NCBI GenBank assembly: GCA_025331435.1
Contig: JAIWNI010000040.1
Coordinates: forward strand, 62,001-126,000
Direction: 5' to 3'
From: Choanephora cucurbitarum
Taxonomy: Eukaryota > Mucoromycota > Mucoromycetes > Mucorales > Choanephoraceae
DNA length: 64,000 nt
Part shown: positions 1 to 64,000 of the stretch, piece after piece
Numbering within the stretch: the first letter of the stretch is position 1
Layout: each line of letters opens with the position of its first letter
The notes under the pieces: model-generated
What the model was told of the DNA's origin: nothing
Database searches by the model: none
The model's input: only the letters and a program-made list of their open reading frames with translations
Translations under genes and position numbers: made by a program

Positions 1-772
1 AGTGTCTAGGAGAAGATACTTGATAGTGAAAGCCCTGCTCGAAGGCGGCAATTCTTAACTGATCAATGCGTCGATTAGCGAATGCAAAAGCTTCTTGAAT
101 AGTGATGATATCATAGGATGGCAAAATGTTGTGTATAATATATTCCAGACGACTGTTTTTGTAATCGTTGCCATTGTTCTTGATTCCAGGAGGTCTCATG
201 AAAATGTTTAGTGTTAGTAGTCGAGGTGTATGTGTCAAGGACTTGTCGACAAAATTGACAGGTAATGATACAGGTGAAAAGTAAACTAAGGAGAAAATGA
301 AAAATGACAAAAGGATCATCAAGATGCTAAGGATGCACATCAGAAGGCAGGTCTTCCTTCGACTGAAACAGCAACAAATGGCTCGACGTTCACCCTTTTC
401 GTTTTGATAATAATGAGCATTTGTCCCAAACCATGATTGAACAGCTCCGCATCGTGATTTGAAAGTAAGTAGAGAGGAGGTTGATTTCAAACCATCTGTT
501 ATACTTTCTTCATCTTCATCTGACAAAAGGGGTTCAGACATCGAATTTCTTGAATAGGAAGTGAGAAGAGGTGCAATCTCTTGTTCATTGTGTCGACGAC
601 CATTGGCACTTTGAGAAATTAGTAAGCCTGCATCTTCGAATCCATTATTCTCTGTGTTTGCGTCATGGGTCTCCTTGAGTGACATCTCCATTAAGAGGAG
701 TAAATTTAACAGAAAAAAGAATGAAAGAAAAGCAAGAGAGAGAGGCTGATGATGCATTCTTCTAAAACGCAT
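1..772 (-). CDS. Membrane-anchored endonuclease/exonuclease/phosphatase-fold protein, neutral sphingomyelinase-like (C-terminus outside window)
   Basis: The frame is open from ATG 772 to the left edge, so only about 257 N-terminal residues are visible. An alternative start in the same frame is ATG 691. From 772 the protein begins with a hydrophobic stretch (LSLAFLSFFFLLNLLLLM). An acidic cytosolic-looking region follows, then a Cys-rich basic patch and a second hydrophobic segment (residues about 145-172) before the catalytic fold starts. The fold start carries LLTLNIFMRPPG and DIITIQEAF. The Asn of LNIF and the Glu of IQEAF match the first metal-binding residues of the EEP/DNase I-like superfamily. 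The FMRPPG motif resembles neutral sphingomyelinases, enzymes that cleave sphingomyelin or inositol-phosphoceramides to ceramide. The His and Asp of the active site would lie beyond the edge, so substrate is inferred. If ATG 691 is used, the protein has one membrane anchor (type II). Confidence 0.65.
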   Translation of the reverse strand, partial: MRFRRMHHQPLSLAFLSFFFLLNLLLLMEMSLKETHDANTENNGFEDAGLLISQSANGRRHNEQEIAPLLTSYSRNSMSEPLLSDEDEESITDGLKSTSSLLTFKSRCGAVQSWFGTNAHYYQNEKGERRAICCCFSRRKTCLLMCILSILMILLSFFIFSLVYFSPVSLPVNFVDKSLTHTPRLLTLNIFMRPPGIKNNGNDYKNSRLEYIIHNILPSYDIITIQEAFAFANRRIDQLRIAAFEQGFHYQVSSPRH

Positions 773-1499
773 ACTTCTTGCGATTTACTCCCCGATTTGA
801 TTCAGGAAAAAGTTTTACACTTAAGCGGCCCGTTTCTCTTTGCTTACTTACAATAGAGCGATTTGGCTTTGCTTATTAAGCATGCTGCCTTAAGACAAAC
901 AACATGTTCGAATATTCTGCAAGTTCCCATTTGACATAAACTATGTCAGGTTGCTATGTTTTAGAATGCCCTTGATGATTCAAGTAATCAGCTCATTATT
1001 TAGCATTTGCGTGTTTGATGTCATTGCTTCGAATATGCAGCACTGAAGGTCTAAATCGGAAAAACACTTTTTGACAATTCCACTCCTACGGTTACACACT
1101 GCTCTTAAATATTTCACCGAATCCGAAAGGGCAAAGCTAAAATTAGAGACTGATCTTCATTTAATAGTGTTTGCCGAAATTCAATGCTATCTTCTATTAT
1201 GTTCGTGGAAAAACTGTAGTTTAATTCGCACAGAATTGGTTCAATATCAAGTGTAGACTCTCGAATGAGCACTGCAAGAATATCCATTATTCTACAACTA
1301 GGTTTGCAAAAAAAAAAAACATAACTCATAATTTTCATCTTAATAAATCAAAGCTAGTTTTACCGTCAGGGCCTCATCTCGATTTGATGCTTAGGACTAT
1401 AAAAGCTATCTCAAATGGTTTGAATATTGTATCAAAAGATATCGGCTACCAGTTATTACATTTTGTACTAATAGGGTCTGGACAGTATGTGCTAGCAAT

Positions 1500-1745
1500 C
1501 AGGAGTAATTGTTGTCATTCGTAACCTTATCCTCTCTTTGAACTTTGTTCATAAAAACACCATGCACTTTATCTTTATAACACTCTACAGAGTTGTATGA
1601 GGCAAACTTTAATACTAGCAGTAGAAGATCTCTTTCTTTGGGCTCAAACGACGTTTCTTGATAGTCAAAGCACACCCATTGACCATGAGATTATCAATAG
1701 CGATCTTTGCAACTCTGAGTCCTTCAAATCGGCTGATTACACTGT
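1500..1745 (-). pseudogene. Eroded Tc1/mariner-type transposase fragment
   Basis: Read on the minus strand, the stretch near 1630-1680 encodes GCALTIKKRRLSPKKE before stops. This parallels NNCALTIKKTHVEPKERYS in the transposase at 16.6-17.0 kb and DCALTIKK at about 51.8 kb. DNA similarity to 51685-51930 is visible by eye over about 200 bp, including the shared words TTCTTGATRGTCAAAGCACA and TTATATGAGGC-like/TTGTATGAGGC. Several in-frame stops show it is dead. No terminal repeats were found. Confidence 0.45.
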
Positions 1746-2427
1746 ATATTGCTTTGTTCAAAATCGTTTGTAAATCTTCACTATTTTATTAGGGGAAAAC
1801 CCGATTGTATTCATCATCAAGCATTTTGAATTACCTAGCTTTCTTCTCTTCTTCTTGAACAAGATCTGGCTAGTTTGTTCTTTTCTCGATTGTATCTTTT
1901 TCTTTCTTAAGCTAGTAGCAACATGTATATTTTGATGTATCTAACTCTTTTGCAGCATGTGTAGGGTACAGCTTTGATCGATGATGATTTAAAATTCGGC
2001 AATCTTCATCTTCACTCATCTCTTATGCAACTCCAGAACTATACATCAAAATCGGTAACGTCATCAATTGGAAACTGTATGTTATCAACTTCTGTCTCAA
2101 CTGGCTCGTGTTCATATTCATAAAGGCGCTACTTTTCCTATCTTCCTGAGCAGTTCTAAAACTCATTCGTGTGGGGCTCTTGTAGCTATAAAAGGGCGTA
2201 AATTATTTTCAAGCGATGCGTAATCTCTGTTTACCGAGTATGTAATCTGATCTAGGAACGATATATACTATGGGCATATTTAGAAACATTGTTACTAAGC
2301 ACTTTTGTTTATTGACTAGTATTGATCTGCGAAAAAAAGATTAGGGGCGATGTATGGCATCAAAATCTAGAGAAAAGAAGAACTGCTTTCAAAAAAACTG
2401 GTTCAATTTCGACTACATGGAAAAGAA

Positions 2428-2439
2428 TATATATATAAA
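2428..2439 (+). promoter_or_regulatory. TATA-like element upstream of porphobilinogen synthase
   Basis: The tract TATATATATAAA lies about 190 bp before the chosen ATG at 2627. Its position is plausible for a core promoter if the leader is 100-150 nt. This is assigned from sequence and spacing only. Confidence 0.3.
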
Positions 2440-2473
2440 CAAGTATTGAAAAGAGCATTTTCTAGCTGGTTAA

Positions 2474-3622
<1,149 letters not shown>

Positions 3623-4915
3623 TTCAAATTAGTAACCGAACTTTTTCATGACACACTGTCTAGACATACATATAATCATATAGCATATTTATCTTCTCCC
3701 CCTCTTTCAAATAATTAATCATGGTAAAGAATAAACAACAACCATAAAAGCAACAAGTAGTAGAAAACATCAAAGCCTCATATTGGCAGCTCATTGTTAC
3801 CAAACTTCCAAAGAAAAGTTAGTCTGAAAGCCACAAGGTCTAATACATAACATTCCTATTGCACATCTTAGATTGAAAAAAAAAAGACTATTTGTCAGCC
3901 GAGGATACGGATGCATGTACCTTCAACGCTCTCTTGATTTCAACGCTATTGCGCAACTTTGATCTGCGGTTTGACATAAGACGAAAATGAAAGGATGGTG
4001 TTATTGTGTATGAAGTTATGTTCTCATAGTCAGCTTCGTTTTCATGTGTCTCGTAAAGGCTCTTTAGAATACTATTAAGACTATCCTACTCCAAGTACAT
4101 CGACAGTACGCAGAAACTGCTCGACAAAATACTACATTTATTTGATTAAGACTGGTAACATGCTTTTGTTGAGTAGATCCAAAGTACAGGAGAGAAAGGA
4201 GAGTGTTCTTAACTATGCTAGCTTTTACAAATGCGTTTATACTGATGAGCATTATAACGACTTCATTGTTAGTTTCAGACATCATTATAAATGCTCTATC
4301 TGGCCACTTATCATTGAAGCGATCGCTAATGATATAGATGGTATGCGTGTATAAGGTGCAGTCAGATTCTTCGCATTGTTGCAGTTGGCAATTGTATTGT
4401 ATAGAATAGCTTATGTAAAAAGACACAGATAAGAAATTTATTGAAGACAGATCATCACATACACTATTGAGGTGAGCTGTCATGACTTCAGCCTAAAAAT
4501 TGACAGAAGAAAAAATCTTTACTATAGCCGACAAAACAAAGTCGTTTTGTTTTATGCACATATCTTTCTGTTTATTTGTTGCAGTCCACTGAATCATAAC
4601 CGCAAGACTGATTTTGAAAAAAAAACATATTGTGCAATTCAATTTCTTATAAAGTATGCAAAGTGAGTGTAACCACGAATGCATACTAAGGTGACTCGTA
4701 TAACTTTCTTGGTTATTAGTAACGAAAAATGGCATCATCATGAGCGAAAACTTCTGTAGAAATCTAGTGTGAGTACAAAGGTAACTGAAGCCCGGCGGTG
4801 CGGTTTCCTTTTTAGGTGATATTTACCCTTCTATTTTTTCCTTAAATTATTTTTCTTGCTTTTTCTAATTCCCTTCTTTCTTTCCCTTTTGTTCTCGTTA
4901 TTTTCATTCTTGAGT
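3623..4915. other. Intergenic region with one eroded gene fragment
   Basis: Apart from the SAC3-like fragment at 3888-4085 nothing recognisable was found. The longer open frames between 4064 and 4741 read as Cys/Phe/Ile-rich chance translations. Confidence 0.4.
3888..4085 (-). pseudogene. SAC3/GANP-domain-like coding fragment, probably a relic
   Basis: The minus strand has a 66-codon open stretch that looks coding. It starts right after a TAG acceptor-like site at 4086-4088 and ends in TAG at 3888. It reads DSLNSILKSLYETHENEADY, then ends RSKLRNSVEIKRALKVHASV plus a short tail. From memory of the family, KSLxxLYxx..NEAE(F/Y) and (V/L)RNSxE(I/V)KxA(V/L) are SAC3/GANP motifs. SAC3/GANP is the mRNA-export and TREX-2 scaffold domain. 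Upstream frames to 4490 are broken and AT-rich, and the domain stops before its usual continuation. It is therefore most likely a decayed copy or the last exon of a degenerate gene. It could instead be part of a live gene whose small exons I cannot place. Confidence 0.4.
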
Positions 4916-6481
4916 ATGCCACAAGTTGATCAGAAGAGTATTGTTCGTGTTGTTTTTTCAGCACTTGCCATCGACTTGTTTGCTTTCACGCTCATTTTGC
5001 CATTATTTCCAAGATTGTTAAACTACTATCAAACTGAAGCAGTGGGGAAACAGGTAAAGTACAAGTCAAATGATTAGATGGAAAAAGAGTAATTGCGCGT
5101 GCGTGTGTGTGTATGTTGCATTTACTCATCTGCAATTTCAAGGATACATTGTTGGGTTATGCACTTCAAATCTTAGACAGATTTAAATATTTGATTGTTA
5201 CAAACAAACACTCTTCAGTTAAGGCTGGCGCTGTTGATAAATGGGATACTGTCTTGCTGGGTGGTCTAATTGGATCTTTATTCTCCTTACTCCAATTCAT
5301 CGTATCACCTATGATTGGTCGCTTGAGTGATCGATTGGGTCGCAAGAGAGTCTTGCTTTATACCATGGTAAGATAGACAAAACGATTCATATGTCAACTT
5401 TATTTAATTGATCAAATAGGTTGGTAACATCTTATCTACCTTGATTTGGCTATTTGCCAGAAACTTCAATCTGTTCCTTTTGGCTCGTGTAATCGCTGGC
5501 TTGAGTGAAGGAAATGTTCAAATCAGTACTTCAATCATTTCTGATGTTACTACGCCTGAAAAGAGAAGTAAGAGTTTGGCATTAGTTGGTATTGCATTTG
5601 CACTTGCATTCACTATTGGTCCTGCCCTTGGTGCTTGGTTCGCTTCTATTGATTTAAGCGAACTTTGCCCCTCTTTGGTCCAATTCGGCATTTATCCTTA
5701 TTCAATGGCTGCATTAGTTGGGTTAGTTCTTTTATCCATTGAAACTTTTTACCTGTACATAGCACTTCCTGAAACACTTCATTATCGCCAAATGACAGAG
5801 CAACAGGCTCAACCAAAGCCTAAGCAACCCATCACACTTGCTATGATTCACCGTCGTTTATTGGACTTGACTTATTTGAAACGCATCATGTGTGTCTTTT
5901 CATTCTTGTTTTCCGGTATGGAATTCACTCTGGTGTTCTTGACATTTGATGTACTGGATTACAGTCATATGCAACAGGGCAAGCTTTTGTGTTATATGGG
6001 TGTCATGTCTGCATTGATTCAAGGCGGCTATGTTAGACGCCGCGTTCAGTCAGTAGGCGAGAAAATGATTGCTGTTCAGGGTATGGTTGCCTGTGTTTTA
6101 GGTCTTTACTGCTTGGCACATACTGTCAAGACAAACCAGCCTGTATACTGGTTATACGCCGGTGTTAGTTTACTCTCATTTACTTCTGGAACTGTTGTAA
6201 ACTGTTTGACGAGCTTAGCTAGTCTGCAATGCCATGAGGAGCATGTCAAGACTTCGGATGATCCTTTGACAAAGGGTCGCGCTATGGGAGAATTCCGTAG
6301 TTATGGACAATTAGGTAGAGCCATTGGCCCTATTGCTACTTGTGGATTCTACTGGGTTTTCGGCCCAGGTGCTTGTTACGCTTTTGGCGCCTTAGCTATG
6401 GTGGGATGCACTTGGACTACTGTCTTGACAGCTCCTTCAAACAAACCTGCCGTCAAGAAAAACACTCAAAAGACTGAATAG
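4916..6481 (+). CDS. Major facilitator superfamily transporter, MFSD10 (TETRAN)-like
   Basis: Three exons are 4916-5053, 5143-5367 and 5420-6481, all phase 0, giving 474 residues. The introns are short and start GTAAAG and GTAAGA. The chosen ATG opens [20 protein letters not shown] and leads into helix 1. The MFS signature between helices 2 and 3 is [33 protein letters not shown] before it and [18 protein letters not shown] after it closely resemble animal MFSD10, as I remember that family. About 12 hydrophobic segments can be counted. MFSD10 exports organic anions, and some related carriers export drugs. The substrate here is unknown. Multidrug-type MFS is the alternative, but the match around helices 2-5 favours MFSD10. 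Confidence 0.85.
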
Positions 6482-7575
6482 TCAATTTCATGCTATTATA
6501 TATTTATAGAGCAATATACTGTAAATACAAATCATTTTATCTTTAAACTTGTAATCGAAACACACCTTAGTTAATTGCTTACCGTAATTTTGGTCCTGCT
6601 AAAGCAGACTGACTCATTCTTTAATCTGATTCTAAAATCAAGTTACCAAAGAATGCTTTGGCTTTTTCTATTCCTTGTTGCAAAACACATGGAATTGAAA
6701 TTGAGACTATTGTTACTTGTTTCTTAGAAAAGGATTTCTATAATTTAGTTTGGTTTGAGTGCTCAATATCCTGCTTAGTGAAATAGCAGTGCTGCAGTGT
6801 ATATGTTTTGTATTGAGTAGCTATAGAAGAAGCGGCAATGAATATACTTTGTCTACTTTTGAACATATTATACTGAACATATCTCAAACACGTATGACAG
6901 TATACACAAATTGTTTTAAAGAATTACTAGAAAAAGTTGAGCAGTAAAAAAAAGGTAAGTAAATTGTATGAAGTTGCCACCTGCCACGTAGTAAGTTCCT
7001 TGCTGGTATTACATGTAGCAAATCGAAGTCTGAGGATCATGAGGTGACTGTTGCCTATCATAAGTAACCAAGAAGCCTCAATTTTATCATTACAAACTAT
7101 GCTTTGAAGACACTCAATCGCAGTTTTTATTTTTATGAAATACTTAAGTTGGCGAGCTAACAAGGTAAACACAACCTGTCAATACAAAACCACTTGTCCA
7201 TTAGTCAAGTCAATAACAGCAAGTTGTTGGCCACAATAATTGACTTGACTTGCACAACAAAATAACTGCTCAAGAGATATAGCCTGTCAATTACTCCAGT
7301 TCTTTAGGCTTTTGTTTTGATCTATAACAATGCGCCTTAGTCATCTTAAGGAAAAAAAGAACATATCATTCCTTGAAACAAATTGGACTACTCCTATAAT
7401 ACGTGTCCATATCTTCAAACTATCATAAGCAATCAAGATCGAACACCATTTCAGGGCCAGCAATGCTTCTCTTTCATTGATAAAGAAAAAAGGCATGTAC
7501 AAATAGTAAGTAATATTTATGTACTGTATTAAATGTATGTATATGTAAATGCGTTAAGCAAAAGAAATAGAAGGA
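6482..7575. other. Intergenic region between convergent MFS and SHO1 genes
   Basis: AT-rich sequence without a recognisable gene. It contains a perfect 12-bp inverted repeat AGTCAAGTCAAT / ATTGACTTGACT at 7203-7214 and 7239-7250 with a 24-nt loop. Confidence 0.5.
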
Positions 7576-8619
7576 TTACTGGAACTAATTTTGAAAAGAG
7601 AGTTGATTTGTTAGTCATTTGAATCGAACAAAAGTACAATATAAACTTACGTAGTTACTAGGAACAATACCAGTGGTACCGTCTTGCTTGCGAGCTTGCC
7701 ACCAGTTTCCTCTCTTATCCAAAATATCCAATACTTCATTCTTGGAGAAAGATAGTTCATTAGGGTCTTCAGCACTTGCTTGATCTAAACAGAGGAAGTG
7801 AGTAAGTTCTCCTGGAATAAAATTCAGATCTACTTACAGCTGTGCAATGCAGTGGCTTGCTCAAAATCTCCAACAGAAGAGCCGTCTCCAATGCTTTCTT
7901 CATCATTGACACCATGACGAGGCAATTCCTTATTATAGTTCTTATTGTGATGGCCATGATGAGCGCCACCAGCAGGACGAACAGCGTTAGTGAAGCGCTG
8001 ACCAAAATTAGTAGCACCATTGCCAGCAGCGCCCCAGCTTCCACCGCTCATACGAGTTCCACCACCAGGAGCAGTCAGTTCTAATGCCCAAATGAACTAA
8101 AGATTGCGTATGTTAAAGAACAAGGGATCGATTTGTCTCGGATTTTTTTAAGATTTGCATGATTTTTCAAGAGATTTACCTGAACAATAATTAGAATGAC
8201 AGAACCTGCAGCAGCAGCTCTAGCACCACCTTCAGCATTACGGTCTAATGTGTATTGGCAAAGCCAGGTCAAATAGACGAGACTGATGGCCATGAGTAAG
8301 TAGGCCTAAACATCAATTAATTCAACTTGTCAGCTGCTTTGGATAAACTAAATCTCACCATATTGCGATAGGGGCCAAATTTGTTAATTCCTAGCAACAC
8401 AATGGTGCCTACGACAACAACCAATTCAAAAATAATGATCCACCAAGCGACCCCATGGAATGCAGCAACACAAGCACCAATAAAGAGAATGAGCCAAGCA
8501 GCCTATGTAAAATATAAATCATTATCCCTATTCCAACATTCAATGCAAAGACTTACAGCTGCTAAAGCAGCAGTGATAGCAATTAATGGACTGGTCAAAG
8601 TATGATTGTATTCTTCCAT
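7576..8619 (-). CDS. SHO1: Osmosensor adaptor SHO1, four TM helices plus SH3
   Basis: Six exons on the minus strand are 8557-8619, 8359-8502, 8180-8305, 7838-8096, 7651-7784 and 7576-7584. Phases are consistent and the product is 244 residues. SHO1 sits in the plasma membrane and recruits MAPK components (Pbs2 in yeast) of the HOG pathway through its SH3 domain. Four hydrophobic helices lie in residues about 8-115. They include WLILFIGACVAAFHGVAWW and VILIIVQFIWALELT, followed by a Gly/His-rich linker. The SH3 domain near the C-terminus shows ALHSYQASAEDPNELSFSKN and the canonical GNWWQARKQDG and GIVPSNY. The length is short next to the yeast protein (367), mainly in the linker. The last exon adds only FQ and the stop. 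Its intron has a good TGACTAAC branch point. Reading through instead would add a different short tail. Confidence 0.93.
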
Positions 8620-8888
8620 AGTATTAATTTATTTTGTAAATGTAAAATGAACGAAGATAAAAAGGTATAACGATGCATCAAAATGTATCTTCATATAGCA
8701 TCTATAACTGGGGGTTCACATCCTTACATCATTTTATGATTCGATCGACACACAACCACATGAGTACATCTTATCCAGTCAACTCTCACACAACCACACA
8801 TACATAATATTGTCTTAGAAAAATTAGTTATTTTTTATTGCTGGCCAAGAAATTTGTGACAGACAAAAGTCTTTGAACAAAAGGAACC

Positions 8889-9479
8889 TTAACGGTACTA
8901 TATAGAGAAGTGAGTTTTACCTTGCCAATTGCAAATCTAGCAAACAAAGCTAATTCTTACCTTGTGGAAACCAATGTCACTGGCGTATTCACGGAAACAT
9001 TGACGACAGATGTTCAAGTTGTACTTGCGGATCAAACCAGCACGGTGAGCACAGACACGACTAAAAAGGAAACCCTGTTTAGTTTTCTTTTCTTTGTAGT
9101 AGTTCTTCTGCCATTTTGTTTTTTTTCATTCGTTCATTCCGTTTTTTTTCTTTCCACTGTGTTTCATTAATATGTGCTCAGCATCGCCCTTATTTGAATT
9201 TAGAAAAGGTTTCTGCTGTAATATGAAATAGGTAATATCGTCATCTAGCAAGTGTGCTTGTACATATCAACTGCAAGCAATAATAGGCGTTGGGCTGGTG
9301 TTGTTGCTAATATCATTTTTTTTTCGTTCCTGTTTGTTCTAAGGGCGAAGCTGAGCCATACTATAAAACACTAAAAAAAAAAACTGAAAGAGAAAAGACA
9401 AGGAAAAATATACTCACCATTGACGAGAGCCCTTACCGTAGGACTTGGGGTGAGAGTTCCAAACGTTAGCGTGAACCAT
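8889..9479 (-). CDS. RPS29: Small ribosomal subunit protein uS14 (RPS29)
   Basis: Three exons are 9418-9479, 8961-9060 and 8889-8897, giving 56 residues, the usual cytosolic uS14 length. The protein begins [20 protein letters not shown]. The zinc site CRVC....CRQC is complete only after splicing, since its first Cys codon spans intron 1. The chain ends [13 protein letters not shown]. It binds 18S rRNA in the head of the small subunit. Intron 1 is 357 nt, several times longer than the other introns here, and holds a long inverted repeat (see separate entry). The last exon is nine nucleotides (Tyr-Arg-stop) after a CTATATAG acceptor. The C-rich frame readings of this locus on the plus strand are shadows. 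Confidence 0.95.
9176..9356 (-). other. 181-nt inverted-repeat/structured segment inside RPS29 intron 1; possible intronic ncRNA
   Basis: Two 17-nt arms, 9176-9192 (GCTCAGCATCGCCCTTA) and 9340-9356 (TAAGGGCGAAGCTGAGC), pair with one mismatch. They enclose about 147 nt. Flanking TATG/CATA extends the pairing with one bulge. In the transcript sense further nested pairings are visible inside: TAGCAA/TTGCTA and TGCTTG/CAAGCA. A GATGACG word, loosely like a C box, and an ACA two nucleotides after the closing stem are present. No full C/D or H/ACA set could be assembled. A small intron-hosted RNA such as a snoRNA is one reading. A MITE inserted in the intron is the other, because the arms could be terminal repeats. 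Confidence 0.4.
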
Positions 9480-10790
9480 TGTAATATATGGGAGTCAGAG
9501 AGAAAGAAAGAAAGGAAAAAAACCACAAAAGAGAAAAAATTGGCTTGTTGATATCACTGATTTGCCCGCTCTTGGAAAAAATTTTCACCTAAGTATCGTT
9601 TGCTGAATACGAGAATGAGGGGCTTAGCTCCTTACTGGCTGATTGGCTCAAATGTCAAGCAGTCGCGTGACTATTCGTTGGCTGATTTACTTATATTGTC
9701 TTGTGTATGAGTTTGAATATTGACAGATGTGACGATTAATCGTTTTTTTAGCTATTCGTTTCGCCTTCTTCCTTTATTCTCTTAATATCACAGCTTAGCA
9801 TACTTTAATTGCACTTGTCTATTTATTCTTCACATCTACGCCCCAACTGAGATCATTAAGAACACTGAGTTCACCGAGCCTCTTTCAAGATATGCTGATT
9901 ATGTTGTTTTGACAAGTTTTTTTTTGTTAAAAATGAAGAGAAAAAGGTACAACTAATATTTGACTAAGTTCGATATACAAAAAAGAAAGTCCATGTCTCT
10001 CAACTAGGCAGAATCTATTTATATTGCATTGTTTGATCTTCCAATAAGGGAGACTTAGTTTTTGACGCATAATGTTTGATCTTTTGTCACATCTTAACAA
10101 CTTCAAATTTCATGCGCATTTCAGCTTGTCATAAATAAGTTTGGCTTCCTTATCAGGTGCAGTTTTCTTGTTAGTACTGAACTTTGCCATAACTACTCAG
10201 TAGCGAACGAGCTCAACAAAAGCAACGGTTTTACGCTTAGAAGTGCTGAGGTTGCTAAACGTTTGTATGAAATCAGAGAAAGAGGAACTTAGAGAAGCTT
10301 AGCCTTAGATGGAAAAGCTGTTCTGTGAAAGATCTAAGCTGTAAAAAGCTGTGAAAAACGCGTTCTAGAAAAGCTTCAAGCCTTGGAGACGATGAAGCTG
10401 TGGTCTTCATTTTACAATGGTGTTTAATCAGATAAGCTTTTATTTAAGGGTATGATATCTACCTTTTCGTTTGCTCAATTTCTTTGTCTTGCAATTTTCT
10501 TGAAACTAACAAGCTCTCAATGTCTCCTGCAGAAATAGCACCAAAAGCAAGACTGAGACTAGTGGCGTCAAGTGAGCTTGCACCTACACCAACAACTTTT
10601 TAATGTTAGCAGGGACTAAAGAACTAGTTATAGTTGAGTCTCTCATGTGGCAGCTGTCAAAGTAAAGGCAAACCTTATAAGAAGGTTAATAGCCACATGT
10701 TTGTAGCTTTTATATTTCTCAGAAAGGTCCAAAGAAAGCTGAATCTCATCTTTTTTGTATCGTCAATCTTTTGGCAGATAGATTCAACAC

Positions 10791-10943
10791 TCAGTGATAA
10801 AACTTTGCGAAAGCGAACGGTATTAGTATTCCCATTTCACATATCCGGATGCGCTGTTTTAGTCTTTGTAGATCTATTTTGGCTTGCAAATACGCGAAGT
10901 GAGAATGCTGATGTCGTTCGCTTTCGCAAAGTTTTATCACTGA
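10791..10943. mobile_element. 153-bp MITE with perfect 29-bp terminal inverted repeats
   Basis: The left arm 10791-10819 begins TCAGTGATAAAACTTTGCGA. The right arm 10915-10943 is its exact reverse complement and ends TTTTATCACTGA. The 95-bp centre has no coding capacity. This is the structure of a non-autonomous DNA transposon, and the CAGTG outer end is Tc1/mariner-like. I could not identify a convincing target-site duplication: flanks are ...CAACAC and ATTGAG..., so the family is not fixed. The repeats differ from those of the element at 16.07-18.10 kb. Confidence 0.75.
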
Positions 10944-11506
10944 ATTGAGCTGTTGCCTAAATTTTTGTCTTGAGAAAAGACTACATTTTAAGCTACAAGA
11001 TGTTCTCATTATGAAAACTAGTCAACACTATTTTTATCTGCCTAACAAATTCATTATTGTCCCCTTTCCACTTAAAAAAAATTGTTTTTTGAAACTACCA
11101 AAATGCCTAGACCTGTATTTCGTGTTTCGGAAATTGTTGATAAAGCATTTTATTCCCTGTAAATCTTAAAAAAAAAGTGGAAACTGTGATGTGTATTTCA
11201 AAACTTAAACAAGACAGACCTAGCTATTCAAACTAGAGAAAGTTAGATCTTGGTTTCATAGCCAGTACATAATCGAATTACCTAAGTTCACTCGAAATCA
11301 ATTTAATGAAACGACTGTAACTGCTAAATGTCAAAGAAGCAGAATTAGTGCCGTAGAATCAAGCAATCCATACCCAATATCAATGGTTGTACAAAACAAG
11401 ATCCGTCTTATGCAGACAATAAGATACATATTTGATCTCAGCCATAGACGATCGATTCAAAACAAAGCAATGAAAAATCTCAATTCTCAAACCTATAACA
11501 ATATAA

Positions 11507-11855
11507 TTACGTAACTCCAGTCAACTCCTGACCTTCTTGTAACAGACTCAGTTTTTCAATAATATTGATTAGAGTCACAAAGAAAGCAATAGGCACACAT
11601 ACTTGTGCTGCCCATGTACTTGGAAATACAAAATCTAATGAAGATTCAAGTATACAAAAGACCTACGTAGCGTATGTAAGTGTAGAGGAAGCATGGAGTT
11701 CTGAATAAAGTAATTAAGAGCAAGCTTGCCTTGGCATTGATGCAAGAATAGCAGTTATGTTTTATGACGATTTGGGTATTTGCAAAATATACCCATATCG
11801 CCCAAAAAGTAGTAAGACATGCTACCATCAGTATTGACATAGTACGTACTTTCAA
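11507..11855 (-). pseudogene. Eroded multi-pass membrane protein fragment of unknown family
   Basis: Two adjacent minus-strand stretches look coding. The first (about 11663-11840) reads SILMVACLTTFWAIWVYFAN and later LLLITLFRTPCFLYTYIRYV. The second (11507-11635) reads DFVFPSTWAAQVCVPIAFFV, continues TLINIIEKLSLLQEG and ends in TAA. Together they would make about three membrane helices. They lie in different frames separated by only about 27 nt, too short for a normal intron, and I found no convincing upstream exons. A frameshifted, decaying gene is likeliest. I do not recognise the family. Confidence 0.3.
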
Positions 11856-12749
11856 TAAGCGTTCTCACTGCAAAGGAAGAATAAACATCTTAGGTTATTT
11901 TTGTAATTATAAAAGAAATGAATCGATAGGATAAAGAAAAAGTGAGTGTTCAAATGAAAGAAACCGCATGCTGAATTTGAGCGGTCAGTGTGCTTGAAGA
12001 AGGGGAACCAAGATCATATTACAATAATTGCTCTGATTGAAAGTGTCAATATCCTAAAAAAAATGCACCCTTCTATTAAACACACACTCAAAGAAAACAC
12101 CTTTAAATCAATTGATTACCATAGTATTATTTATCTCCTAAAACTATGTCCTCAGTGTCAAACGAGTGCTGAAAACTGATTGATGAGTTTTTGGCTTTTT
12201 ATGTTCCAGCTTTATAAATAGTAGATGAAAGGAAAGTACCAGCATAATCATCAGCACTAGAAGCTTATATAGACAACACATGTCCTCAGGCTCAAACTAC
12301 AGATCTGTACTAACTGCCTCAAGAAAGACTGAGGATGAAGTGTATAATATGGTTTTGAAACGGCAGGCAAAACAAGTGTGTGCAACGATAAGCGGTCACA
12401 CCATTTAATTTTTTCTTTCACTATAAAGACGCATAGGTTTTTGGTTAATCTAAGTCAAGCCTCTAAGCAGTTCAACTGTTAGCTACTGTTTAGGGAATAG
12501 TATTGTTGAAAGTCAGAAAGATTAAATAGTTTCGATATGCGTCAAATCTGCTGCACATTACCTTTTGTTAATCCTATTGCTACTCCTAAAGGAAAAAAAC
12601 CAAACAAATGAAGAAAACCAATGTGGTATTACTTCACCATTTTTAGCAGTGAATAGACACACCACTTTACTGCTTATTTAGTATCTCTTATTGTTTTTTT
12701 CATTTTATTTAAATTATCCACTTTCAACCTTATCATACCTACAAACTAA

Positions 12750-13649
12750 ATGGTTTACATAACTACACCCGAAGGCATAAAAAAGAAGTACGCCTGCATC
12801 AAGTGTATAAAGGTGAGCCAAAATAACATGTAAAAGGCCAACCTCAAGTTCTAAACCAAAATAAAATAGGGTCACCGCTCATCCAAGTGTATGCATACTG
12901 AGAGAGAACTCCTAGAGGTGAAAAAGAAAGGCAGACCAGTTTCTCAGTGCGAAAGTTGCCGTTTCTTAAGAAAGACGAGACATGTGCATGCAAAGTGTAA
13001 ATGCCATCCAAGAACAGATCTATTAGGTAACTTGAGATACTGAAGTCATTGAAAAAAGCTAAACCCCATGTTGCAAATAGAAGCACAGCAATCATTACAA
13101 TCACAATCGCAACCACAACCACAACCACAACCACAACCACAACCACAGCTACAATTTTGTGGTTGGCAGCCGAGCCCATTGCAGATCAGCACAACAAATC
13201 AAGAAGCTTTAATAGCATCTACTTCCTGTTCTCAATGTAGTAGACCAAAGCTATATTGTATTTGTTCTCTCTCTAGACGTGAAACACCTGTATCATCCAG
13301 TAGCTCTGAAGGCTCACTAACGCCACCTGTTTACAATAAAGATACACATCCTCCTTGTCCATCAGCTGGCCTGACTATCAAGCAAAAACTAAACCTACGT
13401 CATCTGATAATACCTATCCATGATCCATCCGATGACATTGATAGTGACACACCTATATACAAACCTAGTAAAGAAGAACAAGTCGACAAACAAGCAGTCC
13501 TAGGCGAATTATCCAATAAGAGCTCAGAAGAATTAATGGATCAAATCTATAGTGGATTTCGCCCTGAATGTTCGTTTTCTCGTTCTTCACACTTAAAAAA
13601 TGATGAAGATGATGCTCTTATTGAACTTTCTAAACAAGATTCATTATAA
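12750..13649 (+). CDS. Copper-fist transcription factor (MAC1/ACE1/CUF1 family)
   Basis: Three exons, 12750-12812, 12870-13026 and 13081-13649, give 262 residues. The N-terminal copper fist spans both introns. It has YACIKCIKGHRSSKCMH, with the C-x2-C-x8-C-x-H zinc ligands, then VKKKGRPVSQCESCR, whose GRP is the minor-groove AT-hook-like motif. Family members bind copper or sense its lack and control copper uptake or detoxification genes. Intron 2 (13027-13080) has the branch word GCTAAAC. It removes a false in-frame ATG at 13068, so the 193-residue frame starting there is only the third exon. After the fist comes a Gln-Pro repeat coded by tandem CAACCA. A Cys cluster CSQCSRPKLYCIC follows, resembling the Cys-rich regulatory motifs of Mac1/Cuf1, and then an acidic, Ser-rich tail. 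Whether it is an activator or repressor cannot be told. Confidence 0.9.
13108..13150 (+). repeat. CAACCA microsatellite encoding a Gln-Pro run
   Basis: Tandem CAACCA/CAACCT-like hexamers, six to seven copies, code for alternating Gln-Pro directly after the copper-fist domain. The unit is in frame, so copy-number change would alter only linker length. Confidence 0.8.
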
Positions 13650-13709
13650 GCATCATACATAAGCAATAAAAGCCGCTTTTTTTTTATTTGCGTTCCTATT
13701 TTTTTTAGC

Positions 13710-15725
13710 TTATGTACAGTAGGAGTACACTTTGACATAGCCATCATCACCGCAAGAAAATACATAGGGTCGGTAAGGATGAAAAATTACATCTCTTACT
13801 TCTATATCTTGATGCTCCTTAATAATGGCAGATACGTTGCCTGTGACTATGTTGAATACAAATATCTGCCCATAAATAGTTGGAGCTAATATATATCGAC
13901 CATTGGATGTAATTTTAACTAGCCAAGAATTGGAATGATAGCTTTATACGAAAGAAAAAGAACATGGTTAAATCTTCCATCTTTTTTCTTTCATTCATCT
14001 TGGGAGACTTACTCTTCATGCATAAATTGTTTTACCATCTCAAGTTTAAATTGCCCACCAATAACTGAAGGATAAACCAGTTTGTGCAATGTACATGTGT
14101 TTGGTTTTGAAGCTACAGCAAAGACGAACTCGGTAAGTTTCGTATAGATTGTTTTTAGATATACATTGGCTACTTACAGACACCTTCACTCACATCGCAC
14201 ATCTCGGCTCCTCTACTAATGAAATACGCAAACAAGTTGCTCTCTGTCTTTCTTTCCCGATCGTCTACAGAGAGTTCGTTGACTTGTTTTTCCATATCGT
14301 CTACATGTGCTGGTTGGTCAATCCAGTCAATAAATTTACCGCAATCACAATAAGAAGAATACATATCCTCAAATGTTTGCAACAACTAACAAGCTCTGAA
14401 AGATTAGCGCTTTACATACAGAAAATTGAAAAAACTTACGCATTCATTTTCGAAATCATAAAGCCTAAGATGTTCATCGCAAGCAGCCATAAAATATTTG
14501 TTGCCCGTATTTGGCACAAAACTAACTGTAAATGCCATACAGGTACTACCATCAGCCATGGGTGTAGATGACAGCAGTTTTCTATTATTGCTGGCGTTTA
14601 AGTGCGTTCTATCTGGATACGCATGTATGCTTTAACTTACGTCCATGATTTGTCCATACACCATTTCATTATATAACCATCCTGACTAGTTGAGACAAGA
14701 AAGTTTTGGCCTCTGAATTGAACAGCTTTGATACACAGAATTTCTTCTGTGTGTCCTTCCAACTGAGTAACACGCTCGCATGTCACTAGATCGAATATTT
14801 TGATGGGGCATGGTAGAATATGATTATCATTGTCTTCAGCAGACCAACGATGACGATCTTTTAGTTTTCCTCCGGCCACAAGTAAACCGCATTCAAGAAT
14901 ATGTCCACAGTAAAACTCATCAATTTGTGTTTCCTTTGTATCTCTGATTTTGCGAAGCAAGCGGAAGTCTTCTTGCACATCCCAAATCTTGATTGCTCCC
15001 ACATTTGAAAAGGTAGCAAGTAAATTGCCATCTTTAGATAACACCATACCTGTAATTGCACCTTGATCGCTAATATCGACTGGTAAGGCTTTCAAAGGAT
15101 GTTCGCAATTGATTTGGTTTATCATGCCATAGCCTGAACCAGCATTGAATTTCCAATATTCATCCGGGTATTTTTGACATAGTTGCTTGATCTCATCAGG
15201 ATCATACACGTTTGGTTTCTTTAGGAAATAATGTCAAAATAAATTAATTGTAGTTGCAGAGTTTGTCTTTGTAATCTCTACCTCTTTCGGTGATTCAGTT
15301 TGCGTTTTAGATGTAGTGCGCTTTACTTTCTTCTTAGTTTTTTTGATTTTAGGAAGTCTTTCAACTCGTTCCAGCAAATCGTCTGTGTCTATATCATCCA
15401 TGCTGTCTTGTTGATCGCTTTTTTGTTCTAGATGATTATCACTATTTTTGTTGCCTGTTGGCGCATGTTTCTCCTGATTTTTAGTGTTCATTTTTTTACT
15501 TGATTTGATTTTCTGTTTGTTGCGGCTGCTTTTGATGCTGAATTCTTCATCTTCTGAATTTGCTTTTTTCTTCTTTCTTAGTTTACGCGTTTCTTTAGTC
15601 AGTGGTTGTTGGTCTGTACTAATTGAAGACGTTTGGCTAAATAAAGAATCCTTAGAGAGCTCCATTTCTGCAGGAGTTTCATCATCCAAAATATCTATAT
15701 CAATATCAGTATCGCTTTGTGACAT
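13710..15725 (-). CDS. WD40-repeat protein with acidic/basic N-terminal tail, function unknown
   Basis: Six exons are 15282-15725, 14641-15218, 14440-14581, 14178-14385, 14013-14112 and 13710-13941, giving 567 residues. The first 150 residues are low-complexity, with acidic patches (DTDIDIDILDDE) and long Lys stretches (RKLRKKKKAN, KIKKTKKKVKR), which suggests a nuclear or nucleolar protein. After YDPDEIKQLCQKYPDEYW come beta-propeller repeats, including ITGMVLSKDGNLLATFSNVG, AIKIWDVQE, TQLEGHTEEILCIKAVQFRG and the last blade FSCGDDGYVKVYS. The intermediate piece CGHILECGLLVAGGKLKDRH is typical of one conserved uncharacterised eukaryotic WD40 family as I remember it. I assign no function. The gene converges on the copper-fist gene with only 60 nt between the two stop codons. 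Confidence 0.85.
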
Positions 15726-16065
15726 TAATTCCTGAAAAGCTTAAAAGCAAAAGGAAAAAACAAAGGCGCCAATGTTACTTTAAGTAATACAGTGGGAACA
15801 GCAGATTTTGTACACTCAAGAGAAATTGAATGCCCGTTTGTTTGTTTGTTTGTTCGTTGGCAAAGAAAATAGACTTTTAGTGTTTAGATTACATTTCCCT
15901 TCTAATTTCATTCAAATAGGCAGTAAAGATAACAAGTATCTTGATATAATATAAGCAATTGTTTGAGCGAATAGTTTTACATTTGAATGTAGAAATGAAA
16001 GTAGGTATACAAATCTTGTTCAACTCGAAAAAATGCATGAAAAGTGGAGATTGATTTAAATAAGA
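15726..16065. other. Promoter-side intergenic gap between the WD40 gene and the Tc1/mariner element
   Basis: Holds a short TTTG repeat (GTTTGTTTGTTTGTTTG at about 15837-15853) and otherwise nothing recognisable. Confidence 0.4.
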
Positions 16066-16111
16066 TACACCTTTTCCGGAAATAGATTGCACTCCAACAG
16101 AAAAAGATTGC
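16066..16111. repeat. Left terminal inverted repeat of the Tc1/mariner element
   Basis: 46 bp including the outer TA, beginning TACACCTTTTCCGG. Exact reverse complement of 18056-18101. Confidence 0.9.
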
Positions 16112-16167
16112 TAATAAAAAATTCAGATTGCACTTTGCATGAAAATTGTTTGCACAGATGTGCAATC

Positions 16168-17216
16168 TCAAAGAAGTTCTTTATTCAAGCATACTTGTAA
16201 CTTAGAGTCAGAGTATTGACAGAAACCGCGAAGATCTTCCAGATAGACATTATTACAAGCATCAACTATCCTTGAAGTCAAAGTCTCATCCTTCAGCAAC
16301 TTCTCTCTTTTCACCTTACTCTTAACCACAGACTAAGACTGCCCAATTGGATTAAGCTCAGGGGAATAAGGTGGAAGATACACGTATTCATATCCTCTAC
16401 TGACAATCAACTTCTCAATCTGGTCTGAAATATGGATAGGAGCATTGTCCATAATAAGGTAATGCCCTTTGAATTGCTCATAGTCGATCAAGTACATCCG
16501 ATGTATCAGAAATGAAAGTAAAATAGTGGCCAAGAACAGTTCCTATTGTCTTTTTTGCCTTTAGCTAACATGTGACCTTTCTTTTCTTTGACCTTTCTTG
16601 GTAAAGCACTCTAACCTTCATGTTAATAACACCCTGCGAGAATATTGCTCCCAAAATAGTGATTGTTCTAGCCCTCGTCTTTGGCTGAATAACAGTAGCT
16701 CGAGTACCCTTAGTTGACCAAGCCATAATACGGCTCAAGTTGATATGGAAAGCAGACTCATCAATGAAAATACAGTTGCTTTGGAAGTCGATGTCTGTCT
16801 GCATCAAATTGGCTGCCCATTGGAAGCGTGCTTCAACGCTGCGAGGAGAATATCTTTCTTTAGGCTCAACGTGAGTTTTCTTAATGGTAAGAGCACAATT
16901 ATTGACCACAAAATTATGGACAGCAGTTTTTGTAATCTTAAGTTCTTCAAATTGGCTGGTAAGACTTTCCATTGCAATAACCTTAGTCTTGCAAGAGCGT
17001 GAAATTAATCTCTACTAGCCAAAGCGTTTCAAGCAAAAAAAGTCGATGTTTATACATATTGAGGATAGGCCACGAAGTGATTAGTAAGCATTGTGATAGT
17101 GTTGGTGCATGCAGTAATGCCAAACTAGCACACTCGCTAGTAGAATAGTTTGATCCATAATTGCGATAAATGTCTTTGATATGCAAACATAATCCATTTC
17201 CAGAAAGAGGCTGCAA
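16168..17216 (-). pseudogene. Degenerate DD34E-type transposase of the Tc1/mariner element
   Basis: Coding pieces lie in more than one frame on the minus strand. An N-terminal piece begins QPLSGNGLCLHIKDIYRNYG (about 17216-17120). A central piece (16565-16992) holds AVHNFVVNNCALTIKK and the first catalytic Asp in CIFIDESAF. A distal piece (16168-16533) holds the second Asp in YLIMDNAPIHIS and then YLPPYSPELNPIG. The spacing from the second Asp to the third catalytic position is 34 residues. Here the Glu of NPIE is replaced by Gly. Two codons later a TAG interrupts the frame, although coding continues beyond it (SVVKSKVKREKLLKD). Frameshifts, the lost Glu and the stop make it non-functional. 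Confidence 0.85.
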
Positions 17217-18055
17217 AGTAGCTGAATGAAGTCCCCTCCTTTTTTTTTTTTAAATCACCCGCTATTCAAGGATGAAAAGAAGGATCGGCAACTATGAAAA
17301 AGAAAGCTGTCGATAATCTTATAAGTTACCGGTAGCCTCAGGTCACTGATAGCTGTGGGTATAAAAATTACCGGTAGTCTAAACACTGCTGGCATTTCAA
17401 AAAGTTATCGATAATCCTGAGTTACTGCTAACTTCAGGCTACCTGCTTCTTTCATCCCATTTATTATAAAACATCAAAACATATATTACTGAAAAATGGA
17501 ATTAAAAGAGTTACTATCACGTGATTTGGCTTGCTTATGTTTATTCTTCATTACATCAGTTTCATTTACTTTCGATTCACAAATCAAACTTGCAGGTAAT
17601 ACGCTCATTAATCTCCTCGTTTATGAATTGACGCATCTTCCCCCGCAATGCAAGAAATTTCTCTAACAACACGTACGAATCAAGTTTCCCAAATGTAGCC
17701 AGTCGCTTCTGGTTGATTTTAAAGCCCTAGCTTTTTTCTTAAAGCTAAAGCACACCTCTTTCAAAAGTCATGTGTTCTTCACTAACTGGCCTGTTTGCTA
17801 ATCCAGGTTTCTTTTTTGGATGCTTGTCTGTTATCTGAGTTCTTCTTCCAAAATCCGTTTAGAGGAATGATGCAGTATTAATTTGCTCATGAGATCGGTG
17901 CATGGACGGTGTTGTGATGGCCATATAAAAGCGTTGGGAGTAGTATCTTAAAATAAAGTTAGCATGCCAGTCTCTATGTTTCAAAAAAATATAAATTCCA
18001 ATTACCAGTCATATCAAATGTTTTATAATAAATGGGATGAAAGAAGTTTCCAAAT

Positions 18056-18101
18056 GCAATCTTTTTCTGTTGGAGTGCAATCTATTTCCGGAAAAGGTGT
18101 A
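18056..18101. repeat. Right terminal inverted repeat of the Tc1/mariner element
   Basis: 46 bp including the outer TA, ending TTTCCGGAAAAGGTGTA. Exact reverse complement of 16066-16111. Confidence 0.9.
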
Positions 18102-18539
18102 AGTTGATAGTCCAATATATGCGTTCAGTCATCCAAATGAAAAACTTTTACAGTTTTTCATGAAAAAAATACTAATGTGTTCCTTGGCAATGATGTTGTT
18201 CGTCGCTGATATTGAGCTACTCAATCAGTTGTATGCTTTATTGACCGCATAGTCATTGCTAGAATATACCTAAAGCTAATCTTGTATTAGATGTTGAGTC
18301 ATCTTTATAAAGCGAGTCACCTAGTTGACAGTGAGTAAAAGATGAAAAGTTTTGTCATTAGTTTCAAAGCATAGTTAAGAAAATAAAGCAGCTGGTGCTT
18401 TACAAAAACAAAGCTTGAACGAATTTAAGGAATTAAAGATGAAACAAAGATGTATTGGCCAATCGCTTCAACTGTGAAGTAGATATATAAGAGTAGTTTT
18501 TACTGTCTAAAATACACGGTTTTATTATGGCTTCTTATA
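18102..18539. other. Intergenic gap downstream of the Nit1-like gene
   Basis: AT-rich. No gene, repeat or RNA recognised. Confidence 0.4.
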
Positions 18540-19431
18540 TTAACCAAGTTGGGCATACAAGTCAACACGTCTATCTTCGATAACTGGCATCTCTTCACGA
18601 AGCTGAGATAGATAATTCAGATCGATATTAGCAATAGCAATAGATGGTTCGTTTTTGTGGCTAGGGCATTGAGCTATAACAGTTCCCCATGGATCAATGA
18701 TCATAGCATGTCCATAAGTAGATCGTTTTTCGTTATGTTGGCCAATTTGCGCAGCAGCGATGACAAAAGATTGTGTTTCAATGGCTCTTGCCTTCAACAA
18801 GGGTTCCCAATGAGCCATACCTGTATTCACCGTGAAAGCACTGGGATAGGCAAGTATTTCTGCTCCTCGCTGACGAAGCATGATGGCAGGCTCAGCAAAA
18901 CGCATGTCATAACACATTTGTAAACCTAACTTTCCCAAAGGTGTCTGCACAGGGTGTCCAATTTTTTCGCCGGGATGTGTGCTATCACTTTCCTTCATTT
19001 GAGGTCCTTCCTTGAACATCATACTCATTAGGTGTGCTTTGTGATAGAAGCTTTCTTCTTTGCCTTGATCATTAATAATATAGTGTGTATTCCACATTTT
19101 CTTGTCACCATCAATGGGTTCATGCACGGTGAGAGATACCCAAATCTTAGATTGCTTTGCCTGTTCCTTTATCTTTTCCATGAACTTCAAAGGTTCTTTA
19201 CTTGACATAATTGAGGAAGATTCTTCTTCGCCTGAGGAAACAAAATCCGCTGCTTCTGGTAAAAAGATCATCTAATGCAACCCTCTTTTAATATACACAT
19301 CGAAACCAAAAAAAATAAAAACTTACTTCTGCACCAAACTTGGCTGCACGTTGAATAAGGTCGCAACAAATACGAGCGTTGTTAGCTACATCTCCTGTAG
19401 CGCAATATTGTCCGACAGCTGCAATTGGCAT
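18540..19431 (-). CDS. NIT1: Nitrilase-superfamily amidase, Nit1-like (deaminated glutathione amidase)
   Basis: Two exons, 19327-19431 and 18540-19271, give 278 residues. The catalytic triad of the nitrilase superfamily is visible: Glu in FLPEAADF, Lys in YHKAHLM and Cys in LQMCYDMRFAEP. The stretch from GAEILAYPSAFTVNTGMAHW through AAQIGQHNEKRSTYGHAMII and DPWGTV matches the Nit1 branch. Nit1 hydrolyses deaminated glutathione formed by transaminase side reactions, a metabolite-repair role in cytosol and mitochondria. The omega-amidase branch (Nit2) is the alternative, but the EKRSTYGH region favours Nit1. The start MPIAAVGQYCATGD is the first ATG and gives the expected N-terminal strand. No targeting peptide is evident. 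Confidence 0.9.
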
Positions 19432-20150
19432 GGTTATAACTTATTTCAATTAAATAAAGAAGCAAAGTAGTTTCAATGTCAATACCTCTATTTATACAAA
19501 TGTTGCATTCTTATTTAAACTCAGTGACGCACAGTCTTCAAACTTCAACCTTCATTTTCTTCCAAATTGACACAAACCGGTTATATGTAGTCTACTCGTA
19601 TCAAAAACAGAAGCAAACTGTAAGCCCAATTAGTGTCTTTGCATCCAATTCAAGCGATTTGCAATCTCTACAGCTCATTTCATTTGTTTTGAAAAAATGT
19701 ATTTATGAGGTAATGTGACATAATTTTATGTCATAATCGTATCAGAATCTTGAAGCTGCGAAAAATAGCTTCGATAAAGAAGACCTGAATTTAATCAAAT
19801 CAGCCAATCCTCTACTCCAATTTCCTAACGCAGTTGTTGTTAGTATATTTTTTCAAGACAAATTGCGTATATATACGTCAAAGACTAGCAACATTACGTG
19901 TCGTGCTACTTGTGCCCAAGAAATAAAAAAAGTTCTATCAAATATTTTAATGCTCTTTGGCTATCATCGATAAAGAACACCGAATTTAAATACAAACAGA
20001 AGCAAATTTATTGAGGGGAATGAAACAAAACAAATCAAACAGACCTCAAAAATCCTTGAAACAAGCTTAGATCTGGATCGATATACGAACGCAAGAAGAA
20101 TGATTTATTAAAATATCACAAAAATCAGTGTATTTCTATCTCTTTACGTC
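19432..20150. other. Intergenic gap between the Nit1-like and pyruvate kinase genes
   Basis: AT-rich; contains the 5' flank of the amidase gene and 3' flank of pyruvate kinase. Nothing else recognised. Confidence 0.4.
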
Positions 20151-22320
20151 TTAGTTCGCAGGGGAATAGATAACACGGAGTGTGTTTGTATTACCCAAAC
20201 CTCCTTTCCAACCTTGGACAGCAACAACAGGTTGACCACTCTTGAGCAAGCTATAATGAAAGTTAGTGTTTGAATAAAAAAAGAGTTAAAAAATAATAAT
20301 TACCCATATTTCATAGCTTGGTGCAGACCTATCAAAAGAAAAGATTAATTTCTTTATTCAAGTAAGCCCTAATCAGTTTTCTTACCCCATCTAATTCTAG
20401 AGTCGACATCCTCTTGCCAGGGTCCGTTTTCACTGGGACTAAGAAGAGATGCTGGGCCAGATGTAGATGCTTGAGATGCGCTAGCAGAGGAAGCCTTAGG
20501 ATAATAGAATGGGAAGCATCCTCTATAAAGGTGGACTTGACGGGCAATCTGTGCGCTACGGGTAACAACAATGATAGGTGCTTCAGGTCTGTACTTAGAA
20601 ATCAAGCGTGCAGAGTTACCCGAAGTTGTCAATACAATGATACAACCAGCATTTTGCTCATGAGCAGCAGCAACAGCAGCACATGCAACCGTCTCCGTAG
20701 TTTCTGTGGGTAGGCTTGTCAATGTACGAAGCTCATTAAAGACAGAAGGATAGCAAACAACAGTTTCAGCGAGTTGACAGATTTCATGCATAGTTCTGAC
20801 AGCATCCACAGGATAATTTCCTTTAGCAGTCTCTCCTGAAAGCATCACACAGTCAGTACCATCCAAAACTGCATTAGCCACATCAGAGACCTCGGCACGA
20901 GTGGGTCGAGGGTTGTACTACAGCAAATGTTAAGTGCTAAGAATTGATACAAAGAGATAAGACACTTACAGTCATGGATTCAAGCATTTGTGTGGCACTA
21001 GTAATTTAATTGGTTTAGAAACACATTTGTTTGTTTTGGTTTGAATTTTTGTTGGGGAGAATATAGGGAGCATGCTTACCAAATGACAGGCTTGCCGGCT
21101 AGGTTACATTTTGTAATCATCATCTTTTGTGCAATAAACACACGTTCAAGGGGAATTTCAATACCCATATCCTAATATCATGATTAGCTATCATTGCACA
21201 TTATAACACGAAATGAAATCACTCAAAACTTACACCGCGAGCAACCATAACACCATCTGTTTCCTTGAGAATGTCATCAAAGTTCTCAACTCCTTGGTGA
21301 TTTTCGATCTTTGCGATAATCTTGATATGCTTTCCTTCCTCACCAAGTACCTTACGGATTTCTCGGATATCTTGACCACGACGGATAAAAGAAGCAAAAA
21401 TCATATCTACTTTGTTCTTTACACCAAACAATAAGTCCTTTTTATCTTTTTCTGAGAGGGCAGGCAAATCAACATCTGTGTTGGGCAAGTTGACACCTTT
21501 GTGAGAAGAAAGTTTGCCGTTGTTCTTAGCGACAACTTGGAGCGAATCGCCATTAATTTCAAGTACTTCAAACGAGAGAACACCGTCATCAATATAGATA
21601 AGCTTTCCAACTTCAATGACCTTAGGTAAGTTCTTATAGTCGATGAACAAAACTTTATCATCGGATGAGTTTAAATAGCTTTCGTCCACTGTAAAAGTCA
21701 TTTCATGACCTGCACTAATGGGCACCTATTCAGATTTGTTAATTAAATCCATAGGATATCTATAACAATTACGCATAATAAAGTAACGCAAGAGCTTTAT
21801 ATTTACTTCAGCATCATCTTTCATGTTTCCGGTACGAATTTCGGGGCCTTTGTTATCGAGTGCAATAGCAACAGGTCGGCCAGGATGCACTATACAATAG
21901 CGGAGTTTATTTCAGCATGACTATAATGGCGTGTTAAAGTTATATTAAAAAGTAACTTACATTCGACACTTTTACGCGTATTGTCAATGACGGATTGATG
22001 GTACTATAGCAAGAAGCTGTTTAGTTCTGAACAAAACATGAACAAGTTTACAGGAACCTTACCTCGTAAGTGCCATGAGAAAAATTCATGCGGACAACAT
22101 TTAGACCCGCGTTTCTGAGCTGGGTCAGCATTTCCACGCTGTTTGTCTTTGGTCCTATAACATCATGTAAGAAAAACGAATGATTTCAAAAAACACAACT
22201 TTACTTACCAATAGTACCAATGATACTTGTCTTACGTCCAGCAGTACACTCAACGTCAACATTCATGTTTGCGACCCATTGAATGTTAGAGGTCATTTCA
22301 GGGTTAAGAATAGGTGCCAT
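20151..22320 (-). CDS. PYK1: Pyruvate kinase
   Basis: Ten exons are 22209-22320, 22063-22154, 21961-22003, 21807-21889, 21234-21725, 21080-21171, 20970-20997, 20386-20917, 20305-20329 and 20151-20250. They are in frame throughout and give 532 residues. The enzy­me makes pyruvate and ATP from phosphoenolpyruvate in glycolysis. Visible family motifs are [24 protein letters not shown], the catalytic [41 protein letters not shown] and the substrate-cleft [13 protein letters not shown]. The C-terminal effector domain ends [17 protein letters not shown] Ser/Ala-rich insert of about 22 residues ([20 protein letters not shown]) lies between FPFYYP and WQEDVDSRI. Yeast pyruvate kinase (about 500 residues) lacks it. 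Two exons are only 28 and 25 nt. Confidence 0.96.
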
Positions 22321-24530
22321 TTTAGATGAATTATGCAAAGATGTTTCAGTGAAAAAAAGGAAAAAAGGCTTAATTTCCTGGCCCCCTTTTTATAGAGAAA
22401 TAGTGGAGTCGAATTCATACGCCAGCTTCTTCGTTATGTAACTTTTTAGTGCTCACACGTATTTCTTTTCACTTGCGTTCATTCCATTGCATTCGCCTAT
22501 ACTTGCTTCTTTTTTATATCAATTTTCTTTATTTACAGGAGATGAAAGATTCTGCTTTTCGTTCTTACTGAAATGACTAGAAGAACATCCAACTCCATTG
22601 TAAGCGATTCTTACTGACTTATCAGTATGCAATCGATAAGGCTCGTTTTCTTCGAGTCTCCTTTATCTACTGATCTCAAATACGATTAAGGGAACAAGGA
22701 GTACCATCACAGCATGATATAATTGTGGGATGAGTTGGATACAATTTGCCTAATCTAAATTGGTCAATTTGCGTTCAGTTCATGGTTACTCAGTCTGCGT
22801 CACACAAATCAATACAATCTGCTTTTGTTGGTTTGAGCCCCACTTGTCTTGATAGTATAGATGAATACTACTTTTGGCAATCCAACCGTTGTTTCATGTG
22901 GTGATTGTAATGGTTTAAAAATGCTACTTATCCAGTTCAATATCTTACTTCCTTTTTTCTTTTAGTCAGAAGTTGTTACTAATTATAGAAGACTTCTTTT
23001 TCATTTCCTTGAGTAAAACCCATACCTTTAGATGAAGTAATTTTGCCGTTCTTCCTACAATTAAAGATAATCAATGACAGGTCTCCGAATTAGCCAAGAA
23101 ATAGATGGTATCCGAATGCTATCAATGGATGATCGGAATTGTAAGAAGGTGAAAAAACGACGATTGGATGAGCTATGTATCTATTCGACGGATACATTAA
23201 CTGAAAGAGTATTTGCATTATAATAGGTCATTGCGATTACAATAGCTGGGCATAAGTTCAAAAAAAGTTTCCAACTGTCTAGCTGAAAAAACATAGGAAG
23301 TTATAATTTAAGCATTGAGTCTCAGAATAACTAAACGAGTAGGTCCTGTTTAAAGAATAATAAAGCTTTCGATTCTTTAGTCGGATCAACAGTTTCACAA
23401 CCATCAGCCTCGTATACAAGTAGTTTTAATTGAATAGACCATCGGATCCGGAGATGGCTTCATGTAATCATATCAATTAGATTAGAAAGTTTCAAAAATT
23501 AAACAAGTTACTTCAAAACCTTACCAAGTGATTGACATTGCATATCATTTTGTTGGGAGAAAGTAAAGCTCTTCTTGTATAGCACATCCGCAACAAGAAT
23601 CGCTTGTTATCCGTCTAGAAAGCTCGAAGCAGTATTTGTAATGGTGCAGCATTAATATTTCAAGACAATGAGACTTCATATCATTACTCAAATTAAAAGA
23701 CGCGTTGCACATGCTATTTGTTTTTTGATTTCTAAAGAGTACACATCGTATCCATACGAACACATGAATTACACTGAATTCTGCATTCATTCAAAGGATA
23801 TTCGTGAAACTGCAAAGTACAAAATGCTCACATTCTTGAGGTGTATCTGAACACTCATGAGAGATCCACTGAAAGCAATGTTCAAACCATCTAGCATGAG
23901 ACTAGAGTGTGCTAGAGTATACCAAGGTTGGTGAATAAGTGCTGCCCTTGTAGAGCAAGTTCAGTTTGTCTAATGTCTAGAAAACCAAATTATATCAAAA
24001 ATCCATTAGCACAACATTTTCTAGGTGCTTACAATGTCTTGGGGATAAGCTATTACAGCCCTTCCCTACAGGTCAAGAAAATATCTCAAACGTAGGTCAA
24101 GTCAACTGTCTTTTGCATTTGTATTTGAACATGACTTGCCTTGTGCAAAAATCTTCGTATAAGAGGCTCTTGAGCTTGATAGGCTGGCCCGCTACTTTGG
24201 CTCCAACTACTAGGTACAACAATGAATAATTACTGCAAGCTCCCATATATGGGTGTACTTGAATACTTTGTCACTGCTGGTTGTTAATCAGATTGCATTC
24301 AACAAATGTCAAGTATTGTCTCTTAACTCGAATCTCGCTTTATGACTCACCTAGAGTTGAATTCGTTTCGATTTTGAATACATCGGCTTTATTCTCTTTG
24401 TACTTCCTTATGCTTATTAGACTGCCATTTTTATCCTAAAGCAAAGTTGAATTTCTGTTTATTTTTTTCGAAACTGCTCCACCCTTTTTCTTTTTTCTGA
24501 TATTTTATTCTACCTTAAATAAGCGCATAA
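22321..24530. other. Intergenic region between the pyruvate kinase and HUL4 genes
   Basis: 2.2 kb holding the two divergent promoters. Pyrimidine-rich tracts lie just before ATG 24531. A 49-codon plus-strand frame at 23074-23223 (MTGLRISQEIDGIRMLSMDD...) has a protein-like composition but no recognised family. Confidence 0.4.
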
Positions 24531-27163
24531 ATGGCAGAAGTCCCTCTCGATCCAAACAAAGAAACCCCTTTTGCATCCTTAGAACAACATGTGAATGCCC
24601 TTTCAATCCACGATGTTGCAGAATTTCGACAAGCTGAACCGATCGTATGTAATAGCGCATGTCATGTGTCAGCCTACTAACAAATGCTTTAGTCGATTAC
24701 AGGAAGCTGCATGTGCTGCAACAGGTAGTCATTTTTTCCTTTCTTTCATTTATGCTTCTGCAGTCACTAACGGCTCTGCTAAAGCGAACTGAGGTATCCC
24801 CAACATGTCTCTCGATTTCGCTGTCCTGTTTGTGATACCGTCAATGACCTTAAGCTGCATATCCGACAACCACCTGCTGGTCAATCATTCACACTTGAAT
24901 TGTTAAAAAAGACGGTACAGAGTTGCAAATCCAAAGAGAAAAAGAAAGCATCAGATGAATTGGATCGAGAGAAAATATATGAACCTGTTGAGAAACTGAT
25001 GGAAATAAACTTTGGTAATTGGATTTGCTTGAACAACAGCTTTTTAAATGTAAGGCTTTTCTATCAGTAAAACATGAGCTCTTCTTTTTATTCATTTCCT
25101 AAACACAGGGAAAAAGTACTACATTGGAAGAGAGCGGGATTGACTTGCAAGATATAAAGATAGCATATCGAATTATCCTTAGTTCAGTAAGACCTGAATG
25201 ATCTTTTAGTATGCGCCAGTCTTGACAGTTTCTTTTCTCTCTCTCTCTTTTTTTTCCAGCCTGTGAATGTCATTCGAGCTATGATGTCTGCAATTGAGCG
25301 TTTGTTGAAACGACCTGGCATGCCCTTACGCAAAATAACAGATATTCGATTTTTGTTGATTATCCTAGAAAATCCTTTGCTTATACAGCATAATTTTCCT
25401 GCAGAAACAAAATACCATCACAACCTTCTGAAACGTATTTTTGGTATTATCAGTTGCCTAGGGAACGAATGTCACCATGCTTTAGTCAATTGGTTTTCAA
25501 GGTCTGAGTAACTTGCTTGCTTTCCTTTTGTTCTTCAATGTTTGATGATACTAAAGTCATCTCTTTTTTTTTGTAGTTATCCTATCAAAGAGTTTAGACT
25601 GAAAATGGACTTAGTTCATGTCTTCTTGAGTCATCGAATTTCAAAGGCACGACGTAGTCGGCTCTCATTGCCAGCAGCTTATGAATCTGACTGGAAGATC
25701 ATAAGTGCATCTCGTGTGATGGCCTTATTGTGTAAGTGGAGCTGGATAAAAAAAAACGACTGCATAAAGCAATCTTGATTAACTAATGATCAAACTAGTT
25801 GCTGCTAACAATCAAGCAAACAAAGTGTCTATATCAGAATTCTACAATACGATGGCCGACTACATTGACTTGTTGGGTGACTTTGAGTTATGGCAGTCAA
25901 GATCAGGCAAGTTTGCTTTCTGTCAATATCCCTTCCTGATCAGTATGGGCTCCAAAATGAAAATTGTTGAATCAGATGCTAAGCAACAGATGGAAACAAA
26001 ATGGCGAGAAGCTTTTTTCAATATGATATTTCACCAAAAGATATCGAATCCTTACCTCGTTTTGCGTGTTTCTCGAGATAACCTGATTGAAGACTCACTG
26101 AGACAATTGGCACAAAACGAAGTAGATTTGAAGAAATCACTAAGAATTGAGTTTGTGGGTGAAGATGGTGTTGATGCAGGTGGTTTACGAAAAGAGTGGT
26201 TTTTGCTACTCGTCCGATCTCTGTTTGATCCACAATATGGAATGTTTACTTATGACGAAGACCTAAATCTGTGTTGGTTTAATCCTGCTAGTTTTGAGAA
26301 TGAAGATCAGTTCTTTTTGGTAGGCATCGTGCTTGGACTAGCTATCTATAATTCAACCATTCTTGACGTACATCTACCTACTGCTTGCTACAAGAAATTG
26401 CTGAACTTGCCTGTCGGGCTTCATGACCTCAAATCCTTTCGTCCATCCTTGGCAAAAGGGCTTGAACAGCTGCTGACATTTGAAGGAGATGTAGAAGAAG
26501 TATTTTGTCGATCGTTTGTTGCTGAACTAGAAGTGTTTGGCCAACGACACTGTGTCCCATTGATACCCAATGGCGACAGAATTCCTGTAAATCAACATAA
26601 CCGAAAAGAATTCGTGTCACTCTATGTAGACTTTTTGTTGAACAAAAGTGTAGAGAGACAGTTTGGTGCATTTAAACGTGGCTTTTACTATGTTTGTGGT
26701 GGTAATGCATTATCTTTATTTCAACCTGAAGAAATTGAATTACTTGTCCGAGGTAGCGACGAGCCGCTTGCAATTGATGACATTAGAGGACAAACAGAAT
26801 ACATTGGTTTTGATAAGCATGAAGAGACTATTGTGTAAGGCATACATGTATATATTTTCTCTTATCAACATATCTAACTATGCTTTTCTTTTAAGAAACT
26901 TTTGGAATATCATGAGCAATATGAAGCCAGCCATACAGCGTAAATTGTTGATGTTTGTGACAGGGAGCGATCGTATTCCAGCAACAGGAGCTACTCAGCT
27001 ACATCTTAAAATAGTGTGTGGTAATAACGGTGATAGCGATCGATTGCCTTCTGCACACACATGCTTTAATCAGCTTACATTATATAAATATCATACAAAA
27101 GAAAAACTAGAAAAGATGCTGCTAACTGCCATTCAAGAAAGTCAAGGATTTTATGTAAAATGA
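24531..27163 (+). CDS. HUL4: HECT-type E3 ubiquitin ligase, HUL4-like
   Basis: Eight exons are 24531-24644, 24693-24724, 24794-25049, 25109-25186, 25260-25501, 25577-25731, 25799-26834 and 26896-27163, giving 726 residues. The N-terminus has a Cys cluster (SCMCC, then RFRCPVCDTVNDL) like the putative zinc site of HUL4. The C-terminal 370 residues are a complete HECT domain, with LRIEFVGEDGVDAGGLRKEW, GMFTYDEDLNLCWFNP and the catalytic Cys in LPSAHTCFNQLTLYKY (codon 27062-27064). A GSDRIPATG motif precedes it. HECT ligases take ubiquitin on that Cys from an E2. HUL4 acts on splicing-factor and misfolded cytosolic substrates in yeast. The protein is shorter than yeast Hul4 (892). The donor after 25501 is GTCTGA, which is weak, but frame and homology support it. 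Confidence 0.92.
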
Positions 27164-27427
27164 GCTATAAATATCATGGATTCTTTAGGTAATCTGTTCT
27201 TTTTTTTTTCTTCTTTAAAAACTGATATTTGTCCTAATGAAATGATCTTTGACGCGCATAAACAAGCGTGTTTATGTACAGCCAAGTCTTTTCTTTTATG
27301 TATTTGCTCTGCTCATTCAAGGAGCAAAACATTGTTTAATGATAAAAAAAAAGTTCTTAAATTTAAGCTACTCTCGAAATAGCTATTGGTAACATTTTAC
27401 ATAACATACACATGTACACGCTTATTT
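27164..27427. other. Short gap between convergent HUL4 and FPK genes
   Basis: 264 nt between the stop codons. Holds AT-rich 3' flanks only. Confidence 0.5.
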
Positions 27428-29336
<1,909 letters not shown>

Positions 29337-29718
29337 GATAAAAAAAAGAAAGAAAGAAAAAGAGAAAGAAGCGAAAGAAGAAGAGAATAGACTGCTGCTC
29401 TCTTAGCCCCCCTCTTTTTCTATTATTATTATAATTATTATAATTATTTATTGTAACTTTGATTATATAACTAACTCTCGCTCTTTTTTTTTTAGTCATA
29501 AAAAAAAGGAGAGAAAAAAAAAGAGACGACAACAAAGAAGGAGAAAAAAAATTGTGTACGAGAAACCAGAGAGAGAGAGAGAGAAAAAAAAAGAGAGAGA
29601 GATTCATTGTTGTTTAATGCCATCTAATTACTCCCGCAATATTACTGCTAACCTTATTTTTTTTCCCTTTTTTATTATTATTTCAAGATGAATGTTTAGT
29701 GTACTGCAAATGACATTC
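29337..29718. repeat. Purine/pyrimidine-skewed low-complexity gap
   Basis: The gap is dominated by GAAA/GAGA purine tracts on the plus strand (29341-29390 and 29502-29602) and a TTATTATTAT/ATAATTATTA tract (29420-29452). It spans the 5' flank of FPK1 and the 3' flank of the SNT1-like gene. No gene is supported. Confidence 0.6.
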
Positions 29719-32700
29719 TCAACTACCAAACCAAGTTTCCCAGCTATTTTGATTTGGTTCTGCAGGATCATCATTGTTCAATAGATCTGCTACCTTAGTT
29801 ACTGCAGGCTGAGTGGCAGGAGGTTTTGTGGTAGAAGGCTTTTGTTGCTGCATCGGTGTTTGAGGTCGTGATGGTGCATAATTTCGATTGTCGTATACAT
29901 CTGGATTAGGCAGAGAAGGATGAGGTTGTGGTGGCGGCGATGTATAATAGTTGGGTCGTGGCCCTGTTGGATAAGACGAAGATGAGGCTGATGATGAGGA
30001 TGGTGGTAATGCTACATTTTTAGAAGAAGGTGATGATTGAAGCGAATTTGATTGTTCGGGAATAGGTGCGGGAAAGGGAAAGCTCTGGAGTGCTTGGAAA
30101 TGATTTTTTTCATAGGACGTTCTCAATGGATCTTGCTGTGGTGGAGGCTGTGATGATGGTTGCTGTGCTTGTTGTTGGCGTGAATAGTGACGATCAACGA
30201 GTTCTTTCAGGTGCATTTTTTCTTCATTATTGGTATAGAAATTGCGTACTTGAATGACTGTCTTTGATTTCATTGCATTGGCCACTTTATCCCAATCACG
30301 ACCATACATGGCCAAATACCGCTGAAAGTCATTCCGTTCAGATACAGACCAATAAGAAGAATAAGCTGGTCGCTTGCTCGATTCTGATGCAAGTATGTTT
30401 GTACGACCTAGCTTGCGGCTCCCTAAACGAGGATTGCTATAATCTGAATCACTAGCCCATTCAGTAGATGCATCTTCCAGTATTTCTGATCGATTTGAGG
30501 CAGAGCGCACACGGCGACGCTTTTGTTGTATAGCTGAAGATGAAGGTGCAGGTTCACTTAGGATAGGCGAAGGTGCATTGACGACTGGGAGTCCCTTCTC
30601 AAATACGCTGTTGCTAGGCGTTCTTGATCTTGATGGGGCCAGAGTCTTATTAGCTTCTTCTCTTGGTGTGTTGGCTCCCATCTGAAACATGCCTACAAGA
30701 GCAGCAGCAGCATCTTCTTCTTCGGCCTTGAGATCGGTACGTCCACTCAATGTGCTGATATCTTGATTGATTGGTGGTTGGGCGCTTGGAGGGTGCTGAG
30801 GAAGGACGGGTTGTGCTGCTACTGCTGAAGTTTGTTGCACTGTAGTGCTTTCATCTTCTTGAAAGGCATTTGGACCAAATTTTCGCTTAAAATTATGATA
30901 AAAGTTGCGACACTGTTCTTCTGTCTTGGTTTTGACCATGCCAGCTACTTGAGTGAAATCGCGACCATGTTTCTTGAATCCTTCAACAGCCAACTCCTTT
31001 TCACGCTCTGACCATTTTGTACTTGCATTCGATTGTTTATCATCGCTTCCTGCCACTGGCATTTCCTGTTCATCTGGTAAAATCGTTTCTTCTGTGCGTC
31101 GCTTATGAAGTGGTTCATTCGGCAGCACTACTTCAGTCGCCATAGGTTCACGAGGTAATCGTCCTTTGCGTCGTTGTTGGTTTGTGCCTGCTGAGTGTGT
31201 ACGACGTCTTTCAGGTTGTATCTGTTGGAGCATCATATCTGTGTCATCAGAAGCACTACTTGCAGGCCCAGTAGGTAACGCTGTGCTAGTAAGAGCAGTG
31301 GTAGTAGGAGCAGCAGCAGCAGCAGTAGTGGTGGTGGTGGTGGTGGTAGTGGCTGGAGTAGCATTTGTGTTTGTGTGGCCAGTCTGTGTAGTGGTAGCAG
31401 CAGTTGTTGTAGATACATTACTGACTGTCGGCACGGCATTGTTATTGGCTGCAGTATTGACATTGCTGTTGCTGCCGTTACTGTTACCTGCGCCTATAGA
31501 GGAAGGTCGTTTTGACTTTTTGCGTTCTGCAACACCATCCCAATAGGCATTTGCCTGTTCAAGATCGCGCAGCTCTCTGGTCTTGCGCTCAGCCGCATCT
31601 TTTTCTTTGGCCTTCCTAGATACTTGAGCTTCACCAATATCGGCCATCAAGGCAGACCCCTTACTCTTTGCCTTACGTGGATTGATGGAATCGCCTGTGA
31701 CAGCGCGAATGGCAGCAGCAATACGATCCCGATGTTTTGTCGTCTTTCCTCTTCTACCTTTTTTCATCAACGCCTTAAAGTCAATCTTCTTCTTCTTGCG
31801 GTAATAGAACAGGACACATTGGCAGGCTGTCTTTGTGCCTACAGCCATGGCGATACGTTCAAATTGCTTGGGGTACATCATATAGGACTCCATGAATGTA
31901 GTCACCTCCTGTTGGTTCCAGATATCTCCTGTATCTGGTCCTGTATGATAATAAGTCAAGGGATCCTTCACAAGCCCGCTACGATCATCGAATGTACGCA
32001 GTCGTTCACGTTCGTCCAAGATCATGGGTGGTATTGTGGCCGTTGTCTTTTTAGCGCGAGATTCTGGGTTCCTCATCTCTGCAGATTCAAGTGATTGAAT
32101 GATTTCCAGTAACTCAGCTTCAGAGCGGGCAGCATCTGATGTATAGATACCATAGGGAGTTGAAGCACCATCGTTTTTGAAGCGTAGAGCATCAGGCGCG
32201 CCACTGGTAAAGATGATGTTGTCCACATATTCTTCAGGTCGCTCCCGCTGCTGACGGCTGGAAGAACGATAGCCATTGTAGCGATCAGATAGCTTGCGCT
32301 CCTCATTACGTCGAATGTCTAAAGCCAGATTCTTTCGAGTCCATTGTTCATGAAGTGCTTTGTACTCGTTCTTGAGACGCCGCTCCTTCTTTTTCAAGGC
32401 TGTCTTTTGTGAATGCAGTGTGTGTGATACATCAATACGTAATTTATCAAAACGAGCAGTGTTTTCTTTGATACAAGGATAGTCCTCTATGGATTGATAG
32501 AGAGGCTTTGACCAGTTTTCTTCATCAGACCAATCTTCCTCTTGCTCTTTCTTGCCCTGCCATAGACCGTTGATCATGCCCGAATGAGCACGAGCTGTGT
32601 TGCGATTGTCCTGCAATATTTTTTCATATAGCTCATCTTCGAGCTCATCGTTTTTAGAGCGCAATTGATTGATGAGAAGTTGAGGGCGTTTACGCATAAC

Positions 32701-34715
32701 AGAAGTATCAGTAAAATCCACAAGACCTGATTGAGAAGAAGGCTCATCTTCCATGGCTTGCAAAGCTTGCTTCTTTGCCTCTTCTTTGTTGTCAGCCGCT
32801 GTCTTTTCTTCCTCTTCATCAGCATCACCATTCGCATTTTCTTTATCTGCCTCTGTCATTTCAACATCTTCTCTTGTGCTGTTTTCTTCTAGTTTTGTAG
32901 CATTCTCGAGCATTTCTTCATACATGGTGATTTGGTTTTCAATGTCGTCAATACGTTCTACAATTTGTTCTTGTGTCATTGTTGATTCAGGTTCAGTTGA
33001 AATTGGCAGTGGTGGTGATGATGACGATGACGAGGATGATGCAGGTGGAATAGGAGCTGCTTGTTGTGGTTGAGGCGGTTGCTGCTGTGACGTTGGCGGT
33101 GGTGTTTGAGGTATTTTATCTTCAGTCTCACCTTCTTCTAGTTCGTGCGTCGAGTCCTGCTCTTGTTCGTTTTCGCTTGGCTTGGCTTCCGTTTCATCCT
33201 TCTCTGACACTGTGCTGGATTTCGTATCTTTCGCTTCTATCATAGGATCGTCTATATCCATTGACTTGTTTACTACAGAATGAGAAATGTGTGCTCAATG
33301 AACAAGAAGAAAAACCTGAAAAAATAAAATTACCTTGTTCAGCTTCAATTTCTTCCTTTTTATCTTCAGGCTTAACTATTTCTGCAGAGCGTTCTTTAGG
33401 TGTGACAGGTGATGTCCTTCCACTTCGAATATCTAGGTTGGTTGAGATGCGTTCAGGGCGATCGCGATCCAACATACGTTCCTTATTGGAACTCCAACTA
33501 GGTCTGTTTAAAGGACCAGTCCGGATAGGTGTAGCGGTGTTGTTGTTGACGGCATTATTATTGTTATTAGTAGTAGTATTGGTTGTCACAGGGTTATTTG
33601 AGCTTGCATTATTGTTGTTGACCATGGTGCTGCTGGAGGGTGTATTTCGATATCGATTATCATAGTCATTGTTCGTATTGGTCACTCGACGATAGAAATC
33701 ACGGTCGTCTAGACGGTCTCTTTCATAATAAGGTAAATGAGAACTAGGTGAAGGAGGCATATCTCTGTCTCTATCAGGACGATATGAATCTCCAAATGGA
33801 GGTATTTGATAGTTGAGTGAACCACCATAAGATGAGTCGTAGCGCATATAACTAGAATCAAAATAACGAATGAGGCATTGATTCATGTAGGTTCTCATCA
33901 TTATCAATTACCCATCTCGACGGCGTTCATAATCTCTTCGGCGATCGTCGTCTCTATATCGCCTTTCTCTATCCCTCTCTCTGTCTCTATCTCGTTCTCG
34001 TTCTCTGTCTCTATCACGCTCTCGATCGCGCCAATCCATATATCGACTAGAAGAGGAAGAGGAAGAAGGGTTAAGGGGATATCCATTCAATGGCTCTGAA
34101 CTGGTAGGTGTTGAAGGTAATTTGGCTGTATCGTCCTTTAACTCTTTGAGATTATTGAGACTAGACGAAGAGGAAAGTTTGCCGTCTAACAAAAAAAAGA
34201 GAAGGGTATTGAGATAAGTATCGAGACCCACTTTAGAAAAAATAGCAATGCATTACCATCACGACGAATTGATCCTGTCGAAAGTTTTGGGTAGTCTCGG
34301 GGCATCATTGTTGAAGAAGAGGAAGCGGTTGCTGAATAATGATGTGCGTCGTCTCGATAATAAGGTGTATAGCGATCATCTCTAAAAACAATATAGCTTA
34401 ATAGTTTGGTTATATCCAACATGTGTCTCTGCAGTACCTCTCGCGCCCACGAGGTGCATATCTATCGTCTCTTAATGAACCCATAGGTCTTTCTCTATCA
34501 CGATCGCGTTCTCGATCTCTTTCTCGTTCACGTAAATCTCTGTAATCGTCAATAGCAGCTGACATGCCACTTCGCATTGGTCTATAGTTGTAGTCGTAAC
34601 GATATCGTGAGCTAGCTGAAGGTGGATATCTTCCGTCACTATAAGGTGGTGATCGTGATCTTGAAGGTGAGCGGGAGTGAGTCCCTTGTGAAGATGTTGA
34701 GCCTGCAACGCTCAT
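29719..34715 (-). CDS. SNT1: SNT1/NCoR-like corepressor with three SANT domains
   Basis: Five exons are 34438-34715, 34257-34381, 33912-34185, 33334-33851 and 29719-33272, giving 1582 residues. The first 400 residues are Arg/Asp/Ser-rich (runs such as RERDRDRERERD) and Asn-rich. An acidic, Gln/Pro-rich part and long coiled-coil-like charged stretches follow. Three SANT/Myb domains are recognisable: DIWNQQEVTTFMESYMMYPK near residue 847, KWSEREKELAVEGFKKHGRD near 1150 and YWSVSERNDFQRYLAMYGRD near 1371. Each has the pattern ending VxxFY. This is the architecture of Snt1 in the Set3 histone-deacetylase complex and of metazoan NCoR/SMRT, which tether deacetylases to chromatin. The start MSVAGSTSSQGTH was chosen. 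An upstream in-frame ATG at 34793 gives a hydrophobic leader and is probably UTR. Confidence 0.88.
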
Positions 34716-35745
34716 AGTTTGATGTAAGCAATAATAGAGAAGAAAAAAAAAGAGAGAGAGAGAGAAAGAAAAATAAAGTGTATACTCACTCACTTTCGTT
34801 TTTTTTTTCTTGAAAAAATCAATGATCAGCTGACGTCGACGTCAAATTAGATTTCAATGATTGAATACTCTACTTTTCTCTTTTCAACAAAATGGGTTTT
34901 CTGAACACGTAAAGATGTACTCCATCTTTCGACTTATTGCAGCAATAAGCAAGCACTTGACAACAATTGAATATCACTATTTCTTCAAGATCTGATATCA
35001 CAACCAGCATTTACAAAGCTATTTTTTTAACTGCGCCATAAAGTGGTTGTATTAGCAAACAATATCTATGTTTATTATTGCTGGTTGACAATTGAAAAGA
35101 GTGTAGGGATCTGTTGCTATACATCTGAACCATTCTACTGTATACCATCTTCTGTCTCACAAGCCCACGTTTGTGAATTATATTTAGTAAGTGGTACAGT
35201 ACAAGTAGGGAAGTATTGCCTTTTTTTTTTCTAAAAATACAAGTATCGTTTTCTTTCATTAACCATGCCATATTAGCTTCAGGCACTCTTCATGAGTTCA
35301 ATAACAACAAAGCCAATTTCATACTGCAGTTTCCTTCTTAGGGTAGATAGAGAAGTCTGCTGTTCATATAAAACCAATTCTCCCTACTTCGGGCTACATC
35401 TGTTGAGGTTCATAGGAACGTACTTTATAACAATCTAGAAGCTACCATTGTATACTCACTAATTACCTTCATTCATTTTCAATTCTCTTATATAGTATCT
35501 GGCTTTCTTTCGCTAAGCGTTTGAAAGTATGGTGCTGTTTGCATACATTAAGATTTTCATTTGATTCCACGCTTTGTGATTATACTTACTATGCCTTTCT
35601 GCGCTACTGACTTTATATTGCAATTCGACTCTTTTTGTCTGGTGAGTTTCCAAGGTAATGTTAGAATACTGTAGCATTTGTTGATGATTTAGAAGAATTT
35701 TCCTATCGCAGTGATCTATTTAATTGACTTGTTTTAGTAAAAAAA

Positions 35746-35761
35746 GGGGGGGGGGGGGGGG
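35746..35761 (+). repeat. Poly-G homopolymer (16 G)
   Basis: Uninterrupted run following AAAAAA. Unusual in such an AT-rich gap; assembly or length error is possible. Confidence 0.9.
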
Positions 35762-36498
35762 AGAGAATACCCTGAGTTCTTAAATTGCACCTAGTATCCA
35801 AGTTCAGAGTAAGCAGAGTTGTCAAACAACGACTGAGAATCACAATCAATTGAACTCCAAAAAGCTACTAAAATCGTCAGTGGTGTTTTCAAGATCATGA
35901 ATATAACTTTGTTGATATCAAAACTAATCTGGAGTCAAACAGAAAACCCAACAGGTTTACTGGTTTCATAAGGAGGGATTACTTTTATGCTCAAGGCAAA
36001 TGGAGACAGCTGCAATTGATTTAAAGGCACAAAAGTCATCACAGCCTTTTAAGTTAGATACCAATACTCTGAGACGATTTTGGTGTAATACAACAATCAT
36101 AAGGAACATAGTTTGCAATGACATCTCTTTCGAGTTCAGTATGCAAGTTGAAGCATTTATTTTCCTTTTACACCTCATCTTTGAGTTTCTCTCTTTCCTA
36201 ATGCGATTTCGCATCAGTTTGTCCTTGTATCTTCTCTCGAAAGTAAGATAAATTGACAGCTTTTTTTTGCACCGCAAGGTCATAACTGAGAGTTGTTTGC
36301 TCAATGATTGAAAACTGAGCCGACTTTTCACAGGCTGAGTCAGTTCGAAATCTAGTTATAACCGGCAAATTGTAATTCTTGTTCTGGTCATAATTGAGTG
36401 TGGCAAAGAAGATATCTGATCACATGGCCATCTGAGAGGTTTCTCAGAAGAACCCAAATCTTGACCATTTCAGCTTTGCAAGAGCTATAGACAGAAAC

Positions 36499-36521
36499 AT
36501 GTCAAGTAGGCTACTTGACAT
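36499..36521. repeat. 23-bp perfect palindrome ATGTCAAGTAG-G-CTACTTGACAT
   Basis: Two 11-nt arms around a single G. It could be a dimeric transcription-factor site or a tiny hairpin. No nearby gene start argues for a role. Confidence 0.7.
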
Positions 36522-37451
36522 ATTCAAATGCAAACCATAAATGGAAAGTAGAAACAAAAAAAAAAGACTGGCTGTTTCTATTTTGACTTTACTATAAGTC
36601 ATAGAAGATGTGAAGCTGGCTATCCTTCTTAGAAGCTGAAACAGAAAGATGAACGATTTCACACAAAAACCAAAAATTTGATATCTTTAGCTGTAGTTGC
36701 ATGGAAGTGAATAGAAAGACACTAAAAACCTAGGCTAGACAGTAAAGTTTCTTATGGGCATTCATTGTGCTTTTCTACTTCAATACTTAGACTCTTGGTT
36801 AATTAGCAGCTTCTTTAACACTATTAAGCAAACAAGTCATATTTTGAACCTCTCTTGATCTGAGAAGTGTTTACTTTATTTTAATACGAGATCTTATAAA
36901 TCTTCCAATGTACCAACCAGCAGTTTGGTAAGCTCTCTTGATCTCTTCAAGTGACAAACAAGTCAGTTACTACCATGCTAATGTATTTTTATTTCCATCA
37001 AGTGAACTTTTATACCAACATTTGCCTTTAATCAGGGCTGATACTGTAAATGAATGTGAGCCCAAGTCAATATTATGGATTCATCAGCCGCACTGTGGCA
37101 CAAGCTTCATTTAATTTATTATTTCAAGTAAATGTCTTTATTGTAAGCTTCTAAGACACATACCTCTGAAACGCTTTTGATATCAGGCAACAAAGTAAAG
37201 AACTTGAAACAAAACAACTCAGTCTATTTTCGTAACCTGGTTTGTTTCAACAGCTATTCACTTTTTCTTGTTTGTTCCCGCCATTATCTTATTGTTCATT
37301 TAACTAAGTAAAAACTAGAAATCAACCTCATGCAAGCTCAAAAGCACTTGGTAGTACTTATATGTAAATAAAGAGCGATCATTTATAACGATATCATCAT
37401 ATGTGTTTTCTTTATACATTTTTATTCTTATTTTTTTTTATTACTATTAAT

Positions 37452-37955
37452 TTACAATTCTTCAAATTGGCGCGATAATTCGTCTAATTCAGACTTGATG
37501 CTTCTGTATTTCTCTTGAAGCTCTTCGTTGTATTGCTCCTTGTCAGCCAATTCTTGTTCGAGCTTTTGAACTCTCTTTTCAGCTTCTTCAGCCTTCAAGT
37601 CAGCTTCATTATACCTATACAACAGATGTCAATCCTCTGTTTGATAGGCTCGAGCATACACACACACAACACACACGCAAAATAACTTACTTGGCAGAGA
37701 TTTGGTGCAATGCATCTTCAGTCTTGTCTAATTGTTCTTCGAGATTCTTTGCACGGATTTGAATAGATAAGAGCTCATGGTCCTTGTTGGTATGTTCGAG
37801 TTCAAGTTGCTTGATCTTAGCTTCGAATTCTTCAGCAAGAGCAGTAGCTTGTTCAGCATCAGCACGGAGGGAGGCGAGTCTCTATCAACGCGTTTCAATA
37901 AGTACTAGCTTCGAGACTAAAAGAAAAGATAGACAAACCTCTTTGACTTTTTCCA
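37452..37955 (-). CDS. Tropomyosin, short form (about three actin periods)
   Basis: Three exons, 37938-37955, 37691-37881 and 37452-37614, give 123 residues. The whole chain is an uninterrupted heptad coiled coil beginning MEKVKERLASLRADAEQATA and ending IKSELDELSRQFEEL. The block VQKLEQELADKEQYNEELQE with the final SELDEL motif is typical of fungal tropomyosins (Cdc8/Tpm1). These bind along formin-made actin cables and are needed for polarity and cytokinesis. Known fungal forms have about 161 or 199 residues (four or five 40-residue actin periods), and this model has about three. The single internal intron after residue 70 is 76 nt and too small to hide the missing period. The six-codon first exon (MEKVKE) is followed by a GTTTGT donor. 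The N-terminal Met is suitable for acetylation-dependent end-to-end overlap. Confidence 0.85.
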
Positions 37956-38225
37956 TTTTGTGATTGAGTGATGTATAGAGTAAGAAGAGAAGAAAAAGAA
38001 GAAGAAAAAAAAATAAAAAAGAAAATACCAAATGGGCTTAATAAATATCTTCCAAAAAAAATACGTGTTAGGCCAAGTGCGGAAATTGGGATTGTATTAT
38101 ATAAAGATCCAATCAATGAGTGGTACCTTAATGGTTCTTTGACTTTTTTAGGTCTTTGTATCACATAAACCAAGCCTATTCCACATGATGAGAAACAATA
38201 ATAATTTCCTCTAATTTTATTATTA

Positions 38226-41193
38226 TTATTCTTTCTCTTCATAGTCATGATGAAAAAGAGTCATCAGTGTCTTTAAGGGTATCTGTACGCACTCCTTTAT
38301 GTTCCAGTAGGACTCATTTGGATTCAAGGGCAAAATGAGCTCGGATATCAAGGGAGTTACCAATGCTGGGTGTTCATATGTTTCATGCACCGATTTGGAA
38401 TCATCTGAATAAGTCGTTAAATCATGCCCTGGAAGATTGACCGCCATAGTTTGATAGGTCGACTTTCCAAACATAGTACTGCAACTGTCTGTGCCATGAT
38501 AAAAAGACGAAATTGACTCGCGTATCTGTTGTTCTAATGTATGCACAGTCGATAGATTGTTACTGCTATGCTGAGCATAGCGTCCAGATGACCACCATGC
38601 CTTAAGGTAGGAAAGTCGCCATATATCATCTATCTGTTCCCATAAATAGGAACTCTCTGGTTCAAGCGACTCTTCACATACACGTAAATCATGGCTTGTG
38701 TCTGACTGGTAATAAAACCGTCCAACATAAGGATGTTTTGTTCGCTTCTGAAACAAGCGATTCAGCTTCACTTTGCACCACACTGTAAAGACAACAAGTG
38801 GTACAAGTGAAGTGGCAGCTGCCAAAACACCCTTGAGATACAATAGGCCTACCATGGTAAACTGGAAGATCAAAAGGCCATCTGAGGTGTAACGTACGAC
38901 TCGACGATAATGTCTTGATCCGTGCGTCTCATAGCGCCGTACATAACAATACATGTGTTGATGTCGATAAACGATCAACGCAAACCCAAAATAGAATAAA
39001 GCGAAAATCAAGATAAGTGGCTGAATCACAGAATAGGTTAGGGTGATGACAAGCAAGAGAATATGGTTCGGGTAGTAGTAATAAAACGGAAAAGGCCATG
39101 GTGAGGTATACTGCATTTTCATACGTGGTGTGCGTGATAGAAAGGGTTGAATGACAAGAAGATGTCCAAACAGTTGAGAACCGAGTTGAATGAGTTCCAT
39201 AGCATGCGTTGATAAATTAAACAACACATAGTTTAGAAAGAAATTAGCACCTTGAGGTAATGAGTTGGCCAGCAGTTGAATAAGCATGGTAGGCTCATAC
39301 AACACATCCAACATGGTAGTCAGAAATGTGGTACCAAGTAAAAAGACAATCAAGACATTGAATATAGCAAAATGATAGTATCTTCCAAGTATGGCATCTT
39401 CAAGTTCAGAATAACTAACAAAATCTTGTTGTTTTGAGATTTCTGTATTAAAGAAATGTCAGCTGCCTATTGTATTAACGCAAGTCAGATGATAGTACGA
39501 ACCAAAAACAATCCAAGGCAACAAGCTCATGAAGAGCGTCACAAGCAAGGTCGGTAGGATATTCTGTACAAATGATCGAACGACCATAGAAGAAGCTAGA
39601 AAATATCTCAGGAATGAAAAGTGTTGTGACAATGACTGAATAGAGGTAAGACCAAGCACGAACGTAATAGGGAAGAGCCAAAATATAGTCAATGACCTTA
39701 GTTTAAATCAATATAGTTGCACTGTAGATGTTACATATAAACACGAATTAAAAGCAAATTCATTTACTTACCAAACAGCGGCAAAGACAACACATTTTCG
39801 GATAACACCCATCATATGGCTTTTTCTACCTCTCCTTAACAAGCTTCTCCATAACATGTCTCTTGGCTCCGGTGCCATCCGAACTGCCATCACACCGGGC
39901 TTCCAAGATGTTACTATTTGTGCACACATCTGTGCAGAGTGTGCTGACCTGATAAATAAAATAAAATAAAATAAAGATAAGATTGTGAGTGATTAGTATT
40001 ACCTTGATTTACTTTAGCTCTCTCTCTCACATTTGGTTTAGTTCATTCACTCACTTGAAAGTCACAAAGGCTGATCCTGTAGGCATATAGTATTCTGGTG
40101 CTCGAGTTTGGTCTCGTAGCTTATCGATATCCTTATCCATCGTTTGAATAGCCTGCAACAGCTGACTGATTCGCTCATAAGCACTTTCTGAACCGACCTG
40201 TCTCTTTTGAAATCGAATCAGCCACTCCTGCCACACAATCCGTTTTTCTTGTCGAGCAAATTGAATTAAGCTGGATTCTAATTGATGAATTGTTTTCAGT
40301 CTCTTTTTCAGAATTGCATTCACCAGCTGAGTAGCCGTGTTCGACACGAGCGTAACACATTCCACAAGTCCCACGTGTGCACGTTCAAAATGCTGCTGAA
40401 GTGCTGCTTTGTTACGCAAGAGATGTGGAACGTGTGTGATCAACACAGATCGCTCATGAAGCAAAGAAGATCTCTTTTGTTGTTGAAGTTGCATCAGATC
40501 AATATGGTGAATATGGTTGACGAACAAAAGCCATAGCCAGCTAAGAGAGATAGTAAAGACAAAGAACACATGGACCCACACAAGTGAGCTTTTGTTGGGT
40601 ATATTGGCAATCGATAGATAGTAGAGGGTAGAGTTGCTTCGAAAATGATCCTCGCCTGTGGCATCAGGCAGGCTAGATTCGTTTAGGCTCGGAAATCCCG
40701 GGTGACTACTTTCATTTTTGGCAAATGTGGTAAATTCAGTAGCCAGATCCGAGCCATCAATCGTGTTAGCTGCACCTGTCCAATGGAGTGCTAACAAGAC
40801 AGGACAGGCAAGAAGAGAATGAAATGTCAAGAAGTGAACTACCATACGTAGATAACGTATGTGCATGGTGGCATCAAGTCCTATCTTTTCAATACATTCT
40901 CTTTCATCCATGTTAAATGTTGATGTAATCCAAGCAAATAAATGTTTTGGCTGTGAAGATACTGGGTTTCTAAAAATAAAAAAAAAAAGAATAAGTGTAT
41001 GTGCGGTAGAATGGTGCATATAAGATTACACTGTCAATTGTGTTCTTGGTGAGAACAAACATTTCATTGAGTCAATGCGTTTACAGATCTCAAAAGCTGC
41101 AATACAGACAACTGAAATACCACATGAAATCCCGAGTGTGGTAGATAAACCAAGAAATGTAGGCACATAATAAGCAGTTTCGATTGTTGCCAT
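38226..41193 (-). CDS. CSC1: CSC1/OSCA/TMEM63-like osmosensitive cation channel
   Basis: Five exons, 41030-41193, 40055-40969, 39772-39948, 39503-39696 and 38226-39442, give 888 residues. The N-terminal helix carries TTLGISCGISVVCIAAFEIC. It is followed by a helix pair and a long cytosolic domain with ERSVLITHVPHLLRNKAALQ and AFVTFKSAHSAQM, the RRM-like fold of the family. Next are APEPRDMLWRSL and the TM core, with YSELEDAILGRYYHFAIFNV and ANFFLNYVLFNL. These are family hallmarks of CSC1/OSCA calcium-permeable, stretch- or hyperosmolarity-activated channels. A cytosolic C-terminal tail of about 200 residues follows. The donor after exon 4 is GTTCGT, which is unusual, but the spliced frame restores the ELEDA motif. 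The alternative is a related lysosomal or vacuolar paralogue; localisation cannot be read from sequence. Confidence 0.9.
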
Positions 41194-41534
41194 GTAAAAC
41201 TAATATACATGCACAAAAGAAAGAGAGAGAGAAAAAAAAGAGAGTGGAAAGAAAATAAATAGGTTTTCTTTAGTTTATTAAGTCAAAAGAGAAAAGAAAA
41301 AGAAAAAGAGAGACATATCGTGCGCAAGTTAGGAAGGAATGTATATAGTCTTGATCAAAATAGGTAATAAATAGATAAACTGCCTCTCATTGTTTTTTTT
41401 TCTTTTTTTGTTTTTGTTGTGTGTATATATATATACACGTATAGAAAGGGGTGGGGGGTAGAAAAGGAGAAAATAAAGAAAATAAAGGTATCGTGTTTTG
41501 TATGTATAATATGTAAGGTATATGCCTGGTTTAA
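41194..41534. other. Intergenic gap, AG-rich, with TATATATATA tract
   Basis: Purine-rich tracts and short AT dinucleotide runs (about 41424-41436). It separates the CSC1 start from the stop of the HAL-type kinase gene. No gene seen. Confidence 0.5.
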
Positions 41535-43240
41535 TTACAATGGCTTTTTTTGAGGTGATTGTTGAAGTTGACGTTTACGTTTTTCTTTTTCGGCAATGAC
41601 ACCTGGGGGCTCTAATGTCATGGCAACCAAATTGCCTCTTTCTTGCTGAATGGCAGGATCCAAAACAGAGACGTGGTGAATATGACGAGCGCCAGGCTCA
41701 TGCACAGTGCATACATCGATGCTGTTGATCCAGCTATCCTTAAGAATGGTTTGCAAAGACCAGCGTCTGTTGGGATCTACCTCTAGAATGCTTGTCATCA
41801 CAGATCTTGATTCACGAGGCAATAGCTTGAGAAGGCGGAATTTCTGTTGGTTATAGTTGGTTGCAAATGCACGGAAGGCAGGATCAGAATTTCGTGGTAG
41901 GCGCCAAGGGAAGCGTCTAATTGTCATGCAAACAAAGATAATACCACATGACCATACATCTGATAGGCGAGGGTCATACATAGGTTGAACATATTGTTCT
42001 GGAGCAATATAAGGATCCGAGCCGAAAACACCTAGAATAGGAATGAGTATATATATAATTTATATATATATATATATATATAATAAACTTTTACCTTTAG
42101 TCATGGTGATTGTGTTCTCAAAAGGATATTTAAAGACGGTTGAACAACCAAAATCAATGATCTTGAGAATACCCATATGATCCAAGACAAGGTTATCTAG
42201 CTTAAGATCTCTATGTGCAATACCCATTGAGTGAAGGTAGTCAACACCATTCAACAATTGACGCCAACAACATGCGATTTCTTCTCGGGACATCATGCCA
42301 CTCATAACAAGGTTGAATAGATCGTTGGGTGCGTATTCCATAATTTCATAAAAGTGGTCACCTTCTTCTTGAATCAGGTCGAGTGTCTGGATGACATTGG
42401 GATGGTGTAATGTAGAACCAATGCAAAATTCGGCGGTAACTTTCTTGACGTAGTCTTTTTCGGTTTCATGAGGAAATTTATGACGGAATTGCTTTACGGC
42501 CAATGTCTTATTCTGTTGCTTGATTAAGCGAACAGATCCGCCAGCTCCTTTACCAATATAACGACCTAAAATGTGAGGCATTTAGTATTCAGGGAGAATG
42601 AAAAAAAAAATGCCGCATCTACTACTTTACCCCATTGACCATAGCGACCTGAGATATTATGCTTGAATTGATTAGCAAATGATTGTTCTTCTGTCTCTAA
42701 AGTAGGCGAAACAGGAGAAAGTGGAGACTGTTGATGAGCAAAGAATCGTCTTAGATCTGACCAGGCAAGAAACAAGTCCTTGTTGCGTTGATCTGGTGTT
42801 TGAGAATGATGTGTATGGGTGGGTGAAATGGAGCTGGGTGGTGAAGGGGGTGCATGATGGTGGAAATGGGTTTGATGGTAATGTTGGTTATACAATGGTT
42901 TCTTGAACACAAACTGTGATGGCATGTTTGTGTGGCGAGAAGAAGTGCTTGTGCTTGAGCTTACACTAGATGTAGTGCTGTTGGATGTGGAGGTAGGTGA
43001 AGCCGTCTGTTGAATTGAAGGACGTCTACGATTCTTTGATGCAACTACATTCTGCAGTAGTTTTGTCAATTCATAACAATCAACAGCCGCTGAGTCGTTT
43101 GTATGAAGGTGACGAGTGGTTGCATTTGTATGTGTTACAACAGCGGGGGAAAGTGCTGGGCTAGGAGGCATTGATCTCTCAGGTGTAAGCAACAAAGGTT
43201 GCGTTTGAAGAGCTGGTGCAACAGGTGCGCGGATCGCCAT
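41535..43240 (-). CDS. Ser/Thr protein kinase of the HAL/NPR1 family (Hrk1/Sat4-like)
   Basis: Three exons, 42631-43240, 42095-42565 and 41535-42031, give 525 residues. A 200-residue Ser/Thr/His/Pro-rich N-terminal region ends in GRYGQWG, the usual lead-in of fungal HAL kinases. The kinase domain has [11 protein letters not shown], Lys in [23 protein letters not shown], the DFG motif in [12 protein letters not shown], and [12 protein letters not shown]. The last of these is the SDPY(I/V)APE variant specific to the family. In yeast Hrk1, Hal4/Sat4, Hal5 and Npr1 regulate the plasma-membrane H+-ATPase and the stability of K+ and nutrient transporters. The exact orthologue cannot be named. Intron 2 (42032-42094) includes a long TA dinucleotide repeat. 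The first ATG at 43240 (MAIRAPVAP) was used. Confidence 0.9.
42060..42082. repeat. TA microsatellite within the kinase gene intron
   Basis: Run of TATATA repeats inside the 63-nt intron 42032-42094. Length changes would alter intron size. Confidence 0.8.
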
Positions 43241-44792
43241 ACAAGCAAACAAAGAAAAGAGAAATACGTATAGAGAGAGGGGACAAAAGAGAAAGAAAGA
43301 AAAAAAAGGGGAAAAAAAAGAGAGAGAGTGAAAAAATGCAAGCTTATTTTATATAGCTTAGAAAAAAATCTTGAAACTAAATGAAGGATGAAACTTATTT
43401 TTTTTTGTGTATCTCTGGTGATACTGAAGTGCGTCACAGTCTCTTTCTCAATTCTATATGGTCATATTAATTAAGAAAAAAGGATTTAAAGAATTCTTGC
43501 TGAACAAACTGTTTGTTGATTTCTGTATACTGTCAATCATCCCACTTAGAAAGTCGGTTTTTAAAGAAATAAACAAATACATAATGTATATGTAATCTTT
43601 AAGTGATGACGATGCTATCCCTTTTAACTGTTTGAATGCACTTGTAACACATTGACCAAGTGTATATGCATTATCAACTGATAGACAAGCTTACTTTTAT
43701 GCCTATAAAAATTAAAATCAGTGTTTTTCCGAATCAAAACAAATCCCTGCTCTCTCTCTCTCTCGCTCTGTCTCTGTCTCTGCCTCTTATATATCTATCT
43801 ATTTTATTCTTTCTTCCAAGTCAATGACTAACATCATGTCAGAATACATTTTAACTCTCTATGTCTTTACCCCAGAATTAAAATAAGTACAAGCATTGTA
43901 TTACCGTATACTACATCTAGGGGGGGTTACATTGCAAGAAGAGCTATGGCCTGTAATGTTTCAGGCTGCGCTTACTGAAAGCCAACAGGGCCGCAGCTTT
44001 CTTACATTGATATCATACAACTTGGACTGGGTAACTTTGGGACAATTTCTTTTTGGTTGCTGCACAAAATGTAAGAAGGAAATTCTTTTCCAATTATAAT
44101 CTCAATGCATAAGTTAGCTCTCTTCTTGTTTCTATAGCATCTTTATCTAAAAGGAATCAATTTGAACAAGTCACTAAACTAGGGGGGTCAAAGGACTTGA
44201 TGTCATTGATCTACAACCTTAAAAAAAGTGAATGATTCAGAATCGATCTCTATCAGATTATAAAGGAAGAAAAAAAATTTTTTTTTCTGAGAGTTACACA
44301 GCTTGTTTGGACCTTGCATCTCCTGTCATGGCTCAGACAAAAGGATGGTGATACATAGAACAAAATGTAGCTAGTTTTCTTTTTTCTCTATAGAAATAAC
44401 AGGCAAGATTATGCAGCACTATTTTTTTTTAAATTGCAGGCGTATGGCGGAGGTCAATCGTATCATCTTCTCTATCTTTTAGGCTTAAGATAGAACAAGT
44501 GCAATGCCCAACATTCTCTCTCTCTTTATTTCATACATCCTGAAAAAGGCGATTTTGTCAGTTGAAGAAGCTATCACGTGTATTGACACTCATTGACCCG
44601 TCTGAAACGTACTTTCTTGAAAACAAACTTGTCTTAAAGTGTTTGAAGTCTGTGTGTGTGTGTGTGTGTGACTTTCAGCAGGCAGTAAATGCATTTTTCC
44701 CTTATACGTACTTTTTTTTTAAATATTGATTTTATAATTATGATTGACAAGTCAAGAGGCACAAGTAAGCTTAAATAATACACAACAACAAC
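43241..44792. other. Intergenic region between divergent kinase and SET-domain genes
   Basis: About 1.5 kb with CT-rich tracts (43741-43790), a GT microsatellite at 44651-44668, and two GGGGGG/GGGG runs near 43920 and 44183. A CACGTG-like TCACGTG word lies near 44575. No gene is supported. Confidence 0.45.
44651..44668. repeat. TG dinucleotide microsatellite
   Basis: Nine TG units in the gap before the SET-domain gene. Confidence 0.85.
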
Positions 44793-46351
44793 ATGCTTTC
44801 TCACTTTATCACTTTTGATTTAGTTGTTCGAGACAAAAAGTATGAACGATTTGTTCAGTGGCTCAATGACAACCAGTTCCCTCAAACCAAGTTGACATTA
44901 GCTAATTTCACAAGTATATATATAAGATCTCACTTTGAGAGATCACACTGACTCACTCTGTTTATTAGACACGGGCCGAGGTATGATGGCAACTGAAGAT
45001 ATTGCAGCAGGCGAAGTCATTGTATCTGTACCACGACGCTTTTTGATCACTCATGACAGCCTCGGCAAGATCTATGGTGCTGCTGATTCACTCAGTTCTC
45101 ATGAACTTCTAGCCCTTCACCTTGTTCTATTACGCAAAGATACACAATCATGGTGGAAACCTTATATCGACCTCTTGCCTCTGCATTTCAACACAATGCC
45201 TGTCAAATACGCCAAAGTACTCATTGATCATTTGCCTGAATCACTTAAACAAGATACTTTGCAGCAGAAACAGAATATACATCAAGATTATCTATCATGT
45301 ACTCAATTCCTCAAATCATTACCTGAACCCTTAGCTAGTCAACCAATTGATCCAGAAGAGTTTGAATGGGCATGGCTTTGTGGTAAAGTATGACCATTTA
45401 AAGGAGTTTCATAGAAATGCATGCTAACGCTTCTTTCAGTAAACACTCGTTGTATTCATATGAACACACCTGGTCATACAGTACCTAAAGGAGGACATAT
45501 TGCACTAGCACCTATGCTTGATTTCCTCAATCATACAACTGAAGCTAAAGTAAAGTTATTCTATGAATACAATGGAGTAAAATAGGCTAACCCACAAACA
45601 TCTTCTTTCCTTTAGATTGAAAGTGGCTATAATACACGTACACAATGTTTTGAAATCAAGACATTAACACCTTATAAAAAGGGAGAACAAGTATATATTA
45701 ACTATGGACCTCATGATAACTTGGCTATTTTGAAGGAATATGGGTTTGTACTCTCACACAATACTTACAATTTCGTTTCATTGGATCAAGAAGTATGGCA
45801 ATTGTTTTCAGAAGTAGAAACAGAAAAAGGCTTTGAAATCAAGAAACAGATATTAGAAGGAGCAGGGTAAGTAAAACAAGGCATTTTCAAAAACTAAAGT
45901 AATAATTCAAAAAAAAAAGCTATGCAGGTGATTATTCGATCAAACTAGATGAAGTCTCATTTCGCCTATTGGCTGCATTGAGGTTATTGGCCTTACCAGG
46001 TACAACACAGCCTGGATTTGATCGTAAAGTGATGGATTGGCATGATGTAGTAATGGGTCAAACGGACATTATCAGTTCAGATAATGAACGTAAGGCATGG
46101 ATCATGCTTCAATCTATCTGTCAAAAGGCAGCAGATAAATCAACTCAAGAAAACGATATTTTAAATGTAAGTTCGAGTCTACTTGCTTGAAGCATTGTTT
46201 GCTAACTTTAGCTCATTAGCATTTTACTCAAAGATACCCGGAGGCTGAATATCATCCGTTTGCTCTCTATTTCCTTCGACAGATATGGAAGGAATCTAAT
46301 GAAATCATACAAAACACACTTGAATCGGTAAAAGAAAAACTTGTTCAATAA
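44793..46351 (+). CDS. SET-domain protein lysine methyltransferase, SETD4/RLSMT-like
   Basis: Six exons, 44793-44913, 44969-45382, 45440-45549, 45616-45866, 45920-46166 and 46220-46351, give 424 residues. The split SET domain of the SETD3/SETD4/Rubisco-LSMT class is visible. It starts TGRGMMATEDIAAGEVIVSV, continues over a long iSET insert, and resumes at CVNTRCIHM and MLDFLNHTTEAK (the NHxxxA SAM-binding motif). EQVYINYGPHDNLAILKEYGF carries the catalytic Tyr region. The C-terminal Rubisco-LSMT substrate-binding part follows (FRLLAALRLLALPGTTQPGF). Yeast relatives (Rkm1-4) methylate ribosomal proteins; the substrate here is unknown. The last exon was chosen at 46220 because it continues as QRYPEAEYHPFALYFLRQIW. 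An acceptor eight bases upstream would give another frame. The stop lies seven bases from that of the convergent DUF1765-like gene. Confidence 0.88.
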
Positions 46352-46358
46352 AACAATT

Positions 46359-49300
46359 CTAAATAGTTTGATCTAAATTCCAATGCTTTGGCCAATCCAA
46401 GATGAGCTCAGGTAAACTCTTTTTCAGAATAGAGGGGTTCTTGTACCAACTACTGTATCCATCAGCTACTGTCTTGAGTTCTGATAACATCTTGGAAGCA
46501 TATACATGTTTAGTGGACGGATAAGGGTGATAGGTATATGTCTGTCTATGGACACAGGCAGGATAGGACGGACAGCAATGAGTAGATGTGATGGTTGTAG
46601 GCAAACTATAGACCTCTTGAGCCATGTCTGAATGCAACAGCTGCCTTTCCTCTTTTTTCTCTGGTTTAGACTTGAAAAGGATCGGTAAGACACAGGAGGC
46701 TGTGGTTGGCTTGTGTGATTTGCAGTGACAGGCTGCCAACAGATTGTGCTGAGTTACTTGACAGCCCTGTTCTTGTTTTTCATCCGAACAGGTTGTGGAT
46801 CGATGGACAAGACGAACATTGGATATGAATGAAGAAACAAGCTGATGTTGTGTCACTGGCCTTGTTGATTCTTGGTGTATATCAGGCCCTGCTCTCTCTG
46901 TCTGTTGATGATGGGTATAGAATGAATGGATCAAGGATTCTAGTTCAATATGTATTCTTCTATTAAGCAGGTCGAGTTAGATAGCGATAGGATAGAATTG
47001 TGTTGATACTTACAGCGCACACAATTCATTCTGTCGATTGACTTCTGAATCGACCAGACGCACCCATTTTCGACGACAGACAGAGTGGTTACATAAAGGA
47101 TCTATCAGTGTATAACCCTCATACCACTTGATATGCAATGTGTTCTCCACACGTCCAACACGCCACACAAGGCATTTGAGGTAACAGATACGGACATGCC
47201 TTGCCCAATGAACAGACAATCGTTCAAATACAGCTGGGGATAATAAAATCTTGAGACAGAGGAAATCTAACCAAGATGGATTGGATGTCAGAAAATCAAA
47301 ATGGGTATAGATAAAAGCCAGTGTTCGAGTGATCGTTAAGCCATGATCTGATTTTGTCAATATGATTTCGAGTGTATGCAGTATATAGGGTACATCCATC
47401 AATAACGTCTTTTCTTTTGGTAAAGGATACCTTCTAAACAAGATGTGAGTCCATCAAACAAGCGCATGAAACAACAGATGATTTACCTTTCAATATAAAC
47501 CAACAGCTGTTCAATAAAATCAAACAAACCTAAACAGTGTTCAAATGAGTACCATCTCTCATTTGGACAGAACAACACACACACACACACACTTACAATA
47601 CACTTGTTCTACTTCATTCAAGGAGGTTCTTTTAATAGCCAATCTAATCCAAACATTGATCATATCAAAAAAGACAGCTGTATGATTTACTAAAATTAAA
47701 CCACATTCAACGATACAGGATGTATATCGTCTTGTGGCATTCTCTAATACTACAGGCTTCCGAGATGCCTGACTCATATGTGCATAGGTTGTTCGAGTAT
47801 CAAGGTGTCGCATCATCGAATTGAACGCCTCATGACTAATGTTCTGTACATCTGCTAAATTGCGATAGACATCCATAAAAGAACCAGGCGTAAGGCTTGT
47901 TCGGGCGGTGGAGCTGCTGGTGACGCTATAGATCTCTCGACGAATTAGTGATTCGATTTTGGAGCTGATGAAGGAAGCAAAATAGACGTAGCCTGGTAAG
48001 ATACTGAGTGTTGCATTGCGTTGATGAAGTCGACGATGTTTCGATGGCCCTTGCACGAGTGCTATGTTTTGTGATAAGATATAATGGTAGTGCTGATAGA
48101 ACGAAAAGAACAGCTCACTGTCATCTCCTCTCCATCTAATAAGCATGAGTCAATCTATCCTAAAACGCAAAAGATGTTTCATTTACCTTTTAATCCAACT
48201 ACCTGATTCGAGTTTCAATGAAGCTGGTAAATCAAGCTCGTTATGAAACATAGTCATGTATTGCTGATACACAGAGAAATGAGTCGACATGATAGGATTA
48301 ATAAAATAAGGGAAAATGCAACGTAATCTTGCTTCTTCTTGAGACGAATTGAAACTTGAATGGCTTTGATGGATGATTAATATCTCTTTCTTGTATATCA
48401 TTTGCTCTCATTTACCATTTGAGTTCAGATTGTGATCTCTGGAAGGCAGTTGGCTTAACAGGTAAATGTAAGAGTAACAAAGGCGCTAATCCTGGTACCT
48501 TAAAGAAACAAGCAGCTAACAGAAGAAGAATTTAAGAAAAAAGGGTCAATGTCGATCGCTCTACTTTCCCTTTGTTTACTTACCCAAGATTTTTGCACAA
48601 AGACTAAGCACGCTGGTCAACAATGCACCTTGATTCAGCCTACTGATGACATTGATTAAAGTCGACTTTAATTGTTGACGATACGCTAACAATGTCTTGT
48701 TTGATGTCTTGTCATTCCATTGACTAAAGTCTTCATATTTCTTTTAGTAACAAAAATATAGGGGGAGGTTTATGTAAGTTACTGCAGAGATTACCATAAT
48801 CCATAAATTCATATCTGGGTTACTCAACATGTTAACTCCTTTATTTTTCACTTTTAAATGATTTACTTTGCGCTTAACAGAATTCTCTCTTTTTTTTTGA
48901 AGATATAAATTTACCTTGACATGATAATCAGAATACATTCATAATAAAGCACTCGTTCTTCGACATCAATAATAGCCAAATTGTTCAATAAAACTCGCCA
49001 CCTTTTGTTTACAGAATGATTTAGTGTGATGGATAAGTGTGATTTTCTGAATTTACCATCTGAGTAAGATCAATCTTCCTTGATTCAGTTTCTTTTCTTT
49101 ACTGGTGATTTTCCAGCATGAAGTTTTGTTGATACAAGGCTCATTCATGTTACTGACTGAGACTGTCAATTTTATGGTGTTTTCTTTTAACCAAGGTAGC
49201 ACTTGCCACCTAATAAGATTAGAACGATGTTTAAATTTATCGTGAAATCTTTCAAAAAAAAAATCAGTCAATCGATTCAGAGAAACATCTCTAATATATT

Positions 49301-49486
49301 ATACTTTGAAAGATATTTCTGAAGTCGATTATAGTTGCAAGTAATGTCTATCAGTTGAAATTGTGGTTTAAGGACTGTATTGGATAAGAGTGTCAAGGAA
49401 GAGGTAGAACTTGAGACAAGAGGTGTATTCCCAAGTTTTGTCTGACTGTAGGTCATACTGGCCAACAAACTGTCACGGTGATGCAT
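46359..49486 (-). CDS. DUF1765 (UPF0592)-like fungal protein of unknown function
   Basis: Eleven exons are 49305-49486, 49057-49248, 48915-49001, 48795-48822, 48584-48740, 48416-48515, 48187-48363, 47597-48135, 47487-47529, 47014-47433 and 46359-46959. They stay in frame and give 841 residues. Family assignment is from memory. It rests on ARLRCIFPYFINPIMSTHFS, a WRGDDSELFFSFYQHYHYIL block, PGYVYFASFISSKIESLIRR and ITRTLAFIYTHFDFLTSNPS, a helical pattern seen in fungal DUF1765 proteins. No catalytic motif or membrane helix stands out. The 200-residue C-terminal exon is Cys/His-rich and poorly conserved-looking. Exon 4 is only 28 nt (SNPDMNLWIM) and is needed to keep frame. The acceptor of exon 7 is uncertain: two AG sites six nucleotides apart both keep frame. 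The start ATG 49486 is the first in frame. Confidence 0.65.
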
Positions 49487-50062
49487 AGTATTCACTGTCA
49501 AAGGTTACTGTATGATAAAGAGATGATATAAAGAAAGACTGATAGAAGAAATAAAAGAAAAGAAAACAAAATAAGCTGGCATTAATCTTTTTATACGGAA
49601 TTAAGAAACAGGAGCACTGCAGCTTTGTATCGAAACAACTTTTCTTAAGGGTTGTTTTAACCTTTTTCTTCAGCTTTCCTTTCTTGTATTCTTTATTATA
49701 CAAAACAAGAAGAAAAAAAAGGGGAGGGTTCTTGAAACAAATAGCAAAATGATTCTGAATTTCATCTTGCTTTGACAACAACAGAGTGCAGAAATCGTAT
49801 AACCTGAACAGTCGCTGGCTACTTCTAAGGAATGATGTCTCTATTCACTCTTTTGTACATTAATGTGTTTATTGATCACGGAATGTAACTTTATGAAAGA
49901 TCAATAAATACGGTTTATTGCTTTGTCCTATTTTCTTGATTTTGCTCCTGAAATAAGTTAGACCATCAAAGTACACTTTGGGGACACTAAAAATAGCTAA
50001 TGGAGTATTTTGTATCAGTGCTTAAGCGATGTATTTCACAAGCATTTTTCTTTATTGAAACA
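49487..50062. other. Intergenic gap between the DUF1765-like and bZIP genes
   Basis: AT-rich 5' flank of the DUF1765-like gene and 3' flank of the bZIP gene. No gene recognised. Confidence 0.45.
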
Positions 50063-50668
50063 TCATGTATTCTGAGGAAGTACATAGCCAGTCACCAGTC
50101 GCTGATGAGCATTGGCTAATTGAGCTTCCAATTCAAGCACCCGTTGTCTATTCAGCTTTTCTTTCTCAACAGCATAATTCACTTCAGATTCCAGAACAGC
50201 GACCTTGACTCGTAGCCGGCCATTCTCTTTCTTTAGCCCGTCTACTTGTGTCTCTAGAGTGGCCATCTTGATTGCCTTTCGCTCTCTCGATCGACGAGCA
50301 GCATCCGTATTGCGTTGGCGTTTTAAATCGGGTGTGTTGGCTAAACATTTGGTTCTTCTCTTCTTTGTATTGTTTACGGGAGTTCGCTTAAGGAACTGTC
50401 TGTCTTTTATCAATTGCTCGTTTTGTCGAATGGAACAGAGTAAAGATATGACATTGGTCATTGGAATAGACTCCATTGCCTCATTCGATGGTATATCAAT
50501 GTGCTTCAGAGAAGGTGTCTTGTTTTCTTGCAATACAATGTTCTGTAATGAGCATGGTTTGTTCTTTGGCTTATCGATCAAGTTGGATTTCTGTAGGTCA
50601 TCTTCGAGCCATTCATCTAAGGATGCATTCAGGCTAAGTGGAGTATTAGGTGTATCTTGACAAGTCAT
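50063..50668 (-). CDS. bZIP transcription factor, Gcn4/Cpc1-like
   Basis: One exon encodes 201 residues. The basic region DLKRQRNTDAARRSRERKAI closely matches the Gcn4 pattern KRxRNTxAARRSRxRK, with the invariant Asn and Arg. A leucine zipper follows (LETQVDGLKKENGRLRVKVA, continuing with heptad Leu/Val). The N-terminal half has an acidic-hydrophobic patch (SLDEWLEDDL) fit to be an activation segment. Gcn4/Cpc1 proteins bind TGASTCA and switch on amino-acid biosynthesis in starvation, mainly through uORF-controlled translation. A TGAGTCA site (50992-50998) and two short uORFs upstream of the ATG (50701-50748 and 50745-50771) fit that type of control but are inference. Yap-type factors are less likely because the basic region lacks the QNRxAQxAFR signature. 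Confidence 0.9.
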   Translation of the reverse strand: MTCQDTPNTPLSLNASLDEWLEDDLQKSNLIDKPKNKPCSLQNIVLQENKTPSLKHIDIPSNEAMESIPMTNVISLLCSIRQNEQLIKDRQFLKRTPVNNTKKRRTKCLANTPDLKRQRNTDAARRSRERKAIKMATLETQVDGLKKENGRLRVKVAVLESEVNYAVEKEKLNRQRVLELEAQLANAHQRLVTGYVLPQNT

Positions 50669-50700
50669 TGTGTATAAGTGGGGGTAATAATTAGAGATGG

Positions 50701-50748
50701 TTAGCGAATAATAAGATAGAGTGAAAGAGAAAGAGAGAGAGGCATCAT
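50701..50748 (-). promoter_or_regulatory. Upstream ORF (15 codons) in the leader of the bZIP gene
   Basis: ATGATG at 50748 opens MMPLSLSLSLYLIIR and stops at TAA 50701, 32 nt before the main ATG. A second, overlapping uORF (ATG 50771 to TGA 50745, MVYISLLR) exists only if transcription starts farther upstream. Its ATG overlaps a TATATAT tract that may itself be the TATA box. Confidence 0.35.
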
Positions 50749-50991
50749 CTCAAGAGAGAAATATATACCATTTCCGGAAGTATGTTACGCATAGACAGAT
50801 TTAAACAGCGCATTGGTACAATTAGACTGCATTAACAAGAACGATACACCTACTTAAAAGCCAAAGAACACTCTAATTTGAGATATGTAAAACTCTAGAG
50901 GACCAATACAAAACGAGCTTTCAATGTATCTTATGTGATGAAAAGATTTGTAGGATCTATTGAGCAAAACAAGGGTTGCTTGTATATCGAA

Positions 50992-50998
50992 TGAGTCA
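50992..50998. promoter_or_regulatory. Gcn4/AP-1-type site TGAGTCA upstream of the bZIP gene
   Basis: The sequence ATGAGTCAAG holds the perfect core TGAGTCA, the Gcn4 consensus, about 325 bp before the bZIP start codon. It suggests autoregulation. A 7-bp site also arises by chance. Confidence 0.35.
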
Positions 50999-51684
50999 AG
51001 TTGAAGCAACTAAATTGTCACCTGGCATAAACAAGCTCTGATTGGTGATTCCGATGACAAGTTTTGTCTCCTCCTAACATATATGCCTTCTGATTGGACA
51101 AGAGAATGAACGAGACGAATTCAGGGTGTGTCATATCAATGGTTTATGACAAATCGGATGTCGCCTTGACAGATAGTCAAATTAAACTTATATTTGCATA
51201 TAGTTTATGATACGATTTGTATTACCGAAAAAAATAGGGAATATCCCTCCCTCTTTCTCTTTCTCTTTTACGTTTGTTGTTAAAGAATTACAGAAAATCC
51301 TGTTTCGAGCGAGAGGTAACATGACACAAAGGCGCAAGTTCAAAAGTGAATTCTATGATGATTTCAAAGCGAGAGTATCGATAGAATTCACAGAAATCCT
51401 TACAATAAATGCTATCAAAAAAATTATTTTAATGTACAGAGTCTCTTTTATTTGTTCTTAATGACAGATCAAAATTGCTTAATAGAATTGAGCTCAGGAG
51501 AGTGTGGTACACCCAGACCCTCGGCTGTCAATTAGTTTTCTTTTAATCCAATCTGAGACGTGCAATAGGAGAATTATTCATGATATTTACACATATCGAT
51601 CAAACGAACAATCATAGTATCAGTTAGCGATTAAGAACAACTAGTGCCATTTTTTCTTGTTTGGCCTTTACCTCACTTATGGTC

Positions 51685-51930
51685 TCTTTTCCCCTCTTGA
51701 ACTTTGTCCATAGAGATACCATATTCTTTATCTTCATATCACTTCATAAAGTTATATGAGGCGGACCTCAATGCTAACAGAAGCAGATTACTTTCTTTGG
51801 GAATCAAAACAAATTTTCTTGATGGTCAAAGCACAGTCATTGGCCATGAAACTATGAGTAACTTTGGAATCTCCAATCTGGCTAGCAAGGCTCTGAATTA
51901 CTTCATTATAATCGTCTGTGAATCTTTGTT
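51685..51930 (-). pseudogene. Eroded Tc1/mariner-type transposase fragment
   Basis: The minus strand reads DCALTIKKICFDSQRK before stops. The DNA is recognisably related to 1500-1745 and more distantly to the transposase at 16.6-17.0 kb. No terminal repeats were found. Stops in every frame show decay. Confidence 0.45.
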
Positions 51931-52332
51931 GTATTTCTAAAGATCATGCTTGCTAATGAATACATATTTAAATGACCTTAGCTTTGTTTATGCCGTGTGC
52001 TCTTCCTTGCTACCTCTATTATGGCCTACATCAACAACCACCTCAGCTTTAATCGTTAGTCTTTGAACATCATGCCCAATTTGACAGATAATCAGTGTCA
52101 GTAAATGATGGTTTTGTCCTGTCATCGTACTTTTTTTTATCAGACCAATGCATTTTAAAGTTGCATTTTAGATACGTAAATGATCGACATATTCCCTTAT
52201 AATATAATACAGTTGCTAATTTATTGATGCAAGAGAAAAAAAATCGTGGAGAGAAACAGATATTAATACGATAATAATGATAATAAAAAAAAAGGGATAA
52301 AAAAGTTATTAAATAATACAATGAAATGAAGC

Positions 52333-53863
52333 TTATTCAATAGACCACATATTGTCATCTTGAGGCTTTGGTTTTGACTGTGGTTTAACTGAGGTTGTAT
52401 CTAGCAAGGTCTTGCTTGCATTGTGTACGTGTGCATCTGCCATATCATATTCGTCTACACTATCATGATCAATAGCAGTGGAGTGACCATAGACCTTTTG
52501 CTTGTTCTTGCCGAGGGTTTCATCATTGAAGATCAAGATGCCACTTCTGACATTCAAGAGACATCGGAAGGCAACAATCGAAGTAAATAGCACCAGGACA
52601 GCTGCAATGACAGTGGTGAAAATTAAGAATTCACGTGTATGAAGGTATGGATCAGTACCAGTTCTTGGTTGACAGATCAAGACAAGACGGTAGATGAAGT
52701 AAGCAATACAGAGAACACCAGCAAGGATAGAGGCCATTAAGGCATATTTGTTTTCTTTATAGACAGCAACGACAACAAGTGCCAAACCAAGACCACCAAG
52801 GACAAACACAAGCACAGTTTCTGTGACTGTCTGTTGGTAACCCAATCTTTGAGAAGGAATCAATTGAGCGGCAAACGAGAAGACAAAAAAGAAATCAAGT
52901 TTTAAAAGAGTAAGCAATAAACTGGTTGTAATCAAAGCATTACGTACTCTGGTGAAAAAGCGTTAGTTTCTATAAAGGTTATCTACAAGGTAAAGGGTGA
53001 GTTTACCTGATATCAGCAGAAAAATTTCTATAATTATCCCAAGCAAATTGTTTACGAAGTCTCCAGCCAAAATAGGCAAGAGCGATAAAGAAGGCGGGGA
53101 TCAAGGCGATGATGGTGTATTCGATAGGTCGCATCACACTACGGAAGTATGATTTGGCTTCATTCATGCCTACAATGCCAGGTTGCCATTTAGTACTTGA
53201 TGGTAACCATTTGGATGCCTCACTAAAAAAAAAGATGTCAAATTAGTTTGATCGTTTTTCTTATACAGATTGTCTTTAGTACCAAACATTGTCTTCTAGA
53301 ATAACGTGTTGTTGAAGTTGAATGCCTGCATAACTGAAGATGGTTGTGTTAGCTATTGTACTTTCTTCTAAAGAGGTTAAATCTAAAGACACTTACACTA
53401 CAAATAAGTTAGTATCAGATCACTTTGAAAAAAAAATTAATCAAGACTTTACCTACTACTAACAAACCAAATGTGATCAATGCGATTAATTGTGCTATAG
53501 AAACCAACGTGAGTTATTTGCTTATTTCTTAAATGGCTTCAACCATTTACCTGTGTTTCTTTGATACAAAGCGTCAATACAGAGAATGACTTGGAAGACT
53601 TGAGATACAATGAAAAGAGAGTGATAAATAACATCAGACTCGCTCACACCTAACATAAAAGAACTGATTAGATTGGCTCAAAGCTTTCTGATGACAAATC
53701 TACCTTTGCCAAAGGTATCTAGGTTACAGTTGGAGACAAGTTCATGATGGTTCATGATGACCATTCCCTCCAATATACAAATAGTGATACATTCAAAAAC
53801 AACTAAAACAAATGTGCATGCAGCCTCTTTTGTTCGAAATAACGGGCTTTCTTTCAAAGTCAT
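52333..53863 (-). CDS. UPF0658 Golgi-apparatus membrane protein family
   Basis: Seven exons are proposed: 53704-53863, 53551-53649, 53453-53494, a single nucleotide at 53397, 53283-53333, 53007-53222 and 52333-52948. The product has 394 residues. The helices include TFVLVVFECITICILEGMVI, YHSLFIVSQVFQVILCIDAL, LIALITFGLLVVVYAGIQLQ and ILAGVLCIAYFIYRLVLIC. FGWRLRKQFAWDNYRNFSAD and LLTLLKLDFFFVFSFAAQLI match the conserved core of UPF0658 proteins, named from fission-yeast members found in the Golgi. Function is unknown. The C-terminal tail is cytosolic-looking and acidic. Without the one-base exon the frame breaks after exon 3; with it, the protein aligns with the family as I remember it, without gap. 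Alternatives are discussed as a finding. Confidence 0.82.
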
Positions 53864-56800
53864 TGTATGATACAAAAGAAAAAGTAAGAAGTAAGAAGAA
53901 AGAAACAAAGTTAAGTTTCTTTTTTTTTCCTTCTTTTACTTTGCTTTCTGTACTACAGTATTTATAGTATCTTGAGGCTTTCTGTTCGTTTGAGGCGCAG
54001 TCCAGTCATTGAAGAGGTTAATCATAAGACAGAAAAAAACCTTCCTCACGTTTGATCTAGCGCCTGCACTTTGTTTCGCTTTAGATACTGTTTTAGTATA
54101 TCATTGATTTTTTTTTAATCAAAGGAATTCATCAGCCAACTGGGTGATAAAAAAGAAAATGACGATAAGCTTAAAAGAATCAAGTGTTACTTGAGCACAT
54201 CTTACTACTGATTCGATGTGTTGACCCAGATAATTCCATGTATAACCTTCTTTTGTGTAACATCAAAAGAAGTTTAATTTATACCCTTCCGTACTGGATT
54301 TGATATCAGGATCAATAAGGAAGTCATTTTTTTCTTTTTTTTTTGGCTGATGTGTAAAGCCTAAGATCACTTCATTGTCTTACTTATAAAAGCGAAAAAT
54401 GTCTTAAACATGAATGATCTTTATTACTGTTGCAATCTTCTCAGCAGTGAACAATTGCAAATATAGTTTGTACTTGGTACACAAAATGAACGTTAACAAG
54501 TGTGTTTTATTTCTTTTTTAGGCAAACTCGTTATTTCTCTATTTTTCTTGGAGATCTTCCTAACCCAGGCTATGGATCAGCTATATTTCATTTCGCTTAG
54601 AAAAAAAAGATAGCAGAGTTCTAAATTCGATTTTCTTCTCAGCAATAGTTTTTTTTTTGACATTCTGTAATAGGTCTAGAAGGAATATCATGTGGCCCAA
54701 CAATCGCGATTTTGTAACTGGTTGTCACTCTTTTTTTTTCTTTGTGCAAGGTGACTTGGTTACTCCTATTAGAGGCTTATTTCTGTGTTCATTCAATCCT
54801 ATCAACTCATATAAGGGAACTTTCAAGTCGATTACTGATGCAGATTATAATAGGCGCGAATTATTTGCTTCTTGCTTTTGCATAAGTACGTCTAGCAAAA
54901 AAAAATCGTCATCTTTTTTTTTCTAGCATTTCTTTTCTTTTTCATCAAAGTCGGGATTTACATCATATACCTAACTAGATTATTTCACTCTATTCTCTAG
55001 AGTTGAGACACATTTTGGCTCATGTGTATGTAAGTGTCAACTAGGCTTTGTTTGATCAACATTTTTTTCTATTTTGGTAACCAATTGCATTAGTGAATTT
55101 CGCAATAGACATTTCCCTTCTTGTCTTGTATCTGAGTTGGTTTGTACTTCCATGATAGTGATACCCTTTTTCAAACAAACATCAGTTGCACTTGACAGTA
55201 CGCGCAAAAGATACACTTTAGATCGAAATACTTATTTCAATTGTTTGAAAGACTAGACACTTTTTCTATGCGTGTGAAGCATTGTGAATGTTTCGCATAA
55301 CATTTTGTTGAACGAGGCGTTCATCTGTTTCACTTGCTATGCAGCTAAGGTGCGTTCTGATTTGTTGAAATCTTTATGTGTAACCTAATGAACCATCATG
55401 GTATGAAGAGATCTGCATTTGCTCCTACTCTTTCATTTAAACAGACAAAAAAAATAGCACTCGGTCCAATGTTTGATTTTGAAAATAAATATACTGTTTT
55501 TCCCTTTAAGAAAGTATTGGTTCCTTTTTGTGTGTGCTAGAATAAAGAAAGGGAGGAAAAGATGTTTTTCTTTTTCTTTTTTCTCTTGTTAATAAAGAAA
55601 AAAAGGGGAGGCACTATTGCTGAAAAGAATAGTGTTCCTTATGCTTTGCTCTATTCTAGATTTATCTATTCATAGTTGCACAGAGCAGTCTGGTCATACT
55701 TTTGAATTTCGAAGTTTCCAATGAAACTGCTGTGCTAGTAATGGGAACAATTGCATGATTTACCTGAATCTTTATGAAGAAAACAAAAGTTATTTCAGGC
55801 AAGGAAACCTGTGCGTAGCATCGCGACTGAGTTTATTGTTCAGGAAGAATCGGATAGTCGGAAATTACTCTTCTTTTGGAGCATTTCCTTTTTTCTCTTT
55901 CTTTAAGAGTTTGATCTTATGGTCCTTTTGTATCGAAGAACTGTTGCTAGAAGGCATCTTAGACGGGCTAAAGAAGAAAGAGAGACATGGCTTTACTTCA
56001 AACAGTTTGAGCGAGTTGCCAAACAACAGACATAGTAATTGCTTTTTTAGAACAATGAATTTAGAGACAATAAAATGAACAAGATAAGAGGTTTAGAGTA
56101 AAAAGAAAGAGAATGATAAGCGGATTCGAAAAGCGTACTGTTTAAGCTACACAAGGTCATGGCCCTGTTGCATCTGCCAAGCAGAAAGAAGACAATGAAT
56201 TCATATACAACTATTTGGTGGTATGTTTGTCGATCTTTGTGCCCAAGAAACAAATGATGCACTTGTTACTTTTGTCTTTACAAAAAAAAGAAAGAAAAGA
56301 AGACACCAAAGAGAGTAGAAGAGATTTTCTTCACATTGCAAACTTTTATTTCTTTTATCCATTTGGCTTTTTGATGATATTAATTGGCAGTGATAGTGGC
56401 GATTGTTAAAGTAATGGCGGTGCTTATTCTTCTCTAATCTTTTTATAGATACTTCCGTGTATGCATCACTTTCCTTAGAAGAACCATAAGGTGTTGTCAA
56501 GAACTGGGTTTAAAACGGTTGTAAGAAGACTTTTGTTCAAGATCGCTTTATTTTTTTCTGGCTTTATTCTTGCTTTTCCTGTCTATGCTGATGACTTAGC
56601 ATAAGTTGTAATCTTGAACATCTTGTTTGTATTGATGTATCTCCCAATATATAACGAAACTTCTTGCTTCTACATGATCAAAGTCACCCTAATAGTTGGA
56701 TCATGATGATTTTAGATTCATCTCTTTTTGATCCACATAGTCATTAGATTGGAAATACAAACTTGACTGTAGATGGGTCGATTGCTTATACAGGTATAAT

Positions 56801-57581
56801 GGAATCTTGCATTAAGTTCAACAGAGAAAAACATTTAGTATTGCTCTGCTTTTCATTTGATCTTTTTATTGATTTTTTTTCAAGTGTTTCAGGAGAAAAG
56901 AATCGATGTCATAAAGAAGGAAAAAAAAAACCCTTGGTCCTCTTCAATCGATATACTGAGAAACAAAAGGAGTGTTTGATGTGCAATGTAAGCTATAAAG
57001 AATGCAAATTGACTGTCATTACAGAGTGTCATTCATATACAGCCTTGAGATTATGCTGTTCAACTTTTGATAGTGCATAATGAAGAAAAAGACATTTGGA
57101 ATGCAATCGCTAAAGTTGTAGTCAGTTGTTCCATGCATTACTCTCTATCTACCGATCGGATGTACTTCTTCTCTTTCAAGTACTGCTTGCAGCATCTTCG
57201 TATGCATTGAATGGGTGACTTCCTTGAGATACCATGAGTTACCTCAGCTTGATGACTTGCGACACTCCAGACTAGCATCTTATCTAACAGATCTTGCCTT
57301 TACTCTTCATGAGTAAAAAAAAAGCAAGTTTCAATGATGTGTTGTCAATTTCTTGTCTACATCATAGACACAGCAATTTAGCGAAAAAAAGTTGTCTTGA
57401 ACGGAGTTGTCTGAAAAGTTATATGAAACTTTGCCATGCACAGTTGAAGTAAATGATAAACTTCATCATCATACCCTTCAAGACAAAAAAATGATCTCTT
57501 TAGATCGGTATCATACAAAGCATTGTTCTCTTCCTTCTTCTTCTTCTTTTTTTGTTTCTAGACAATCTATCATTTAATTCA
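53864..57581. other. Longest intergenic region (3.7 kb), no intact gene
   Basis: AT-rich sequence with many T- and A-tracts. The open frames are Phe/Ser/Cys-rich chance translations. One minus-strand frame (57138-57299) has a protein-like composition. No repeat pair, tRNA or transposon end was found by eye. The aquaporin promoter lies at the right end, with a CT-rich tract just before 57560. Confidence 0.45.
57138..57299 (-). pseudogene. Possible eroded coding fragment of unknown family
   Basis: About 54 codons read QDLLDKMLVWSVASHQAEVT, then HGISRKSPIQCIRRCCKQYL and a basic end before TAA at 57138. It lacks an ATG at its start. The composition (charged, few low-complexity residues) differs from neighbouring chance frames. 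I do not recognise it. Confidence 0.2.
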
Positions 57582-58510
57582 ATGAGAAATCTTCGAGACA
57601 TTTATCACTATAACAAAGGGCCATTGCCCAATTTCGAATCGGATATCAAATCCGCATTTGGGGAATTGGTAGGCATGGCCATTTTCATCTTTCTAGCTCT
57701 AAGTGGTGTTCAAACAAGTTTAAAAGCACCTGCTGAATCTGAAGCAGAGGGTCGATTGACACTCATGTAGGTAGCATTTACTACATTCTCTTATTATTAT
57801 ATCAACACTCTATTAGGCAAATCCAAACAATAGCCATTAGTTTTGGCATGGGAATAACTGTCGCTCTCTTTACGACAGCACATGTTTCAGGAGGTATTCT
57901 CAATCCAGCCGTCTTGCTTAGCCTGGTATTGATTGGCGATATCAATTGGCAACGCGGGTTGTTCTTCTTCTTGGCAGAGATGATAGGCGGTATTATAGGC
58001 GCTTATTTTGCTTACTTTATTACCTCGGGCGACTTTCTGGGCCAGAACGTGCTGAATCCTATTTATACAGATGCACAAGGTGTTTTTGCTGAAGCTCTCT
58101 TTACCTGCGCACTCTCTTTGGTTGTATTGTTTGTGATTGTTGATAAGCGATTGATGGCAGACTATGCTCCCATTGTGATTGGTATTACTGTGTTCTTGTG
58201 TCATACGCTATGTACTGCAATCGATGGCACCTCCATCAATCCGGCTCGTTCATTTGCAGCTGCTATTGTGACAGGAAGCTGGAGCAAACAATGGATCTTT
58301 TGGGTGGGCCCCTTAACAGGTGGTGTCTTTGCAGTCATCATTTACCTCACAGCCAAGGTATTGACAGAGGAAACCATGTTGGAGAGTATGTTGAACCCAA
58401 CTGTAGATCAGCCCAAAGTGGGTGGTATAGGTACAAAAGAACATGCTAGCGAAAGTGGTCAAAGCAATCATAATCCTAGTGTCAACATTGATATTCATTC
58501 GTCTTCTTAA
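57582..58510 (+). CDS. Aquaporin (MIP family), orthodox water-channel type
   Basis: Two exons, 57582-57766 and 57817-58510, give 292 residues with six membrane helices. Both half-helix signatures are present: SGGILNPAVLLSL and GTSINPARSFAAA, with the selectivity-filter Arg after the second NPA. The second NPA is followed by Arg-Ser rather than Arg-Asp, which favours a water channel over a glycerol facilitator. The His normally preceding the first NPA (SGxHxNPA) is replaced: the sequence reads SGGILNPA. The tail after LTEETMLESMLNPTVDQPKV is cytosolic and Ser/His-rich. Start ATG 57582 (MRNLRDIYHYNKG) is used. A TTTCTAG just before it could be the acceptor of a 5'-UTR intron. The FKBP gene starts 113 nt after the stop on the same strand. 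Confidence 0.92.
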
Positions 58511-58623
58511 TACTCCTTTACGCGTTAAATAAAATAAATAAAAATCGAACACAGACAATGAGAATCAACTCCGTTTTTTTTTCTATTTTTCTCTCTCTCT
58601 CTTCTTTAAAGGTACATAATAGA

Positions 58624-59749
58624 ATGGAAACAGGAAGCCTCAATGAAGTCGTCAACATCACAAAAGACGGACAAGTCACAAAAAGGATATTAAGAGAGGG
58701 TTCAGGAAAACAACCAGAGAAGAACAATACAGTCAGTGGTATAGTTTATGACACGTAACTAGAAAACAACTTTCAACTCAATCAATACACTTAGTTCATT
58801 ATGAGTCTATTCTTTACGATACAGACGCTGTCTTTGATTCTTCGCGTGAAAGAAAATCAGAACTCACATTTAATCTAAAGTCAGGTAAGATAAAAAAAAA
58901 TACGTGTTATCTAACTTTTTGTAACACGTCTTTTTAGGCAAAGTGGTGGAGGCATGGGAGTTAGTTATACCTACAATGAAAGTGGGTGAGAAGGCAGAGA
59001 TTATTTGTACAAGTGATTATGGTAATGCAGTGAATCTACTCTCTCCCTATTCAGCGCATAACTCATGTCTTTGCTAGGTTATGGTGATGAAGGAAGAACC
59101 TATATTGTTCCACCTAAAGCAAAGTTAAAATTCCATATTGAATTGCTAGGATTCTGGGAGGTAAGCAGGAGAGAAGTTGGGTTTTATCACATAAGCTGAT
59201 AAATTCCCAATAGGCGGCTGGATCTGCAGCAGAACGTATTCGATCTGCAGAGAAAAAGAAACTAGAAGGAAATGAATTGTTTCAAAAGGGCGCTACCAAA
59301 GAAGCTTTGTTTGCCTATAGAAAAGCAAGAGATTACATTAAAGATCTTTGGAATTGTGAACCTCATGAAACAGAGCAATGTCGTGCTTTGATAGTAGCCA
59401 TCAATCTCAATATTGGTGCTTGTTATTTAAGGTTAAAAAATTATGAGTTTGCAAAAGAAGTCTGTATAGAAGCAATGAACCGTGATCCTACCAGTGTGAA
59501 GGCATATTATCGCCTTGCCACTGCTCACTTTGAATTAGGCGAATATGATGAAGGGTTGACCTTTGTAGAGTTAGGCTTACAGGTAATGTTTATCATGTCC
59601 TGTTGTTTGATTAGATTTTACTTACCTGTGTTTTCCATTAGCTGAAGCCAAACAATCCTGAACTTAATGCATTAAAAACAACATTAGAGAAAAAGAAAGT
59701 CAAATGGATGAATGACAGTAAAAAGATATATAGAAAAATGTGCTCTTAA
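58624..59749 (+). CDS. FKBP-type peptidyl-prolyl isomerase with TPR domain
   Basis: Six exons, 58624-58738, 58795-58884, 58938-59021, 59078-59160, 59214-59582 and 59642-59749, give 282 residues. The N-terminal FKBP fold covers residues about 10-120, with VHYESILYDTDAVFDSSRER, VVEAWELVIPTMKVGEKAEI and GYGDEGRTYIVPPKAKLKFH. The usual active-site Trp (VIxGW) is here EAW, as in divergent FKBPs (FKBP5 second domain, FKBP6, AIP), so isomerase activity may be weak. TPR repeats follow: KKLEGNELFQKGATKEALFA, ALIVAINLNIGACYLRLKNY and SVKAYYRLATAHFELGEYDE. Such proteins are HSP90 co-chaperones through the TPR clamp. An upstream in-frame ATG (58558) would add a signal-like leader. I prefer 58624 because that leader is CT-tract translation. 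Confidence 0.9.
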
Positions 59750-59841
59750 TCTCATAGCATATGTTCGTTGCATATTAAAAAAAGATAGAAACTGCTTCTC
59801 TTTTATTTATTTTTTTAATCCTTTTGTTTCCTTTCTTTTCT

Positions 59842-61678
59842 TTACCATGCTTGATGCATGTATTTCTGAACGGCCAAAAGGGCTTGGTATCTGACTTCTT
59901 GATCTTCGTGTGTCATCAATTCCATGATTCGTTGTTTAGCACCAATTTCTTGCAACATACTAGATATCCAGATTGTTAACTTATCTGTTTCTTACTCTTT
60001 GATATCTACTTACTTTCTGCCAGCCTTAGTAGCATGCTTTACATAATAACCAATGTCACTAGCAGCAATAGCCAAAACTAATGGGTTGGTGGATGTACTC
60101 AAGAGACGAGCAAGTGATTTGAGAAGTTGATAGTTGTTGTCTTCGAGCTTCTGTGCATTTTCCTTCCAAAACACTTCGGACTTGTGAGGAGGTGACCATT
60201 CCAACTTACCAGTCTCAACTTCAGATGCATATTGTTCAAATGTACTAGTTTAGAGAAAATCAGTCAAACGTGTATGCATGGATATGCTGTTTAACATACG
60301 TAAGACTTTGGAAGTTTTCTTGTAATCTTTCTTTGACAAAGTTAATGTCTTCCAAAAGGTCAGTGTCTGACCATTTACGAGTACTCAAGTTTTCTGAGAA
60401 AGGTAACAGTTTGACAACCAACATAGCAGCCAAGTTTTGAGTAGGTGCCTTTTCAACCAAGTTCTACATGTATCACAGTATCATAAGCGATCAACTTGTC
60501 TAGGCTATTTCTCTCTCTTTTTTTTTCCTTCCTTACTCTTAAAGTAGCAATTGAGACACGAATGACTTTCTCCTTGACTGCAGATTTAGCAATATCAACC
60601 AACAAGGGAATAATATCGTATTTTCTAGAAAAGTACAAGTTAGTTTCATCTGTTTCCTATTCAAAGACACCTTTCTTTCTTTACTCGTTAATGTGAGCAG
60701 CAATCTCGGGTTCAAAGGTAAGCAACCAAAGACAAAAAATGATCTGGTATTGAATCTGAGGGGTAGAAGCTGTCTTGTTCAACAACAAGCGATGTGTCAA
60801 TCTAATCGAATAGACTGTTAGAAACAAATAAAGCGACACTCTTCAGCTACTTTACTCTTTGACTGTATTTTGAGTGTTCCAGATAACCAATCGATAGGCA
60901 TTTACACGAAGCAAAGATTCCAATTCTTGAGTAACTAAATTGACGATATCGTTGTTTGAGCTGGTCAGTTTGCTTCCAATCCAGTTAAAGAAAGGTGAAA
61001 GATCCACATGAGAGGGTGATGGAGCGGAACTAGAAAAGAGAGAATCCACTTTTTTTGTCACAATCAAGGAGAGAGAAGGACAAATCCATTATACTCTTAC
61101 CAAGCAAGTACAGTCAATAACTTGGAGGCTTGTAATGCCATGAAATCGTCATCTGATTCGAGAATCTTGAGGAAAGGTCTAAAGGGAAAAGATGCATCTT
61201 CCTTTGAAGTTTCATGAAAGTAACGTGCATGATCCTCACTAGCTAATATAGTTTTTACATGAATCAACATACGCGTACACAATCTGCTTCGTTTTTCCTG
61301 ATTTTACCTGTGAAGATATCATCTGTCAATAGACAAACATATTGAACAGTATCGGGCCTAGATAACTTTTGTAACAAATACATGATAAGAGAAGCATAAG
61401 CTTGACCCTTTTCATTCATGGCTTCATGAACAACAGTACTGGACTTCTTGTCAATAGCCTTGATAAGCTCGACTTGCTCGTGTGTCAATAAACTGGCGCG
61501 TTCATAACCCTATCAAGTAATGTTTATTTCATTTGTTTCGGCCTTTTTCTCTCTTCCAACAGTTTTTGTTTCTCTTTACCTCCCAAAGAATAGGCTTTTG
61601 TCGAATAGCTGCTGCTTTCTTTTCCAAGTATGGGTTGCTGACATAGACAAGAGGAACTTCAGGTACTTCTTCAGACAT
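59842..61678 (-). CDS. VMA13: V-type proton ATPase subunit H
   Basis: Nine exons, 61580-61678, 61308-61509, 61101-61242, 60856-61029, 60685-60801, 60537-60624, 60300-60463, 60014-60244 and 59842-59959, give 444 residues. The family is usually about 440-480. All-helical HEAT/ARM-like repeats are seen throughout. They include GYERASLLTHEQVELIKAID, FLKILESDDDFMALQASKLL, IQYQIIFCLWLLTFEPEIAA, VIRVSIATLRNLVEKAP and SPPHKSEVFWKENAQKLEDN. The C-terminal lobe ends HEDQEVRYQALLAVQKYMHQ. Subunit H bridges V1 and Vo in the vacuolar proton pump and silences free V1. The junction between exons 2 and 3 skips a plausible-looking open frame near 61260, because only the joint DDIFTASEDHARYFHE keeps frame and the family motif. 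Confidence 0.92.
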
Positions 61679-61843
61679 GATAGAATATTAAAATAATAAT
61701 AAAAGAAAGAGAAAAGGATATAAAATGCTGAGTTACTTTGAATGACGCTTTTAAAAAAAAGAGAGTAATGGCTGTTGATGTATGTAACTGGGACACACAT
61801 TTTTAGATCAAAGTAACGCCTTTTTTTTTATTTTGTAATAAAT

Positions 61844-63650
61844 CTATTTAGCTTGTAACATACTAAGTAAAGAAGCTTGAGAACGCAAGATTTCCAAGGC
61901 TTGCTTTACTTCCAGATGGCGACGAGCAGCCTCTAACCAGTCCAAAGAAAGACGCTTGGGCCAGCCAGTCAATTGATTCATCTCTCTAGCTGCACTCTCT
62001 AAATCCTTTTCTGTATTCAAGTAGTGTTCTGCACGAGCCAATCTAGCTTCAATATCATCACCAGCAACCAATCCCTTCTTGGTAAACATGAAACTACTCA
62101 AGATGATAGAGAGCAAATGAGAGATCATAGAGGCATCTTCCTCAGGTATTAATGAAGCGCGGCGAACTTCACGTGCCACTGTCTCGAAACGCTCAGAGAG
62201 AGCAGCAACAGATGTGATACCATGTTGAGCTACATGCTCTTGAATGCTCGATGCAACCAACTGAATCAGTTCATCACTTTGACGTTCACCCAATTTACCG
62301 AAGGGAGTCTTGGTACTCAAACGTTTCAATGTCTCGAGTTCTAATTCAAATTGCTTTTGTTGACCAGAAAGAGCGGCATGCTTAAGAGCGTCAATGGCAG
62401 CAACCAACTGATGTGCCTTACGAGCATCGTCCAAGAGTTCAGCATCAGCAGTAGCCAATTTTTCCAATTCAGCTTGCTTTTCAGCAACAGCCTCGATTTG
62501 TGATAAACGACCACCACGTTCAGTCTCGACCTGCCTCTTGACTTGAGCAATATAGTCAGCTTGAATCTCGACAGCCTTATTCTTCAACTCTGTCTGCAAT
62601 TCGTTCAAGTGGTGTTGACGTTGAGAAGCAAGTTCTTTGTTGTGAATGGCTTGCATCTGTCTTTCCAGCTCAGCCTTTTCAGCAGCCAAGACAGATTCGA
62701 TCTGCTTGGAACGACTGTCTAGACGAGCAGAAGCCTTGTCTTCGGCTTCCTTCACTTTGAGACCAACTTGTTGACGATGTTCATCCAACTTGGTTTCGAT
62801 CTTTGCCATTTCCTTCTTAAGGGCTTCCAACTCTTCATTGGCCTTTTGTTCTTCTGACTTGATTAAAGCAAAGGCCTTGTCGAGACTGTTAAGATCGCGT
62901 GTAGCGAAATCAACAAGGCATTTGGCATGACCAGCCAAACCGGCTTCGTTGAGCATGGCCACAAGGCCTTGCACCGTCTTGGCGAATTCATTCAAACTCT
63001 CTTCTTTGCATTCGGCAAACTTGGGAATAGGTTGTGGTTCGGGGCTATGGATTACATTGGCAAAGAGAGATTCTTGCTTTCGCTTGATACGCATACGCTT
63101 TGTGTTGGAAGGTGTAGGGCCTGAGCCAGGTGCCATAGGTGCTTCCTTTTCACCTGTCAGTTGAGCAATAGCTGTGGCAATATATTCATACCAATCTTGA
63201 GCTGTTTCTGAAGTCTGAGAGGCGTATTTCTTAAGCTGTTCTGTTTGCGAGGAAGTTTTTTGCTTCATATCGTTCATCTGTTCATAGTATTGTTGAAAGC
63301 GTTTGTCGGCTACCCAATCTTCGAGTGTATCAAGAATCTTTTCACCGCCTGGGATATAGTTGGTGTAAGTGTCGTAAAAGGCTTCGTTCTTGAGGGCCAA
63401 ATAGGTGGCGCCAGAGTAAGCTGTGCCGGTTAATAAAGTGAGCCATAATAACTTTTTTCCAATCGATCCTGATTTTGGTTGTTCTGTTGTGTAAGAACGT
63501 TGATTGAGCTATACAAATGTAAATTATTAAAAAAAAAGATGAACTGTAGAAAATTCAAAAGTCATTCAGGTTTCTTACACGAACGAAGCGAGTAGGCTTA
63601 TTGGCAGCCAAGCGAGCTGTTGATCGAATAGCAGAAGCGCCTCTCAACAT
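61844..63650 (-). CDS. MIC60: MICOS complex subunit MIC60 (mitofilin)
   Basis: Two exons, 63579-63650 and 61844-63508, give 578 residues. The first exon and start of the second form a mitochondrial presequence, Arg-rich without acids (MLRGASAIRSTARLAANKPT). A single membrane helix (LLWLTLLTGTAYSGATYLAL) anchors the protein in the inner membrane. The intermembrane part has a long coiled coil (residues about 220-390) and the C-terminal mitofilin domain, with LSIILSSFMFTKKGLVAGDD, ARLARAEHYLNTEKDLESAA and EMNQLTGWPKRLSLDWLEAA. MIC60 shapes cristae junctions and tethers inner to outer membrane via the SAM complex. The frames on the plus strand here are shadows. Codon use is more GC-rich than in neighbouring genes, as often for well-expressed genes. 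Confidence 0.95.
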
Positions 63651-64000
63651 GGTAAGCAAATAAAGAGAAAAAATAAAAAAGCTGCCTTTTCTTTCTCTAA
63701 CTTGCCCAAAACAAACCCAGGGCGTTTGATGTTGGTGTTTTTTACGTCACGTTTTTAGGCTCCGTTCTATCTTTCTTATTTCATGATTTCGAGGTTGAGA
63801 ATAGAAGTATTGATTTTTATTCAGGAACCATCTTGAGCTTCGTTGCCGATAGCATTGAACGCCATTGTCTTTTGATGACAAGTCTGCGCTGAGCTTAAAA
63901 GGATGTTTGCGCAAAGGCAAAAATGGCTTCATGGCAATAAATTAGAGTAAGAAATACAAAATGACATGAGTGATCTCATTCTTTTTATAAGCTTAGATAA
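63651..64000. other. Right-edge intergenic segment with MIC60 promoter
   Basis: A TTACGTCACG word at about 63744 (CRE/ATF-type core) lies some 95 bp before the MIC60 ATG in its transcription direction. A 61-codon minus frame (63747-63932) has no recognisable product. Confidence 0.35.

Follow-up and report, generated by a model that had tools for sequence, protein, structure and literature searches.

A probable one-nucleotide exon in a membrane-protein gene of Choanephora cucurbitarum, with predicted counterparts in two eL24 genes

The stretch of DNA analysed here, called the window below, comprises 64,000 nt of the 33.4-Mb genome of the fungus Choanephora cucurbitarum. On its minus strand, a splice model places a gene of seven exons (Table 1), which encodes a hydrophobic protein of 394 amino acids when the single base at position 53397 is counted as an exon. 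The published protein of the same contig and gene is EDC96DRAFT_512235 (P0001 in the following). An earlier note on this DNA had called it a UPF0658 Golgi membrane protein. No UPF0658-named model was seen in the Pfam results for the window protein and 12 relatives; DUF7789 alone was matched, by 6 of the 12 relatives, and the window protein scored below the DUF7789 cut-off. A search of the PDB with the family profile gave no match.

Table 1. Positions of the features in the window gene and of the scan places that hold the predicted one-nucleotide exons in the eL24 genes
Feature	Coordinates	Strand	Description	Basis
Exon 1	53704..53863	minus	Start codon ATG at 53863; phase-1 end	Splice model; matches published P0001
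Exon 2	53551..53649	minus	Phase-1 end	Splice model
Exon 3	53453..53494	minus	AQLIALITFGLLVV and first base of the next codon; phase-1 end	Splice model and family comparison
Intron A	53398..53452	minus	55 nt; GTAAAG..TACTAAC..TTATTTGTAG; acceptor TAG	Sequence and splice model
Branch-point-like word of intron A	53408..53414	minus	TACTAAC	Sequence
Exon 4, candidate one-nucleotide exon	53397..53397	minus	Coding-strand T; middle base of GTT (Val)	Frame and family conservation
Intron B	53334..53396	minus	63 nt; GTAAGT (GTAAGTGTC)..GCTAAC..CTTCAG	Sequence and splice model
Branch-point-like word of intron B	53348..53353	minus	GCTAAC	Sequence
Exon 5	53283..53333	minus	T|YAGIQLQQHVILEDNV..; needs phase-2 entry	Splice model and family comparison
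Exon 6	53007..53222	minus		Splice model
Last exon	52333..52948	minus	Through the stop codon, to 52333	Splice model
eL24 copy L007	G000:C79:282416-282448	minus	Predicted one-nucleotide exon A	
eL24 copy L075	G000:C24:347556-347590	plus	Predicted one-nucleotide exon A	

The point at issue is the 119-nt gap between exons 3 and 5. A single intron filling the gap would join these exons directly, and this join shifts the frame to a stop, as the earlier note had claimed, and leaves a truncated protein of 112 residues. Its division of the gap into introns A and B around one T was confirmed in every position and motif on the minus strand: two complete adjacent introns, each with a donor, a branch word and an acceptor, stand one base apart. 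The acceptor of intron A, TTTGTAG, is the first AG past TACTAAC. When the T is included, the split codon becomes GTT (Val), again as had been proposed, the predicted mRNA join reads GTAGTAG-T-TTATGCAGG, the protein reads LITFGLLVVVYAGIQ at the site, and the full frame is restored; when the base is omitted, the reading frame is broken. The remaining introns of the gene are 54, 56, 60 and 58 nt long. Boundaries read by eye for 11 other introns, taken from the gene itself, its paralog and a neighbour, give lengths of 48-63 nt, and a single intron of 119-127 nt is far out of range.

Alternative splicings were enumerated for AG acceptors and for GT donors lying between 30 bases upstream and 20 bases downstream. 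Within these limits there are 14 single-intron in-frame alternatives, rather than the two that the earlier note had counted, and each is longer or shorter than the product with the T. Two-intron solutions number two, 55 nt+T+63 nt and 61 nt+T+57 nt, and they yield an identical mRNA; the former cut has a far better donor (GTAAGT) than the latter (the weak GTCTTT). Among the enumerated splicings, only the product with the T, by either cut, keeps the number of residues most common in the family, which supports the one-nucleotide exon. In a shuffle test, the outer ends of the gap were fixed, the rest was dinucleotide-shuffled, and a YAG-N-GT[AG]NG split was sought (n=20000). When both introns had to contain a CTAAC word, a one-nucleotide exon appeared in 0/20000 shuffles; laxer branch words gave 3/20000. 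Allowing exons of 4 to 19 nt as well, in frame-repairing lengths, gave 1/20000 (strict) and 12/20000 (lax), and a simpler test, which sought YAG-N-GTAAG and required the CTAAC word upstream alone, gave 3/20000.

Two adjacent introns in a fungus also bring to mind the stwintron, a nested twin intron of a kind known in Ascomycota (PMC5639578). Here, intron A would have to lie inside a longer intron and split its donor or its acceptor. With A removed before B, GTTAGTA is the one other external donor whose product is open and in frame, at the cost of four residues, and GTAGTGT and GTGTAAG are out of frame. If B were removed first, the in-frame acceptors are TTGTAG, which gives the same product as the one-nucleotide exon, and GCAG. 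The nested readings are thus out of frame, meet a stop or lose residues, and no interrupted splice signal with a suitable in-frame product was found, so that a stwintron is exceedingly improbable at this site.

Both of the in-frame rivals named in the earlier note have in fact been adopted by annotators, one in P0001 and the other, with 19 residues, in P0003. In the first, a single 127-nt intron from 53452 to a GCAG acceptor drops Val-Tyr-Ala and would leave a cDNA without GTAGTTTATGCAGG. This splicing is in frame, the published P0001 reads LVVGIQLQQ, and the same three-residue skip (VVGIQ) occurs in seven relatives. Even so, it is very unlikely to be the true structure. The Tyr is kept in the paralog of the same genome and in intron-free open reading frames (ORFs), where no splice model is involved; 127 nt lies far beyond the 48-63 nt of the other introns; two complete consensus introns would be ignored; and a three-residue skip that recurs at a one-base defect resembles a repair made by a gene finder.

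The second rival has one shorter intron with its end at CTTTAG or TGTAAG, and the protein gains 16 or 19 residues in the hydrophobic stretch. Intron lengths of 70 and 61 nt would be near normal, and P0003, from another strain, carries the 19-residue version. The inserted peptide is also nearly unchanged between two Choanephora assemblies: the peptide that reading through A and B would add has residue differences at 1/20 positions, against 18/357 outside. This conservation exceeds what is expected of a freely drifting intron and counts against the one-nucleotide exon; slow divergence or chance are the only accounts offered for it. On the other side, the insertions in P0006, P0019, P0033, P0040 and P0047 differ in sequence by eye, and the shorter intron bypasses TTTGTAG, the first AG after the branch word. 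The insertion would also place polar residues in a hydrophobic stretch, with a 19-residue hydropathy maximum of 1.95 against 2.38 for the CTTTAG version. The latter difference is modest, and hydropathy was dropped as decisive evidence for this reason. Taken with these points, an inserted segment has a very small probability, and the T at 53397 remains the preferred reading. Intron B is open in the frame of the downstream exon from 53391 on.

Comparison with relatives bears on the same residue. A search with the predicted protein found 62 proteins, including the published model of the window gene. The paralog in the same genome (contig C113) reads RNVIQMVSLFVFGILMVVYTIIQTIQHISME, equal in length to RNTAQLIALITFGLLVVVYAGIQLQQHVILE in the window. 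This stretch (CIGILMVVYTIIQTIQ) has the same residue count as the product with the T, and because its GILMVVYTIIQ lies inside one open frame, the critical residue is independent of any splice model. In three intron-free ORFs across the junction, a single residue occupies the place: V in P0087, V in P0099 and A in P0100. Enumeration, paralog and intron-free ORFs agree that with the T the protein regains the residue count usual in the family. The contigs that carry P0087 and P0100 are 1619 and 1196 nt long, respectively, and may be transcripts. P0099 is found on contigs of up to 11899 nt, and therefore this relative probably has no intron at the junction; since P0099 appears intron-free there, the two-intron arrangement is not universal.

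Residue counts at the junction were taken without the window model, the paralog and P0001, and only from relatives with residues on both sides of each junction; the relatives include paralogs and close species and are not independent. Exactly one residue between LLVV and Y, the commonest length, is found in 21/48 relatives, and 27/48 deviate, among them models that skip exon 5, are truncated or start inside it (P0022, P0038, P0041, P0043, P0048 and P0051). At introns 1, 2 and 6, by contrast, deviant models number 5/44, 2/47 and 3/58. At intron 5, which lies in a loop of variable length, 16/51 deviate, but 11 of these equal the window model in length and were taken as true loop-length differences, so that intron 5 is not a clean control. 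Some of the 21 unremarkable relatives may have a single ordinary intron, as the Absidia paralog P0047 seems to have. Among the 22 proteins matched by the search expression, the single residue is G in 15, V in 5 and A in 2. Alignment A2 was picked among models having the Tyr, with the skip models left out, and hence the invariance of Tyr in it is not independent evidence. DNA of the relatives was sought in IMG/VR and GTDB genomes, and none was found there.

Many of the deviant models have a common character. One extra residue is present in eight relatives, and in 8/8 a K or N stands before the Tyr, after G or S, as would be expected if the donor GTAA were retained and a GT four bases further on were used. 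The read-through ORF P0114, which matches P0005 of Mucor circinelloides at its start, reads VVGKFLLK; by back-translation, its exon 3 should therefore be followed by GTAAR. Inserted residues are carried by P0003, P0006, P0019, P0040 and P0047. Skips and one-residue additions form the pattern expected of gene finders that repair a one-base frame defect.

Published proteins of other genera were decoded by back-translation, to see whether a peptide could arise from G|N TAY G[GC]N GGN ATH CAR... read in the shifted frame, with residue sets chosen by the author from the alignment. All codons fit at the expected offset in P0063 of Absidia cylindrospora (10/10), P0066 of Umbelopsis ramanniana (19/19) and P0043 of Cunninghamella blakesleeana (10/10); at the two remaining offsets the fit is limited to one codon. 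With random peptides, a fit was obtained in 0/200000, 0/50000 and 0/200000 trials for P0063, P0066 and P0043, respectively. It follows that in these three genera the upstream exon should end in phase 1 and the downstream exon begin in phase 2, with one base missing. Umbelopsis belongs to a separate order, Umbelopsidales. The truncated models P0064 (Rhizomucor) and P0065 (Cunninghamella echinulata) stop after LLVVV; such ends would plausibly reflect AG|T|GTAA, but were dropped as proof since other DNA would fit them too. The gene is apparently split into two published proteins at the junction in Absidia cylindrospora (P0063/P0056) and Cunninghamella echinulata (P0065/P0050), since both members of each pair lie on contigs of one length, 8096072 and 9094544 nt, respectively.

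An assembly error, in which a base is missing at the edge of an exon and only one ordinary intron exists, would produce the same frame defect by a single-base slip. The earlier note had listed a sequencing error at the site among the outcomes that would overturn its reading, and this fear was not borne out, for P0003, from a second assembly, and the relatives repeat the frame relation. A translation of the window matches P0003 over 377 residues without a gap and with 19 differences, and keeps its length and frame where intron B passes into exon 5; the defect recurs in the relatives according to the decoding. An error would also reduce the two consensus introns to a coincidence, which the shuffle tests speak against. 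Its probability is close to nil.

The one-nucleotide exon of the window does not seem to stand alone in the genome. The 33.4 Mb were scanned for CTAAC, 3-25 bases, YAG, one base and GTAAG. This tandem pattern occurs at 16 places (7 + 9), against 28 and 53 for the reversed pattern. As judged from the reading frames, no fewer than three of these places hold a frame-repairing one-nucleotide exon: the T of the window and, in each member of a pair of eL24 genes, an A. In the latter, an exon ending ...GTC GAC AGC AG (or GTT GAC TCC AG) and the exon ACT TTC CGT TTC are together one base short. With the A, the protein reads YVRVDSRTFRFINGK (first exon not modelled), matches Pfam PF01246 and aligns with solved eL24 proteins with no gap at the site in the three alignments listed (e.g., VRGDSKIFRFQ in chain 7pzy_7). 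Other enumerated splicings lose or add residues, and the shuffle test gave 0/20000 and 1/20000. The intron pairs measure 62+63 nt in one copy and 70+78 nt in the other, and align between copies at only 47/79 and 49/84 gapped columns; downstream, 307/330 nt, nearly all exon, are identical. Both eL24 paralogs would therefore need, on their predicted frames, a one-nucleotide exon A between diverged introns.

The eL24 genes also bear on a -1 ribosomal frameshift, which would have to operate on an mRNA joined directly from exon 3 to exon 5. If the junction T were read twice, the same protein would result. Such a frameshift would be needed separately in two eL24 genes and would leave the two consensus introns unexplained, and inspection by eye found no slippery heptamer at TAGTAGTAG|TTATGC; it hardly enters into consideration.

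The other 13 scan places were screened, though not all were excluded singly; the promising pattern matches L042, L046 and L084 are ordinary introns when read by eye. Open-frame screens, one of which covered 85 places, miss genes with short exons, and the window's own case was not recovered in the right frame. One screen missed eL24, probably because of the branch-word filter, and eL24 was spotted by eye. Acceptor-N-donor tandems after CTAAC or TTAAC are rarer than reversed ones (7 v 28, 7 v 17, 9 v 53 and 9 v 36), and with CTGAC, CTAAT and TTGAC words the difference is smaller, absent and opposite, respectively (8 v 16, 18 v 17 and 33 v 21). This rarity looks as if near-overlapping splice sites were avoided, the reversed pattern being a rough control only. 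In 23/30 listed places (L011-L040), TACTAACYGAAGATGACAGAGTAGG is present. Two copies often face opposite ways at a distance of about 4.5-5 kb (e.g., on C3, C54, C68 and C315), and such pairs resemble the ends of a repeated mobile element.

From sequence, frame and fit to the family, we infer that base 53397 is very probably a constitutive one-nucleotide exon flanked by ordinary introns. Introns A and B would be of the U2 type and recognized by intron definition, each from the donor, branch word and acceptor that it carries. With complete signals in each short intron, exon length would not be needed. Only one base separates the acceptor of A from the donor of B, and spliceosomes could hardly fit on both, so removal is probably sequential; the introns may leave one after another in either order with the same product. 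The result would be G|T|T, which codes for a Val within a hydrophobic segment of the protein, a fungal membrane protein of the multi-pass kind. Skipping of the T, or retention of A or B, leads to a premature stop, and thus the accuracy of splicing would set the output of functional protein.

The arrangement seems to be old, because the same frame defect is found in Absidia, Cunninghamella and Umbelopsis, and mis-annotations in many Mucoromycotina. The one-nucleotide exon of the membrane-protein gene is probably old in Mucoromycotina, as deduced for the relatives from their proteins. We lean towards the view that it dates back at least to the common ancestor of Umbelopsidales and Mucorales, its base having since changed freely among G, T and C (Gly, Val and Ala). 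In the same view, Mucoromycotina would carry a small conserved set of one-nucleotide exons, including that of eL24, which would have survived a duplication while the flanking introns diverged.

One-nucleotide exons as such are already known in plants and Fusarium, and mitochondrial cases are also among the literature matches listed; the eL24 pair is newly found here. The one-nucleotide exon of Fusarium CYP621A is a G (AG|G|GT), found in Fusarium species and supported by 18 RNA reads; its authors claim the first case for a fungal gene and note that published models, with one exception, are wrong there (PMC12940212). Both cases concern a fungal nuclear gene with a mismatch between a phase-1 and a phase-2 exon, in which the exon supplies the middle base of a codon, and the gap is 139 nt in F. 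graminearum against 119 nt in Choanephora (PMC12940212). Unlike CYP621A, with its G and its RNA reads (PMC12940212), the Choanephora case concerns a predicted exon T in a membrane-protein gene of Mucoromycota. Arabidopsis APC11 likewise has a one-nucleotide exon between two introns that is essential for the frame and was formerly mis-annotated, and that exon is constitutive (PMC4674806). It differs in belonging to a plant gene, in its 422-nt gap, and in its support by cDNA and by reporter constructs in which a change of the base was possible (PMC4674806). The one-nucleotide microexons of plant VPS55 and APC11 are also conserved, across land plants, and absent from reference annotations, and VPS55 has transmembrane helices; they are backed by RNA-seq and RT-PCR, and some plants have VPS55 transcripts with and without the exon (PMC8831610). 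With stwintrons the present case shares two introns at one fungal site and, probably, their successive removal. In stwintrons, however, a splice signal of one intron is split by the other (PMC5639578), whereas the Choanephora introns are each complete. Among the literature matches listed for single-nucleotide exons and for fungal micro-exons, including those of Mucorales and Mucor, no one-nucleotide exon of Mucoromycota or of eL24 was found.

One-nucleotide exons represent the lower limit of an exon that the spliceosome can define, and few are in print among the matches listed. On this reading, about half of the compared gene models of this family (27/48) are wrong at the junction, and this recurring pattern of mis-annotation can therefore be used to find more of them. 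If the present cases are true, their short introns and strong signals would make them tractable systems for asking in which order introns are removed. If the exon is shared by many Mucoromycotina and kept in two eL24 paralogs, one-nucleotide exons would be stable over long times in fungi.
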